Positions 1 to 51,434 of a DNA stretch of 51,434 bases are shown one piece after another. The stretch comes from Methanomassiliicoccales archaeon (lineage in GTDB: Archaea > Thermoplasmatota > Thermoplasmata > Methanomassiliicoccales > JACIVX01): NCBI GenBank assembly GCA_029907465.1, contig JARYLV010000011.1, positions 1 through 51,434 on the forward strand, read 5' to 3'. Within the stretch, counting starts at the first letter, position 1; the number at the start of each line of letters is the position of its first letter. A program made the position numbers and the translations under genes. The notes under the pieces are model-generated. The model worked only from the letters and a program-made list of their open reading frames with translations, did not search any database and was not told the DNA's origin.

Positions 1-629
1 CGCACGCGATTCCATCGAGGATGACTGTTGCCCATGTCCTCGAGATGATCGGTGGCAAAGTCGGCGCAATGGAATGCCGGATGATCGACGGCACGCCATT
101 CAGCGGGGAGAAAGAGCAATCATTGCGTGAAGCGCTCGTGAGGTGCGGGTTCAAGCATACCGGAAAGGAAGTCATGTACGATGGTATGTCTGGTCGGAAA
201 ATCGGTGCGGACATTTTCATCGGTGTGATCTATTATCAGAAATTGCACCACATGGTATCTGGGAAGCTCCACGTGCGCAGTCGCGGACCTGTCCAAATTT
301 TAACCCGACAACCGACTGAAGGTCGCTCGAGACAGGGTGGTCTCAGATTTGGTGAAATGGAGAGGGACTGTCTGATAGGTCACGGCGCGGCAATGGTGAT
401 CAAGGATCGATTGCTCGACGAATCTGATGGCACATTCCAGTATGTTTGTGGGAACCCGAACTGCGGGCATATCGCGATCATGGACAGGCGCGGTGTGCTG
501 AGATGTCCTGTTTGCGGTAATAACACGAATATCAGTCTTGTCCAGACCTCATATGCATTCAAATTGCTGCTCGATGAACTTCTTTCGTTGGGCGTTGTAA
601 TGCGCCTTCAATTGGAGGATTTAAGATGA
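1..629 (+). CDS. rpoB: RNA polymerase subunit B (beta-like), C-terminal end, partial
   Basis: This is the last ~209 codons of the second-largest RNA polymerase subunit. The gene starts before the window; the frame is open from base 3, where HAIPSRMTV reads straight into the first visible ATG at 21, so that ATG is internal. HAIPSRMTV is the conserved switch/clamp segment near the C-terminus of archaeal B subunits. A zinc ribbon follows (CGNPNCG at about codons 144-150 and CPVCG about 20 residues later), then the [11 protein letters not shown] end helix typical of the family. Its TGA overlaps the rpoA1 ATG (ATGA at 626-629), which indicates translational coupling. Whether B is split into B' and B'' in this organism cannot be judged from this piece. 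Confidence 0.97.
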
Positions 630-3400
630 TGCGAGGTGTCTCCAAAAGGATAGGGGCGATCAAGTTTGCAGTGTTATCGCCAGATGAAATTCGGCGGATG
701 TCAGCGACGAAAATCATCACGGCCGACACCTATGACGATGACGGATTCCCCATCGAAATGGGATTGATGGATCCTCATCTGGGCGTCATCGAGCCCGGTC
801 TGCGCTGCAAGACATGCGGGCATAAAGCTGACGAGTGCCCAGGGCACTTCGGTCACATCGACCTTGCGATGCCAGTAATTCATGTTGGTTTCGTTAAGGA
901 AATTAAGAAGCTCTTGCAATCAACCTGTAGGTCCTGCGGGCGCCTTCTCCTGACTGAGGATCAAGCTAGAGAGTACAGGGAGGCGATGGAGTCGCTCGAA
1001 ACGCTTGGCGGCGATGCGATCGAGGTTCGCATGGTCTCAAAGGAAACAGCCAAAGATGCGGCTTCAAAACCTGTCTGCCCGCACTGCGGTGCCGAGCAAT
1101 TGAAAATTACACTTGATAAACCGACGACTTTTAGGGAAAACGGACATAAGCTCACCCCAAAAGAGGTTCGGGAACGTCTCGAAAGGATCCCGGATGAAGA
1201 CTTGATACCGTTGGGCATCGATCCCAAAGCATGCAGACCTGAATGGATGATCCTCACCGCACTCCCTGTCCCCCCTGTCACTGTGAGGCCGTCGATAACG
1301 CTAGAATCAGGTGACCGTTCAGAGGACGATTTGACGCATAAACTCGTTGATGTATTGAGGATCAACCAGCGTCTGAGGGAGAACAGGGACGCTGGGGCAC
1401 CGCAACTCATTGTCGAAGACCTCTGGGAGCTTTTGCAGTATCATGTAACGACTTATTTCGACAATCAGACCTCAGGAATCCCCCCGGCGAGGCACCGCTC
1501 GGGAAGGCCGTTGAAGACCCTCGTTCAGCGGCTTAAAGGAAAAGAGGGAAGGTTTAGGTCAAACCTTTCGGGAAAGAGGGTCAATTTTTCCGCTCGTACT
1601 GTCATATCACCTGACCCCTCCCTCTCGATCAACGAGGTCGGTGTCCCTGTCGAAGCTGCGAGGGAACTGACTGTCCCCGTCTATGTGACAAAGTACAACA
1701 TCGAAACACTGAGGGAAATGGTCAAGCGGGGTCCGAATCCACAAGGTTCAAAATACCTACCAGGTGTTAACTACGTGATTCGGCCCGATGGCAGGAGGAT
1801 CAGGGTAACGGAGAAAAATGCGGAGAGTGTTGCCGAGACTCTCGATATTGGTTTTGTTGTGGAAAGGCACCTCGTTGATGGTGATATCGTCCTCTTCAAC
1901 AGGCAGCCTTCGCTTCACAGAATGTCGATGATGGCACATACGGTCAAAGTCATGCCATGGAAGACATTTAGGCTCAATCTCTGTGTCTGTCCACCGTACA
2001 ACGCGGATTTCGATGGGGATGAGATGAATCTCCACGTTTTGCAAAGCGATGAGGCGAGAGCAGAAGCCCTCATCCTCATGAAAGTTCAGGAACACATCCT
2101 CTCACCGAGGTTTGGGGGTCCGATTATTGGTGCTATCCACGACCACATCACTGGTAGCTTCCTCCTCACTCATAAGGATTCGAAGTTCACACTGAGCGAA
2201 ACACTCTTCATCCTTTCAAAAGTTGATCATAAGCCTCTCCCAGAACCTATTGTCGAAGAAGGCAAAAAATATTGGACGGGAAAGCAACTGTTCTCACTGA
2301 TATTGCCAGATGACCTTAGGATGACGTTTAGGGCGTCGATTTGCAGGAAATGCCCCGAATGTCTTAAAGAAAAATGCGATCTCGACGCCTACGTGAAAAT
2401 CAGAAATGGCACACTCTTATGCGGCACGATAGATGAAAAAGCGATCGGCGCTTTCAAGGGCAAAATTATCGACAAGATCGCCAGGGATTACGGCTCAGAT
2501 GTCGCGCGTACGTTTATTGACAACCTGACGCGACTTGCAATCGGCGCAATCATGGTACGTGGATTTACGACAGGAATTGATGATGAGGATATCCCTGAGG
2601 AGGCGAAGAGACAGATTGAGGAGGTGCTTCAGGACGCGGCAAAGAAGGTCGATGAACTCGTGACTGCGTACCGTGAGGGCATTCTCGAACAGCTTCCAGG
2701 AAGGTCTCTCGAAGAAACCCTTGAAGTTGAGGTCATGAAGGTCTTAGGAAGGGCGAGGGACGAAGCGGGGCAGATTGCGTCAAGGCATCTCGGTCTCGAG
2801 AACTCCGCCGTGATTATGGCACGATCTGGAGCACGAGGTTCGATGCTCAACCTGAGCCAGATGGCTGGTTGCATCGGTCAGCAGGCGGTCAGAGGAGAGA
2901 GGCTTTCGAGAGGATATTGGAATAGGACTCTGCCGCACTTCAAAAAGGGCGATCTCGGTGCGAGAGCAAAGGGATTCGTTGTCAATTCCTATAAGAGCGG
3001 TCTGACGCCAACTGAATTCTTTTTCCACAGTATGGGTGGTCGTGAGGGTCTCGTCGACACAGCCGTTCGTACATCGCGATCGGGTTACATGCAGCGCCGT
3101 CTTATCAACGCGCTCGAGGATCTCAAGTTGAAACAGGATGGCACCGTGAGGAATACCGCGGACATGATCATCCAGTTCAGGTATGGAGAAGATGGCATAG
3201 ATCCATCGAGAAGTGTACAGGGCAGCCCAATCGATGTCGATGATCTCTTGATCGAAGTGCTCGGAGATGAAGCTGAGTTGCTGGCGAAAATCGAGGAGAA
3301 GAAGGTCGGCGGATATGCGACGATTGAGAAGGATCTGATGGAAGTCGAGGAAGAAGAGGAGTATGAGGAGCCAGAGTTCGAAGCCGGAGGTGAGGAGTAA
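626..3400 (+). CDS. rpoA1: RNA polymerase subunit A' (N-terminal part of the split largest subunit)
   Basis: Catalytic subunit A' of DNA-directed RNA polymerase, 924 residues, the usual size. The N-terminal clamp has a zinc site ([17 protein letters not shown], residues about 60-80) and a second Cys cluster (CRSCG plus CPHCG). The absolutely conserved magnesium-binding loop NADFDGDEM lies near residues 456-464. The fork and trigger-side elements up to the bridge helix follow, and the protein ends in an acidic tail rich in Glu. It overlaps rpoB upstream by ATGA and abuts rpoA2, whose GTG follows its stop directly. The A'/A'' split is an archaeal hallmark. The start at 626 is supported by the overlap and the upstream GGAGG at 614-618. 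Confidence 0.98.
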
Positions 3401-5138
<1,738 letters not shown>

Positions 5139-5142
<4 letters not shown>

Positions 5143-5573
5143 TTGTCATGCCAGAGATCACTCTTACTGAGGAGACTCTCCGATACATCTCACTTTTTGA
5201 GAGTATCACGAAGACGAGAGTCAGGGACTGCCTCGAAACAGAAGACAAACTTGTTTTTGTTGTCAACCCCGGTCAGGCAAATAAGGCAGTTGGAAAGGGT
5301 GGCGAAAACGTTATAAGGATGAAGAATGCGACTGGCAAGAACATTCAGGTGATTGAGTATTCTGATGAGCCCGAGGAATTCATCAGGAACGTATTTTACA
5401 ATTACAATGTGCAGAGCGTTAAAATTGAAAATCGTGGAAATATCATCCATGCAACTGTGACGGTCGATCCGAAGGTTAAAGGAAGGGCGATCGGGAAGAA
5501 CGGGAAGAATCTAAAGATCGCAAGGGATATAGTCAACAGGCATCACAACATACAGAGCATCAGTGTAGCTTAG
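5139..5573 (+). CDS. nusA: NusA-like transcription factor with two KH domains
   Basis: Archaeal short NusA homologue of about 140 residues that consists only of KH RNA-binding domains. The first KH has VGKGGENVIRMKNATGKNIQVIEY and the second has IGKNGKNLKIARDIVNRHH; both carry the GxxG loop. Archaeal NusA lacks the bacterial S1 and polymerase-binding modules and is thought to act with RNA polymerase in elongation. Two starts are possible: GTG at 5139, which overlaps the rpl30e stop in the coupled style of this operon, and ATG at 5148, which gives MPEITLTEE. I kept the GTG but the choice is open. The 3' end overlaps the convergent radical SAM gene by 14 bp. Confidence 0.93.
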
Positions 5574-6639
5574 ATCTAGAGGGGAGCCTCTCTCTTTCAA
5601 CCTCAAGCCTGTCCGCCGTTGGGTATTCTTCAACGATATAACAGTCGTAGGGTAATGAAGTTGAGATCTCTTCAAGAACCCACGGAGCGACCTCGACCCT
5701 TTTCTTCTCCATATCGATGTGAATGAGATCATCTGGTACTTCAAAGACGTCTAGGAGCATCTCTCTGATTTTAGATAGATCCTTGCCCTCTACGATACCT
5801 TTCAACAACGTCCCATCTCCTGTTATGATATCGCCGGGCCGTGCAACGTTTTTCGCCCTTCGCCTGATCCTGTTTCTCAACTGAATGCGGTCCTTGAAGC
5901 TTGATGAACAGTAGTGGCGGGGAATCGAAAGATCAAGTTTGAGTATCTCGAGTGCGAGTTGCTCGCTCCCATCAATTGCACTTGAAAGATCGTCTTTGAC
6001 TGTAAATCCCCTCATTTTAAGTCTCTTCCAGTTTGTTTCGGAGAATTCGAGCTCATTGATGTTGATAAAATCCATGCCGAGACTGTCCGCGTAAGTCACG
6101 AGCGAAATGATTTCATCTTTTTTATCGGGTAGCGCTGGTATCTCGAGCCCAATCTTCATCTTCTTCGACTCAATGGCCCTTTCAATTCCTGTGTCTCCCA
6201 TTTTGTCCCAGAGGGATATATCCGGATGGATGCGCAATTCGTCGAGACCTGCGCTCTCGAGCGCATCAAATGCCTCCCGGTCAATTGTGGCCGTGTAAAG
6301 ATGAATATGATGGTCCTGGCCGAATTCATCTTTTAGCATCGAAATAAATTCAAGCGTCCGCTCGAGGACGAGTAAAGGATCCCCACCAGTGATACCTGTG
6401 CCCTCGGCATCGATGAGCTTTGCCTCCTCGATAACATCCTCCCTTCTTCTTACCTTCAGTTCATTTGCATAAATGACGTCGCGCCCCTTCTTTTTCAACG
6501 ATAGGGGACAGTAATAGCATGACGCGTTACATTTGCCAGTGACCAATAAGACCAGCTTTGCGCCTTCTTTGCAAATCCTGCAACCTTCTGGTAATGGGCC
6601 AACGTACCTTGAACCGGCCCCTAACGACTTTAATTTCAT
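5560..6639 (-). CDS. Radical SAM protein of the archaeal COG2108-like group
   Basis: A 359-residue radical S-adenosylmethionine enzyme of unknown substrate. The iron-sulfur binding motif is CNASCYYC (Cys-x3-Cys-x2-Cys) near residue 36, preceded by CRICKEG, which adds Cys residues that could hold a second metal site. ITGGDPLL matches the GGE/GGD SAM-binding motif that follows. The rest is the usual partial TIM barrel plus a C-terminal domain of about 100 residues. Resemblance is to MoaA/PFL-activase-type proteins annotated only as COG2108. The ATG at 6639 is preferred over the TTG at 6642, because a TATA-like box about 28 nt upstream would give a leaderless start. It is transcribed alone, towards the RNA polymerase operon. 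Confidence 0.85.
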   Translation of the reverse strand: MKLKSLGAGSRYVGPLPEGCRICKEGAKLVLLVTGKCNASCYYCPLSLKKKGRDVIYANELKVRRREDVIEEAKLIDAEGTGITGGDPLLVLERTLEFISMLKDEFGQDHHIHLYTATIDREAFDALESAGLDELRIHPDISLWDKMGDTGIERAIESKKMKIGLEIPALPDKKDEIISLVTYADSLGMDFININELEFSETNWKRLKMRGFTVKDDLSSAIDGSEQLALEILKLDLSIPRHYCSSSFKDRIQLRNRIRRRAKNVARPGDIITGDGTLLKGIVEGKDLSKIREMLLDVFEVPDDLIHIDMEKKRVEVAPWVLEEISTSLPYDCYIVEEYPTADRLEVERERLPSRSKLH

Positions 6640-6661
6640 CAAAAGGCGCAGAGCTTTCGAG

Positions 6662-6672
6662 TCTTAAATCTT
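6662..6672 (-). promoter_or_regulatory. TATA-like box of the radical SAM gene
   Basis: On the minus strand the sequence reads AGATTTAAGAC, centred about 28 nt before the ATG at 6639. This is the archaeal TATA position for a transcript beginning at or next to the start codon. Confidence 0.5.
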
Positions 6673-6870
6673 TCTCTCGCTGGAAAAGACTACCGTTTTA
6701 GCAATTTGACCGTTTTACTTATTTAAATTCAGAGATTTTCATATAATCCTGTAGACTCGACTTCAATGATTTGAGGGTCTATCTGAGATTGCGTTAGAAA
6801 TCTTGACCAAATCTAAAAGGAATTAAATCGATGGAATGTATGAGTACCTTTTAAGAAAAATCCTGAAGAT

Positions 6871-6880
6871 TTTAGTTAAA
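6871..6880 (+). promoter_or_regulatory. TATA-like box of pyrF
   Basis: TTTAGTTAAA lies about 32-41 nt before the ATG at 6912. The rest of the 260-nt gap between the radical SAM gene and pyrF is AT-rich; I see no coding potential in it. Confidence 0.4.
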
Positions 6881-6911
6881 TGGCTAGAAGAACAGTTTCC
6901 AGGTGAGCAGA

Positions 6912-7598
6912 ATGAAGAAGAACACGAGACTGATAGTCGCCCTAGACGAGACTGACAGAGAAAGAGCGCTGAAAATTGCTGAAGAGCTCAGCGACATCGC
7001 TGATGCAATTAAGATCAATTGGCCTCTTGTTCTTCATTCTTCTCCTTCAATCATCAGTGAGATCTCAGAATTGTGTGATGTTATCTGTGATTTCAAGGTC
7101 GCTGATATCCCCAACACCGTAAGGCTGATTGTTGAAAAAGCAGTTGATCTAGGCGCCTCAGGAATTATTGTGCACGGATTTGTGGGTCATGACTCTGTTC
7201 GTGAGGCAGTTCAGTCTGCAGGGGAATCTGCTGACATTTTTGTCGTCACAGAAATGAGTCATCCTGGTGGAAAGGAATTCACCGCGCCTGTCGCGGAGAG
7301 GCTTGCGGCCCTCGCAGTAGATTGCGGGGCCTCTGGCGTGATAGCACCTGCGACGAGGTTGGATCGCATCAAAACGATCAGGAGGATCGTGGGTGATCTT
7401 CTCATACTTGCACCTGGTGTTGGCGCGCAGGGCGGGAGTGCAGGAGACGCGATTTCGATGGGTGCTGATTATGTTATTGTCGGGCGCTCAATTTACAAGA
7501 GCTCAAAGCCACGCGATGCCGCAGAGGCGATCTGCGATGAAATCGCGAGCCGCCTAGGAAACGATCGATCGCGTGCGTCTGATAAGATATCCAGATAA
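6912..7598 (+). CDS. pyrF: Orotidine 5'-phosphate decarboxylase
   Basis: Last step of UMP synthesis: decarboxylation of orotidine monophosphate. The 228-residue protein shows LIVALDETD at the N-terminus and the catalytic array around CDFKVADIPNTV. This is the D-x-K-x-x-D motif, with Asp, Lys and Asp in the expected spacing. Phosphate-binding segments are GVIAPAT and GVGAQGG, followed by GADYVIVGRSIY. The open frame continues to GTG at 6903, but ATG at 6912 is preferred because AGGTGA at 6901-6906 is a well-placed ribosome binding site for it. There is no pyr neighbour; the next gene is the unrelated aglB. Confidence 0.95.
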   Translation: MKKNTRLIVALDETDRERALKIAEELSDIADAIKINWPLVLHSSPSIISEISELCDVICDFKVADIPNTVRLIVEKAVDLGASGIIVHGFVGHDSVREAVQSAGESADIFVVTEMSHPGGKEFTAPVAERLAALAVDCGASGVIAPATRLDRIKTIRRIVGDLLILAPGVGAQGGSAGDAISMGADYVIVGRSIYKSSKPRDAAEAICDEIASRLGNDRSRASDKISR

Positions 7599-7626
7599 TG
7601 ATATATTCAAGTATGGATGTGGACAA

Positions 7627-7635
7627 TTATTTATA
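7627..7635 (+). promoter_or_regulatory. TATA-like box inside the longest aglB frame
   Basis: TTATTTATA lies 10-18 nt downstream of the first in-frame ATG (7617) and about 50 nt before the ATG at 7683. If it is the working promoter, translation must start at 7683, where GGGGAG at 7670-7675 can serve as ribosome binding site. Confidence 0.45.
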
Positions 7636-7682
7636 GTGGGTGTGTTATCGACTTCGCACGATTTTATCGGGGAGACTCTGAG

Positions 7683-10600
7683 ATGGAGTGGCGAGAAGAA
7701 GGCAGAGCAGGCCTCGTCTCAAGAAATCCGTTCAGGTCATTGAGTAGTTTGAAATCTCGCTTTGGCGATTCGTGGCTTGGAAAGAACTGGCAGACTGTTG
7801 TCGTACTATTGATGATTTTTTTGATCGCCCTTTTCATGCGGAGTTATTTTGGCTACTCTCTTTCCGTCGAAAATGGGTTCCTTGTATCAGGCGGTTCGGA
7901 CTCGTATTACCATCAAAGAGTAATTGATCATGTCACATCGACAGGTACGCATCTCGTTAACGATCCGCTTCTCAATTATCCGATGGGAATGAGGAATCCA
8001 CGTCCACCGCTCTACGATTGGTCCATCGCTGTGTCGGGGATGCTCATCTCTGCATTAACTGGTATTGCTATAGCGGATGCAGTTGGGTATTCCCTCATTT
8101 TCTCAACGGCGATATGGGGTGCCCTGACTGTTGTGCCTGTCTATTTGATCGGGCGGACGGCTTTCGGTAAGAAGGCGGGGATTATTGCGGCCTTCCTCTT
8201 CGCAATTATGCCTGGTCATATTACCCGTAGCGTCCTCTCCTTCGCGGATCACGACCCAATGGTCCTATTCTTTGGGGTATGCTCATTCTACTTTTTGTTG
8301 ACCTCTCTTAAGGCAATCCAGGGCGATCGGTGGGTTGAAAACTGGAGGAGTTTTAAATCGATTCGCACAGGAATTGTTGATTATTTCCGTAAGAACTGGG
8401 TATCAACGATATACGCGGCACTCGCTGGTATCTCACTTGCCGCAGTGGGTATGATCTGGACAGGGTACGCATACCTCCTCATCATAATTCTTGCTTATTT
8501 CCTCGTGCAAATTCTGATCAATCGATTTCGGAACACTGATTCTATGGGCGTCTTGATCACCATTATCGTCACTCTTCTTGTAGCCTTTGCCATAATGGCG
8601 CCTGTTTATTACCAGATGAATTACTGGGAAGTCTGGTTTGATGTCCCATTTTATCTCTTTGCTGCTGCAGCCATCGTCGGCGTGATTTTCGTCACGACGA
8701 GGGACTATCCGTGGACCCTCGTTCTCCCCTCTTTTACACTTCTTGCGGCAATATCACTTCTCGTCTTGTCCGTTTTGGCACCGAGTATTTTCGAGGCGAT
8801 CATAACGGGCCAGGGATACTTCGTCAAGAGCAAACTTTACTCGACGATTTCTGAAGCGCAGGCACCAAGTTTCTCCGACCTTGCCCTGTCCTTCGGTGCG
8901 GTCACCTTCTGGCTATCATTTGCAGGGGTTGTGATTGCCGCGATTAAGATTAGAAGGAACGTCGCGGCATATTTTGTGTTCATCGTTATATGGACTACCA
9001 TCTCGATGTTTATGGCGGTAATGGCGGCAAGATTCATGTTTAACGCGAGTCCTGCATTCGCAGTCACGAGCGGATGGGTTCTCGCATTGATTATCGAGAG
9101 TGTTAGGTTTTCGGACATTTCGCGCGCCTTCTCCGCCAGCGCGGGAATAGGGTTTTTCAGCCTCCTGCGACGGGCGATCAAAATCAGACACATATTTGCG
9201 GCATTCTTTCTTGCATTTCTCATTGTCCTTCCAAATGCCTGGGGGGCAACAGACGCAGCAATCCCCTCCGAGCTGAAAGCACAGTACGACAAGCAGGTCT
9301 ATGACATCATGCCGAACTTTGCTAAACCTTCAAGTTATGATGCAATCAATGGATCAAACTGGTATTTCGGAGCCTTCACATACAGCATGCCACTGCCGAC
9401 GCAGTATTGGCCTGCAGCATGGAGCTGGTTTAGGACGGTTGATTCAGACGTCCTCCCAGCTTCTGCGAGACCTGCTTTTCTATCGTGGTGGGACTATGGT
9501 TTCGAGGCCATCCAGGCGGGACAGCATCCAACCGTTGCTGATAACTTCCAGAACGCTTACCAGTTCGCTGGCAACTTCATCATGTCTCAAAATGAGACGG
9601 TTGCGGTCGCGCTTTTCGTTGTTAGAATTCTCGAGAAGACGGGACTTGAAAACGAAACAATCGCTCAAGTGCTCGTCGATCATGGCGTCGACTACACGAA
9701 ATTGCGGGACATTATGGTGAATCCAGATAGGTATGTTGAAGTGGTCAAGAATCATCCTGAAATCTACGGTCCTAGGGATGCTGATTTGAGTCCCGCTAAC
9801 GCAAAGTATTCTGCTGCGAGTGTGGAACTTTCAAAGGCTGGCCTTGAGAATCTTGTCAAGATCTATAACGAGCTCCGCCAGTTGACAGGGGTGGACATTT
9901 CCTATTTCGCCATTGACAGCAGATTATTCCCGTTCACGGCCCTGAGTGCAAACATTTTCTACGCGCCTGCAAAATTGGCTGATTATAGAATCGACACGAT
10001 CTCTAATTCCCCGATTGACTTTTTCGAGATTAAGGCGATCGACAGCGAGGGCGGAATCCACGATCTTGCGAACGTCACCTCAGACATGACGATCGTCAGC
10101 TACCAGATCGTTTACAAGGAGATGTTCTACAACAGCATGCTTTATCGCGCCTTCATGGGTTATGGACCATATGACATAGGTGAGACGAGCCAGGGATTAC
10201 CCGGTCTTACCGGCACTTTAGCGAGCTACCCTCCTATGCAGGGCTGGAACATGACACATTTCAGAATGGTCTATCGAACCGCGTATTATAACCCATTCCC
10301 TCCAGATCAGGTAAAGAACCATTCCAATGCATGGCGTGCAGTTAGCTACGATGAAGCAATCGAACTCCGTGAGAAAATTGAGCGTGGCGAACTGCAAGGA
10401 ACGGTGGATGCGAGCGCGAACGCCCTGCTACAGGGTGTTGTGTTTCTCCAGTATTATGATGGAGCCATCGTCGACGGAACGGTGACGACCAACAGCGGGT
10501 TGCCATACCCTGACCTCTGGGTCACGGTCCTTGATGAATATGGTATTCCGCATCAGACGGTGAAGACTGATGCGGACGGGCATTACGAGGTTATAGTTCC

Positions 10601-13600
10601 ATTCGGTAAAGTCACACTTGTTTTCTCTTACGGAGATCTTGATTTGAGGACGCAGATTGCAACTGAACTGAGTAGGACGACCTTCAATGTGAGCTACGAT
10701 CAGGCGATGAGGAAGAAGATCGATGCGGACAATGATGGGAAGTGGGATTACTACCTGACAAAGAATGCGATCGTCCAAGGTAGTGCTGTTAAGGGGAAAG
10801 TATACTGGGATATGGATGGCGATGGGGCCTACACTTCTGGAACTGATACGATCATCGAAGGGGCAAGAGTGATCGTTGAAAATGAGAGTAGAGGGCTTCG
10901 ATACGAAACTATCTCGAATGCGGTTGGCTACGGACTCTACGGCTTGCCACCAATGAACTCGACCATCTATGCTGTACTCGACAACCACTCTTTTGGTCAT
11001 ATCCAGGTAGATCTGCGCCCGATGGGTAATATCACAAAGGATATCGGATTGAAACCATCCTCGCTTAGCGGTACAGCGACTTCTGCCGAGGGTAAGGCGG
11101 CATCGGGACTTAGCTTGCAGATTATTGACACAACCAGTGGAAAAGAGATTATTGCAACAACAGATTCAAACGGCCACTTTTCAGTTGGATCTTTGCTTTC
11201 AGGTCATTATCTCTTGAAAACGCGCGACACCTCCTATACAGTTGTGCCAGATGAAATAAGTCTTGCAGAAGGCGAAAACAAGACGACCAGTCTCACGGTT
11301 TACGGTTCGATGAAAGTTTCGGGTCGCGTTATAATTGGAAGTTCGGTTGTTTCCAATGCAACAATATCATTTGTCTCTGAAACAGGTGAATTCTGGACGA
11401 AGAGTGATTCAAAAGGAATTTACGATGTCACGCTGCCGATCGGGAATTACAGCGTGTTCTGTTTAGTAATCCAGAACGGTGAGACATATGTCTCTCTCGC
11501 CGCCTTGAATTCTTCCAACTCTGCGATGAATTACAATATCAGGCTCATGCCGGCAAACATCATCGACCTTCATGTCTCTGATTCAATGGGATCTGTGAGT
11601 AATGCGGAGATTCTGATGCGATCGAGGGCCAACGGCGCGACTTTAGAGGCAGTAACAAATGCAACTGGTCTGGCGAAGATCATTATCCCTCAGGGCACAT
11701 ACTTTGTCTATATCAAGGGAAACGAAAAGGCATACTGGGGTGACATATATTTCGACTCATCGAGGCGCATGAATCTGGTACTGTCTTCTGCCGCCTCAAT
11801 TTCTGGTGTGACTTGGTATGACGCAAACAACAATGCAGTCATGGACTCGGGTGAGCAGATCTCGGGAGTGAAATTGAAGTTGCAGGATCGCAACGGCAGG
11901 GTGATCGAAGCGACAAGCGACTCACTCGGTGGTTTTTCCTTTGTTGTGCCCTCAGGTAATTCATATGATCTATCAATAAGCAAAGAGGGATACGCGTCCA
12001 ACGTATTGAGTTTCCCACTTATCGAATCATCGACCTCGATCGATGTGAAACTCGTCCCCCTCAACCGCACAATTACCGGTACCGTTTATTATGAGTCGAC
12101 ACCAGTTGCTGGCATTGCGGTAAAATTTGTTTCTTCCACTGGGAGCGTTTTCACGGCTAATAGCGGCTCATCAGGTGCTTTCTCGATCTCACTCCAACCG
12201 GGAGACTACGAGGTGGTTGTCGACCAGAACGTTTCTTCAGGTAGCAATGCAACGAAATACCAGTACAGCTCATCAATAGATGTTATTATAGGCGCCGATC
12301 CCGCCCCGTTGCGCATTGACCTTGTGAAGAGGGTGAGAGTTTACGGTTCACTTTATCCCGAAAGAACCGGCGCGACAAAGATAACCTTCAGCGGACCTGA
12401 GGAAAGAACGATCACGACATACAAGAATTTTGATCTTTATCTTGCAGAAGGTGAGTATAGTGTCTACGCACTTAACGACCAGGCAATTGCTGATTATGCG
12501 TTTTTCGATCGCATCTATATCGATGCATCCGCCTCGCCATTAAATCTCACAACATCTATTGCAAAAACGGTCAGAGGGTCGATATATTTTGAAGGATCGC
12601 CCTTCTCTTATGTCGTTCCTGTCACAATCAGAAATGATGCTGGTGCCACGATGAGGGTCGATTCTTATGTTACCGGCATCTTTGAAGCTATATTGCCATA
12701 TGGAAACTATACAGCGGAGGTCGACTACCACACGAAGACGAGAATCGGCTTAGACATGCGGTATGTACGGTATACTGGTAACACATCATTGGTCGTTCCT
12801 TCTTCAGCGGTTGTCATCGTTGTGTTGGAGCGCGCTTATGATAATGCGACCCTTAGTGGATCGATTTCCGATTCAAGCGGATCTTTGGTGCCAGCGACAA
12901 TAGATTTCATCTCGATGTCTTCCACAGCAATGAGCACTGTAACTACATCTGAGATCGGTTCATACGCAGTATCGGTAGCGCCCGGAAATTACAGCGTTTA
13001 CGCAAGACAAGTCGGAGGACAGGGCGTATTCCTCGGTGTTATCAGCGTACCGCCGCAAACAAACAAGACGTTTAATCTCACTCTGTTACCTGGATTCCGG
13101 TTTGCCGGTGAAACTCTAAAAGGTTATACCCCTGGCAATGCGACGATCGAGATCACATCAATTGATGGAGCAAAATTAAGTGCAATTTCCTCTCCTTCAG
13201 GGTCGTTTGAAATTGTCCTCCCATCGGGCAGATATGGTGTGAAGTTCACTTCTTCTGGAATGGAAAAAGGGGTCCTCGTTAATTATTACGCAAACACATC
13301 GATCGATTTGATTACTGATGTGAGTCGTGCGATCACAATGGAAAAAATAGTTAAAAGGGGCGTCGACCTCCAGTGGAATGAGGCTGAGAAAACAGCGCTT
13401 GGAGCTGGCCAGACAGCCGTTTACAATATTAGGATCATCAACAAAGGAAATGTGCCTGATACCTTCAAACTCCAAGCTCAAGCAGCGAACTGGAACGTGG
13501 TGTTTTCTCAGGACACGGTTAGCGTCGACTTCGGCTATTATAACTCTCAGCTGGTCACGGTATGCATCACACCCTCGGCGGGCGTTTACGTCTCGCATCA

Positions 13601-14201
13601 GCCGATCAAGATCACTGCAACCTCAACTAACAACGCATCAGTACAGGATTCAGTATCAATAGACGCGATCATCCTTCCATACTACAGTCTAAATCTCAAG
13701 TTCGACAAGCCCTATCAGGTAAACGGGACGCCGTATTCTTACAGTATAAAACTCGAGAACAACGGAAACGATGAGGACACGATTGACATCACTGTTGCAA
13801 ATCGAGTTGCGCTCGCTGAGCTGGGTTGGAACGCAGAGCTGAGACTCGGTGACGAAAATCCTGTTGATAATCTTACCGTTACTTTGCTGGCTGGAAAAGT
13901 CAAGTATTTCGATCTCCTTCTGACACCAACACGGGAGAACCCCAATCCGAATATTGAGGTCATTATCTCAGCTGAATCTCAGAAAGCCCCAAATGCATAT
14001 GCATTGCTGACAGTGAAGCCCCCACTACCTGTGGTCCTTTTGCCTTCAGATGGTGTGAAGATCGGCGGGGAAAACGTGTATTTTGAACCAGCAGCGATTC
14101 CTGTTGAGACTATCGCTCTTGCAGGTGCTGCTTTGGCGGCATTTGTGGTGTTCATCCTCATGGGTATACATAGGGGGGTGTTCAGACGAAGAAAGCGCTG
14201 A
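7683..14201 (+). CDS. aglB: AglB-type oligosaccharyltransferase fused to a giant beta-sandwich tail
   Basis: Membrane enzyme that transfers lipid-linked glycan to Asn in N-X-S/T sequons on the outer face. At 2172 residues it is more than twice the usual AglB size. Residues about 36-540 are the multi-helix GT-C domain with the catalytic signatures GSDSYYH (Asp73), FADHD (187-191) and STISE (TIxE motif, Glu391). The soluble domain has the sequon-binding WWDYG at 602-606. From about 920 to 1890 there are around eleven tandem repeats of 75-110 residues of the carboxypeptidase-regulatory/SdrD-B kind (for example GTVTTNSGLPYPD and GSIYFEGSPF). Three of the segments carry calcium-loop-like DxDxDG stretches. 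Two NEW3-like domains (about 1890-2130), one membrane helix and an Arg/Lys tail close the protein. Start 7683 was chosen over 7617 on promoter position. The enzymatic part is certain by motif; the role of the tail is not known. Confidence 0.93.
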   Translation: MEWREEGRAGLVSRNPFRSLSSLKSRFGDSWLGKNWQTVVVLLMIFLIALFMRSYFGYSLSVENGFLVSGGSDSYYHQRVIDHVTSTGTHLVNDPLLNYPMGMRNPRPPLYDWSIAVSGMLISALTGIAIADAVGYSLIFSTAIWGALTVVPVYLIGRTAFGKKAGIIAAFLFAIMPGHITRSVLSFADHDPMVLFFGVCSFYFLLTSLKAIQGDRWVENWRSFKSIRTGIVDYFRKNWVSTIYAALAGISLAAVGMIWTGYAYLLIIILAYFLVQILINRFRNTDSMGVLITIIVTLLVAFAIMAPVYYQMNYWEVWFDVPFYLFAAAAIVGVIFVTTRDYPWTLVLPSFTLLAAISLLVLSVLAPSIFEAIITGQGYFVKSKLYSTISEAQAPSFSDLALSFGAVTFWLSFAGVVIAAIKIRRNVAAYFVFIVIWTTISMFMAVMAARFMFNASPAFAVTSGWVLALIIESVRFSDISRAFSASAGIGFFSLLRRAIKIRHIFAAFFLAFLIVLPNAWGATDAAIPSELKAQYDKQVYDIMPNFAKPSSYDAINGSNWYFGAFTYSMPLPTQYWPAAWSWFRTVDSDVLPASARPAFLSWWDYGFEAIQAGQHPTVADNFQNAYQFAGNFIMSQNETVAVALFVVRILEKTGLENETIAQVLVDHGVDYTKLRDIMVNPDRYVEVVKNHPEIYGPRDADLSPANAKYSAASVELSKAGLENLVKIYNELRQLTGVDISYFAIDSRLFPFTALSANIFYAPAKLADYRIDTISNSPIDFFEIKAIDSEGGIHDLANVTSDMTIVSYQIVYKEMFYNSMLYRAFMGYGPYDIGETSQGLPGLTGTLASYPPMQGWNMTHFRMVYRTAYYNPFPPDQVKNHSNAWRAVSYDEAIELREKIERGELQGTVDASANALLQGVVFLQYYDGAIVDGTVTTNSGLPYPDLWVTVLDEYGIPHQTVKTDADGHYEVIVPFGKVTLVFSYGDLDLRTQIATELSRTTFNVSYDQAMRKKIDADNDGKWDYYLTKNAIVQGSAVKGKVYWDMDGDGAYTSGTDTIIEGARVIVENESRGLRYETISNAVGYGLYGLPPMNSTIYAVLDNHSFGHIQVDLRPMGNITKDIGLKPSSLSGTATSAEGKAASGLSLQIIDTTSGKEIIATTDSNGHFSVGSLLSGHYLLKTRDTSYTVVPDEISLAEGENKTTSLTVYGSMKVSGRVIIGSSVVSNATISFVSETGEFWTKSDSKGIYDVTLPIGNYSVFCLVIQNGETYVSLAALNSSNSAMNYNIRLMPANIIDLHVSDSMGSVSNAEILMRSRANGATLEAVTNATGLAKIIIPQGTYFVYIKGNEKAYWGDIYFDSSRRMNLVLSSAASISGVTWYDANNNAVMDSGEQISGVKLKLQDRNGRVIEATSDSLGGFSFVVPSGNSYDLSISKEGYASNVLSFPLIESSTSIDVKLVPLNRTITGTVYYESTPVAGIAVKFVSSTGSVFTANSGSSGAFSISLQPGDYEVVVDQNVSSGSNATKYQYSSSIDVIIGADPAPLRIDLVKRVRVYGSLYPERTGATKITFSGPEERTITTYKNFDLYLAEGEYSVYALNDQAIADYAFFDRIYIDASASPLNLTTSIAKTVRGSIYFEGSPFSYVVPVTIRNDAGATMRVDSYVTGIFEAILPYGNYTAEVDYHTKTRIGLDMRYVRYTGNTSLVVPSSAVVIVVLERAYDNATLSGSISDSSGSLVPATIDFISMSSTAMSTVTTSEIGSYAVSVAPGNYSVYARQVGGQGVFLGVISVPPQTNKTFNLTLLPGFRFAGETLKGYTPGNATIEITSIDGAKLSAISSPSGSFEIVLPSGRYGVKFTSSGMEKGVLVNYYANTSIDLITDVSRAITMEKIVKRGVDLQWNEAEKTALGAGQTAVYNIRIINKGNVPDTFKLQAQAANWNVVFSQDTVSVDFGYYNSQLVTVCITPSAGVYVSHQPIKITATSTNNASVQDSVSIDAIILPYYSLNLKFDKPYQVNGTPYSYSIKLENNGNDEDTIDITVANRVALAELGWNAELRLGDENPVDNLTVTLLAGKVKYFDLLLTPTRENPNPNIEVIISAESQKAPNAYALLTVKPPLPVVLLPSDGVKIGGENVYFEPAAIPVETIALAGAALAAFVVFILMGIHRGVFRRRKR

Positions 14202-14215
14202 TTGCGATCGCATTT

Positions 14216-14968
14216 ATGTCAATCCTTGTTCTTCTCATTTATCCACTCACGAGTATCAGTGCCGCCTCTTATGATCCCATATACGTCTCTGTCGATGGCA
14301 GAAGTTGTATCGCTACTGGTGAGAAATCTGAATATGTGATAAGGGTCATTGGGGGCCCTGGAGAGGAACCTGGAGGAAATTTTAGTTTTACGGCGAAATT
14401 AATCGGACCATCACCGGCAGAGGCAAAGGTCATCCCTACCAATGGAAAATCGCCAACTGGTCTTTTTAGAGTCAATGTGACCGCGCCCCCGAAAGCTCAG
14501 GACATGGTTCTGCGCATAAATGTCTCTTCAGTTTCTGCCAACGGGACGCTTGTCGAGAAGGTCACGAAAGACTTTCCGATAAAGGTTCTCGTTCCAGTTG
14601 TCATCACAGCAACTGTGGTGAACGACGGGAACATGTCAGTAAAGAATATCCCCGTTGCGATTTATGCAGATGGGTCGAAGATTTATGAAACAACGATAAA
14701 CCTCGATCCGAAGACATCAAAGACAATTGTTTATAACTGGACCGACCCCTACATGAAGCCCGGGGAGCACGTCATCACGGTGTCAATTGATCCAGGAAAT
14801 TCTCTTGTCAAACTCGATACCGGTGGCACCACATTTACGGCGACAATTTTCGTTGGAAAGACCGACTATGGGCTTGTCAACGCGCTGCTCGTTGGTATCC
14901 TCCTTTTATCAATATTTTCGAGCTATTTGGTATACCGGCGTCCGAAGAGAAGAAGGATGAAGCGTTAA
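14216..14968 (+). CDS. Membrane-anchored surface protein with a CARDB-like domain
   Basis: A 250-residue exported protein. A hydrophobic segment ending in SISAAS serves as signal peptide. Two beta-sandwich regions follow, and the second (VVITATVVNDGNMSVKNIPV to about residue 210) resembles CARDB/NEW3 adhesion modules. One C-terminal membrane helix (NALLVGILLLSIFSSYLVY) precedes an Arg/Lys-rich tail, the same end as in aglB. It starts 15 nt after the aglB stop and is probably co-transcribed. The start is odd: the frame is open back to 14174 and encodes a basic QTKKALIAIAF stretch that looks like a signal-peptide n-region, but no ATG, GTG or TTG precedes it. Several sequons (NVSS, NGT, NMS) make it a possible AglB substrate. 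No specific function can be stated. Confidence 0.75.
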   Translation: MSILVLLIYPLTSISAASYDPIYVSVDGRSCIATGEKSEYVIRVIGGPGEEPGGNFSFTAKLIGPSPAEAKVIPTNGKSPTGLFRVNVTAPPKAQDMVLRINVSSVSANGTLVEKVTKDFPIKVLVPVVITATVVNDGNMSVKNIPVAIYADGSKIYETTINLDPKTSKTIVYNWTDPYMKPGEHVITVSIDPGNSLVKLDTGGTTFTATIFVGKTDYGLVNALLVGILLLSIFSSYLVYRRPKRRRMKR

Positions 14969-15080
14969 ACCTAGACTTTATGCGTTTTCTCATCACATGT
15001 GGTTGATCGAATTTTTATCACGTTCTAGAGCTGTCCCAAATCATGAAAAAATCTGCCGAAACGACTGCAAATTTGAGACG

Positions 15081-15090
15081 ATTTATATAT
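15081..15090 (+). promoter_or_regulatory. TATA box of thioredoxin
   Basis: ATTTATATAT lies 24-33 nt before the ATG at 15114, the expected spacing for a leaderless mRNA. Confidence 0.6.
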
Positions 15091-15113
15091 GCGATTCATG
15101 ATAGGGCGAGTTC

Positions 15114-15437
15114 ATGGGTGAAAATCTCATCGAGATCACGGATGGCAATTTTGAACAGATCAGAAAGGAGAATTCCAAGCTCATCGTTGATTGCTGGGCC
15201 GAGTGGTGCGGTCCTTGCAGAATGCTCGCTCCGATTTTTGAGAAACTTGCAGCCGAGTATTCGGGAAAGATCGTCTTCGGCAAAATGAACACCGATCAAA
15301 ATCCCGAGCTCGTGAGACGATTCAGGATCATGGCGATTCCAACATTACTCTTCTTCAAGGATGGGGAAGTCGTAGATCAAATTGTTGGCGTCGTACCGAA
15401 AGAGAAAATTACGGAGGCAATAAAGAGGAATTTCTGA
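15114..15437 (+). CDS. trxA: Thioredoxin
   Basis: A cytoplasmic dithiol-disulfide oxidoreductase of 107 residues, the standard size. The redox site WCGPC follows VDCWAE, the cis-Pro loop is MAIPTLLFF, and the C-terminal GVVPKEKI helix is present. One extra Cys precedes the active site (VDCWAEWCGPC). It is transcribed alone from its own TATA box and faces the translin gene convergently, with about 80 nt between stops. A thioredoxin reductase is not in the window. Confidence 0.96.
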   Translation: MGENLIEITDGNFEQIRKENSKLIVDCWAEWCGPCRMLAPIFEKLAAEYSGKIVFGKMNTDQNPELVRRFRIMAIPTLLFFKDGEVVDQIVGVVPKEKITEAIKRNF

Positions 15438-15518
15438 AATCGATGTGATTGATTCCCTTTATCACATTCTTCAGAATGTCTCTCCTAGCTCTCCTCGATC
15501 TACGACATTTCCTCAACT

Positions 15519-16145
15519 TCATCGGGTGTCCAGATGCCTTTGAAAATCCTCTAATTTCTCCTGAAGACGTTTGGAACTCACCGCAACAGCGACCTCTCCT
15601 CTCGTCTTTTCGAGTAGCGATCGTGCGACGTCTTGCTTCCTCCTTATCGGAACAATCGCATCTGGATAATCGAAGCGCATGAGAACGAGAAACAGATCCT
15701 CCATCATATCGAGGTATTTCACCGCCTTCTCTGTCTCATCTTTTCTCAGTGCCTCGAGTGCGAAGCGTCGCAGTTCGCCAATAACATCGGCGAGACCGAG
15801 AAGATAGGAAGTCGATGTGATGTTCAGCTCTTCGGGATCTGGAATGGCCTCGTCATTGACTATCGCCATAAGTATTGAAGCTTCGGCCATTTCGGCCATC
15901 GCATCTTCAACTAGACCTGAGTTCCAAATATCGGGGTGATCTTCGAGGAGACTCCTCAGGCGGTGAACCTCCTCCTTCGCTTCAGCCAATGCCTCTTTGA
16001 CATCCTCCCGCCTATGAATAGAATGGACGATGCCAGTCGAAATTCTGATGATCGCCCTTGATGATTTAATCGCTACTTCCCTTACAGCGTCTTTTTCATC
16101 GAGCTTATACTGTATTCGATCGGCAATCTCTTCCAGATTCTTCAT
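15519..16145 (-). CDS. Translin-family protein (archaeal COG2178)
   Basis: A 208-residue, almost entirely helical protein. The C-terminal half carries the translin signature pattern: LLGLADVIGELRR, then LDMMEDLFLVLMRFDYP, then IRRKQDVARSLLEKTRGEVAVAV. Eukaryotic translin binds single-stranded RNA and DNA and, with TRAX, forms the C3PO RNase. Archaeal members form similar octamers, and some have RNase activity. The Glu/Asp-rich helical faces around ADVIGELRR and MMEDLF are where TRAX-type catalytic acids lie, but which type this is cannot be decided by eye. A TATA-like box (ATTTAAACG on the minus strand, about 16168-16176) lies in the end of purD, suggesting independent transcription. Confidence 0.85.
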   Translation of the reverse strand: MKNLEEIADRIQYKLDEKDAVREVAIKSSRAIIRISTGIVHSIHRREDVKEALAEAKEEVHRLRSLLEDHPDIWNSGLVEDAMAEMAEASILMAIVNDEAIPDPEELNITSTSYLLGLADVIGELRRFALEALRKDETEKAVKYLDMMEDLFLVLMRFDYPDAIVPIRRKQDVARSLLEKTRGEVAVAVSSKRLQEKLEDFQRHLDTR

Positions 16146-16178
16146 ATTCCAGAAATGGGCGACATCGTTTAAATACGA

Positions 16179-17507
16179 TTATGTTTGGTTGCGTAACTTG
16201 TTCATGTGTTCGATCCTTTTCTGAATGAGCTCTTTTTTTCCGATGTCATGGCGCACATAGATAGCTTCACCGGAAATGTGCTTCAGGCCGCGCTCACATT
16301 GCGCTTCAGCCCCTCCTACGGTGTCATCTATACCCACAACTGCAATTGCCCTTGAGGTCGTCGTTGTGATCACGCCATTGTCCTCGTTGACAGACGCGTA
16401 AAATAATTGAGCGCCCTCGCGTTTCACGGCGTCTTCATCGACCGTTATCTTCAGACCGCTCTTAGGCTTCGTGCCGTAACCCTCGGGCACCACATATTTG
16501 CATACCGTTGCTTTGTGTTCAAATGTGACCTTCGATTGTGATAAATTCCTGTCGACAATTGCGGCGCATATATCAACGAAATTGTTTTTAAGTAACGGGA
16601 GAACATTCATCGCTTCTGGATCTCCCAGACGTGCATTGAATTCAATGATCTTTGGCCCTTCGGGTGTGAGCATGAATTGGCCGTAGAGGAATCCAACGTA
16701 AGGGCACCCCTCGTCCCTCATCGCACTGACGGTCTTTTTCATGATTTCCATCGCTTTGTCAAAATCCTCAGCTGTCATGAAAGGCAAGCGGTGATCCTCC
16801 ATTGAGTATGAACCCATGCCCCCAGTGTTTGGCCCCGAGTCTCCCTCGTACGCCCTCTTATGGTCCTGTACTATTGGCATTGGAACCACCGTACGTCCAT
16901 CGACAAATGACTGGAGTGTGAACTCCTCACCTTCCAGTCGCTCCTCGAGAACGACGCCGACTCCACCAATTTTTTTATCAAAAATCTCCCTGATATAATC
17001 AATCACTTCGTTTTTGTCCTTCAGGTGTTCCCCCTCGATCTTTACACCTTTGCCGCCCGTTAGTCCAATGGGCTTGACAGCAAGTTGTTTATCACAATCA
17101 ATTGCAAACTTTCTTGCCTGTTCAAAATCATTGAACGCTTTAAAATAGACATTCCCTGGAATTTCATATTTTTTCATGAGGTTTCTCATAAACTGCTTTG
17201 ACGTCTCAATTCTTGCAGCAGCCTTGTTCGGCCCCACGCACCCAATGCCCTGTCGGGAAAGCGCATCGACGAGGCCAACATCGAGGGGTGCTTCGGGTCC
17301 AATAACCGCCATTTCGACTCCTGCGTCGACGGCGAACTCAGTGATTGTTTCAAAATCAATTTCCTTGACCAGCTTAAATTCCCTACAAATTTTCGCTATT
17401 CCTGGATTTCTGTTGCTCATCGCGGCGTAAACCTCAGCTCCACCATCGACGAGCGCTCGCACAATTGCGTGCTCTCTTCCTCCTCCACCGACCGAAAGGA
17501 CTCTCAT
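16179..17507 (-). CDS. purD: Phosphoribosylamine--glycine ligase
   Basis: ATP-grasp enzyme of de novo purine synthesis that joins phosphoribosylamine and glycine to give GAR. The protein is 442 residues. The N-terminal Rossmann-like segment is MRVLSVGGGGREHAI, and further family blocks are GPEAPLDVGL, KPIGLTGGKGVKIEG, the glycine-rich ATP lid GPNTGGMGSY, and FNARLGDPEAMNVLPLL. The frame is open another 30 codons upstream, but the family start is the ATG at 17507. A TATA box 34 nt before that ATG rules out the longer form. The gene is alone among pur genes here. Its stop lies 33 nt before the translin start codon. Confidence 0.96.
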   Translation of the reverse strand: MRVLSVGGGGREHAIVRALVDGGAEVYAAMSNRNPGIAKICREFKLVKEIDFETITEFAVDAGVEMAVIGPEAPLDVGLVDALSRQGIGCVGPNKAAARIETSKQFMRNLMKKYEIPGNVYFKAFNDFEQARKFAIDCDKQLAVKPIGLTGGKGVKIEGEHLKDKNEVIDYIREIFDKKIGGVGVVLEERLEGEEFTLQSFVDGRTVVPMPIVQDHKRAYEGDSGPNTGGMGSYSMEDHRLPFMTAEDFDKAMEIMKKTVSAMRDEGCPYVGFLYGQFMLTPEGPKIIEFNARLGDPEAMNVLPLLKNNFVDICAAIVDRNLSQSKVTFEHKATVCKYVVPEGYGTKPKSGLKITVDEDAVKREGAQLFYASVNEDNGVITTTTSRAIAVVGIDDTVGGAEAQCERGLKHISGEAIYVRHDIGKKELIQKRIEHMNKLRNQT

Positions 17508-17540
17508 TATTGATCCCGAGTATGAGAAAGGTTTTGGTGC

Positions 17541-17550
17541 ATATAAATAT
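17541..17550 (-). promoter_or_regulatory. TATA box of purD
   Basis: The minus strand reads ATATTTATAT, 34-43 nt before the ATG at 17507. It lies inside the longer possible frame and therefore fixes the start. Confidence 0.55.
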
Positions 17551-17701
17551 GATTTAGTGAGGATAACATAACGGATCAAGAACTCATCTGGAAACACAAT
17601 TGAAACGCGTTATAAGGATCTGGACCTGATGCATTTCCTCCTTAGAGCGTTTTAGGCGACAAATCCCAATGTCGAGATTTCGCTGTCAACTAAATCAATG
17701 C

Positions 17702-18358
17702 TCAGAGCTCAATTCCGAGATCTCTCATCAGCTCTTCTAGCCCCTCTCCCGTTTTGACGCTAATGAGATGAAGGACAGCATTTTTCTTAATTCTCTGATA
17801 ATCACTCAGGATCCTTTGCGGGTCAACCGTGAGATAGGGAACCAGATCTATTTTATTGAGTGCGGCTACGTCCGCTACTGAAAAAATCATAGGATGCTTT
17901 CTCACCATGTCGTCTCCTTCAGTGACGGAAATAATGACTAGCCTCTTATCGGTGCCCAGTGGAAAATCCGCAGGACAGACAAGGTTTCCAACGTTTTCAA
18001 TTAAGAGAAAATCGATTGAATCAAGGTCCAACTTTTCGAGTGCGTGACCGACTAGGTGTGCATCAAGGTGGCATTCTTTGCCGGTATTGATATTGACTGC
18101 GGGGATATCAAGTGCCCGGAACCGATCGTAATCGTCCTGGCCTGCGACGTCTCCAGCGATTGCCGCTGGTCTCTTGCCACTCTTGATAAGCTCTAAGGCG
18201 ATTCTTTCGATCAATGCAGTCTTTCCCGATCCAATTGACCCCATGACATCGATTGATCGTATCCCCTTGCTTCTAAGTAGTCGGTGATTTTCGGCAGCAA
18301 TCCTCCTATTCTCGGCAAGAACGTCGATTTCCATTGAGACCTCTGTTACTTTGTGCAT
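17702..18358 (-). CDS. hypB: Hydrogenase nickel incorporation GTPase HypB
   Basis: SIMIBI-class GTPase that, with HypA, delivers nickel to NiFe hydrogenase. It has 218 residues. The P-loop GSIGSGKTALIE is near residues 41-52, the metal-binding switch segment GKECHLDAH carries the conserved Cys and His, and the guanine-specificity motif is NKID. The protein lacks the His-rich or CxxCGC N-terminal extensions of some bacterial HypB, as is usual in archaea. No hypA, hypC, hypD or hydrogenase gene is adjacent; hypE is about 31 kb away in the same window. The ATG at 18358 gives the typical MHKV start. Confidence 0.95.
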   Translation of the reverse strand: MHKVTEVSMEIDVLAENRRIAAENHRLLRSKGIRSIDVMGSIGSGKTALIERIALELIKSGKRPAAIAGDVAGQDDYDRFRALDIPAVNINTGKECHLDAHLVGHALEKLDLDSIDFLLIENVGNLVCPADFPLGTDKRLVIISVTEGDDMVRKHPMIFSVADVAALNKIDLVPYLTVDPQRILSDYQRIKKNAVLHLISVKTGEGLEELMRDLGIEL

Positions 18359-18483
18359 GAATATGCAACAGTTGATTGGGATAGAAATTTTGCCCCGCAG
18401 TCCCCTTATGATACGGAATTTCGTGGCGGCCTTACTTCTCTTCTCTTGTGAGATGCAAGACCCGAGACGGGAAATAGGAATGA

Positions 18484-18684
18484 ATGAGACGACTCAATTG
18501 CTGGTATTGTGAGGATCATAGATCGTGGATGTCGTATAAGATCATTTCAGAAAACGATCTGGAAAAAAAATGGAATATCTTCATTCTCAATAACTTTCAA
18601 GTCCGAAATCATTCTTTCGACATTCCAGATATGACTCGAGGGTTTGATTTTCTTCTCGATATCAAGATCGAAAAGCGAAGTTAA
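18484..18684 (+). CDS. Possible small protein, unrecognised
   Basis: A 66-codon frame in the 507-nt gap between hypB and the beta-helix gene. The N-terminus CWYCEDH could hold a metal through two Cys and a His; the rest (WNIFILNNFQVRNHSFDIPDM) resembles nothing I know. There is no clear ribosome binding site, and its codon choice is more AT-rich than its neighbours. It may be a chance frame or a remnant. The remainder of the gap holds the promoter of the downstream gene and nothing else I can name. Confidence 0.25.
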   Translation: MRRLNCWYCEDHRSWMSYKIISENDLEKKWNIFILNNFQVRNHSFDIPDMTRGFDFLLDIKIEKRS

Positions 18685-18807
18685 ACTATGCGATCAAGCC
18701 AGATACCACAGGTCCTTGAACAATACTCCAAGATAATTGTCCCGTTTAGGGATGTTCCAGCATTGAAGTGGAATCCGACAACCTTTAAATAAAGAAACTC
18801 CAATACT

Positions 18808-18818
18808 ACATATAAATC
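18808..18818 (+). promoter_or_regulatory. TATA box and ribosome binding site of the beta-helix gene
   Basis: ACATATAAATC at 18808-18818 is followed by a leader of roughly 25 nt and GGGGTGA at 18853-18859, six nt before the ATG at 18866. A second AT-rich stretch (TTTAAATAAAG) at 18784-18794 is an alternative box. Confidence 0.5.
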
Positions 18819-18865
18819 CTTATAACAGGGAGGAAGGATTTGAACAGTCTTTGGGGTGAAATACT

Positions 18866-21800
18866 ATGAGTTCAGACGATATAAATGAACGTGAGCCTGC
18901 CATAGCTCACGTTCTGGGAAAACGAACGCTGGTGTATCTCGGTGCACTTGTTTTCTTATTCGCACTGTTTCTTATTCTGAACAGTGGGAATGCAAGCGCG
19001 GCGGGACCCACCTACGTTTACGAAGACATCACCACCGACACAACCTGGGACGAAGCTGGTAGCCCCTACATCCTGAATGCATCGATAGAGGTGAAGTCTG
19101 GAGCGACATTGACCATTGAAAAGAACGTCACTGTTTTGGCGGATGCGTTCAACACACTGACGATTAGTGGGAAGTTAGTCGCTCAGGGTACACCCGATGA
19201 ACCGATTCTTTTCTCGGCAAATACGACATACTGGGGAGGTCTTATCTTTACATCAACCAGTACTGACTCGGTCCTTTCTAATGCAATTATTGAGTACACT
19301 CTCGTTGCAGTCAGTGTGAACGGCGGTTACGTTACGATTTCCGATACCCTGATTTCCGACGCTCTCGATAACGGATTGTGGTGGGAAACGGATTCTGACC
19401 TGGATGTCGAGGTATCCGGGTTGAACGTCCAGACGATTAACGGCGTCGCGATGATGTTCTTGGTCAACGGCGGAAATGCAACGGTTTCGATTTCGGGATG
19501 CCATGTTTCCAATGTTAATTCAGGCATTGTGGTGCAGGCGACTGGGTGGATCGATGTGACGATCGCCGATACTGAGGTGGTCAACTCGAATCTGAGTTCT
19601 GGGGTGATCGTTTACTCGACTGGTGGCGATATCGAGGCAAGCATCAACAACTTGTTGGCGAGTGCATGTTACCAGCACGGTGTTTTGATTTACGCGGCCA
19701 ACGGAGCTGTTAAAGCCGTCGTCGAATCTTCGTCGATTGGACTTTGCGGTGAAACAGGCCTCCAGGTAGAGGGATTGGAAGCCGTGGACCTTGGCCTCTC
19801 GATATCGGATGTGTTTGAGAACGCCGTGGGCGTTGCAGCATATGCCGATGAAGGCGACGTCAGTGTGGTGCTTTCCGACGTTTCACTCGCAGACAACACC
19901 CAGTACGCGCTCATTGCGAACTCAGCGACTGGCAATGTGTACCTTAACTTGGCATATGTCAGTATCGAGAACGCTGATTTTGGGACTGGTGTATTCGCGG
20001 AGTCGAACGAGGCGGACTTGAATGCTGAGATCGCAGATACCATAGTCAGCGGCGGTATGACTGGAATGGACCTTGAGGCGGGCGGAAATGTAAGTATCAT
20101 CATCACCGATTCTGTTTTCGTTGACAATTATCTCATCTCAATATATGCCTACGCCGACGGACAAGCGTCTCTGGATATGCAGGGAACCGAAATAAACAAC
20201 GAGGGAGCTCCCAATTACGCTGTATATTACCCAAAGGAGATTGATTACGAATACGCGATCATTAATCCCGGAAGCAATTATACAACATCATCGAGTATGT
20301 ACATATCGCTGCCATTTGAGTTCCCGTTTGGGACGAGCAGCTACACAGACCTGTACGTATATAGAAATGGGTACATCTCGGTTGGATCCCCCTACACAGG
20401 CAGTTTCCCGATCGATCTTGATTCAACAGGTGGAAATCTCATCGTTCCCTGCCAGGATAACTTCAACTTTGTTACTTGGCCGTATATGAGCTATAAGATC
20501 TATGACGATGACATGATTGTCATCCAGTGGTGGGTCTACAAGAGCGGCGAATATCCTCTCACGGACACATTCGAGGCGGTGTTGTATTCTAATGGCGACA
20601 TACAGTTCATTTATGCTGAAATGAATTCGTTGAATTACAGCGATTATTCAAATGATTACGGAGTAAGAGCTCCTGGTTTCTATGGGACACTTAACGACAT
20701 TTGGATTCCAAATGTTTATGATGCTGATTACAGGAGCATCTACTTGACCAGAATGACCATGGGTGGATACGGCCTTATGGTTTTCTCAAAGAATGACATC
20801 GAAGCCTCAATGTTAGACAGCTCAATCAGTCATGTGCTTTCAGGAGCAGTGTTTAATTCCTTCAATGGAGACGTCAGCCTATCTGTCAACAACATTAGCA
20901 TGAGCCATGTTTACGGAGGTTTCGTAGAGGCAGGGCTAATAGCATATGCAGACAATGGGACAGTGAACGCGGACGTCGCAGATTCCACATTCTCGTACTT
21001 CGGTGCGGTTGCTGTGGCCTTTGTATCAGATCCTCAATGGGGTGGCGAAGATGTTATTTCAGTGACAAACAACAGATTCACCGAGATCAATTCCGTGTCA
21101 GTTCTGATCGTGAGCGAAGTATATGATGACGATGGCCTCAATGAGATCGTCGAATATAAGGCAACAAGAAGCATCGCTCAGAATGTCGGTGAGAACAGCG
21201 GCGGCATTGCAATAGGCACGTATATAGAAGTTGATGATAGCTCCGTATGGGACATCGCGATCGAAGAAAGCATCACGGAGAATGTCTTCGTAGGAGAGCC
21301 AACATTGGGGATGTTGTCCTTAATCGAGTACTCGGTCATCTATTCGGGTTTCTACGTTTATTCGTACGCTGCTGTTAGTGTAGTCTCAAGTGTGCAAATC
21401 GTTGGGAATTCAATTGAGTTGCCCAAATACTTTGATGGTATTGAAGTAGATCAGTCTGCGGATACGGATGGCCTGGTGATATCTTCGGACATCGCGATCT
21501 CAGAAAACGAAATCGATGCACTGTCGACTGAGTATTGGGTCTCTGGCATAATCTGCTATTTGGATCTATATTCTCAGGCAGACTTTGAGTCCTCAACAAA
21601 TGTGGAGATTGTGGGCAATGAGATCGCCAGTTTGACTGAATTGGCAATATGGGATGGTATATACTTTGAGGTCGAACAGGGACAATCTGACGGTACAGGA
21701 ATAGGCACCTCAGAAACAACGGTCGTCGTAGAAGGGAACAAGGTCCAGGGCGCATATGAGGGTATTTACATCGGAATCTATTCTGGCGTGTACAACTACG

Positions 21801-24800
21801 CGGGAACACAAAATGCTACACTATCGCTCAGCGTCTCGAACAACGAAATTTATGCAGTATATGGGATTTACATAGATGTCGAAGCATATGCGGAATTCGA
21901 TTATTATTATCCGCCGAACGAGGTGGAAGTCTCTGGCACAACCGAGATGTCATTTACTGTTGATGTCATTGCAAACAAGATCTCAGCCTATCCACTGGTT
22001 GAATGGTGGGGTTACAACGGCTGTGGGATCGAGGTATACACGTACGCCTATGTCCAAGACTATATCAGTGTGTTCTCACAGCCAGAGGTGTTGATGACTG
22101 GGACATGCAGTATTCTGGAAAATGAGATTGAAGTGAGCGGAATGGCGGACATGGAATCCTATTATGCCGCGATTTACATGGGCAATGATGCGGAAGCATA
22201 TTGGGGTAACGCCATCGCTTCTGTTCAGGTTGACACAATAATCAGCGGCAACAAGATTCTGGTCGCAGAGGATTCATCAATAGGGTACGGCATTTATGTC
22301 TACGACTGGGTAACTGCTCAATCACATTCTCTTGCAATGGATTATTCGCCACAAGTATCCAGCATTTACACATATTCCATCACCCAGAACGAGATAAACG
22401 GTAGTGTCGATTATGGGATAGGCTATGAATCGTACCCAGGCTCATATTACGGGCAGTCTGCAGTTGATGTTCAATCCCAAGTTGAGATCACTGACAACAA
22501 AGTTACGGATTTCAACTCAGATGGTATTTGGGTGTATGTTGATGTCTCTCTCTACCAGTATTCGTACTACGATCTGACAAGCAATGCAAAAGTGGGCCTT
22601 GACCTCAATGTACTCATCGAGAACAATGAACTGGGCACTGCGGAGTCTGAATGGGCAGATGGGATTTGGATATCCGCATACGTAGACACAAATGACTATG
22701 ACGAGAATGACTTCGAATTAGCGATCGCATGCTCAGTCATCGGTAACACGATTGCATCAGAGGACTCAGAATATGCGGGAGGAGTTTATGTCGAGTCAGA
22801 TTCGGAGTTGCTCGACACATTCGCTGTAGAAATCTCAGGAAATACGATAGTGAATGCGGCCTATGGAATTGAGGTCTATTCCGGCAATGTGTCTATTAGC
22901 CAGAACACGATCATGAATTCGGAGGTAATCGGAATTTCACTGATGTACTCGACAGGCGAGGTCGTTGACAATCAGATCATCGGCGGCGCATATGCGACGG
23001 GGATTGACATCGACTCGTGCGAGGCGGTGAACATATCGGGTAACGAGGTCGATTCCTGCGGTGATGGCATTGTCGTTGAATACTCGTGGGACATCATCAT
23101 ATCGGAAAATGCGGTGACAAATAACGGACTCGAATCAGGTGACACATACGGTCTGTACATCTATGATTCATCGAGCGTTAATATCACAAGTAACACGATC
23201 AGCGGCAACCTCGTCGGAGTCTATATCGATTATGTTGAGATGCTGGTGTTCTCAGACAACGCAGTTACTGAGAATGTGTATGATGGAGCATACTTCTACG
23301 AGTGTTGGTCAGTGATCATCGAGAATAATATATTTAGCCAGAACGGTGGTGGGCTGTACCTCGAGTATTGCGAGGATGCAATTATCGGCAACAATACGGT
23401 CATCGAAAATGTGGAGTACGGTCTCTATATCTACTGGTCATACTCCGTTATCGTGTACAATGGGGTCTATACCGATAATGCGTACGATGGTGTATATGTA
23501 TACGCATATGCGGAGTGGATAGTGGATAGCGTCTCCGTGGTCAGAAACAACAACGTCGAGCTATATTGTGATTTGACCATCATCGATGGTGGCACTTTGA
23601 CGCTCGATAATGTCTGGAGCCTTGTCCTTGCCGGTGATTATCAGGACGGTGTCGCTCAGATCACAGTAGAAGCTGGCGGCACATTGAACGTCGTATCTTC
23701 GGAGATCACATCGTACGTCTGGTGGGAGCCGTGGATTAAACAAATGGGAGGTGATTACTTCGCCTTCAAGGTCTACGGAACGATGAATATGGATACGAGC
23801 TATGTCAACAATGCGGACGAGCTATATCTTGGTCCAGGTTCAACTGTTGAAATCAGATCAAGCGTCATTTCAGATAACCAGAGAAATGGTATCCACGTAG
23901 ACAACTGCTCACCGGTCATCTCGAGTACAACGATCATCTATAACGGTATGGACGGAGTGTTCATTGAAGGAGAAGACGCAGCACCATCGATCAAGGACTG
24001 CACTATCACGATGAACAACCGCGGTATATACGCAGTTGGAGCGAATCTGGCAAACGTTATTGACAACATGATCATAATGAACTGGGCGTCCGGTATTTAC
24101 CTGCTTGAGGTGAACGGGGCACTGCACGACAACATTGTCATGTTCAACCCAATCGAGATTTATGTCAAGAACAGCAATGTTGCGGTTCAGGATAACCAAA
24201 TCGGATACTCAACGCTCGTTGATGTCATGTCAGCTTACGCACCTTTGATTCTATCTGGAGAATCGGTTCCGATATTCGGAGACTGGATGATCACACCTGA
24301 GATGATCGCTGAGATGCAGTTCAACCACTACGGTATCTTCGCCGTTGATTCGACCGTGACCGCAAGTGACAATGTTTACGGAATGCTCCAGTACGCTATC
24401 TACGCAGTAAGATCGACTATCACATGCAGCGACACAATAGAGATGACAACACTTGTGCTACCGTATTATGACAGCTATGGCACGCTGTGGAACGTTTCGC
24501 TCCCAATCTTTGTGTACGACGGTATATATGCCTCTCAATCGACCGTTACAATTAACGGTGGTATGATCAAAGTCCTCGATGACGCAGTCTTCCTTGCATC
24601 CTCGACAGCAGAACTCAGAAATGTCGTGTTGGATGCGGGCGACTTTGACATCTACCTGACCGGTGGCTCGACAGCGTCGGCCGTTGAAGTGGTCTTTGAG
24701 AAAGCAAAGGTGGAGGACACATCAGTTCTGACGATCTACTACAAGATCACGGTAAGGACTCTTGATCAAGACGGTCTGCCAGTGAGCGGTGTTTGGGTTG

Positions 24801-25111
24801 TTATCTACGATGAGGAGGGAAATGTTATCGGAGAAGGTGCGACAGACGACAATGGCTATTTCAGTGTATGTGCAATCGGATTCGTACAGACAAGTGCCGG
24901 TATAGGTACGGCGAGGATATACACAGTTAATGCATCATTCGATCAGGGATTTGTAGAGAAGAACATTGTACTAGACAAGAACACCGAAGTCATCATCGAG
25001 ACCCCAGTAGAGAAGGCCGTAACATACAGCCCTGGATTCGCGTTCATATTCCTGATGATCTCGATATTCCTGGTCGCTGTAGCACTTCTCGTTGAGGCCG
25101 GAAAGAAATAA
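18866..25111 (+). CDS. Giant membrane-anchored parallel beta-helix surface protein
   Basis: A 2081-residue exported protein. A cytoplasmic stretch of about 28 residues and a hydrophobic helix ending in NASAAG form the export signal. Most of the chain is repeats of the PbH1/NosD right-handed beta-helix type (units such as ISGNEVDSCGDGIVVE and ITSNTISGNLVGVYID), clearest at residues about 1330-1560 and 1640-1790. At about 455-635 a different module interrupts the helix (FEFPFGTSSYTDLYVYRNGYISVG and on to YGVRAPGFYG). It looks like the nidogen-like fold found in extracellular proteins. A carboxypeptidase-regulatory beta-sandwich (GLPVSGVWVVIYDEEGNVIGE) and one C-terminal membrane helix with a Lys tail end the protein. 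Composition is acidic and Tyr-rich, with many N-X-S/T sites. The gene is monocistronic, with a poly-T terminator. Function: likely surface layer or adhesion/carbohydrate binding, by inference only. Confidence 0.85.
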   Translation: MSSDDINEREPAIAHVLGKRTLVYLGALVFLFALFLILNSGNASAAGPTYVYEDITTDTTWDEAGSPYILNASIEVKSGATLTIEKNVTVLADAFNTLTISGKLVAQGTPDEPILFSANTTYWGGLIFTSTSTDSVLSNAIIEYTLVAVSVNGGYVTISDTLISDALDNGLWWETDSDLDVEVSGLNVQTINGVAMMFLVNGGNATVSISGCHVSNVNSGIVVQATGWIDVTIADTEVVNSNLSSGVIVYSTGGDIEASINNLLASACYQHGVLIYAANGAVKAVVESSSIGLCGETGLQVEGLEAVDLGLSISDVFENAVGVAAYADEGDVSVVLSDVSLADNTQYALIANSATGNVYLNLAYVSIENADFGTGVFAESNEADLNAEIADTIVSGGMTGMDLEAGGNVSIIITDSVFVDNYLISIYAYADGQASLDMQGTEINNEGAPNYAVYYPKEIDYEYAIINPGSNYTTSSSMYISLPFEFPFGTSSYTDLYVYRNGYISVGSPYTGSFPIDLDSTGGNLIVPCQDNFNFVTWPYMSYKIYDDDMIVIQWWVYKSGEYPLTDTFEAVLYSNGDIQFIYAEMNSLNYSDYSNDYGVRAPGFYGTLNDIWIPNVYDADYRSIYLTRMTMGGYGLMVFSKNDIEASMLDSSISHVLSGAVFNSFNGDVSLSVNNISMSHVYGGFVEAGLIAYADNGTVNADVADSTFSYFGAVAVAFVSDPQWGGEDVISVTNNRFTEINSVSVLIVSEVYDDDGLNEIVEYKATRSIAQNVGENSGGIAIGTYIEVDDSSVWDIAIEESITENVFVGEPTLGMLSLIEYSVIYSGFYVYSYAAVSVVSSVQIVGNSIELPKYFDGIEVDQSADTDGLVISSDIAISENEIDALSTEYWVSGIICYLDLYSQADFESSTNVEIVGNEIASLTELAIWDGIYFEVEQGQSDGTGIGTSETTVVVEGNKVQGAYEGIYIGIYSGVYNYAGTQNATLSLSVSNNEIYAVYGIYIDVEAYAEFDYYYPPNEVEVSGTTEMSFTVDVIANKISAYPLVEWWGYNGCGIEVYTYAYVQDYISVFSQPEVLMTGTCSILENEIEVSGMADMESYYAAIYMGNDAEAYWGNAIASVQVDTIISGNKILVAEDSSIGYGIYVYDWVTAQSHSLAMDYSPQVSSIYTYSITQNEINGSVDYGIGYESYPGSYYGQSAVDVQSQVEITDNKVTDFNSDGIWVYVDVSLYQYSYYDLTSNAKVGLDLNVLIENNELGTAESEWADGIWISAYVDTNDYDENDFELAIACSVIGNTIASEDSEYAGGVYVESDSELLDTFAVEISGNTIVNAAYGIEVYSGNVSISQNTIMNSEVIGISLMYSTGEVVDNQIIGGAYATGIDIDSCEAVNISGNEVDSCGDGIVVEYSWDIIISENAVTNNGLESGDTYGLYIYDSSSVNITSNTISGNLVGVYIDYVEMLVFSDNAVTENVYDGAYFYECWSVIIENNIFSQNGGGLYLEYCEDAIIGNNTVIENVEYGLYIYWSYSVIVYNGVYTDNAYDGVYVYAYAEWIVDSVSVVRNNNVELYCDLTIIDGGTLTLDNVWSLVLAGDYQDGVAQITVEAGGTLNVVSSEITSYVWWEPWIKQMGGDYFAFKVYGTMNMDTSYVNNADELYLGPGSTVEIRSSVISDNQRNGIHVDNCSPVISSTTIIYNGMDGVFIEGEDAAPSIKDCTITMNNRGIYAVGANLANVIDNMIIMNWASGIYLLEVNGALHDNIVMFNPIEIYVKNSNVAVQDNQIGYSTLVDVMSAYAPLILSGESVPIFGDWMITPEMIAEMQFNHYGIFAVDSTVTASDNVYGMLQYAIYAVRSTITCSDTIEMTTLVLPYYDSYGTLWNVSLPIFVYDGIYASQSTVTINGGMIKVLDDAVFLASSTAELRNVVLDAGDFDIYLTGGSTASAVEVVFEKAKVEDTSVLTIYYKITVRTLDQDGLPVSGVWVVIYDEEGNVIGEGATDDNGYFSVCAIGFVQTSAGIGTARIYTVNASFDQGFVEKNIVLDKNTEVIIETPVEKAVTYSPGFAFIFLMISIFLVAVALLVEAGKK

Positions 25112-25122
25112 ACTCCTTTCAA

Positions 25123-25150
25123 TTTTCTTTTTTTAATTTTTTTGTTTTTC
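25123..25150 (+). terminator. Oligo-T terminator after the beta-helix gene
   Basis: Starting 12 nt after the stop there are three T-runs (TTTTCTTTTTTT, TTTTTTT and TTTTT) with no stem. This is the usual form of an archaeal intrinsic terminator. Confidence 0.6.
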
Positions 25151-25211
25151 TCTTAACCATCTTTTACCAAAATAGTTAAGCCTGGACTCTATTCTCTTTT
25201 CGGGGTCATTA

Positions 25212-26510
25212 ATGAGCTACTCCGCACAAGTCCTCTCGCTATTGGAAAGAAGTGGGGCCAAAGAAGGCGATCGAATTGTCGTGGAAACTGATCGGAAGAG
25301 AATCGAAGGCATTCTTATGCCACATCACTCCTTTAGTAATCCAGATATTATTATTTTGAAATTGAAGAATGGTTATAATGTCGGGGTTAAGATTTCGGGA
25401 ACTTCGAATATTAACCTGATTGAGAAAGCACTCAGTAAGGGGACAAAACGATCTGAACATGCAATGAGGCCTGAGAAAAAAACAGTTTCAATCATCGGAA
25501 CAGGAGGTACAATCGCCAGTTATGTCGATTACCGGACGGGGGCGGTGCACCCTGCACTGACAGCCGATGAGCTCGTCAGCGCTGTGCCGGAGATCGCAGA
25601 TATTTGCAACGTAAAGGCCAGGGTCCTATTCTCAATCTTCAGCGAGAATATGACGGTCGAGCGATGGCAGATGCTTGCGGAGGCGGTTGCGGATGAACTG
25701 AGGGACGGCGTTGAAGGGTGCATCGTCCCCCATGGGACTGACACGATGGGATATACTGCGGCGGCCCTCTCCTTCATGTTTGAAAACCTCCCGCGGCCTG
25801 TCATTCTTGTCGGTGCACAGCGGTCCTCTGATCGTCCCTCGTCGGATGCGTATACGAATCTTATCGCAGCTGTGAGGTTTGCGGTCGAATCGGATGTTGC
25901 TGAAGCGTGTGTGCTCATGCACGAGTCCCCGTCAGATACATCTGCTTTAATTCATCGTGGTACAAAAGTGAGAAAGATGCACACGAGCCGACGGGACGCT
26001 TTCGCGAGCATTAATGCGAGACCGATCGCGCGGATTCATTTTGAAGGAGGCATTGAATATCTGTCGCATTACAAGAAAAAGAACGATGATCGAGTTGTCT
26101 TAAAAAAAGAAATGGAAGAGAACGTTGCGCTTCTGTATTTCTATCCTGGTATGAGTGCTTCTAAGTTCGAGAGAATCCTGAATGAGCACAAGGGGATAGT
26201 GATCGCCGGGTCAGGTCTCGGACATGTCTCGTCTGATATGGTCCAGTCGATCGCGAGAGCGATCCGATCAGGGACCACTGTCGTCATGACATCCCAGTGT
26301 CTCTACGGAAGGACTAATCTCAATGTGTACGACACTGGAAGGGATCTTCTTGCCGCAGGCGTGATTCCTGGTGAAGATATGCTTCCCGAGACGGCGTATG
26401 TGAAATTAATGTGGGTACTTGCTCACGCCTCGTCGGAGAAGGAGATTGAATCGATGATGCGCGAGAATCTTCGAGGTGAGATCTCGCCCAGGAGGGAACT
26501 CGATGACTAA
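25212..26510 (+). CDS. gatD: Glutamyl-tRNA(Gln) amidotransferase subunit D
   Basis: The asparaginase-like subunit of archaeal GatDE. It releases ammonia from glutamine or asparagine and passes it to GatE for conversion of Glu-tRNA(Gln) to Gln-tRNA(Gln). It has 432 residues. Residues 1-80 are the GatD-specific N-terminal domain. The L-asparaginase fold follows, with IIGTGGTIASYVDYRTGAV (nucleophile Thr loop), HGTDTMGYTAAAL and GAQRSSDRPSSDAY, the catalytic segments in the expected order. ATG at 25212 has GGGGT just upstream and a weak TATA-like AATAGTTAAG at 25171. It overlaps gatE by 8 nt. The pair implies that the organism charges tRNA(Gln) indirectly. Confidence 0.97.
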   Translation: MSYSAQVLSLLERSGAKEGDRIVVETDRKRIEGILMPHHSFSNPDIIILKLKNGYNVGVKISGTSNINLIEKALSKGTKRSEHAMRPEKKTVSIIGTGGTIASYVDYRTGAVHPALTADELVSAVPEIADICNVKARVLFSIFSENMTVERWQMLAEAVADELRDGVEGCIVPHGTDTMGYTAAALSFMFENLPRPVILVGAQRSSDRPSSDAYTNLIAAVRFAVESDVAEACVLMHESPSDTSALIHRGTKVRKMHTSRRDAFASINARPIARIHFEGGIEYLSHYKKKNDDRVVLKKEMEENVALLYFYPGMSASKFERILNEHKGIVIAGSGLGHVSSDMVQSIARAIRSGTTVVMTSQCLYGRTNLNVYDTGRDLLAAGVIPGEDMLPETAYVKLMWVLAHASSEKEIESMMRENLRGEISPRRELDD

Positions 26511-28365
26511 GGAAGCGATCATCGGCCTTGAAATCCATCAGCAGCTCGATACGAAGAAACTCTTCTGTTCTTGCGACTCGACGCTTGTTGATCACGAAGG
26601 TGCTTCTATTACGCGGAGGTTGAGGCCTACCCAGAGTGAACTCGGTGACATCGATCGTGCAGCGCTCGCCGAGGCAGAGAAGCGCTTAAAGTTTAACTAC
26701 CAAGCACCTCCAGGCGTCTCGTGTCTTGTAGAGGCAGATGAGGAGCCACCACACGATGCGAATCGCGATGCAATTGAGATCGTTTTGACCATCGCTTCGC
26801 TTCTTAACGCGACACCGGTTGATGAGATACACTTTATGAGAAAAATTGTTATCGACGGCTCAAACACGACGGGTTTTCAGAGAACTGCACTGATCGCGAT
26901 GGACGGTTCGATTGAGATCAATGGTAGAACGATCTCGATCCCGACAATCTGCCTCGAAGAAGATGCTGCAAGGAAGATTGAGGTGAAGTCCGGTGAGGTC
27001 ACATACAAACTTGACCGCCTCGGTATGCCACTTGTGGAGATCGCAACGGGCCCTGAGCTCCGAACGCCTGAAGAAGTCAAGATCGCTGCTCAGAAGATCG
27101 GATCTCTCCTAAGAGCGACGAAGCGGGTGAAGCGCGGAATCGGCACGATCCGTGAGGACCTCAACATTTCAATTCCAGGCGGGGCGAGAGTCGAGATCAA
27201 GGGGGTTCAGGACCTTCGGATGTTACCGACTTATGTCGCAAAGGAGATTGAGAGACAGGAGATGTTACTCGAGATAAGGGATATGCTACTGGCCCGTGCT
27301 ACGCAGGATATTGCACCGTGTTTAGTTGATTGTACGGATGTTTTTAGAGAAACAAAGTCAAAGATCATTCGGTCATCGATCTCCTCGGGCGGGAAGGCTC
27401 TCGCACTTCCATTGAAGGGTTTTGGCGGTGTGCTCAAGAGCGCGGACGGCCGCCTCCGTCTCGGTGCGGAGCTCGCACATCATGCGAGGGCAAGAGGAGC
27501 TGGAGGAATCTTCCACTCGGATGAGTTACCAGCATACGGAATCGACGAAGCCGCGGTCACTGCTGTAAGGAAAGAGCTAGGCCTAGACAAAACAGACGCT
27601 TTTGTTATTTGTGTTGATCTGCCGGGGAGAGTCGAAAGGATTCTTGAGGCCGTTGCCATGCGCGCTCGATATGCCCTGATCGGCGTACCTGAGGAAACAC
27701 GAGATCCGTTGCCCGACGGGACAACGGCATACAGCAGGCCACTGCCAGGTGCTGCAAGGATGTACCCCGAAACCGACGTGAAACCGATTGCGGTAGACAC
27801 TGAGCTGGTCGCTCGTATCAGAGAGAGGCTGCCAGAGTTGCCCGAATCAAAAGTCAAGCGCTTCGTGTCGGAATACGGCATTCATGAGCAGCAAGCTGAG
27901 CAGATCATCAGAGAAGGGTTCGAAGAGATTTTCGAAGAAATCGCATCGAGATGGGGCCTCGGGAATATCGTCGCGAAAACGCTCCTGAACACCTTTCCGG
28001 AGCTCGAGAGGGAAGGCATTGGCGTTTACTCAATCGACGATAGCAGAATTGTGGAGATTTTCCAGGCGCTTCACGATAATAGATTCGCCAAAGAAGCGCT
28101 CCCAGATATTTTGCGACTTATCGCGAAAGGCATTCCTCTCGAGAAGGCGATCGAGGACCTCGGTCTGAAGACGATTTCAATGAACGAGGCCATGACTATC
28201 ATCGAGCAGATCGTGGAGGGGAGAAAAGAACTTATCAAGGAGAGGAAGATGAACGCGATGGGCCCGCTCATGGGGGAGGTCATGTCGCAGTTGAGAGGAA
28301 AGATCGACGGCAAGATCGCAAGTGAGTTATTGAGGAAAGCAATTGCGAGGGTCATTGGAGATTAA
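26503..28365 (+). CDS. gatE: Glutamyl-tRNA(Gln) amidotransferase subunit E
   Basis: The GatB-like kinase/transamidase subunit of GatDE, 620 residues. It begins MTKEAIIGLEIHQQLDTKK, the cradle-domain signature, and contains SCLVEADEEPPHDAN, the LEEDAARKIE and LDRLGMPLVEIATGPE blocks, the AspRS-like insertion that separates GatE from GatB (about 270-410), and the C-terminal YqeY-like tail that grips the tRNA. The start is the ATG at 26503 with GGAGG at 26490-26494, not the upstream frame that runs back to 26476. It overlaps gatD by 8 nt and the convergent methyltransferase gene by 4 nt. Confidence 0.97.
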   Translation: MTKEAIIGLEIHQQLDTKKLFCSCDSTLVDHEGASITRRLRPTQSELGDIDRAALAEAEKRLKFNYQAPPGVSCLVEADEEPPHDANRDAIEIVLTIASLLNATPVDEIHFMRKIVIDGSNTTGFQRTALIAMDGSIEINGRTISIPTICLEEDAARKIEVKSGEVTYKLDRLGMPLVEIATGPELRTPEEVKIAAQKIGSLLRATKRVKRGIGTIREDLNISIPGGARVEIKGVQDLRMLPTYVAKEIERQEMLLEIRDMLLARATQDIAPCLVDCTDVFRETKSKIIRSSISSGGKALALPLKGFGGVLKSADGRLRLGAELAHHARARGAGGIFHSDELPAYGIDEAAVTAVRKELGLDKTDAFVICVDLPGRVERILEAVAMRARYALIGVPEETRDPLPDGTTAYSRPLPGAARMYPETDVKPIAVDTELVARIRERLPELPESKVKRFVSEYGIHEQQAEQIIREGFEEIFEEIASRWGLGNIVAKTLLNTFPELEREGIGVYSIDDSRIVEIFQALHDNRFAKEALPDILRLIAKGIPLEKAIEDLGLKTISMNEAMTIIEQIVEGRKELIKERKMNAMGPLMGEVMSQLRGKIDGKIASELLRKAIARVIGD

Positions 28366-28931
28366 GGAAGTCGGAGGCGAAGAACAGCCAGTTCCTCAAA
28401 GAACATCCTCCTCCTCGCGATGCAGTCAACTTTGAAGGGGGCAAGCACTTTCTCCAGAGTGTCCTGATTCATGAGTGATGAAACGACGATGAAGACTCTC
28501 CCGGTCTCCTTCAGAAACTGGGGAACATAGTACAGGAAACGCGCTAATATTTCGACGCCGCCCCTTCCTCCAGCCCATGAGACGGATTCGTCCCTATCCT
28601 GTTCAACAGGCAAATATGGCGGGTTGAAAATGATTGTGTCAAACTTTCCGGTGATCGCTGAAAAGAGATCGGAACGGATGACGTTAACATGCGCACAGTT
28701 TCTTTCAGCATTGGTTCTCGTGCACTGTACAGCCGCGTCATTGATATCAACGGCGGTGACGATGGCACCGGCTATCGCGCAGTGAATCGAAATGATCCCA
28801 GTCCCGCAACCAATTTCAAGGACTTCCTCGTCTCTTTCTACTTCAACTGATTCAAGTAGAAGGAACGTGTCTTCCCTCGGTGGATAAACGCCAGGACATT
28901 CTGTAATTTGAATCTGCTCGTTGATCCGCAT
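28362..28931 (-). CDS. HemK2/PrmC-type protein methyltransferase
   Basis: A class I S-adenosylmethionine methyltransferase of 189 residues. The SAM site is VLEIGCGTGIISIHCA, and the catalytic NPPY tetrad appears as FNPPYLPVEQD, which indicates methylation of a glutamine side chain. By size it is the archaeal HemK2/Mtq2 form, whose eukaryotic partner methylates the GGQ motif of release factor eRF1; the likely substrate here is aRF1. The ATG at 28931 (MRINEQ) is chosen because AAGGAAAG lies just upstream; the open frame extends 21 codons further. A rRNA or general methyltransferase is a less likely alternative. Confidence 0.88.
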   Translation of the reverse strand: MRINEQIQITECPGVYPPREDTFLLLESVEVERDEEVLEIGCGTGIISIHCAIAGAIVTAVDINDAAVQCTRTNAERNCAHVNVIRSDLFSAITGKFDTIIFNPPYLPVEQDRDESVSWAGGRGGVEILARFLYYVPQFLKETGRVFIVVSSLMNQDTLEKVLAPFKVDCIARRRMFFEELAVLRLRLP

Positions 28932-29080
28932 ATTCTTTCCTTGTCTGCGGCTCGATACAATTGTACAGCATAAAAAGGATATTCTTGTTGTCAAATTCGC
29001 AAAAAATCAGCGGGGTCGTTTTCATTGACTTGCGAAATGCAGATAATGCTGGAGCTTGCTACGCTCTGCCAGGTGTTTGA

Positions 29081-29989
29081 ATGAACTCTCTTTCGTGGAT
29101 TGCAATCATCGTTATCATTTTTTCGATCTCCATCGGCTTCACGAAACGAGTCAGCATGACAAACTCTTTGATCATGGGGAATCTCGTTGTTTATTTTCTC
29201 ACGATCATTTCATTGAGAGATTTTGGCTTCTTTGCGATATCTCCAGTCCAGCTTGAATTGGGGTTTAGACCAGTGTATCTCATTTCTCTGGAGAATTTTT
29301 ACACACTCTTCACGCAGATGTTCGTGCACTCGTCGATTGCGCATATCTTATTCAACATGCTTTTTCTTTACCTCATTGGTGGGCACCTCGAACTCAGGAT
29401 AGGAAAATCGCGCTTTTTTGTGATTTATTTGCTCGCTGGGTTGCTCGGGGTGTTGATGGAATCTCTCGTTCAATGGGGTTCCAATGTGCTAATAATCGGT
29501 GCCTCTGGTGCGATCTCTGGGGCTATGGGGGCTCTCCTCCTTCTCTATCCGAGAGAAGAGATCCCGATGTTTCTCGGACCTCTTTTCTTACCTCGCGTAC
29601 CTGTTTGGCTCTCGGTCGGATCGTGGTTTGCGATCCAAGTCGTCATGGTTTTTATTGACTCCGGACCGATCGCATATACCGCACATATCGGCGGATTCCT
29701 CGGTGGTGCGTTGATCGCTTCTGTGATGTCGCCAGGGATCAAAGCCGCTGAGCAGAAAAAACAAGAAGTGTCTCGGCTAGAAGCATCTGCGCTCGAATCT
29801 CTTGCGACAACGCAAGAATTGAAGAACGCGCTGGCAATAATAAGGGAAGAAAGATTTGAAGATGTGAGAAAGGCCTGGCTTGAATATTTTGTAAAGAGGG
29901 CACGTTGTCCAAAATGTGGCTCGTCCCTCTCCTTCAACGGGTTCCAGATTCGTTGCACATCATGCGATTTCGTGACGGTGGTGAGATGA
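29081..29989 (+). CDS. Rhomboid-family intramembrane serine protease with C-terminal zinc ribbon
   Basis: A 302-residue membrane protein that cleaves other membrane proteins within the bilayer. Rhomboid features are HSSIAHILFNMLFLYLIG (the H-x6-7-N stretch of helix 2), GASGAISGAMG with catalytic Ser142, and AHIGGFLGG with catalytic His202. Six to seven membrane helices span residues 5-215. A cytoplasmic helical linker (220-270) then leads to a zinc ribbon, CPKCG at 276-280 and CTSC at 292-295. The zinc ribbon is an addition to the core fold. The last codon overlaps the next ATG (ATGA at 29986-29989), so the hydrolase downstream is translationally coupled. Confidence 0.92.
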   Translation: MNSLSWIAIIVIIFSISIGFTKRVSMTNSLIMGNLVVYFLTIISLRDFGFFAISPVQLELGFRPVYLISLENFYTLFTQMFVHSSIAHILFNMLFLYLIGGHLELRIGKSRFFVIYLLAGLLGVLMESLVQWGSNVLIIGASGAISGAMGALLLLYPREEIPMFLGPLFLPRVPVWLSVGSWFAIQVVMVFIDSGPIAYTAHIGGFLGGALIASVMSPGIKAAEQKKQEVSRLEASALESLATTQELKNALAIIREERFEDVRKAWLEYFVKRARCPKCGSSLSFNGFQIRCTSCDFVTVVR

Positions 29990-30561
29990 AGGGAATGACT
30001 GTAGAAGTCCTCTGTGAGGGTATGATCCGGAAAGCTGGTGGTTTCGTCGTAGAGGCGCACTCAAGTTCAACTCTCATTTATAATGACGAGATGAAGGTAA
30101 TCGTGGACACGAGTAGTCCCGCGTATCGTGAAAAAATACTCGCGTCCCTCAGAAACCTGGGTATTGGATGCGACGAGATTGATGTCGTAGTGCTCACGCA
30201 CCTTCACCACGATCATGCCGGAAATAACGATCTCTTTGCCAACGCGCAGTTCATTGCACACGCGAGCGAATATCCCCCAGATCAATTCACGAAAATTTAC
30301 AGTGATATCGATCTCTCTGAAGGTGTCCGCATCGTTCACACGCCTGGGCATACGAGGGGAAGCATCAGTGTTTTCGTCAAATCTGGATCGAAATTTGCGA
30401 TCGTAGGTGACGCATTGCCAACGAAGGATAATTATACAAAGTGGCTACCGCCAGGGATACATTACGATGCATCAGAGGCGCTCGAGAGCATGAGGAGGAT
30501 AGTCAGTTTTGCAGACTACGTGGTTCCGGGCCACGACCGGTTGTTCAAGGTCGACCGATAA
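29986..30561 (+). CDS. Metallo-beta-lactamase-fold hydrolase
   Basis: A 191-residue MBL-fold protein. The metal motif THLHHDHAGN gives His72, His74, Asp76 and His77; further ligands are the His in HTPGHTRGS, the Asp in VGDALP, and the terminal His in VPGHD. The size and lack of extra domains resemble small MBLAC1-like or glyoxalase II-like hydrolases. The substrate is not predictable. The start is the ATG at 29986, overlapping the rhomboid stop; the frame is open upstream to 29905, but that region codes for rhomboid. Its coupling to the rhomboid gene is notable because the two have no known common pathway. Confidence 0.87.
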   Translation: MKGMTVEVLCEGMIRKAGGFVVEAHSSSTLIYNDEMKVIVDTSSPAYREKILASLRNLGIGCDEIDVVVLTHLHHDHAGNNDLFANAQFIAHASEYPPDQFTKIYSDIDLSEGVRIVHTPGHTRGSISVFVKSGSKFAIVGDALPTKDNYTKWLPPGIHYDASEALESMRRIVSFADYVVPGHDRLFKVDR

Positions 30562-30601
30562 TTATAACTGGGAGTTCGTTAAATGGATTGTGAAGATTGA
30601 A

Positions 30602-31201
30602 ATGACGATCCCGACTGCTATTTACTTGGAGTGCCCCTCATGCGGTACGAATACCCTCCATGAGGTTCTCAGGGGCAGGGTTGGAGGAAAGAAGGAAACA
30701 CTGGAGGCGACCGTGCGCTGCAGAAAATGCGGCACCGTTCACACCACTCTCTACACTGAAATGAAACCGTTGAGGATCCCCGTCATCGTTAGCGACCTTG
30801 GGAAATCGCAGAGAGAGGAAATCGAGCTCGGTCCTGACGAGCTGATAACCATCGGCGATGAATTAATCGTAGGGGACACGCAAGTCGTCGTGACATCGAT
30901 TGAAAGTGGCGAAAAGAGAATGAAGGAATGCGTCGCCAGAGAAATAGGGACGATATGGGCGAAGAGATTTGATAGGGTAAAAGTTAAGATTTCAATCAAT
31001 AAGGGGAGTAAAACGATCCCCGCTGAGATGCTTGTTCCGCCCGACGAGGAGTTTTATGTTGGCGATCTCCTGACCATCGGGAAGTACAATGTCGTTGTGC
31101 ACAACATCAAGACAAAAGATAGGATGCTGAGAGATGGCGGAAGCGAAGCGCGGGAGATTGTGAGGATCTACGCAAAGATCGTCAGGACGACGAACGCTTG
31201 A
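30602..31201 (+). CDS. HVO_0476-type zinc finger protein
   Basis: A conserved euryarchaeal protein of 199 residues (COG1326 type) with unknown function. The N-terminus has a zinc ribbon, CPSCG near residue 11 and CRKCG near residue 41. After it come two similar beta-rich modules (residues about 70-125 and 130-190) with matching ELITIGDELIVGDTQVVV and LLTIGKYNVVV segments, which suggests an internal duplication. The start is ATG at 30602 (MTIPT); the frame is open to 30509 inside the preceding gene. It is spaced 40 nt from the hydrolase and 12 nt from pcm, so the four genes may form one transcript. Confidence 0.82.
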   Translation: MTIPTAIYLECPSCGTNTLHEVLRGRVGGKKETLEATVRCRKCGTVHTTLYTEMKPLRIPVIVSDLGKSQREEIELGPDELITIGDELIVGDTQVVVTSIESGEKRMKECVAREIGTIWAKRFDRVKVKISINKGSKTIPAEMLVPPDEEFYVGDLLTIGKYNVVVHNIKTKDRMLRDGGSEAREIVRIYAKIVRTTNA

Positions 31202-31213
31202 GGTGCTTGATGC

Positions 31214-31870
31214 ATGGAATTCGAGGCCGAGAGGAAGCGGATGATCAGATCTCTCATTGAAAAGGGTTACCTCACAAAGCCCGATGTGATTAGAGCTATG
31301 GAAAAGGTTCCAAGGCACCTATTCGTTCCTGAGGGTATCCGTCGAAGTGCGTATATCGATACGCCCCTTTCAATTGGGGAAGGGCAGACGATCTCCGCAC
31401 CGCATATGGTCGCTCTCATGGTCGAAATTCTCGATCTTCATCCAGGGATGAAAGTTCTTGAGGTCGGTGGGGGATCTGGTTATCATGCAGCTGTCATGGG
31501 GGAGCTCGTGAGACCGAATGGCCATGTGTATAGTGTCGAAAGAATCGAGTCTCTCGCTGAAAGAGCGAAGAAAAATCTCAAAGAAGCGGGGTACGACGAC
31601 GTCGTAACGATCGTCATTGGCGACGGATCGAGGGGGCTGAAGGAATATGAGCCGTTCGACAGGATTTGCGTCGCAGCTGCGGCTCCGAGTGTCCCTGAAC
31701 CGTTGAAGCATCAGCTCGCTGAGGGTGGCAAACTGCTTGTACCGGTCGGCGGTCGATGGTACCAGGACCTCATTCTCGTCGAGAAAAAACAAAATAAGTA
31801 TCTTCAAATGAATCTTGGTGGCTGTGTCTTCGTGCCATTGATCGGTGAATATGGATACAGCGGCGATTGA
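31214..31870 (+). CDS. pcm: Protein-L-isoaspartate O-methyltransferase
   Basis: A repair enzyme of 218 residues that methylates isoaspartyl residues in aged proteins. The family motifs are all present: FVPEGIRRSAYIDTPLSIGEGQTISAPHMV (the substrate loop), VLEVGGGSGYHAAVM (SAM site, GGGSGY in place of the common GTGSGY), and VPEPLKHQLAEGGKLLVPVG. It ends FVPLIGEYGYSGD, a normal family C-terminus. AGGTG at 31200-31204 is the ribosome binding site. Its last 67 nt overlap the 3' end of the convergent HAD gene. Confidence 0.95.
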   Translation: MEFEAERKRMIRSLIEKGYLTKPDVIRAMEKVPRHLFVPEGIRRSAYIDTPLSIGEGQTISAPHMVALMVEILDLHPGMKVLEVGGGSGYHAAVMGELVRPNGHVYSVERIESLAERAKKNLKEAGYDDVVTIVIGDGSRGLKEYEPFDRICVAAAAPSVPEPLKHQLAEGGKLLVPVGGRWYQDLILVEKKQNKYLQMNLGGCVFVPLIGEYGYSGD

Positions 31871-32532
31871 GAGGGCTCTTCTAAAATTATAGGGAGGACG
31901 GCACGCAAGTCATTCGATCGAACGATGACATCAGCGTTTTTAACGACGACCTCATCGATGGGATTAAATGCGATTGAAAGACCGCAGTCCTCGAACATCG
32001 ACACATCGACAAAGCTGTTCCCTATGCTCACCACTCTGTTCCTTGAAATGCCCCATCTGTGAAGAAACGAATCCAGTGCCCGCCGTTTATTCGTCAGCTC
32101 AACCCTCAAGATTCCTTCGCCGGTCAAGCACCCCTTTTCGTCGAACTCGAGACCATTTGCGATGTAATCGTCGAATCCAAAGATCCGTTTGATTCTTTCG
32201 GCGATAACATCTATCCCGCCGCTCACGATGACAGTTCTCATCCCAGCATTTTTCAATGCGCGGACTGTCTCGTCAATCCCTTTTAATAGAGGTAGTGGTG
32301 TGAGGATACTTTCGATGTCTTTTTTGCTCAAGTCCTTTTTGCACGCTTTCCAGAGAGCGATGTCCCTGCGCATAAATTCAGTATCATCGATCTCCCCGCG
32401 TATGTATTCCTCTAATGAGGTTTCATTAGTCACGCCGAAGTGATTATGTATCCATGTCCATGAGCTCGGATAGTCAACGAGGACGCCATCCATATCAAAG
32501 GCAACAAGATCGAACCGTCTTTCCTTCGTCAT
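31804..32532 (-). CDS. HAD-superfamily phosphatase, phosphoserine phosphatase-like
   Basis: A 242-residue HAD hydrolase of the SerB-like group. Motif I is FDMDGVLVDY, with nucleophile and acid Asp residues. Motif II is the Ser in IVSGG, and the Lys of motif III is in NKRRALD. Motif IV appears as IGNSFVDVSMF, with Asn where GDxxxD is usual, so one metal-binding Asp is replaced. The start is the ATG at 32532; the frame is open 44 codons further, beyond a TATA-like box that sits about 30-40 nt before 32532. The last 25 codons overlap pcm on the opposite strand. True phosphoserine phosphatase is possible but not proven. Confidence 0.85.
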   Translation of the reverse strand: MTKERRFDLVAFDMDGVLVDYPSSWTWIHNHFGVTNETSLEEYIRGEIDDTEFMRRDIALWKACKKDLSKKDIESILTPLPLLKGIDETVRALKNAGMRTVIVSGGIDVIAERIKRIFGFDDYIANGLEFDEKGCLTGEGILRVELTNKRRALDSFLHRWGISRNRVVSIGNSFVDVSMFEDCGLSIAFNPIDEVVVKNADVIVRSNDLRAVLPIILEEPSQSPLYPYSPINGTKTQPPRFI

Positions 32533-32559
32533 TTCCGTGTTCAGAGAAGAGCATGAAAA

Positions 32560-32571
32560 GATTATTAAAAA
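32560..32571. promoter_or_regulatory. Shared divergent TATA region between the HAD and TraB genes
   Basis: GATTATTAAAAA lies in the 60-nt gap between two divergent starts, 22-33 nt before the TraB ATG (32593) and 28-39 nt before the HAD ATG (32532). Read on either strand it gives a TATA-like box, so it may serve both genes. Confidence 0.45.
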
Positions 32572-32592
32572 CTTCGCGCAATGAGTTGAACA

Positions 32593-33315
32593 ATGATCAC
32601 GCTCATCGGTGTGGGCCACGTTTTCAACATATCCGAACAGGTTCGCCAGATCATATTCTCTCACAGGCCCAAGGCCGTTTGCGTCGAGCTAGACCCACGT
32701 CGTTACGAGGCTCTCAGGAATCCTGGCGCAATCCGGTCGCTGCCTATCATGTACCGCATGCTCGCGGAAGTTCAGAGAAGAATGGCCAGGGAATTTGGTG
32801 GGGAAGTGGGAATGGAGATGATCGCTGCGGCGGAAGCCGCGATAGAAGTCGGGGCGGTCGTTGAATTCATAGATGACGATGCTACGGCAGTTTTTGAAAG
32901 ACTCTGGAAAGAAATGCCTGTCAAGGAAAAAGTCTGCCTCATGTTTTCAGCAATTACTGGTTTTTTCATTTCAAAGGGGAGAATCGAAAAAGAATTGGCG
33001 ATGTTCGAGGAAAACGGGGAGGATTATCTCAGGTCATTCGGTGAACAATTTCCGACGATCAAGAGGTTGCTCATCGATGACCGAAATAGAATGATGGCAT
33101 CGAGAATTGAGGACGCGTATTCGAATTATGGTGAAGTTGTCGCCGTTGTTGGCGACGGGCACATTGAGGGCATAATGAAACTCTTAAACAAGGATGGAAT
33201 CAAGGTTTTCAGACTACGGGACTTGAGAGAATGGCCACTGCATGATGAAAGGAAATCACTATCTGGCAACGCCGAAGCATCGTTTTGCTTCACTTATTCA
33301 GATCAATACTTATGA
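32593..33315 (+). CDS. TraB/PrgY-domain protein
   Basis: A 240-residue protein with the TraB (COG1916) fold, related to PrgY and to the Tiki/EreA superfamily of putative metal-dependent hydrolases. Visible motifs are ITLIGVGHVF at the N-terminus (in the place of the GTxH motif), CVELDPRRYEALRN, and VVAVVGDGHIEGIMKLL near the C-terminus. Many archaeal relatives are near 400 residues with several C-terminal membrane helices; this one stops after the TraB domain and looks soluble. Only residues 106-124 are mildly hydrophobic. The substrate is unknown. Confidence 0.85.
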   Translation: MITLIGVGHVFNISEQVRQIIFSHRPKAVCVELDPRRYEALRNPGAIRSLPIMYRMLAEVQRRMAREFGGEVGMEMIAAAEAAIEVGAVVEFIDDDATAVFERLWKEMPVKEKVCLMFSAITGFFISKGRIEKELAMFEENGEDYLRSFGEQFPTIKRLLIDDRNRMMASRIEDAYSNYGEVVAVVGDGHIEGIMKLLNKDGIKVFRLRDLREWPLHDERKSLSGNAEASFCFTYSDQYL

Positions 33316-33368
33316 AAATCATATATCGCACAAGAACAATCTAGAGAGAGGAAGCTGAGAGGCGATCG

Positions 33369-34049
33369 ATGAGGGTTAAACTACTTTCATATACAAAGGA
33401 CGCCGAGAGACTCTGCGCCGCTGCCGCGCAGTCCTGTTATTCTGAAAAACCAGCGAGCGAATTGTTGGTCGACATCGAGGATAATCGATCGGGTAAAATC
33501 ATTTCGAGGGTTGTCGGCATGGGCCATCATTCTGTCATCGAGCACGCATGCTACACATTCAGTGTAGAAGGCGTTTCGAGAGCACTGACACACCAGCTCG
33601 TGCGCCACAGGATTGCGTCATATTCACAGCAGAGCCAACGATACGTCTCGATGGATCGCGCCGACTACGTGATCCCACCGAGTATCGCCAGAGAGGGGGA
33701 GTTGGCCGAAGAGTTCAGAAAATTGATGGATGAGATCTGGGAAGTTTATAGGCGACTATCCAAAAAAGTCGACGTAGAGGACGCGCGGTATGTCCTACCA
33801 AACGCATGCACGACGAACATTACTATTACGATGAACGCGAGGGAACTTCTTCATTTCTTTTCGCTCCGCTGTTGCAATCGTGCTCAGTGGGAAATCAGGG
33901 AGGTCGCGGATAGGATGCTCGCCGAGGTCAAGAAAGTATCGCCAGCGATTTTCGAAAATGCGGGACCGCCTTGCATGAGAGGGCCGTGTCCTGAGGGAAA
34001 AATGAGTTGCGGAAAGCCGAGACGGGACGAGTTGAAAAGGCTTAAATAA
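33369..34049 (+). CDS. thyX: Flavin-dependent thymidylate synthase
   Basis: Makes dTMP from dUMP using methylenetetrahydrofolate and FADH2; 226 residues. The signature RHRIASYSQQSQRY (RHRx7-8S type) lies at residues 78-91 and follows HHSVIEHACYTF. The C-terminal ARELLHFFSLRCCNRAQWEIREV block contains the activating Arg region. An unusually Cys-rich end (GPPCMRGPCPEGKMSCGKP) is seen in some archaeal ThyX. ATG at 33369 has GAGAGG just upstream. ThyX presence means the classic ThyA is probably not needed. Confidence 0.96.
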   Translation: MRVKLLSYTKDAERLCAAAAQSCYSEKPASELLVDIEDNRSGKIISRVVGMGHHSVIEHACYTFSVEGVSRALTHQLVRHRIASYSQQSQRYVSMDRADYVIPPSIAREGELAEEFRKLMDEIWEVYRRLSKKVDVEDARYVLPNACTTNITITMNARELLHFFSLRCCNRAQWEIREVADRMLAEVKKVSPAIFENAGPPCMRGPCPEGKMSCGKPRRDELKRLK

Positions 34050-34082
34050 CAATATGGCTTAACCCGAGCTACCGGTGTAGGC

Positions 34083-34274
34083 ATGGGAAAAATACGACCT
34101 ACGTATATCAAGAGGGTAGCGCTCGAACTTGTCAAGAAATATCCAAAGGCGTTCAATGATGATTTCGAGCACAACAAGCTGTTAGTAGAGAAGCTCACGG
34201 ATGTTTATTCCCCCACGATGAGGAATCGGATCGCGGGCTACGTGACGCGCTACTGGCAGCAGCTCGAGCAATGA
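34083..34274 (+). CDS. rps17e: Small ribosomal subunit protein S17e
   Basis: A 63-residue ribosomal protein. The start [17 protein letters not shown] and the following [19 protein letters not shown] are diagnostic of archaeal and eukaryotic S17e; the archaeal form lacks the eukaryotic C-terminal extension. The gene follows thyX after 33 nt, with a TATA-like GGCTTAAATAAC at 34039-34050, and so may have its own promoter. Confidence 0.97.
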
Positions 34275-34317
34275 ATCGATATATTTTTCATCACCCTCAT
34301 TCTTTTCCTCGCCAACG

Positions 34318-35283
34318 ATGAACAATGCCGTTGAGTGCAGGTCACTAAGTCGATCTTTTAAGGGGAACGCGAGGCAGCCACCGATCATTGCCCTCGATAA
34401 CATCAATCTCGATGTAAGAGAAGGCGAGCTCTTTGGCCTGCTGGGACCGAACGGCGCAGGCAAGACGACGCTAATAAAAATCCTCGCAACTCTATTGCTT
34501 CCTTCCTCGGGGAAGGTCACAGTACTGGGGTATGATGTGGAGAGGGAAGCGCACAAGATAAGACCATTGATCAACATGGTTTCAGGTGGGGAAATTTCTG
34601 GATATGGATTGTTAACCGTGAAAGAAAACCTCTGGATGTTTTCACAGTTCTACGGCATCCCGAGTAAAATCGCTAAGCGAAGGGTCGATGAATTGCTTCA
34701 TGAGTTTGCGCTTGTGGACAAAGCAAACGCCAAGGTGAGAACGATCTCGACCGGCCAACGGCAGAGGATGAATGTCGTCAGGGGTTTCGTGACCGATCCC
34801 GATCTGATCTTCCTTGATGAACCGACATTGGGTCTTGATGTCAATTCGAGTAGGACGATCCGAGATTATATACGGAGGTGGGTCAGAGGCCAGAAGGGAA
34901 AAACGGCGCTGATTACAACGCATTATATGATGGAGGCTGAGGAACTCTGTGACCGGGTCGCGATCATCGACCGGGGACGCATTCTTGCGTGCGATTCGCC
35001 CCACAACCTCAAGAAACAGGTTCAAAGAGACGCGGTTTTCACCCTTGAGACCACGCAAGTCATGGATCTCAATTGGTTCGGGCAGATCAGCGGCGTGAAG
35101 GGCTACAGTTGTGAGATCAACGGTGAACACCAGAAGATCAGGATCGTCACGGAAGAAGAGTCTGTGCTGGCTGAGGTCATCCAGGCGATTGCGGGTAAGG
35201 GGGTCAAGGTGCTTTCCCTCACCAAAGCAGAGCCGACACTCGAGGACGTCTTTTTGCAGCTAGTCGGAAGAGGGCTGGTATGA
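34318..35283 (+). CDS. ABC-2 type transporter, ATP-binding subunit
   Basis: A 321-residue ATPase of the DrrA/CcmA-like class that powers an exporter formed with the next two genes. Walker A is GPNGAGKTTL, the signature is STGQRQRMN (in place of LSGGQ), Walker B is LIFLDEPTLGLD, and the switch His is in LITTHYM. The C-terminal 80 residues form the regulatory domain of this subfamily. It overlaps the first permease by 4 nt (ATGA). The substrate could be a drug, lipid, polysaccharide or peptide; nothing in the sequence decides this. Confidence 0.93.
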   Translation: MNNAVECRSLSRSFKGNARQPPIIALDNINLDVREGELFGLLGPNGAGKTTLIKILATLLLPSSGKVTVLGYDVEREAHKIRPLINMVSGGEISGYGLLTVKENLWMFSQFYGIPSKIAKRRVDELLHEFALVDKANAKVRTISTGQRQRMNVVRGFVTDPDLIFLDEPTLGLDVNSSRTIRDYIRRWVRGQKGKTALITTHYMMEAEELCDRVAIIDRGRILACDSPHNLKKQVQRDAVFTLETTQVMDLNWFGQISGVKGYSCEINGEHQKIRIVTEEESVLAEVIQAIAGKGVKVLSLTKAEPTLEDVFLQLVGRGLV

Positions 35284-36095
35284 TTGATTGGCGCTTGAAT
35301 CTCCGTGCTGTTATCGGAAGGGCTTATCCTCGGATTATTGGATCTTTCAGGGAGCCGAGTTGGCTATTCTTTGACATCTTCCTCCCTCTCCTCGGGATAG
35401 CGGCGTTCGCCTTTTATTATCAGGCGCTTGGCGCCCCTCCAGTTTTCATCGGTTTTGTGATTCTCGGCGGCGCGATGACAGCATATTGGCTCAACGTCCT
35501 TTGGAGTATGGCGGCACAATTCTACTGGGAGAAAGAGGTGGGTAACCTCCAGTTATATCTTATGGCGCCGATGTCGCGCATGTCCGTTCTCGCGGGGATG
35601 GCGCTCGGTGGCATTTTTTTCACATCAGTCCGTGCACTGTCAACGCTCACCTTAGGTATACTGATTTTTGGTATAGAAATCAAGATCGTTTCCCCAGGTA
35701 GCCTCCTGATCGTCTTCTTCCTCACCCTTTTCGCACTGTACGGTATGGGGATGATGTTCTCCTCTTTGTATCTCCTCTACGGCAGGGGAATTTGGCATTT
35801 ATCGAGCGTTTTTCAGGAACCGATCTATTTCGTTTCTGGCTTTTATTTCCCGGTCAAAGCGCTTGGATTTTGGACGGCGCTTCTGGCTTCGATTGTTCCA
35901 ATTACTCTCGGTCTCGATGCGATGAGGCAGCTGATTTTCGCAGGACAGGAGACAATGGGATTTCTACCGGTCAATCTCGAGATCATTATACTTGTCTTTT
36001 TGACGGTCGCTTTCATTTACGGCGCCCGCGTTGCGCTCAATTTCATGGAAAATCTGGGTAAAAAAGAGGGGAGGCTGACTTTGCGATGGCAGTGA
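35280..36095 (+). CDS. ABC-2 type transporter permease, first subunit
   Basis: A 271-residue integral membrane protein with about six helices. An amphipathic N-terminus is followed by WLFFDIFLPLLGIAAFAFYY. Later come GMALGGIFFTSVRALSTLTLG and a pair of helices ending in ALNFMENLGKKEG. The fold is the DrrB/ABC-2 type. The fragment YFVSGFYFPVKALGFW is the conserved re-entrant region of this family. It overlaps both neighbours (ATGA before, 10 nt after), so the three products are probably made together as a heterodimeric channel plus ATPase. Confidence 0.9.
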   Translation: MIDWRLNLRAVIGRAYPRIIGSFREPSWLFFDIFLPLLGIAAFAFYYQALGAPPVFIGFVILGGAMTAYWLNVLWSMAAQFYWEKEVGNLQLYLMAPMSRMSVLAGMALGGIFFTSVRALSTLTLGILIFGIEIKIVSPGSLLIVFFLTLFALYGMGMMFSSLYLLYGRGIWHLSSVFQEPIYFVSGFYFPVKALGFWTALLASIVPITLGLDAMRQLIFAGQETMGFLPVNLEIIILVFLTVAFIYGARVALNFMENLGKKEGRLTLRWQ

Positions 36096-36940
36096 ATGAA
36101 CATCTGCGAACGATTAGGTGGGCGGCGTGGCTCGGCTGGCAGATGGAGTCGAATTGGACAAACCCCTTTCTTTTCATCATTTATTCTATCATCAAGCCAA
36201 TCACGGCGACACTGATACTTGTTTTCATGTACCTCATTATTCTCAAGTCTGTTAACGCTGACCCCGTGCTCTTCTCGTACATGTTCATCGGGAACGCTTT
36301 TTACATGTATGTGGCGCAGGTCTTATTTGGCATCACCTGGGTAGTGCATGAAGATCGAGAACATTATCAGACCTTAAAGCAGATTTATATCGCACCGATC
36401 AACTTCTCAGTTTACCTCGTTGGGCGAGGGATCAGCAAGATCATCATCACAACGGCAGCAGTCATCGTGACACTCGCCTTTGGGATACTGGTCCTCGGTT
36501 TACCTGTTAACCTCTGGAGAATCGATTGGTTGGCACTTGTCGTTGCAATGATCCTTGGGCTCTTTTGCATCTGCACGATAGGCATCGCGCTCGCAGGTAT
36601 TTCCCTGCTGACGGCGCGCCACGGGGCAGGAATCAACGAAGGCGTCGCTGGCGTTTTCTATCTGTTCTGCGGCGTGATCTTTCCAATAACTTTTCTACCT
36701 CCATGGGGACAAACGGTAGCCCTATTCATTCCGATTACTTACTGGCTCGAACTTCTAAGGCGTGCGATGATGCCCGAGACCGTCTCGATCAGCGGTCTTG
36801 GAGGCTATTCAACGCAAGAGATGGCGGTCTTACTCCTTGTCTCTATACTTCTCTTCCTTTTCCTCTCATTAATCATCCTCAGGTACGCGGATTTCCTAGC
36901 CCGAAAGAAAGGAAAACTGGATATGACGACAGCTTATTAG
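36086..36940 (+). CDS. ABC-2 type transporter permease, second subunit
   Basis: A 284-residue membrane protein with six predicted helices. It is homologous in plan to the preceding permease: cytoplasmic start, NPFLFIIYSIIKPITATLILVFMYLI as first helix, and FYLFCGVIFPITFLPPWGQ as the family re-entrant region. The last helix is followed by a basic tail. Two different permeases imply a heterodimeric exporter. The stop is 43 nt before tRNA-Arg. Confidence 0.9.
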   Translation: MAVNEHLRTIRWAAWLGWQMESNWTNPFLFIIYSIIKPITATLILVFMYLIILKSVNADPVLFSYMFIGNAFYMYVAQVLFGITWVVHEDREHYQTLKQIYIAPINFSVYLVGRGISKIIITTAAVIVTLAFGILVLGLPVNLWRIDWLALVVAMILGLFCICTIGIALAGISLLTARHGAGINEGVAGVFYLFCGVIFPITFLPPWGQTVALFIPITYWLELLRRAMMPETVSISGLGGYSTQEMAVLLLVSILLFLFLSLIILRYADFLARKKGKLDMTTAY

Positions 36941-36982
36941 GCAGAAAGTGAATTAAAGGGGACACTGATATCCCGGAAGGAA

Positions 36983-37056
36983 GCCCGAGTGGGGTAGCTT
37001 GGACATCCTAGGAGGCTGCGGACCTCCAGACCCGGATTCGAATTCCGGCTCGGGCA
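36983..37056 (+). tRNA. tRNA-Arg (anticodon GCG), no intron
   Basis: A 74-nt cloverleaf. The acceptor stem GCCCGAG pairs with CTCGGGC (37049-37055). The anticodon stem is GGAGG/CCTCC with loop CTGCGGA, so the anticodon GCG is at 37018-37020. The T arm is CCGGA-TTCGAAT-TCCGG. The D stem has a U13-U22 mismatch, as in the other two tRNAs of the window. CCA is not encoded. Confidence 0.96.
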
Positions 37057-37061
37057 CTCTC

Positions 37062-38981
37062 CTAAACCTCTATCTCCACATTTCTCTTCTCTTTAATGGA
37101 GATATCACCTGGTGGGAGAACTCTCGATATTTCTTCTTCAGGGACACCGAAAAATTTTGCAAGGGCTGACGAAATCAAATTCCTATCGGTATCCCCTGGT
37201 ACGATCACAATAAACCTCGTCGACCGCTTTTCTATGGCACTCCGAGGTCCGCACATGATCTTCCTTTCGCCCTGGTATTCGATCTCACCAATTGCCAGTT
37301 CGATAGGGAGATGGTGAAGATAGTTCCTTTTCCCCCTGATGATAAATGCACCTCTGGGCACGAACTCACCCGCTTCTGGCGTCTTCGAAACCTGATCTGG
37401 CAATACCCAATACGCACTCCCTTCACCTGCGCCAGCTTTCCAGATCTTTGAGTGTGCGAGTGCAAAGATCCCCGCTTCCACCATTTCCTCCTCACTCGCT
37501 GTCGCCCCATCTTTGACAATGACGCTCGGTGCACCATGAATGTCCGCGTGAACAAATCTGTCAGTGGAAGTCATGTGCTTTTTGACGAGTTGTTCGTTAG
37601 TCTTTGCGTCCCTACCAGCAAGGACAATTTTCCCGCCAGACGTGATGAACCATTTGTACCTCTCAAACCAGAACTCTTTTGTTTTCTTCGTATCTTTAGC
37701 GAAACTAGCTCTCTCCCTGCACGCTTCTCTCTGTTCAATTTTAGCCTCAGTCTCCTTGATAGCTAGAAGGGCCCCTTCAATTTTTTCTTTTAGACGTTTA
37801 GACTCCTGGTAAAGGGTATCAGCATTTTCCTCAAGACTTTTCAGGTAATCAAGTCTGATCCTCCTGCCCTGGATCTCAAGCTCGATCGAATGTTCGGAAG
37901 GATCAATTTTTTTTATGAAATCAAATCCCTTTGAGAACTCTACGATCTCATTCCATTTGGACGAAGCAGCTTTTTCTCTAAACTTGCAGAGGACTTCGTT
38001 GATCGGGATGTAATTGACGAAAAGGAGCTCTGCCAGCTCTGAGCATTCCTCCGCGCGTGTCCTCAACTCTTGAATCGCGCCTCTCTGTTGTTCGAGTTGT
38101 CGCTGGAGTCTCTGGAGCTCTTCATCGACCGCCTCTTCATCACTTCTTGGTTTCAATTCTAGGAAACGTGCTATCGCATCGGAAAAAGAAACGAACTGTT
38201 CAGAGCGAGCTCCAGCATGGATTATCAGTCTGATTGGTGCAACGTCAATAGGGGAACAATCGTCATATACAATATTCGGTTCAGGCTTGGTGCGAATCGA
38301 GTTGATGATTTCCTGCAATGCAAGGTTCAAGCTCTTGAAATCCTCGTCCGTCAAGGAATCGGCCTTTCTGTTCTTATCAATGCCGGCCCTGAGGCAAATT
38401 TCTTCGGCATACTGGCCACCAAGATTGACAACGGTTGCGAGGCTCCTTACGACATCAGATCTTGATGCTTGAAGTGCTGCCCTGAACGATTCGAATGTTG
38501 CACTAATTGGGTTGAACCGCGGTGGTGGGAATTTGTACTCCACGCCCGGTCTGATTTCTCTGTGCTTCCACTGTTTTGATGCGAGCGCGACAATGATCTT
38601 TCCTTCTTGTGCGACGATTAAGTTGCCTTCTCCAAAAATCTCAAAAACGACTTCATATTTCTTATCCCGTTGAATTTCAAGAACAACGATCCGGTCGAAA
38701 TCTTTCTGATAGACTGATGTGATACGCCCACCTGACAGGTGTTTTCTCATCGTCATCGCGAGCTGCGAAGGAATGCCAGGGAGCTCAGGGCGTTCGCTGG
38801 CTAGATAGAGCCATCGCCCCTCTTGAAAGATGATCTCCTTTCTTCCAGACCCAGGCACATTGATTCTGAAGAGGAAATTGTTCGCTTCCCAGTGGAAAAC
38901 CTTATCGATAAATCCGCCAATAATTGAGCGCATCTCGGCTGTCAATGCAAGCACATCAAAGGCGCTCATTTCATTTTTCAT
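37062..38981 (-). CDS. rqcH: Rqc2/NEMF homologue (NFACT protein, archaeal RqcH)
   Basis: A 639-residue NFACT-family protein that in other organisms binds the large ribosomal subunit holding a stalled nascent chain and recruits tRNA to add C-terminal tails. The N-terminal NFACT-N domain begins MKNEMSAFDVLALTAEM with the RNA-binding half at residues 1-180. A HhH region follows, and two long coiled coils cover about 285-330 and 385-425. The NFACT-R part is at 440-560 (WFITSGGKIVLAGRDAKTNEQLVKKH and DRFVHADIHGAPSVIVK). The ATG at 38981 is preferred over the TTG at 38984, since a TATA-like GCATTTATG lies about 25-30 nt upstream. It lies between two tRNA genes. Confidence 0.93.
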   Translation of the reverse strand: MKNEMSAFDVLALTAEMRSIIGGFIDKVFHWEANNFLFRINVPGSGRKEIIFQEGRWLYLASERPELPGIPSQLAMTMRKHLSGGRITSVYQKDFDRIVVLEIQRDKKYEVVFEIFGEGNLIVAQEGKIIVALASKQWKHREIRPGVEYKFPPPRFNPISATFESFRAALQASRSDVVRSLATVVNLGGQYAEEICLRAGIDKNRKADSLTDEDFKSLNLALQEIINSIRTKPEPNIVYDDCSPIDVAPIRLIIHAGARSEQFVSFSDAIARFLELKPRSDEEAVDEELQRLQRQLEQQRGAIQELRTRAEECSELAELLFVNYIPINEVLCKFREKAASSKWNEIVEFSKGFDFIKKIDPSEHSIELEIQGRRIRLDYLKSLEENADTLYQESKRLKEKIEGALLAIKETEAKIEQREACRERASFAKDTKKTKEFWFERYKWFITSGGKIVLAGRDAKTNEQLVKKHMTSTDRFVHADIHGAPSVIVKDGATASEEEMVEAGIFALAHSKIWKAGAGEGSAYWVLPDQVSKTPEAGEFVPRGAFIIRGKRNYLHHLPIELAIGEIEYQGERKIMCGPRSAIEKRSTRFIVIVPGDTDRNLISSALAKFFGVPEEEISRVLPPGDISIKEKRNVEIEV

Positions 38982-39070
38982 CAAAAATACCCATATGCCG
39001 AAGTGTCATAAATGCTTGTTTTCGATTTTTGGAAAACTTTATGAACACTCATCTGATAGGAGGACTCGCG

Positions 39071-39166
39071 GCCACTGTGGCTTAGCGGTAGTGCCTCGTG
39101 GCACCGCCAAATAGCGACGCCTTGGTAAGGCGTAGGTCGAGGGTTCGAATCCCTCCAGTGGCTCCA
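39071..39166 (+). tRNA. tRNA-Thr (anticodon GGT) with an intron in the D arm; CCA encoded
   Basis: The acceptor stem GCCACTG (39071-39077) pairs with CAGTGGC (39156-39162). The T arm is GAGGG-TTCGAAT-CCCTC. The anticodon stem ACGCC/GGCGT has loop TTGGTAA, with anticodon GGT at 39124-39126. Discriminator T at 39163 is followed by CCA. The body is about 20 nt too long, and all the surplus lies between the D loop and the anticodon stem. Removing 39091-39109 leaves a normal 74-nt tRNA with D stem GCTT/TAGC. Confidence 0.93.
39091..39109 (+). other. Non-canonical intron of tRNA-Thr (D loop)
   Basis: A 19-nt insert. In the precursor, GCGG (39085-39088) pairs with CCGC (39104-39107) as the 4-bp central helix. 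TAG (39089-39091) and CAA (39108-39110) are the two 3-nt bulges. TGCC/GGCA with loop TCGT closes the intron hairpin. Cutting between the second and third bulge base gives 39091-39109. Removing 21 nt (39092-39112) would also leave a foldable D arm, so the exact ends are uncertain by 1-3 nt. Confidence 0.8.
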
Positions 39167-39244
39167 TTCTTACCTTGCTTCACGGGAATCAATAAATATT
39201 TATTCCCACGTGTTAAAATCATTACCTATATCAGGGGGTTGCGT

Positions 39245-40144
39245 TTGAAGCATCGGAGACTGCTCTATTCTCTTTATGGATTATGCGCTGTCGTAATCAT
39301 AGGTACTGTAGGGTTTACACTCTCGGAACCGACTGTCGATAATCCTATGGAAGCGCTTTACTTCACCCTCGTTACGATGACGACTGTCGGGTATGGGGAT
39401 ATCGTACCGACGACTGCCTTGAGTCGGGTCATCGCATCGATTGTCATGATCGGTGGCATCGGGGCGGGAATTACTGCTCTGCAATCGATTTTTGATACTG
39501 TCGTGAGTAGGAGTGTAAGGGAAGAATTGGGATTACCTGAAAGGAGGACAAAGATGAAAGATCATTACATAATTTGCGGATATGGGAATGTAGGTCGCCA
39601 GATTGCCGAACAATTGGGTGCAAAAGGTGAGAAATTTGTTATAATCGAGAAGGACAAAGAAAAAGTTACAGCAATGGTGGAGGAGGGAATACCCGTAATC
39701 GAGGGTGATGCTGTTTATGAGGAAGTCTTACAAAGAGCGAATATTGAAAGTGCAAAATCCCTCCTAACGACCATGAAGGACAGCGATAACGTGATGGTCG
39801 TCCTCACGGCGAAAATGTTGAATCCGAATCTGCACATTGTTTCAGAAGTTGAGGATTATCGAAATGCGATAAAGCTTAAGAAGGCAGGGGCTGACGAGGT
39901 GGTCCACTGTCACGAGATGGGTGCTCGGGTCATGGTCTGCAAAGCGAGACGCGTCGTTCTCGATCCTGTGTGTGGCTCGGAGATCGATCCTACAAGAAAG
40001 GTCTTGTCTTATGACTATGATGGTGAATCCTATCGTTTCTGTAGTGAAGAATGTCTCGAAGCGTTCAAGAAGAACCCTGTCCGATTTATAGAAATGCAGA
40101 GGACGCTCGACACGACCTGCCGGATCAAGTTCGGCCTGGACTAA
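39245..40144 (+). CDS. Potassium channel with RCK-N domain and C-terminal YHS domain
   Basis: A 299-residue two-helix potassium channel. Helix 1 is residues 5-25, the selectivity filter TVGYGD is at 47-52, and helix 2 is 58-87. An RCK/TrkA-N nucleotide-binding domain follows (ICGYGNVGRQIAEQL at 110-124, with the acidic end of strand 2 at IIEKD). Where an RCK-C domain is usual, the chain ends in a YHS-type metal-binding module: LDPVCGSEIDP at 239-249 and YRFCSEECLEAFKKNPVRF at 263-281, with Cys243, Cys266 and Cys270. The start is TTG at 39245 with GGGGG six nt upstream; the open frame runs back through tRNA-Thr, which cannot be coding. A TATA-like AATAAATATT is at 39191-39200. Confidence 0.9.
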   Translation: MKHRRLLYSLYGLCAVVIIGTVGFTLSEPTVDNPMEALYFTLVTMTTVGYGDIVPTTALSRVIASIVMIGGIGAGITALQSIFDTVVSRSVREELGLPERRTKMKDHYIICGYGNVGRQIAEQLGAKGEKFVIIEKDKEKVTAMVEEGIPVIEGDAVYEEVLQRANIESAKSLLTTMKDSDNVMVVLTAKMLNPNLHIVSEVEDYRNAIKLKKAGADEVVHCHEMGARVMVCKARRVVLDPVCGSEIDPTRKVLSYDYDGESYRFCSEECLEAFKKNPVRFIEMQRTLDTTCRIKFGLD

Positions 40145-40203
40145 GATTTACACAGTTTACTTTTGCTTAGAAAAGCGACTAAATAGAACAATCTAACACG
40201 CCT

Positions 40204-40225
40204 AAAATTATAAAAAAAGAAAAGG
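40204..40225 (-). terminator. Oligo-T terminator of the thioester-domain gene
   Basis: On the minus strand, TTTTCTTTTTTTATAATTTT starts about 20 nt after the stop at 40244. There is no stem. This is the archaeal terminator form. Confidence 0.55.
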
Positions 40226-40243
40226 GAAATTGAATCCCTTAGT

Positions 40244-41647
40244 TTAGTAATAACCGCCTTCAGGCTGGTTGTTGATGTAGTCCGCTAGATTCTTTGCCTT
40301 TTCATATTTTCCGCTGCAGTACCAATCTAGTATCTGGTGAAGCGCATCACCTATTGTCATATCATCGTCGCCTGGAAGATCTACGCATCCCTTCAGGTAA
40401 TAGTCTGGACCGAAGTAATCATTGTACCATGCATTTGTCAGGAGTAGTGCGAGAATCTGTGCCTGTGCTTTCTGCATCATGTTGTTGGCATTGGGGATAG
40501 ATAAGATGTTGTATGCCTGTGATGGTGTGATATTCCGGATCCACTCCATGCATCTAGCTTTGCAGTGTCCGGTTTGCCCGTCAAATATATCGTTGATTTC
40601 TTCGAGGTAGCTAACGATTTTTGCTTTTGGAACCTGAATGCCACTCCCTTTCATCCAGCCCCAATTCTTGCCGATATTTGTCTTCCAGAAACCTATTGTG
40701 AATCCATCTGGGTAATAGCAGCACTTGACGATTGACGAGTCACAGATCTCATTCGGTACAACGAGGTTCTGCACATCAACCGTAGGATAGTTCGTGTTTG
40801 GTGGGTTGGCATCGTCCCATATCAATATGCCCTCACCGCCGTTTATGCAAGCAGTAACAACTGCCATTGTCGAACCATTGAGATCTAGGTAGACGACCGC
40901 CTCACCGGTGGAATTCGTCAGTACCTCATCGTCGCTCAAGACGCCTGATGTTGTTGAAAAGCGAACGAGAACGTTCTCCATCGGATTACCGTATTGGTCG
41001 AGGACGGTTGCCGTGATCGCCGCCAAATCATCACAGTCAATGCATTGAACCTCAGGCTCGAGCTGCAGCGAAGATGGGTATGAGCACGGCTCTGGAATCG
41101 ATCCGACGATTTCCAATGCACGAACTCTTATTGCATCCCCGTAACTCTCATTCCAACCGTCGTACCTAGGACCAGTCGCATCATCCATCATGAAGGTGTC
41201 GTTTTCATCAAGGGTGACAATATGCCAGATCGCGCACTGGATTGCAGCAGCCTCCAGATTCGGGTCAGAGGCCATCTCAGGTTTGAACATACTGATGATA
41301 TAATTCACCGCACAGGACTCATTTTCAGTCAAGAAATTTGTCAAATCGCCATCGGCCCAGAGTATGTCGTCCACATCGATTACCATGTTGAAATCGATGC
41401 AATAACCATTATATTCTACGCCAGTACCCGTATCATTCTCTAAGAGATAATATCCGGCCCATGCCCATATCCAATGACCCGGATGATATGTGTCATTGAC
41501 AGCGACGTCAGCCCCGTAAACCCCTTTCCCGACCAGTCTTACTCTTTCTCCTTCTTGAGGTACGGCGCCGGCTATCGCAGGCAAACCGAAGCTCACGACG
41601 AGAAGAAAGGTAAAGAACATTGCTACCAGTATTTTTGTCGAATTCAT
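40244..41647 (-). CDS. Secreted protein with a Cys-Gln thioester domain and an Ig-like (Big_1) domain
   Basis: A 467-residue exported protein with signal peptide ILVAMFFTFLLVVSFGLPAIAGA. Residues about 35-185 match the thioester (TQXA) fold of Gram-positive adhesins. NGYCIDF provides the Cys (83) and EAAAIQCAIWHIV the Gln (137), the two side chains that form the internal thioester. A bacterial Ig-like group 1 domain covers about 205-270 (AITATVLDQYGNPMENVLVRF). The C-terminal part opens with a GFTIGFWKTN motif and is rich in Cys and Trp. No membrane anchor or sorting signal is visible. Sequons include NDT, NES and NGS. The ATG at 41647 with GGGGAGG upstream is preferred over the TTG at 41665. 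Function: probably covalent attachment to a surface, by analogy only. Confidence 0.78.
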   Translation of the reverse strand: MNSTKILVAMFFTFLLVVSFGLPAIAGAVPQEGERVRLVGKGVYGADVAVNDTYHPGHWIWAWAGYYLLENDTGTGVEYNGYCIDFNMVIDVDDILWADGDLTNFLTENESCAVNYIISMFKPEMASDPNLEAAAIQCAIWHIVTLDENDTFMMDDATGPRYDGWNESYGDAIRVRALEIVGSIPEPCSYPSSLQLEPEVQCIDCDDLAAITATVLDQYGNPMENVLVRFSTTSGVLSDDEVLTNSTGEAVVYLDLNGSTMAVVTACINGGEGILIWDDANPPNTNYPTVDVQNLVVPNEICDSSIVKCCYYPDGFTIGFWKTNIGKNWGWMKGSGIQVPKAKIVSYLEEINDIFDGQTGHCKARCMEWIRNITPSQAYNILSIPNANNMMQKAQAQILALLLTNAWYNDYFGPDYYLKGCVDLPGDDDMTIGDALHQILDWYCSGKYEKAKNLADYINNQPEGGYY

Positions 41648-41927
41648 TTCCTCCCCTCTTTGCAACCAAAAGGAAAGACAAAAGTAGCAAATCCTATAGC
41701 GGATAAGTGCCTTTATCTCCTTTTTGTTGTAATATATTCTACATGCGAGTTACTATTTGAATTTTTCCTATGATCCAGCTATTATCCAATTTGATAATTA
41801 CATTTGATACCAATTACCCATCTTATTCTATTCAAGTTATTGTTCTCATTGCTCGAAACGTGTCATTTCGATATGGATTAACATTAGCGAAGAATTTTTC
41901 ACTATCTGATGAGGTTCTCTGTGCGTC

Positions 41928-43139
41928 TTATTTTTTCATCGAATAAGCAACAAACCCAGACCATATTTTAGGCCAGAAGTAAGTCGTTTTCTTCGGCATT
42001 CTGAGCCCTTGCTCTGCAACTTTCCATATCTGATCTAATGTTGGTGGTTTGAGAATCACCGCGAGATCGTATCCATTACTTGTTATTTTCCTAAAAACCT
42101 CATTTGCGTCGTGTTCGTATTCAATACTGATTTTGTCTTTAGACTTCGCTCTCTCCAAAAGACTGTTAAAACCGAGCTCCTGGAAGACAAAAGCATCGAT
42201 ATCCCATAGCGTGGTATCTGATCGCTTCATTTTGGGGGTGATGATCGCACATTCGTGATCGCTTGTAATGATACCAATTCGAGAGGCATCAGATGCGAAG
42301 ACATGTTTCTTAAGTTCATGGAAATCCTTCACTGGCATGATATCGAAATTTCTTCTAAGAATCTCGACGATCTCGTAATTCCTCAGCCCCGTCCCGTAGA
42401 TGATTCTATGTGTCGGAAAAACGATCATTCCAGGATCGTCCGAACTGACAATCGTTGCGAGGACGAATTGGCTTTTTTCATCACCCCGCTCCCGTGAATA
42501 TCTCAAAGCGGTCTCATACCTGTGATGACCATCAGCGATCAGGATTTTTTTTTGATCCAGACATTCAGAGATGATCTGTATCGTCTGCTGATCACTTATT
42601 CTCCTAAATGAGTGCTGAACGCCGTCCTCATCTTCACATTCCCAGAGGACTTTTGCGGTTGATATCGTTCTTTCTATAATTCCATTGTCCAGATGGTCGA
42701 TAACCCCGAAGATCGATTCAAGATGAAACTCTGTTGCCCTCAATAGATTCAGTCGATCATCCTTAACTTTTGCAATTGTTTCTTCGTGTGGTAGAATATT
42801 AGCCTTCTCATAGTCCTCTACCTTTAGCAGCCCCACAATACCCGTTCTCGATAGCTCTCGTCCGTTGTACTTGAACGACTGTCTGTACAAATAAAACGAT
42901 TCCTGAAGATCCAGAATTAGTCTCCCTTCCTTTAGCCAGCTTTCCAATTCTCTTTTTGCAGAATCGTAATTATCGCCATTATCTCCGAGGGTAATCCTCG
43001 CAATATTGAAAGGTTTGTTAAGCAAGTCTCGCTTCTTATTATCGTCTATAACATCATATGGAGGTGATATCCTATCACAGATGTCCTCTCCTTCACTGAG
43101 GTTTGGAAGATAACCTTTGAATGGCCGGAAGATAACCAT
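41928..43139 (-). CDS. DUF1015-family protein
   Basis: A 403-residue cytoplasmic protein of a widespread uncharacterised family. The diagnostic segments are FRPFKGYLP at the N-terminus, ISPPYDVI, LPHEETI, and ILIADGHHRYETALRY near the middle. The DGHHR stretch resembles the nucleotide-handling motif of ParB/SerK-like proteins, so a kinase-like or nucleotide-binding role has been considered for related folds; I do not assign one. The ATG at 43139 (MVIFRPF) is used rather than the longer frame to 43205, because a TATA-like box inside a small palindrome lies 24-33 nt upstream. Confidence 0.85.
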   Translation of the reverse strand: MVIFRPFKGYLPNLSEGEDICDRISPPYDVIDDNKKRDLLNKPFNIARITLGDNGDNYDSAKRELESWLKEGRLILDLQESFYLYRQSFKYNGRELSRTGIVGLLKVEDYEKANILPHEETIAKVKDDRLNLLRATEFHLESIFGVIDHLDNGIIERTISTAKVLWECEDEDGVQHSFRRISDQQTIQIISECLDQKKILIADGHHRYETALRYSRERGDEKSQFVLATIVSSDDPGMIVFPTHRIIYGTGLRNYEIVEILRRNFDIMPVKDFHELKKHVFASDASRIGIITSDHECAIITPKMKRSDTTLWDIDAFVFQELGFNSLLERAKSKDKISIEYEHDANEVFRKITSNGYDLAVILKPPTLDQIWKVAEQGLRMPKKTTYFWPKIWSGFVAYSMKK

Positions 43140-43157
43140 ATGCACACCGTAGATTTT

Positions 43158-43174
43158 GGCGTTATACTTACGCC
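43158..43174 (-). promoter_or_regulatory. TATA box inside an inverted repeat before the DUF1015 gene
   Basis: GGCGT (43158-43162) and ACGCC (43170-43174) form a perfect inverted repeat around the TATA-like core AAGTATA on the minus strand, 20-35 nt before the start codon. A repressor bound there would block TBP. Confidence 0.4.
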
Positions 43175-43411
43175 GTTTTAACACCTTTTCTCCGCTCGTA
43201 TGCAATGGAGCTATTTATCTCTCGCGCTTCAGCTCATGATTTATAGAAGTAAGACGCCACATACTCTCTAGTCATCTTTCCATGTTAAGAAATGACAATG
43301 TGATAATACAATCGTTTAATTACAGATCGATTCGACATTGAAACCAAGGATGGCGTGTATCTTTTTGTGGAGCACGCAACTAGTAACTCCTGGTACTTCT
43401 TTCAACACAAT

Positions 43412-44485
43412 CTAATGCATCATTTTGTGAGTAGGTTGAGGTCTTGACGGTGCAAATGATGAATCTTCTATACTCTTGATTTCAGCACCAACCCTGAGCA
43501 GGGCGCCATGAATCGACTCCCTTACGACTCTCTTCAATTTTTCCGGTGATGAAATGACCCTTGCGTTAACGGTCATTAGTGTCTTTCCCTCGCCGTATCG
43601 CCCACCTTTAATGCCGTCAACACTCACCTGTTGATCAACTAAGCTGACCTTAAGCGCATTTGATCCAGACATTATCATTAACTTGACATGCGCAATCTCT
43701 CCAGCCTTGTAATTGACAGCAATTGATTTGAGTATATCAATCGCGAGCCCATATAAATCGCTGTGGCAACCTAGTTCGAATTCCAACGAACCATTATACC
43801 AGCCGAGCTCCGCTTCAGCCGCAGCGTATTTATCGTAGTCTACCTCAATTGGCCGTTTTTGACTAGTACTCTGCGAAGTCATAATGCTCATGATCAAATC
43901 GAGACCTTTGTTATCCACTGCTGAGTATTGGATGATCTCTGCATTAGGATTGATTCCCCTGATGATCCGTACGAGTTCCGGTATATCTTCCTTTGAGACC
44001 ATATCTGTTTTCGACAGAATGATGATCTCGCCCTCCTCTATCTGGCATTTCTTAAGATAATCACCTAAATCCTCGGACTTCATCCTATGCGAGAGAAGTC
44101 GGGGACTGTCGACCACGACAAGAAGCGGAGCGATATCGAACTCGTTGGGATACAATGTCTTTAGGGGAACAATCACCGTAGATAATAGGTCTGTGCAGCT
44201 GCCGACAGGTTCGGCGAGAATTACATCAGGTCTTGACTTCATAGCAAGAATTCTCGCACTCCTGAGAAAGTCAGGAAATCGGCAGCAGAAGCAACCCCGG
44301 AGCACCTCCTCGACGGCGATGTCCATCGATTTCGTGTATTGAGTATCTACCAAAGTTTCCCCTTGGTCGTTCGTTATGAGCGCTGCCGTTTTGCCCATTT
44401 CCCTGAATTTCGCAACCACTTTGGTTGCCAAGGTTGTTTTCCCAGCTCCGAGAAAGCCGCCGATAATCACTATTTTGGTCTTCAT
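43412..44485 (-). CDS. CobW/G3E-family GTPase (putative metallochaperone)
   Basis: A 357-residue P-loop GTPase of the COG0523/G3E family, whose members insert or supply zinc, cobalt or nickel. Walker A is GGFLGAGKTT at 9-18. The family metal site CxCC is GCFCCRF (Cys65, 67, 68). Walker B lies in VILAEPVGS, and the specificity motif is SKTD. The C-terminal 150 residues differ from the usual CobW-C domain and have no His-rich loop. In methylotrophic archaea similar proteins occur next to methyltransferase systems, but none is seen here. GAGGTGA eight nt before the ATG at 44485 is a good ribosome binding site. Client and metal are unknown. Confidence 0.88.
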   Translation of the reverse strand: MKTKIVIIGGFLGAGKTTLATKVVAKFREMGKTAALITNDQGETLVDTQYTKSMDIAVEEVLRGCFCCRFPDFLRSARILAMKSRPDVILAEPVGSCTDLLSTVIVPLKTLYPNEFDIAPLLVVVDSPRLLSHRMKSEDLGDYLKKCQIEEGEIIILSKTDMVSKEDIPELVRIIRGINPNAEIIQYSAVDNKGLDLIMSIMTSQSTSQKRPIEVDYDKYAAAEAELGWYNGSLEFELGCHSDLYGLAIDILKSIAVNYKAGEIAHVKLMIMSGSNALKVSLVDQQVSVDGIKGGRYGEGKTLMTVNARVISSPEKLKRVVRESIHGALLRVGAEIKSIEDSSFAPSRPQPTHKMMH

Positions 44486-44693
44486 TAGTTTTCACCTCAA
44501 GAAGGCTCTTGTTGGAGAGACGTTCCTATTATTCCCTCCTTGTTCGAACCGATGCCTATCAAAGTAGCAATCTCCTCGTGATCTATCATCATAGAAAACG
44601 GTATCTCACACTCACACATCAACATACTATCACCGTTTTATCTGGCACGAACATCCAGGTGCAATCAATTCTGTATTTTTGATTGTCAAGAAA

Positions 44694-45419
44694 TCATTGC
44701 TCCTTTGCCATTTGGATCGATTTTGCACTTTCCAACTGTATGGACCTGTCACCGAGTTTTCTTGGATAAAGATAACTGAACGTCATTGTAGCCATTAATG
44801 CCCCAACAAACTCCGCGACTATAAAAAAGATCGCACTAGTGGGAGCTATGCCACATATGGCATAAGTAAAGACCCGTGCTAACGTGACTGCTGGATTTGC
44901 GTACATGGTGCTTGATGTTGACATCAGCATCCCTCCAACTACAGCCCCCACAGACAGACCAGCGAACTTGGACCCTCTCTTGATACAACCCAAGATAACT
45001 GCAACTAAGAGGAATGTTCCGATAAATTCTGCGAAGTACATGCCTGGTGTCTTGGTGTTTTCAGATACGACGAGAAGCGTAGGCGTAATATCATAGAACA
45101 TCGCATGAGTTGCCATAACGCCAATGAATCCACCAGCGATCTGTGCTCCGATATAACAGGCAGCCTTCTTTTTCGTGATTTCTTTCGACAGAAGAAAAGA
45201 CATTGTGACTGCCGGATTAAGATGACCTCCAGAGATTGATCCGAACATCTCGATCAATGCGATGAGTACGAACGCGACCGCGATCGCGTTCATAAACACC
45301 GCGAGAGCCGCATCAGATTTGAGGATATCCACCGGCAATATTGTCGACGCAATTGCTGCGATGATGAGAAAAAAGCTACCGATAAATTCTGCGACAACGC
45401 TTCGCCCCAGTGTCGACAT
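44694..45419 (-). CDS. Aquaporin-family channel with an atypical second NPA motif
   Basis: A 241-residue MIP-family channel with six helices and two half-helices. The first box is GGHLNPAVTMSF, as usual. The second reads YANPAVTLARVF, with Val where aquaporins have the selectivity Arg of NPAR. This ANPAVT...R type, followed by CGIAP, recalls channel proteins associated with arsenic detoxification operons (AqpS-like), so a metalloid or small neutral solute is plausible. The start is the ATG at 45419; the frame is open to 45482, but a TATA-like ATTATTTATAC at 45485-45495 overlaps that end, so the shorter form is right if this box is used. No ars genes are adjacent. Confidence 0.85.
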   Translation of the reverse strand: MSTLGRSVVAEFIGSFFLIIAAIASTILPVDILKSDAALAVFMNAIAVAFVLIALIEMFGSISGGHLNPAVTMSFLLSKEITKKKAACYIGAQIAGGFIGVMATHAMFYDITPTLLVVSENTKTPGMYFAEFIGTFLLVAVILGCIKRGSKFAGLSVGAVVGGMLMSTSSTMYANPAVTLARVFTYAICGIAPTSAIFFIVAEFVGALMATMTFSYLYPRKLGDRSIQLESAKSIQMAKEQ

Positions 45420-45484
45420 ATGTAATGCCCCTAGTGGCTCGTTCCCTACGTTTCGTCTTTTCAATACCTCTCCATTGAACAAGA

Positions 45485-45495
45485 GTATAAATAAT
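45485..45495 (-). promoter_or_regulatory. TATA-like box of the aquaporin gene
   Basis: The minus strand reads ATTATTTATAC. Transcription about 25 nt downstream (near 45460) leaves a leader of roughly 40 nt before the ATG at 45419. Confidence 0.45.
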
Positions 45496-45935
45496 AATCC
45501 AAGAACTCAAATATTTCACAAGATAAGCTAAATATCAATGGCGCAAAGGATAATTGTAATTTTACCCATTTGATCTCGAAGAATTGAGATATTATTCATC
45601 AATTTGCTCGCCAGTTCGTCAGTCCTGATCATAATTTTGAGTATAAGGGAATATTAAGTAGGCGATTTCTAGGAGATATTTTTAGAAAACGATTAGTCTG
45701 GAAACAGCCAGTCAATTGATGAAGAAAGAACTAGTCTCTTGTCCAATATTTGATCAATCACCTCGAATATTCTTGAGTGTAAAGGACAAAAGATGGAAAG
45801 CGGATGGACTAGGGAGAACGAAGATGTATTGTTAACGCGTTCGAACCGAGTCCGACACATTCATTTCAATCGACTACTTAATCGAGTTTGTTTGCTTACG
45901 CGGTCATAATTATAAAGGCCAATTTGGTCGGTATT
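45496..45935. other. Intergenic stretch with no recognisable gene
   Basis: About 440 nt of AT-rich sequence between the aquaporin promoter and the tRNA-Val terminator. Stops are frequent in all frames. A TATA-like ATAATTATAAAGG at 45907-45919 has no gene behind it on the plus strand. I see no convincing RNA fold. Confidence 0.5.
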
Positions 45936-45943
45936 AAAAAAAA
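45936..45943 (-). terminator. Oligo-T terminator of tRNA-Val
   Basis: On the minus strand an 8-T run lies 28 nt after the tRNA 3' end, flanked by GATCGGTC and GACC arms that could pair weakly. It is consistent with the end of a single-gene tRNA transcript. Confidence 0.5.
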
Positions 45944-45970
45944 GACCGATCGCCACCCAAATGGAATGGA

Positions 45971-46072
45971 TGGGCTCACCCGGATTCGAACCGGGGACCT
46001 ACGCCGTGTAAGGGCGTTGTCTGCCAGTTGACCTGATGACAGGCCAACTCATGACCACTAGACCATGAGCCC
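45971..46072 (-). tRNA. tRNA-Val (anticodon TAC) with an intron in the D arm
   Basis: On the minus strand the acceptor stem GGGCTCA (46072-46066) pairs with TGAGCCC. The T arm is CCCGG-TTCGAAT-CCGGG. The anticodon stem ACGCC/GGCGT has loop CTTACAC, with anticodon TAC at 46010-46008. The gene is 102 nt long. Removing 29 nt (46049-46021) leaves a 73-nt tRNA with D-stem pairs G10-C25, T11-A24 and C12-G23. CCA is not encoded. The transcription unit appears to be this gene alone. Confidence 0.95.
46021..46049 (-). other. Non-canonical intron of tRNA-Val (D arm, 23/24)
   Basis: A 29-nt intron with a full bulge-helix-bulge. The central helix GTCA (46055-46052) pairs with TGGC (46026-46023), including one T-G pair. 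The bulges are TGA (46051-46049) and AGA (46022-46020). The intron hairpin GTTGGCCTG/CAGGTCAAC has 9 bp with loop TCAT. Cutting after the second base of each bulge gives exactly 46049-46021 and restores the D stem. Confidence 0.9.
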
Positions 46073-46092
46073 GCTGCGATAATAAGCAAGCC

Positions 46093-46103
46093 GTTATTAA
46101 AAA
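46093..46103 (-). promoter_or_regulatory. TATA box of tRNA-Val
   Basis: The minus strand reads TTTTTAATAAC, 21-31 nt before the tRNA 5' end at 46072. This is the normal spacing for an archaeal tRNA promoter. Confidence 0.5.
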
Positions 46104-46382
46104 ATTAGCTGTTGGTTCTTTCAAAAATCGTTTTCTATGCCTATCCGTTATCCATTCTTGAGATCTATGATCATTCATACTGGTATTCTCGAAAGGTATT
46201 TAATGCGAGTTAGTAATCCATTTATCTCTGGCTTCCACACCAATTTCTTTTTTTCAATCTTTCGATCGATACTTCAGTTTATTACAAGCGCAAAAAAAGA
46301 AAACGGAGGCGTTCCTAACTCACGTGGATAAAGATTACAAAAGAAATAGAAAATAGAAAGGGAAATGGTTTTAAGGTCGGCT

Positions 46383-48503
46383 TCATGCTATGCCGGTTAT
46401 AGGCCAGTTTATCACAGTTCCGATTCCGTAGTCAACAGGTCCCTGTGTAGTGCTGACGATGACAATTATGTACTCGTAGAGTGAAAGTAGACTCGCCACG
46501 CTTCTGAATACCGTCTCGTCATCGTGGTTTATATTGATTTCAAGAAGCATTGGCAGCAGATAATTGCCTGATACAGTCACCTGGCTCGGCGCATAAATGG
46601 TTATCGTGAAATCAGAGTCTGGGTAAACTGGAACCAAGGTAGAGATCGAATCTCCGCCATCGTCGACCAGTTCGTCATTGATGTACACGTTATCAATATA
46701 CCACCCTTCTTCAGCGTATGCCCAGTCCGTCATGTATCTGAAGCGGTACATGATCTCTTGTCCGACGTACTCAGAAAGATCGAATGACATCGTTACGAAC
46801 CCACCGGACCATCCTGTCAAACCTGGCAAATTCTCAATAATCGCTGGATGGGCATCTGGATCTGTTTCATTAGTTGTGTACTCATTCTCAAGCGAGACCC
46901 ATGTGTTTCCCCCATCGACTGAGACCTGTACAAAGCCGAAATCCCAGCCTTCCTCTATTTCATAATATGTATCGAATGTGAGCGTTGCCTCCTCCATTCC
47001 CGAGAGATCAGCCGTACCGACAAGAGAGACGTCCCTAAGATCGGAAGCGCCTGAGTACCACATGTAGCCGTAAGGCCAACCTATCCACTCGTTTGTCCAA
47101 CCAACTTCGGCATAATCATCGCCGTCAAATGCAAGGTTCAGTAGTGTCTTAGTGACATCAGGTGAATTGACCACGACAAAGTAATCTGTCGCGTATGACC
47201 CTAGTGTGCTAACTTCCGTGTCATAGCCGTCATAAGTCCAAGTTGTTCCATAGAACGAAGACTCGTCGACAAAGCCCCATTCTGGATCATACAAGTGATA
47301 TGTGAGCCACAAGCCCGAGAGATCAATTGATTCGTAATCGTAAAGTCCGTTGCCTATGACATCAGACCTGATCAGGTTTGCCAATGAAAACGCATGATAG
47401 ACCTTGTCGAAGTCCCAATCCGTGTATCCCTGATCCTGCAATGCCTGAGTTACAGAAGCGGCACCATTCAACGTGCTCTTTGCGAGATCCGAAATCAGTT
47501 CAGACCCGCCAAAGTGATCGTTCAGGTAAACCATAAATAATGCAGCGCCACCATAATCAGCGAGGATGTTGATGTCCCCTTGGTCTCCCCATTCCGTCAA
47601 TGAGTTATCAGGAGTGTAAAGGTATCTTGCGAAATAATCATAGGGTATTCCGTAACCACACAGAACTTCTGCATACATAGAACATCCTTCGTTTAACCAG
47701 GTATCCTCATCGGGATCTAGGTAATCATGTAATAGGTGCTGATATTCGTGTGCGACCGTACCTTCATATAGCCATGGTCTTGGAGAGCTCGGTCCCGTCC
47801 TGTTGTCCCAGTCCCAGCAGTCGATATTGATTATATTTCGGTCGTAGTAGAGATCTAATGTCGGGCTGAAGAAGCCAGCGATGTAGTATGGATATGACGG
47901 GTCGTAATAATTACTGTCCCTGATGTTAAAGATCATGATCATGACTTTGCCAGTGTCGTTCGTCTCCATAAATGGATATCCCCAATCTTTGAATAGGGCA
48001 TTAGATCCGTCCAATGGTGGTGGCTCTGAGAAATACGAAGTCATATTGGGATAGATATTGCTGTCAAATTGGTCGATAATCCAAGCCACATGGTCATCGG
48101 TGATTGTGATTCTGGAAGTGTATGCGTTCCTGGGATCACCAGCCGGGAAGCTTAGATCGAGTGCCACCCACACTTCACAATAGTTACCCTCGCCCCTCTT
48201 CTCGAATGGTTTAAATCCGCCACTATAGGAACCTGCGTAGTACCATTCGATGTCACCAACGTTGTAGAAGTCGCTAAGATCGTGCTTTAATGGAGTCGCA
48301 CCAGCAGCCGATGCTGATGAGGCAAGTGCGCTGTAGTCAGGGATTTCCGCTCTAATCGACGGCCCTGCGTCTATTTTTTCCACGTCAGCAATAACTGGAT
48401 CCTCTGAAGGGGCAGCGATTGTTGTCGGGAAAACAACAGCAAAAACCCCGAGCACCATAACCAGCGCCACTGCAACGCTAAGAACCTTTGTTACTTTTTT
48501 CAA
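46383..48503 (-). CDS. Secreted zinc metallopeptidase with an immune-inhibitor-A-like C-terminal domain
   Basis: A 706-residue exported protein. The signal sequence is LKKVTKVLSVAVALVMVLGV and on to TTIAAP. The catalytic site is TVAHEYQHLLHDY (His252, Glu253, His256), followed by WLNEGCSMYAE with the third ligand Glu near 279. This HExxH...E arrangement is a gluzincin pattern like peptidase M30 (hyicolysin) and relatives of M6. From about 430 to 640 a beta-sandwich (GWDFGFVQVSVDGGNTWVSL and MYRFRYMTDWAYAEEGWYIDN) matches the MAM-like module of immune inhibitor A proteases. The start is TTG at 48503: GGAGGGG lies seven nt upstream, and the ATG between them runs into a stop. There is no membrane anchor, so it is probably released. 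Several sequons are present. Confidence 0.85.
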   Translation of the reverse strand: MKKVTKVLSVAVALVMVLGVFAVVFPTTIAAPSEDPVIADVEKIDAGPSIRAEIPDYSALASSASAAGATPLKHDLSDFYNVGDIEWYYAGSYSGGFKPFEKRGEGNYCEVWVALDLSFPAGDPRNAYTSRITITDDHVAWIIDQFDSNIYPNMTSYFSEPPPLDGSNALFKDWGYPFMETNDTGKVMIMIFNIRDSNYYDPSYPYYIAGFFSPTLDLYYDRNIINIDCWDWDNRTGPSSPRPWLYEGTVAHEYQHLLHDYLDPDEDTWLNEGCSMYAEVLCGYGIPYDYFARYLYTPDNSLTEWGDQGDINILADYGGAALFMVYLNDHFGGSELISDLAKSTLNGAASVTQALQDQGYTDWDFDKVYHAFSLANLIRSDVIGNGLYDYESIDLSGLWLTYHLYDPEWGFVDESSFYGTTWTYDGYDTEVSTLGSYATDYFVVVNSPDVTKTLLNLAFDGDDYAEVGWTNEWIGWPYGYMWYSGASDLRDVSLVGTADLSGMEEATLTFDTYYEIEEGWDFGFVQVSVDGGNTWVSLENEYTTNETDPDAHPAIIENLPGLTGWSGGFVTMSFDLSEYVGQEIMYRFRYMTDWAYAEEGWYIDNVYINDELVDDGGDSISTLVPVYPDSDFTITIYAPSQVTVSGNYLLPMLLEININHDDETVFRSVASLLSLYEYIIVIVSTTQGPVDYGIGTVINWPITGIA

Positions 48504-48594
48504 TTCATAACCCCTCCTAAGTTTTCTGCTTGCCAATGGTCCAGATATTCTCTTACCCAGTGGCAGCATTTGCTGTAAATGTATCGAATACATC

Positions 48595-48607
48595 TATATA
48601 TATAAAT
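48595..48607 (-). promoter_or_regulatory. TATA box of the metallopeptidase gene
   Basis: The minus strand reads ATTTATATATATA. Transcription near 48570 leaves a leader of about 65 nt that carries the strong GGAGGGG ribosome binding site. Confidence 0.55.
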
Positions 48608-48608
48608 T

Positions 48609-49040
48609 TGGTATCTGGGGTTTTGACCCACTTGCTTTTGTCAGAAGTTTCAAATGTAAATGGAACTCTGAAATGGATGTCACGATCTGTTGCAATCAAT
48701 AGGGTTTCTTTGGGTATTCGATTGGGTGGTAGGAGTATGATCTTCTTGGAAGCTTCTTAATGATTCATACGGCGACTAGGTAACTGCAGATCGTTGTAGT
48801 ACGCTGGTGCCAATTTCAGAATCTGAGGCGACCATATCTTGCCATGCCGCTATTTGTCTATCGATGATCTCTTAGTTTCAACCTTTCTCACAATGGATTT
48901 CTCAAATGTGGCGATATACATTCATCCAGCTTCTAGAATGATAAAAACTTAGTCACGGTAAGGCAATTCAGGTAAGATATCAAATTTCCGTTAGTGTTAT
49001 CAATCACTCTCTGGCAAATGAGAATTTTCGTATGTTAACC
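48609..49040. other. Intergenic stretch with no recognisable gene
   Basis: About 430 nt between the metallopeptidase promoter and the end of hypE. It is AT-rich with stops in all frames. TTTTGATT- and AAAAC-type tracts near 48930-48950 could end the hypE transcript. Nothing else is recognisable. Confidence 0.5.
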
Positions 49041-50087
49041 TCAACATATTCTCGGCACTGGATCCCCGATAGGTCTTTCAAGAATCCTTTTTCCGCCGAT
49101 TTCAGTTCTTAAAACAACTCGCTTGTGTTTTGACGTCGCTTTTCCGATGATTTCAGCCCCCTTTCCGAGAGGCGACCCTTTCATCGCCTTGAGCACTTCC
49201 TCTGCCATTTCCGGCACAACGGCAACAACCAATTTCCCCTCGTTACCGATTGTGAGCGGATCGAGTCCAAGCATCTCGCACGCGTTTCTGACAGGTTCCG
49301 CAATCGGAATGGCCTTTTCATCGATCTCGATCCCCACTCCTGATTTCTCTGCCCATTCATTGAGAGTATTTGCTAGACCGCCCCTCGTCGGATCCTTCAT
49401 CGCAACCGCGCCGCCAACACTGAGTATTTCTTCAACAAGTTCATTGAGGGGCGCGACGTCGCTTTTGACCTTCGTTTCGAAGCCGTAACCCTCTCTAAAG
49501 GAAAGAATGGCAATGCCGTGGTCGCCTACGGTTCCAGAGACAATGATGACGTCTCCATCTGCAACATTGTCATCGGTTAACCAATTACTTCGTACTTTTC
49601 GAGACGAAGAGGCGACTTTAAAATTGTGATCGAGGTACTCGCTCCTCCGTCCCACGGCTGATGTCGTAATGATCATACCATCTGCTGCCCCCTTTTCAAC
49701 GACTTTCGTGTCCCCTGTCACGATCGGAACCCCAGTCAGAGCGGAGTACTTGCCCATACTCTTCATAACTCTCTCGAGTACATCGAATTCCAACCCTTCC
49801 TCTAAAACCAAGGCGCAAGACATTGCAAGTGCTTTCGCACCCATGACCGATATGTCATTAATTGCCCCACAGATCGCCAGTGCCCCTATATCACCTCCAG
49901 GAAAAAAGAGCGGTTTAACAGTATGAGCATCGGTCGTGAAAACGATGCCATCCACTACGGCAGAATCGTCAAAAGATTTCAGAGGCACTTCAACCGGGAA
50001 ATCCGGCAAAAATGGTACGATGTGTTTTCCAATGAGTTCCTGCATCAACTCTCCACCAGCACCGTGCCCCATCGTCACCCTGTTCAT
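49041..50087 (-). CDS. hypE: Hydrogenase maturation protein HypE
   Basis: Member of the PurM/SelD ATPase fold. It dehydrates the carbamoyl group on its C-terminal Cys to a thiocyanate, the source of the cyanide ligands of NiFe hydrogenase. It has 348 residues. Motifs are MGHGAGGELMQELI, the FDDSAVV and FTTDAHTVKPLFFPGGDIG substrate loops, and MKDPTRGGLANTLNE; the C-terminus is DPVPRIC with the essential terminal Cys. About 20 residues (YLDHNFKVASSSRKVRSNW) are inserted between VGRRSE and the VSGTVGDHG block. The gene stands alone; hypB is the only other hyp gene in the window. TATA-like AGATTTAAAC is at 50111-50120 on the minus strand, 24-33 nt before the ATG. Confidence 0.95.
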   Translation of the reverse strand: MNRVTMGHGAGGELMQELIGKHIVPFLPDFPVEVPLKSFDDSAVVDGIVFTTDAHTVKPLFFPGGDIGALAICGAINDISVMGAKALAMSCALVLEEGLEFDVLERVMKSMGKYSALTGVPIVTGDTKVVEKGAADGMIITTSAVGRRSEYLDHNFKVASSSRKVRSNWLTDDNVADGDVIIVSGTVGDHGIAILSFREGYGFETKVKSDVAPLNELVEEILSVGGAVAMKDPTRGGLANTLNEWAEKSGVGIEIDEKAIPIAEPVRNACEMLGLDPLTIGNEGKLVVAVVPEMAEEVLKAMKGSPLGKGAEIIGKATSKHKRVVLRTEIGGKRILERPIGDPVPRIC

Positions 50088-50110
50088 GCGATCATAAATT
50101 CAAGGGTGTC

Positions 50111-50120
50111 GTTTAAATCT
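50111..50120 (-). promoter_or_regulatory. TATA-like box of hypE
   Basis: AGATTTAAAC on the minus strand, 24-33 nt before the ATG at 50087, fits a leaderless start. A second candidate (TTATTTAAAA) lies at 50121-50130. Confidence 0.45.
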
Positions 50121-50302
50121 TTTTAAATAAAGGCGGAAAACGATCTTTGATGCACCCCTTGCAACTTTTGATCGATAATTGTCTTTGATTCAGTTATGAA
50201 ATTGATCGTTTATAGACAATTTAAACAAAATCAGTTCATTTTTGAAGCAAAGGTTTATCATCGATTCTTGCTTTTCGAAGTCCCGCACCACGGAAGATTT
50301 GT

Positions 50303-51434
50303 ATGAACTCCTTCAGATTTCACGTACCAACGAGAGTCATTTTCGAAAAGGGGAGTGCCCACTCCATTGGTAAAATCCTCCTTGCACATGGAATTCACTC
50401 AGCATTTATTGTTACAGACAAGGGGGTGCGGAAGGCAAGCTGTGTTACAAAGGTGATCGGCGCTCTTGACGAAAGTGGGATTGTTTACGATATTTACGAT
50501 GGCGTGGAGCAGAACCCAAAGGAAGAAAACGTCATTGAAGCTCTCGAGGCTCTCAAAGCCTCATCACATGAATCTATCATTGCTGTTGGTGGTGGTAGCG
50601 TAATCGACACAGCAAAGGCAACGCTTGCGCTGATGAAGGAATGTTGCGACATTCATGAGCTCTATCATAGGGAAGTGACAGGTGTTGCGCCGATCACGCT
50701 GATCGCTATCCCAACAACCGCAGGCACGGGCAGCGAGGTGACAAGGTCGGCGGTCATTACTGATACAAAGGCGAAGGTAAAGGAGACAATTCGTGGAGAG
50801 TGTCTTTACCCTAAGATTGCGTTGGTCGATCCCGAGCTAACGATCTCTTTGCCAAAATCGATCACTGCATCGACAGGCATGGATGCACTGACTCATGCCC
50901 TCGAAGCTTATACATCAAGAAATGCTCACTCTATGTCCGACGCCCTCGCCGTTGAAGCGGCGAGATTGATCTTCGAAAACTTGAGGACGGCTGTTGAGGA
51001 CGGCAATAACATTGAGGCAAGGAGTTGCATGAGCGCCGCTAGTACACTTGCTGGGATGGCGTTTTCAATTTCTGGGCTGGGAATGGTTCATGCGATGGCA
51101 GAGCCCCTTGGCGGAAGGTTCAATGTGCCGCATGGGGTCGCTAATTCCGTACTTCTTCCGTACTGCCTCGAATTTAACTGTGGTGCGGTCATGGACAAAC
51201 TCGCACGATTGGCTAGGATTTTGAACTTACACGCTGATGGGAACTGTAACTCTTCCATCGAAGATGATGCTAATAGCGTTGTCAATGCGGTCAGGAAACT
51301 GTCAGCTGATATCGGTATCCCTCATCACCTTAATCATTTTGAAATCAGCCAAGATGAATTTGAAATACTCATTGATGATGCGATGAAGAACAGTTGCCTC
51401 CCTGCAAACCCTAAGAAAGTCAAGAAAAGTGAAC
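50303..51434 (+). CDS. Iron-containing alcohol dehydrogenase, 3' end beyond the window
   Basis: The first 377 codons of a group III (iron-type) alcohol dehydrogenase; the full family size is about 380-400, so only a few residues are missing. The N-terminus is FHVPTRVIFEKGS. The NAD(P)-binding loop is AVGGGSVIDTAKATL, and ITLIAIPTTAGTGSEVTRSAVI is the next family block. The iron-ligand helix appears as TGMDALTHALEAYTS, and GLGMVHAMAEPLGGRFNVPHGVANSVLLP carries further His ligands. Substrates of the family vary (butanol, propanediol, lactaldehyde, glycerol). The gene is divergent from hypE across a 215-nt gap with a TATA-like TTTATAGAC near 50209. No catabolic neighbour is visible. Confidence 0.93.
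   Translation, partial: MNSFRFHVPTRVIFEKGSAHSIGKILLAHGIHSAFIVTDKGVRKASCVTKVIGALDESGIVYDIYDGVEQNPKEENVIEALEALKASSHESIIAVGGGSVIDTAKATLALMKECCDIHELYHREVTGVAPITLIAIPTTAGTGSEVTRSAVITDTKAKVKETIRGECLYPKIALVDPELTISLPKSITASTGMDALTHALEAYTSRNAHSMSDALAVEAARLIFENLRTAVEDGNNIEARSCMSAASTLAGMAFSISGLGMVHAMAEPLGGRFNVPHGVANSVLLPYCLEFNCGAVMDKLARLARILNLHADGNCNSSIEDDANSVVNAVRKLSADIGIPHHLNHFEISQDEFEILIDDAMKNSCLPANPKKVKKSE

Follow-up and report, generated by a model that had tools for sequence, protein, structure and literature searches.

An interrupted tRNA-Thr(GGU) gene

The tRNA-Thr(GGU) gene at 39071-39166 on the plus strand of the window, the whole stretch of 51,434 nucleotides that was analysed, has a D-loop interrupted by additional sequence, which raises the question of whether the insert is an intron and, if so, where it is cut. 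The gene was matched by the Rfam tRNA model (RF00005) with 60.7 bits over 39071-39163, with an insertion of 22 positions placed in the D-loop, and the 3' CCA is encoded at 39164-39166. The anticodon is GGT and the acceptor, anticodon and T arms are all paired; together with the Rfam match this bears out a sequence-only reading of the locus, which had described an intact tRNA-Thr(GGU) with extra sequence in the D-arm. A run of the program ARAGORN did not report the gene.

The insert is very probably a 21-nt protein-spliced archaeal tRNA intron of the bulge-helix-bulge (BHB) type, located at position 20/21. In the precursor the insert and the D-loop would together form the bulge-helix-bulge. Both bulges would be cut, at GU^A and AA^A, by the splicing endonuclease (EndA), here a homodimeric alpha'2 enzyme, and exons 39071-39089 and 39111-39166 would then be ligated, most likely by RtcB. 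The ligated product would have a 7-nt D-loop, the same as that encoded by intron-less relatives. We infer the cleavage, the ligation and the exact cut sites from the comparisons given below.

The empty site in related genomes

A pattern search of 147 Methanomassiliicoccales genomes located tRNA-Thr(GGU) in 125; three incomplete genomes of family f1 (G003-G005) yielded none. Of the 125, 117 have a D-arm with the sequence GCTNAGNGGYATAGCG, and in the other 8, the source genome among them, the D-loop site is interrupted by 21-25 nt. The sequence-only reading had proposed a BHB intron in the D-loop and a comparison with relatives that might lack it, and the count of 117 empty and 8 occupied sites supports that interpretation. 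Many of the orthologous genes adjoin RqcH, as does the gene in the window, and beside RqcH in the relatives the D-arm consists of 16 nt, for example GCTTAGCGGTATAGCG. An insert at the same position with different letters was found in two genomes of the same genus. Matches of 73-78% in f1, f3, f5 and f6 were considered as additional Thr(GGU) introns and rejected, since those that were read proved to be Thr(CGU) genes.

The interrupted arm of the source genome is GCTTAGCGGT-AGTGCCTCGTGGCACCGCCAA-ATAGCG. The 5' exon (39071-39089, tRNA positions 1-20) agrees with the intron-less orthologues as far as the insert, and the 3' exon (39111-39166, from tRNA position 21) is identical or near-identical to them. 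Excision of the 21 nt at 39090-39110 yields exactly the D-arm of the 117 orthologues, while a 19-nt excision would leave two extra A's in the D-loop. Two placements of the insert give the same product because of a shared A; of these the symmetry of the BHB picks out the one cut at GU^A and AA^A, which lies between positions 20 and 21. By comparison with the empty site the insert is thus 21 nt long and the better junction is therefore 39089/39111, rather than the 39090/39110 or 39091/39113 that had been expected; the initial intron length of about 19 nt is accordingly revised to 21 nt. Junction 39091/39113 would leave a plausible D-arm, GCTTAGCGGTAGAGC, yet it matches no BHB and no relative. 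The intron had also been thought to be among the shortest of tRNA introns, which is not the case, as published lengths of archaeal tRNA introns extend from 11 to 129 nt, most medians being 12-25 nt (PMC4090602), and the intron of Thr(CGU) in the same genome is 16 nt.

The BHB motif and its register

All 8 of the Thr(GGU) inserts form the BHB hairpin. In the 21-nt register the outer helix is a D-stem of three pairs, in which the 5' strand at 39080-39082 pairs with 39113-39115, and it is separated from the central helix by U13.U22 and A14.C. The central helix is formed by AGCG (39084-39087) and CGCC (39105-39108), with three of the four pairs made in the source genome, where A14 is opposite C. 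The 5' bulge GU^A (39088-39090) would be cut at 39089/39090 and the 3' bulge AA^A (39109-39111) at 39110/39111, and the intron hairpin, GTGCC-TCGT-GGCAC, occupies 39091-39104. In five f3 relatives the corresponding central helix, AGAG/CTCT, is fully paired. The motif is imperfect because A14 is opposite C and a U.U mismatch interrupts the outer stem, and judged by this pairing it is relaxed in this genus.

The alternative that survives best, and which we consider unlikely, is that the same intron is cut at UA^G and CA^A, so that 19 nt (39091-39109) would be removed and the D-loop would be longer by two A's. This register corresponds to the motif given in the sequence-only reading, of which the GCGG/CCGC helix, the TAG and CAA bulges, the TGCC/GGCA stem and the 4-nt loop are all present. 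It has in its favour four Watson-Crick central pairs in the source genome and two 3-nt bulges. The two registers lie one base apart, have three central pairs in common and differ in the partner of c1, the base that immediately precedes the 3' strand of the central helix; this partner is G19 in the 19-nt register and the second intron base in the 21-nt register.

Covariation was examined in the Thr(GGU) and Thr(CGU) introns, 43 in all. Intron base 2 pairs with c1 as G-C in 30, A-U in 12 and G-U in 1, a two-sided covariation. The competing G19-c1 pair is possible in all 43 introns as G-C or G-U, but is never changed on both sides. Elsewhere in the central helix position 16 forms C-G, A-U or U-A with the 3' strand, G15 is paired in 43 of 43, and A14 is opposite U in 30 and opposite C or G in 13. 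The 19-nt register would also give a product unlike every intron-less orthologue, and its motif is not abutted by the outer helix. Applied to Thr(CGU), the 21-nt type of register restores GCTCAGCGGTAGAGCG, and this predicted empty site is the one read in those Thr(CGU) genes of family f2 that lack the intron. The covariation, and the fact that the D-arm of intron-less genes is recovered exactly, favour the 21-nt register, though not beyond doubt, and the cuts GU^A and AA^A are regarded as likely.

Standard folding energies, which ignore the enzyme, were -15.2 kcal/mol for an extended hairpin, -12.2 for the 19-nt BHB and -11.6 for the 21-nt BHB, placing the 19-nt register slightly below the 21-nt register. 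Minimum-energy folding was discarded as a register criterion, as it favours the non-BHB hairpin and does not decide. When the letters of the source insert were shuffled an equally good BHB was obtained in 585 of 100,000 trials; for the seven insert-bearing relatives the figure was 2 to 2,140 per 100,000, and these frequencies are not to be multiplied because the insert sequences are related.

Other tRNA introns of the source genome

The tRNA set of the genome was taken as its 40 Rfam tRNA matches, all of which were read, and so comprises those tRNAs that the Rfam model detects. About 20 of the 40 contain introns, a figure for which Phe, Cys and Lys were assessed by eye. Outside the anticodon loop there are six, in Thr(GGU), Thr(CGU), Ala(CGC), Leu(CAA), Val(UAC) and Lys(CUU). 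The introns of Thr(CGU) (L012, 16 nt) and Ala(CGC) (L009, 21 nt) are at position 20/21, and that of Leu(CAA) (L029, 25 nt) is in the D-loop. The tRNA-Val(UAC) gene is located in the window at 45971-46072 on the minus strand and contains a 29-nt BHB intron at 46049-46021, at about position 23/24, with the central helix GTCA/TGGC, bulges TG^A and AG^A and an inner stem of 9 bp. The Lys(CUU) gene (L217, G000:C25, about 150-195) is interrupted in the T-loop, at about 59/60, by a 22-nt BHB intron, in the context GAGGGTTCGAA-intron-TCCCTC, with the central helix TTCG/CGAA. Four-pair central helices are present in all five introns other than that of Thr(GGU), with Val in the 29-nt register; of the six motifs, that of Thr(GGU) departs most from the ideal. 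There is no support for the idea that the Thr(GGU) intron was copied from Thr(CGU), as no likeness was seen by eye beyond the common BHB positions. Both Thr(GGU) and tRNA-Val in the window were missed by ARAGORN, so genomes of this kind will look short of tRNAs.

These introns bear on the possibility that the mature tRNA keeps the insert, as a hairpin enlarging the D-loop. The hairpin is stable by itself, but the letters and length of the inserts are free to vary and the pairs and bulges of the BHB are kept, the insert is absent from 117 relatives, and BHB inserts occur in five other tRNAs, at sites including the T-loop and D-stem, at which a retained insert would disrupt the tRNA fold; we therefore consider retention very improbable. 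Still less credible is a reading in which the gene is decaying, or a pseudogene, with a chance insertion, or in which the assembly is at fault: the genome is known from a draft (1.72 Mb, 44 contigs, 96% complete), but all arms are intact, no second tRNA-Thr(GGU) is present among the 40 matches, and the differing inserts at the same position in two independent genomes of the same genus largely refute this reading.

The splicing endonuclease and ligase

The genome contains one EndA gene, encoding 352 amino acids in two fused domains, the single open frame being matched twice by TIGR00324, and a single EndA was likewise found in nearly every relative searched. The catalytic triad Y291/H299/K330 is in the C-terminal half and is conserved in 29 of 29 relatives. 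In the N-terminal half the tyrosine position is occupied by Phe in 22 of 29, and in the alignment of 29 the source protein has no histidine at the equivalent place. By its sequence the protein is of the fused homodimeric alpha'2 arrangement.

The best match among solved structures was 5x89, an EndA-like/EndA pair, which we take to be the Methanopyrus kandleri enzyme. Against M. jannaschii EndA (1a79), insertions in the catalytic half do not exceed one residue, and relative to 5x89 only a 3-residue linker difference was seen. No specificity loop (CSL or ASL) was evident in the comparison with 1a79 and 5x89, neither of which is a loop-bearing reference. Ferroplasma presumably belongs to the same phylum as the source archaeon. 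The homodimeric EndA of Ferroplasma cleaves minimal BHB substrates (PMC8707768), which makes cutting away from the anticodon loop plausible.

RtcB is present as two fragments (G000:C22:19956-20249 and G000:C32:10646-10795), one C-terminal and one N-terminal. The N-terminal piece stops at a contig end, and the C-terminal piece may reflect either an assembly break or an interrupted gene.

Distribution and origin

The Thr(CGU) intron at 20/21 was found in 38 genomes of Methanomassiliicoccales and also in a single genome from a different order of that class (G339:C53:59242-59298), indicating that the site is used outside Methanomassiliicoccales. The intron distribution was read on a tree of a single protein, EndA, whose deep branches should not be taken as settled. 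On this tree the Thr(GGU) intron is present in two separate groups, one in family f1 and one in f3, and empty Thr(GGU) sites are present in other f3 genomes and in f6 genomes. The occurrence in two separate clades suggests that the intron probably arose twice, two independent gains being the simplest reading; the alternative is one early gain followed by several losses.

Comparison with known archaeal introns

Introns at 20/21 are established in Archaea, mainly in Crenarchaeota and Nanoarchaeota (Marck and Grosjean 2003; Sugahara 2008; for a review see PMC4090602). The Thr(GGU) intron resembles these in its insertion point, 4-bp central helix, two 3-nt bulges and usual length, but it occurs in Methanomassiliicoccales, with an alpha'2 EndA as the only endonuclease detected. 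Its site and length, as predicted, are already known for archaeal introns, and the combination of host and enzyme is unusual.

The euryarchaeal BHB introns at 37/38, which are processed by alpha4 or alpha'2 EndA, have the same enzyme class and proposed mechanism. A 2014 review described the euryarchaeal BHB at the canonical position only, with introns in <10% of tRNA genes (PMC4090602), whereas here introns occur in about half of the tRNA genes, six of them at other positions. The multiple-intron tRNA genes of M. kandleri and Methanothermobacter are euryarchaeal exceptions with unusual introns, as is the case here (PMC4033280). The M. kandleri enzyme is (alpha-beta)2 while the present one is a single fused gene, yet its closest solved structure is 5x89. 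Several tRNAs occupied at one position with a patchy distribution among relatives also recall the intron transposition of Thermoproteales (Fujishima 2010, as cited in PMC4090602), but unlike that case the Thr(GGU) and Thr(CGU) introns of one genome are dissimilar by eye outside the BHB.

In reviews, (alpha-beta)2 or epsilon2 endonucleases are the enzymes associated with non-canonical tRNA introns. Alpha'2 enzymes are restricted to the canonical BHB according to one review (PMC4033280), and according to others also cut BHL motifs (PMC8707768; PMC6379350, the latter for full-length pre-tRNA). Non-canonical euryarchaeal introns are not unheard of, since they were included in the training set of tRNAscan-SE 2.0 (PMC8450103). 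A literature search for tRNA introns in Methanomassiliicoccales, covering part of the published intron surveys, gave nothing relevant. Contrary to the pattern in the reviews, Methanomassiliicoccales have many non-canonical introns alongside an alpha'2 enzyme. We tentatively put forward, as a possibility that we rate somewhat below even, that in this order a loop-less alpha'2 EndA efficiently removes imperfect BHB introns from the D-loop, D-stem and T-loop, that the architecture rule fails for the lineage, and that the Thr(GGU) intron was gained at least two times at the same site. The occurrence of Thr(GGU) with and without the intron among relatives makes both intron gain and the rule relating enzyme to position directly testable.

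Genomic setting

The window contains archaeal genes, among them RNA polymerase A', GatD, GatE and RqcH, and the closest named genome for RqcH is Methanomassiliicoccales archaeon LCB019-061, with 82% identity. The longest open frame downstream (window 39098-40144, plus strand) begins inside the tRNA-Thr(GGU) gene. By inspection its real start is probably near 39244, and the product is potassium-channel-like, with a TVGYGD motif recognised by eye.
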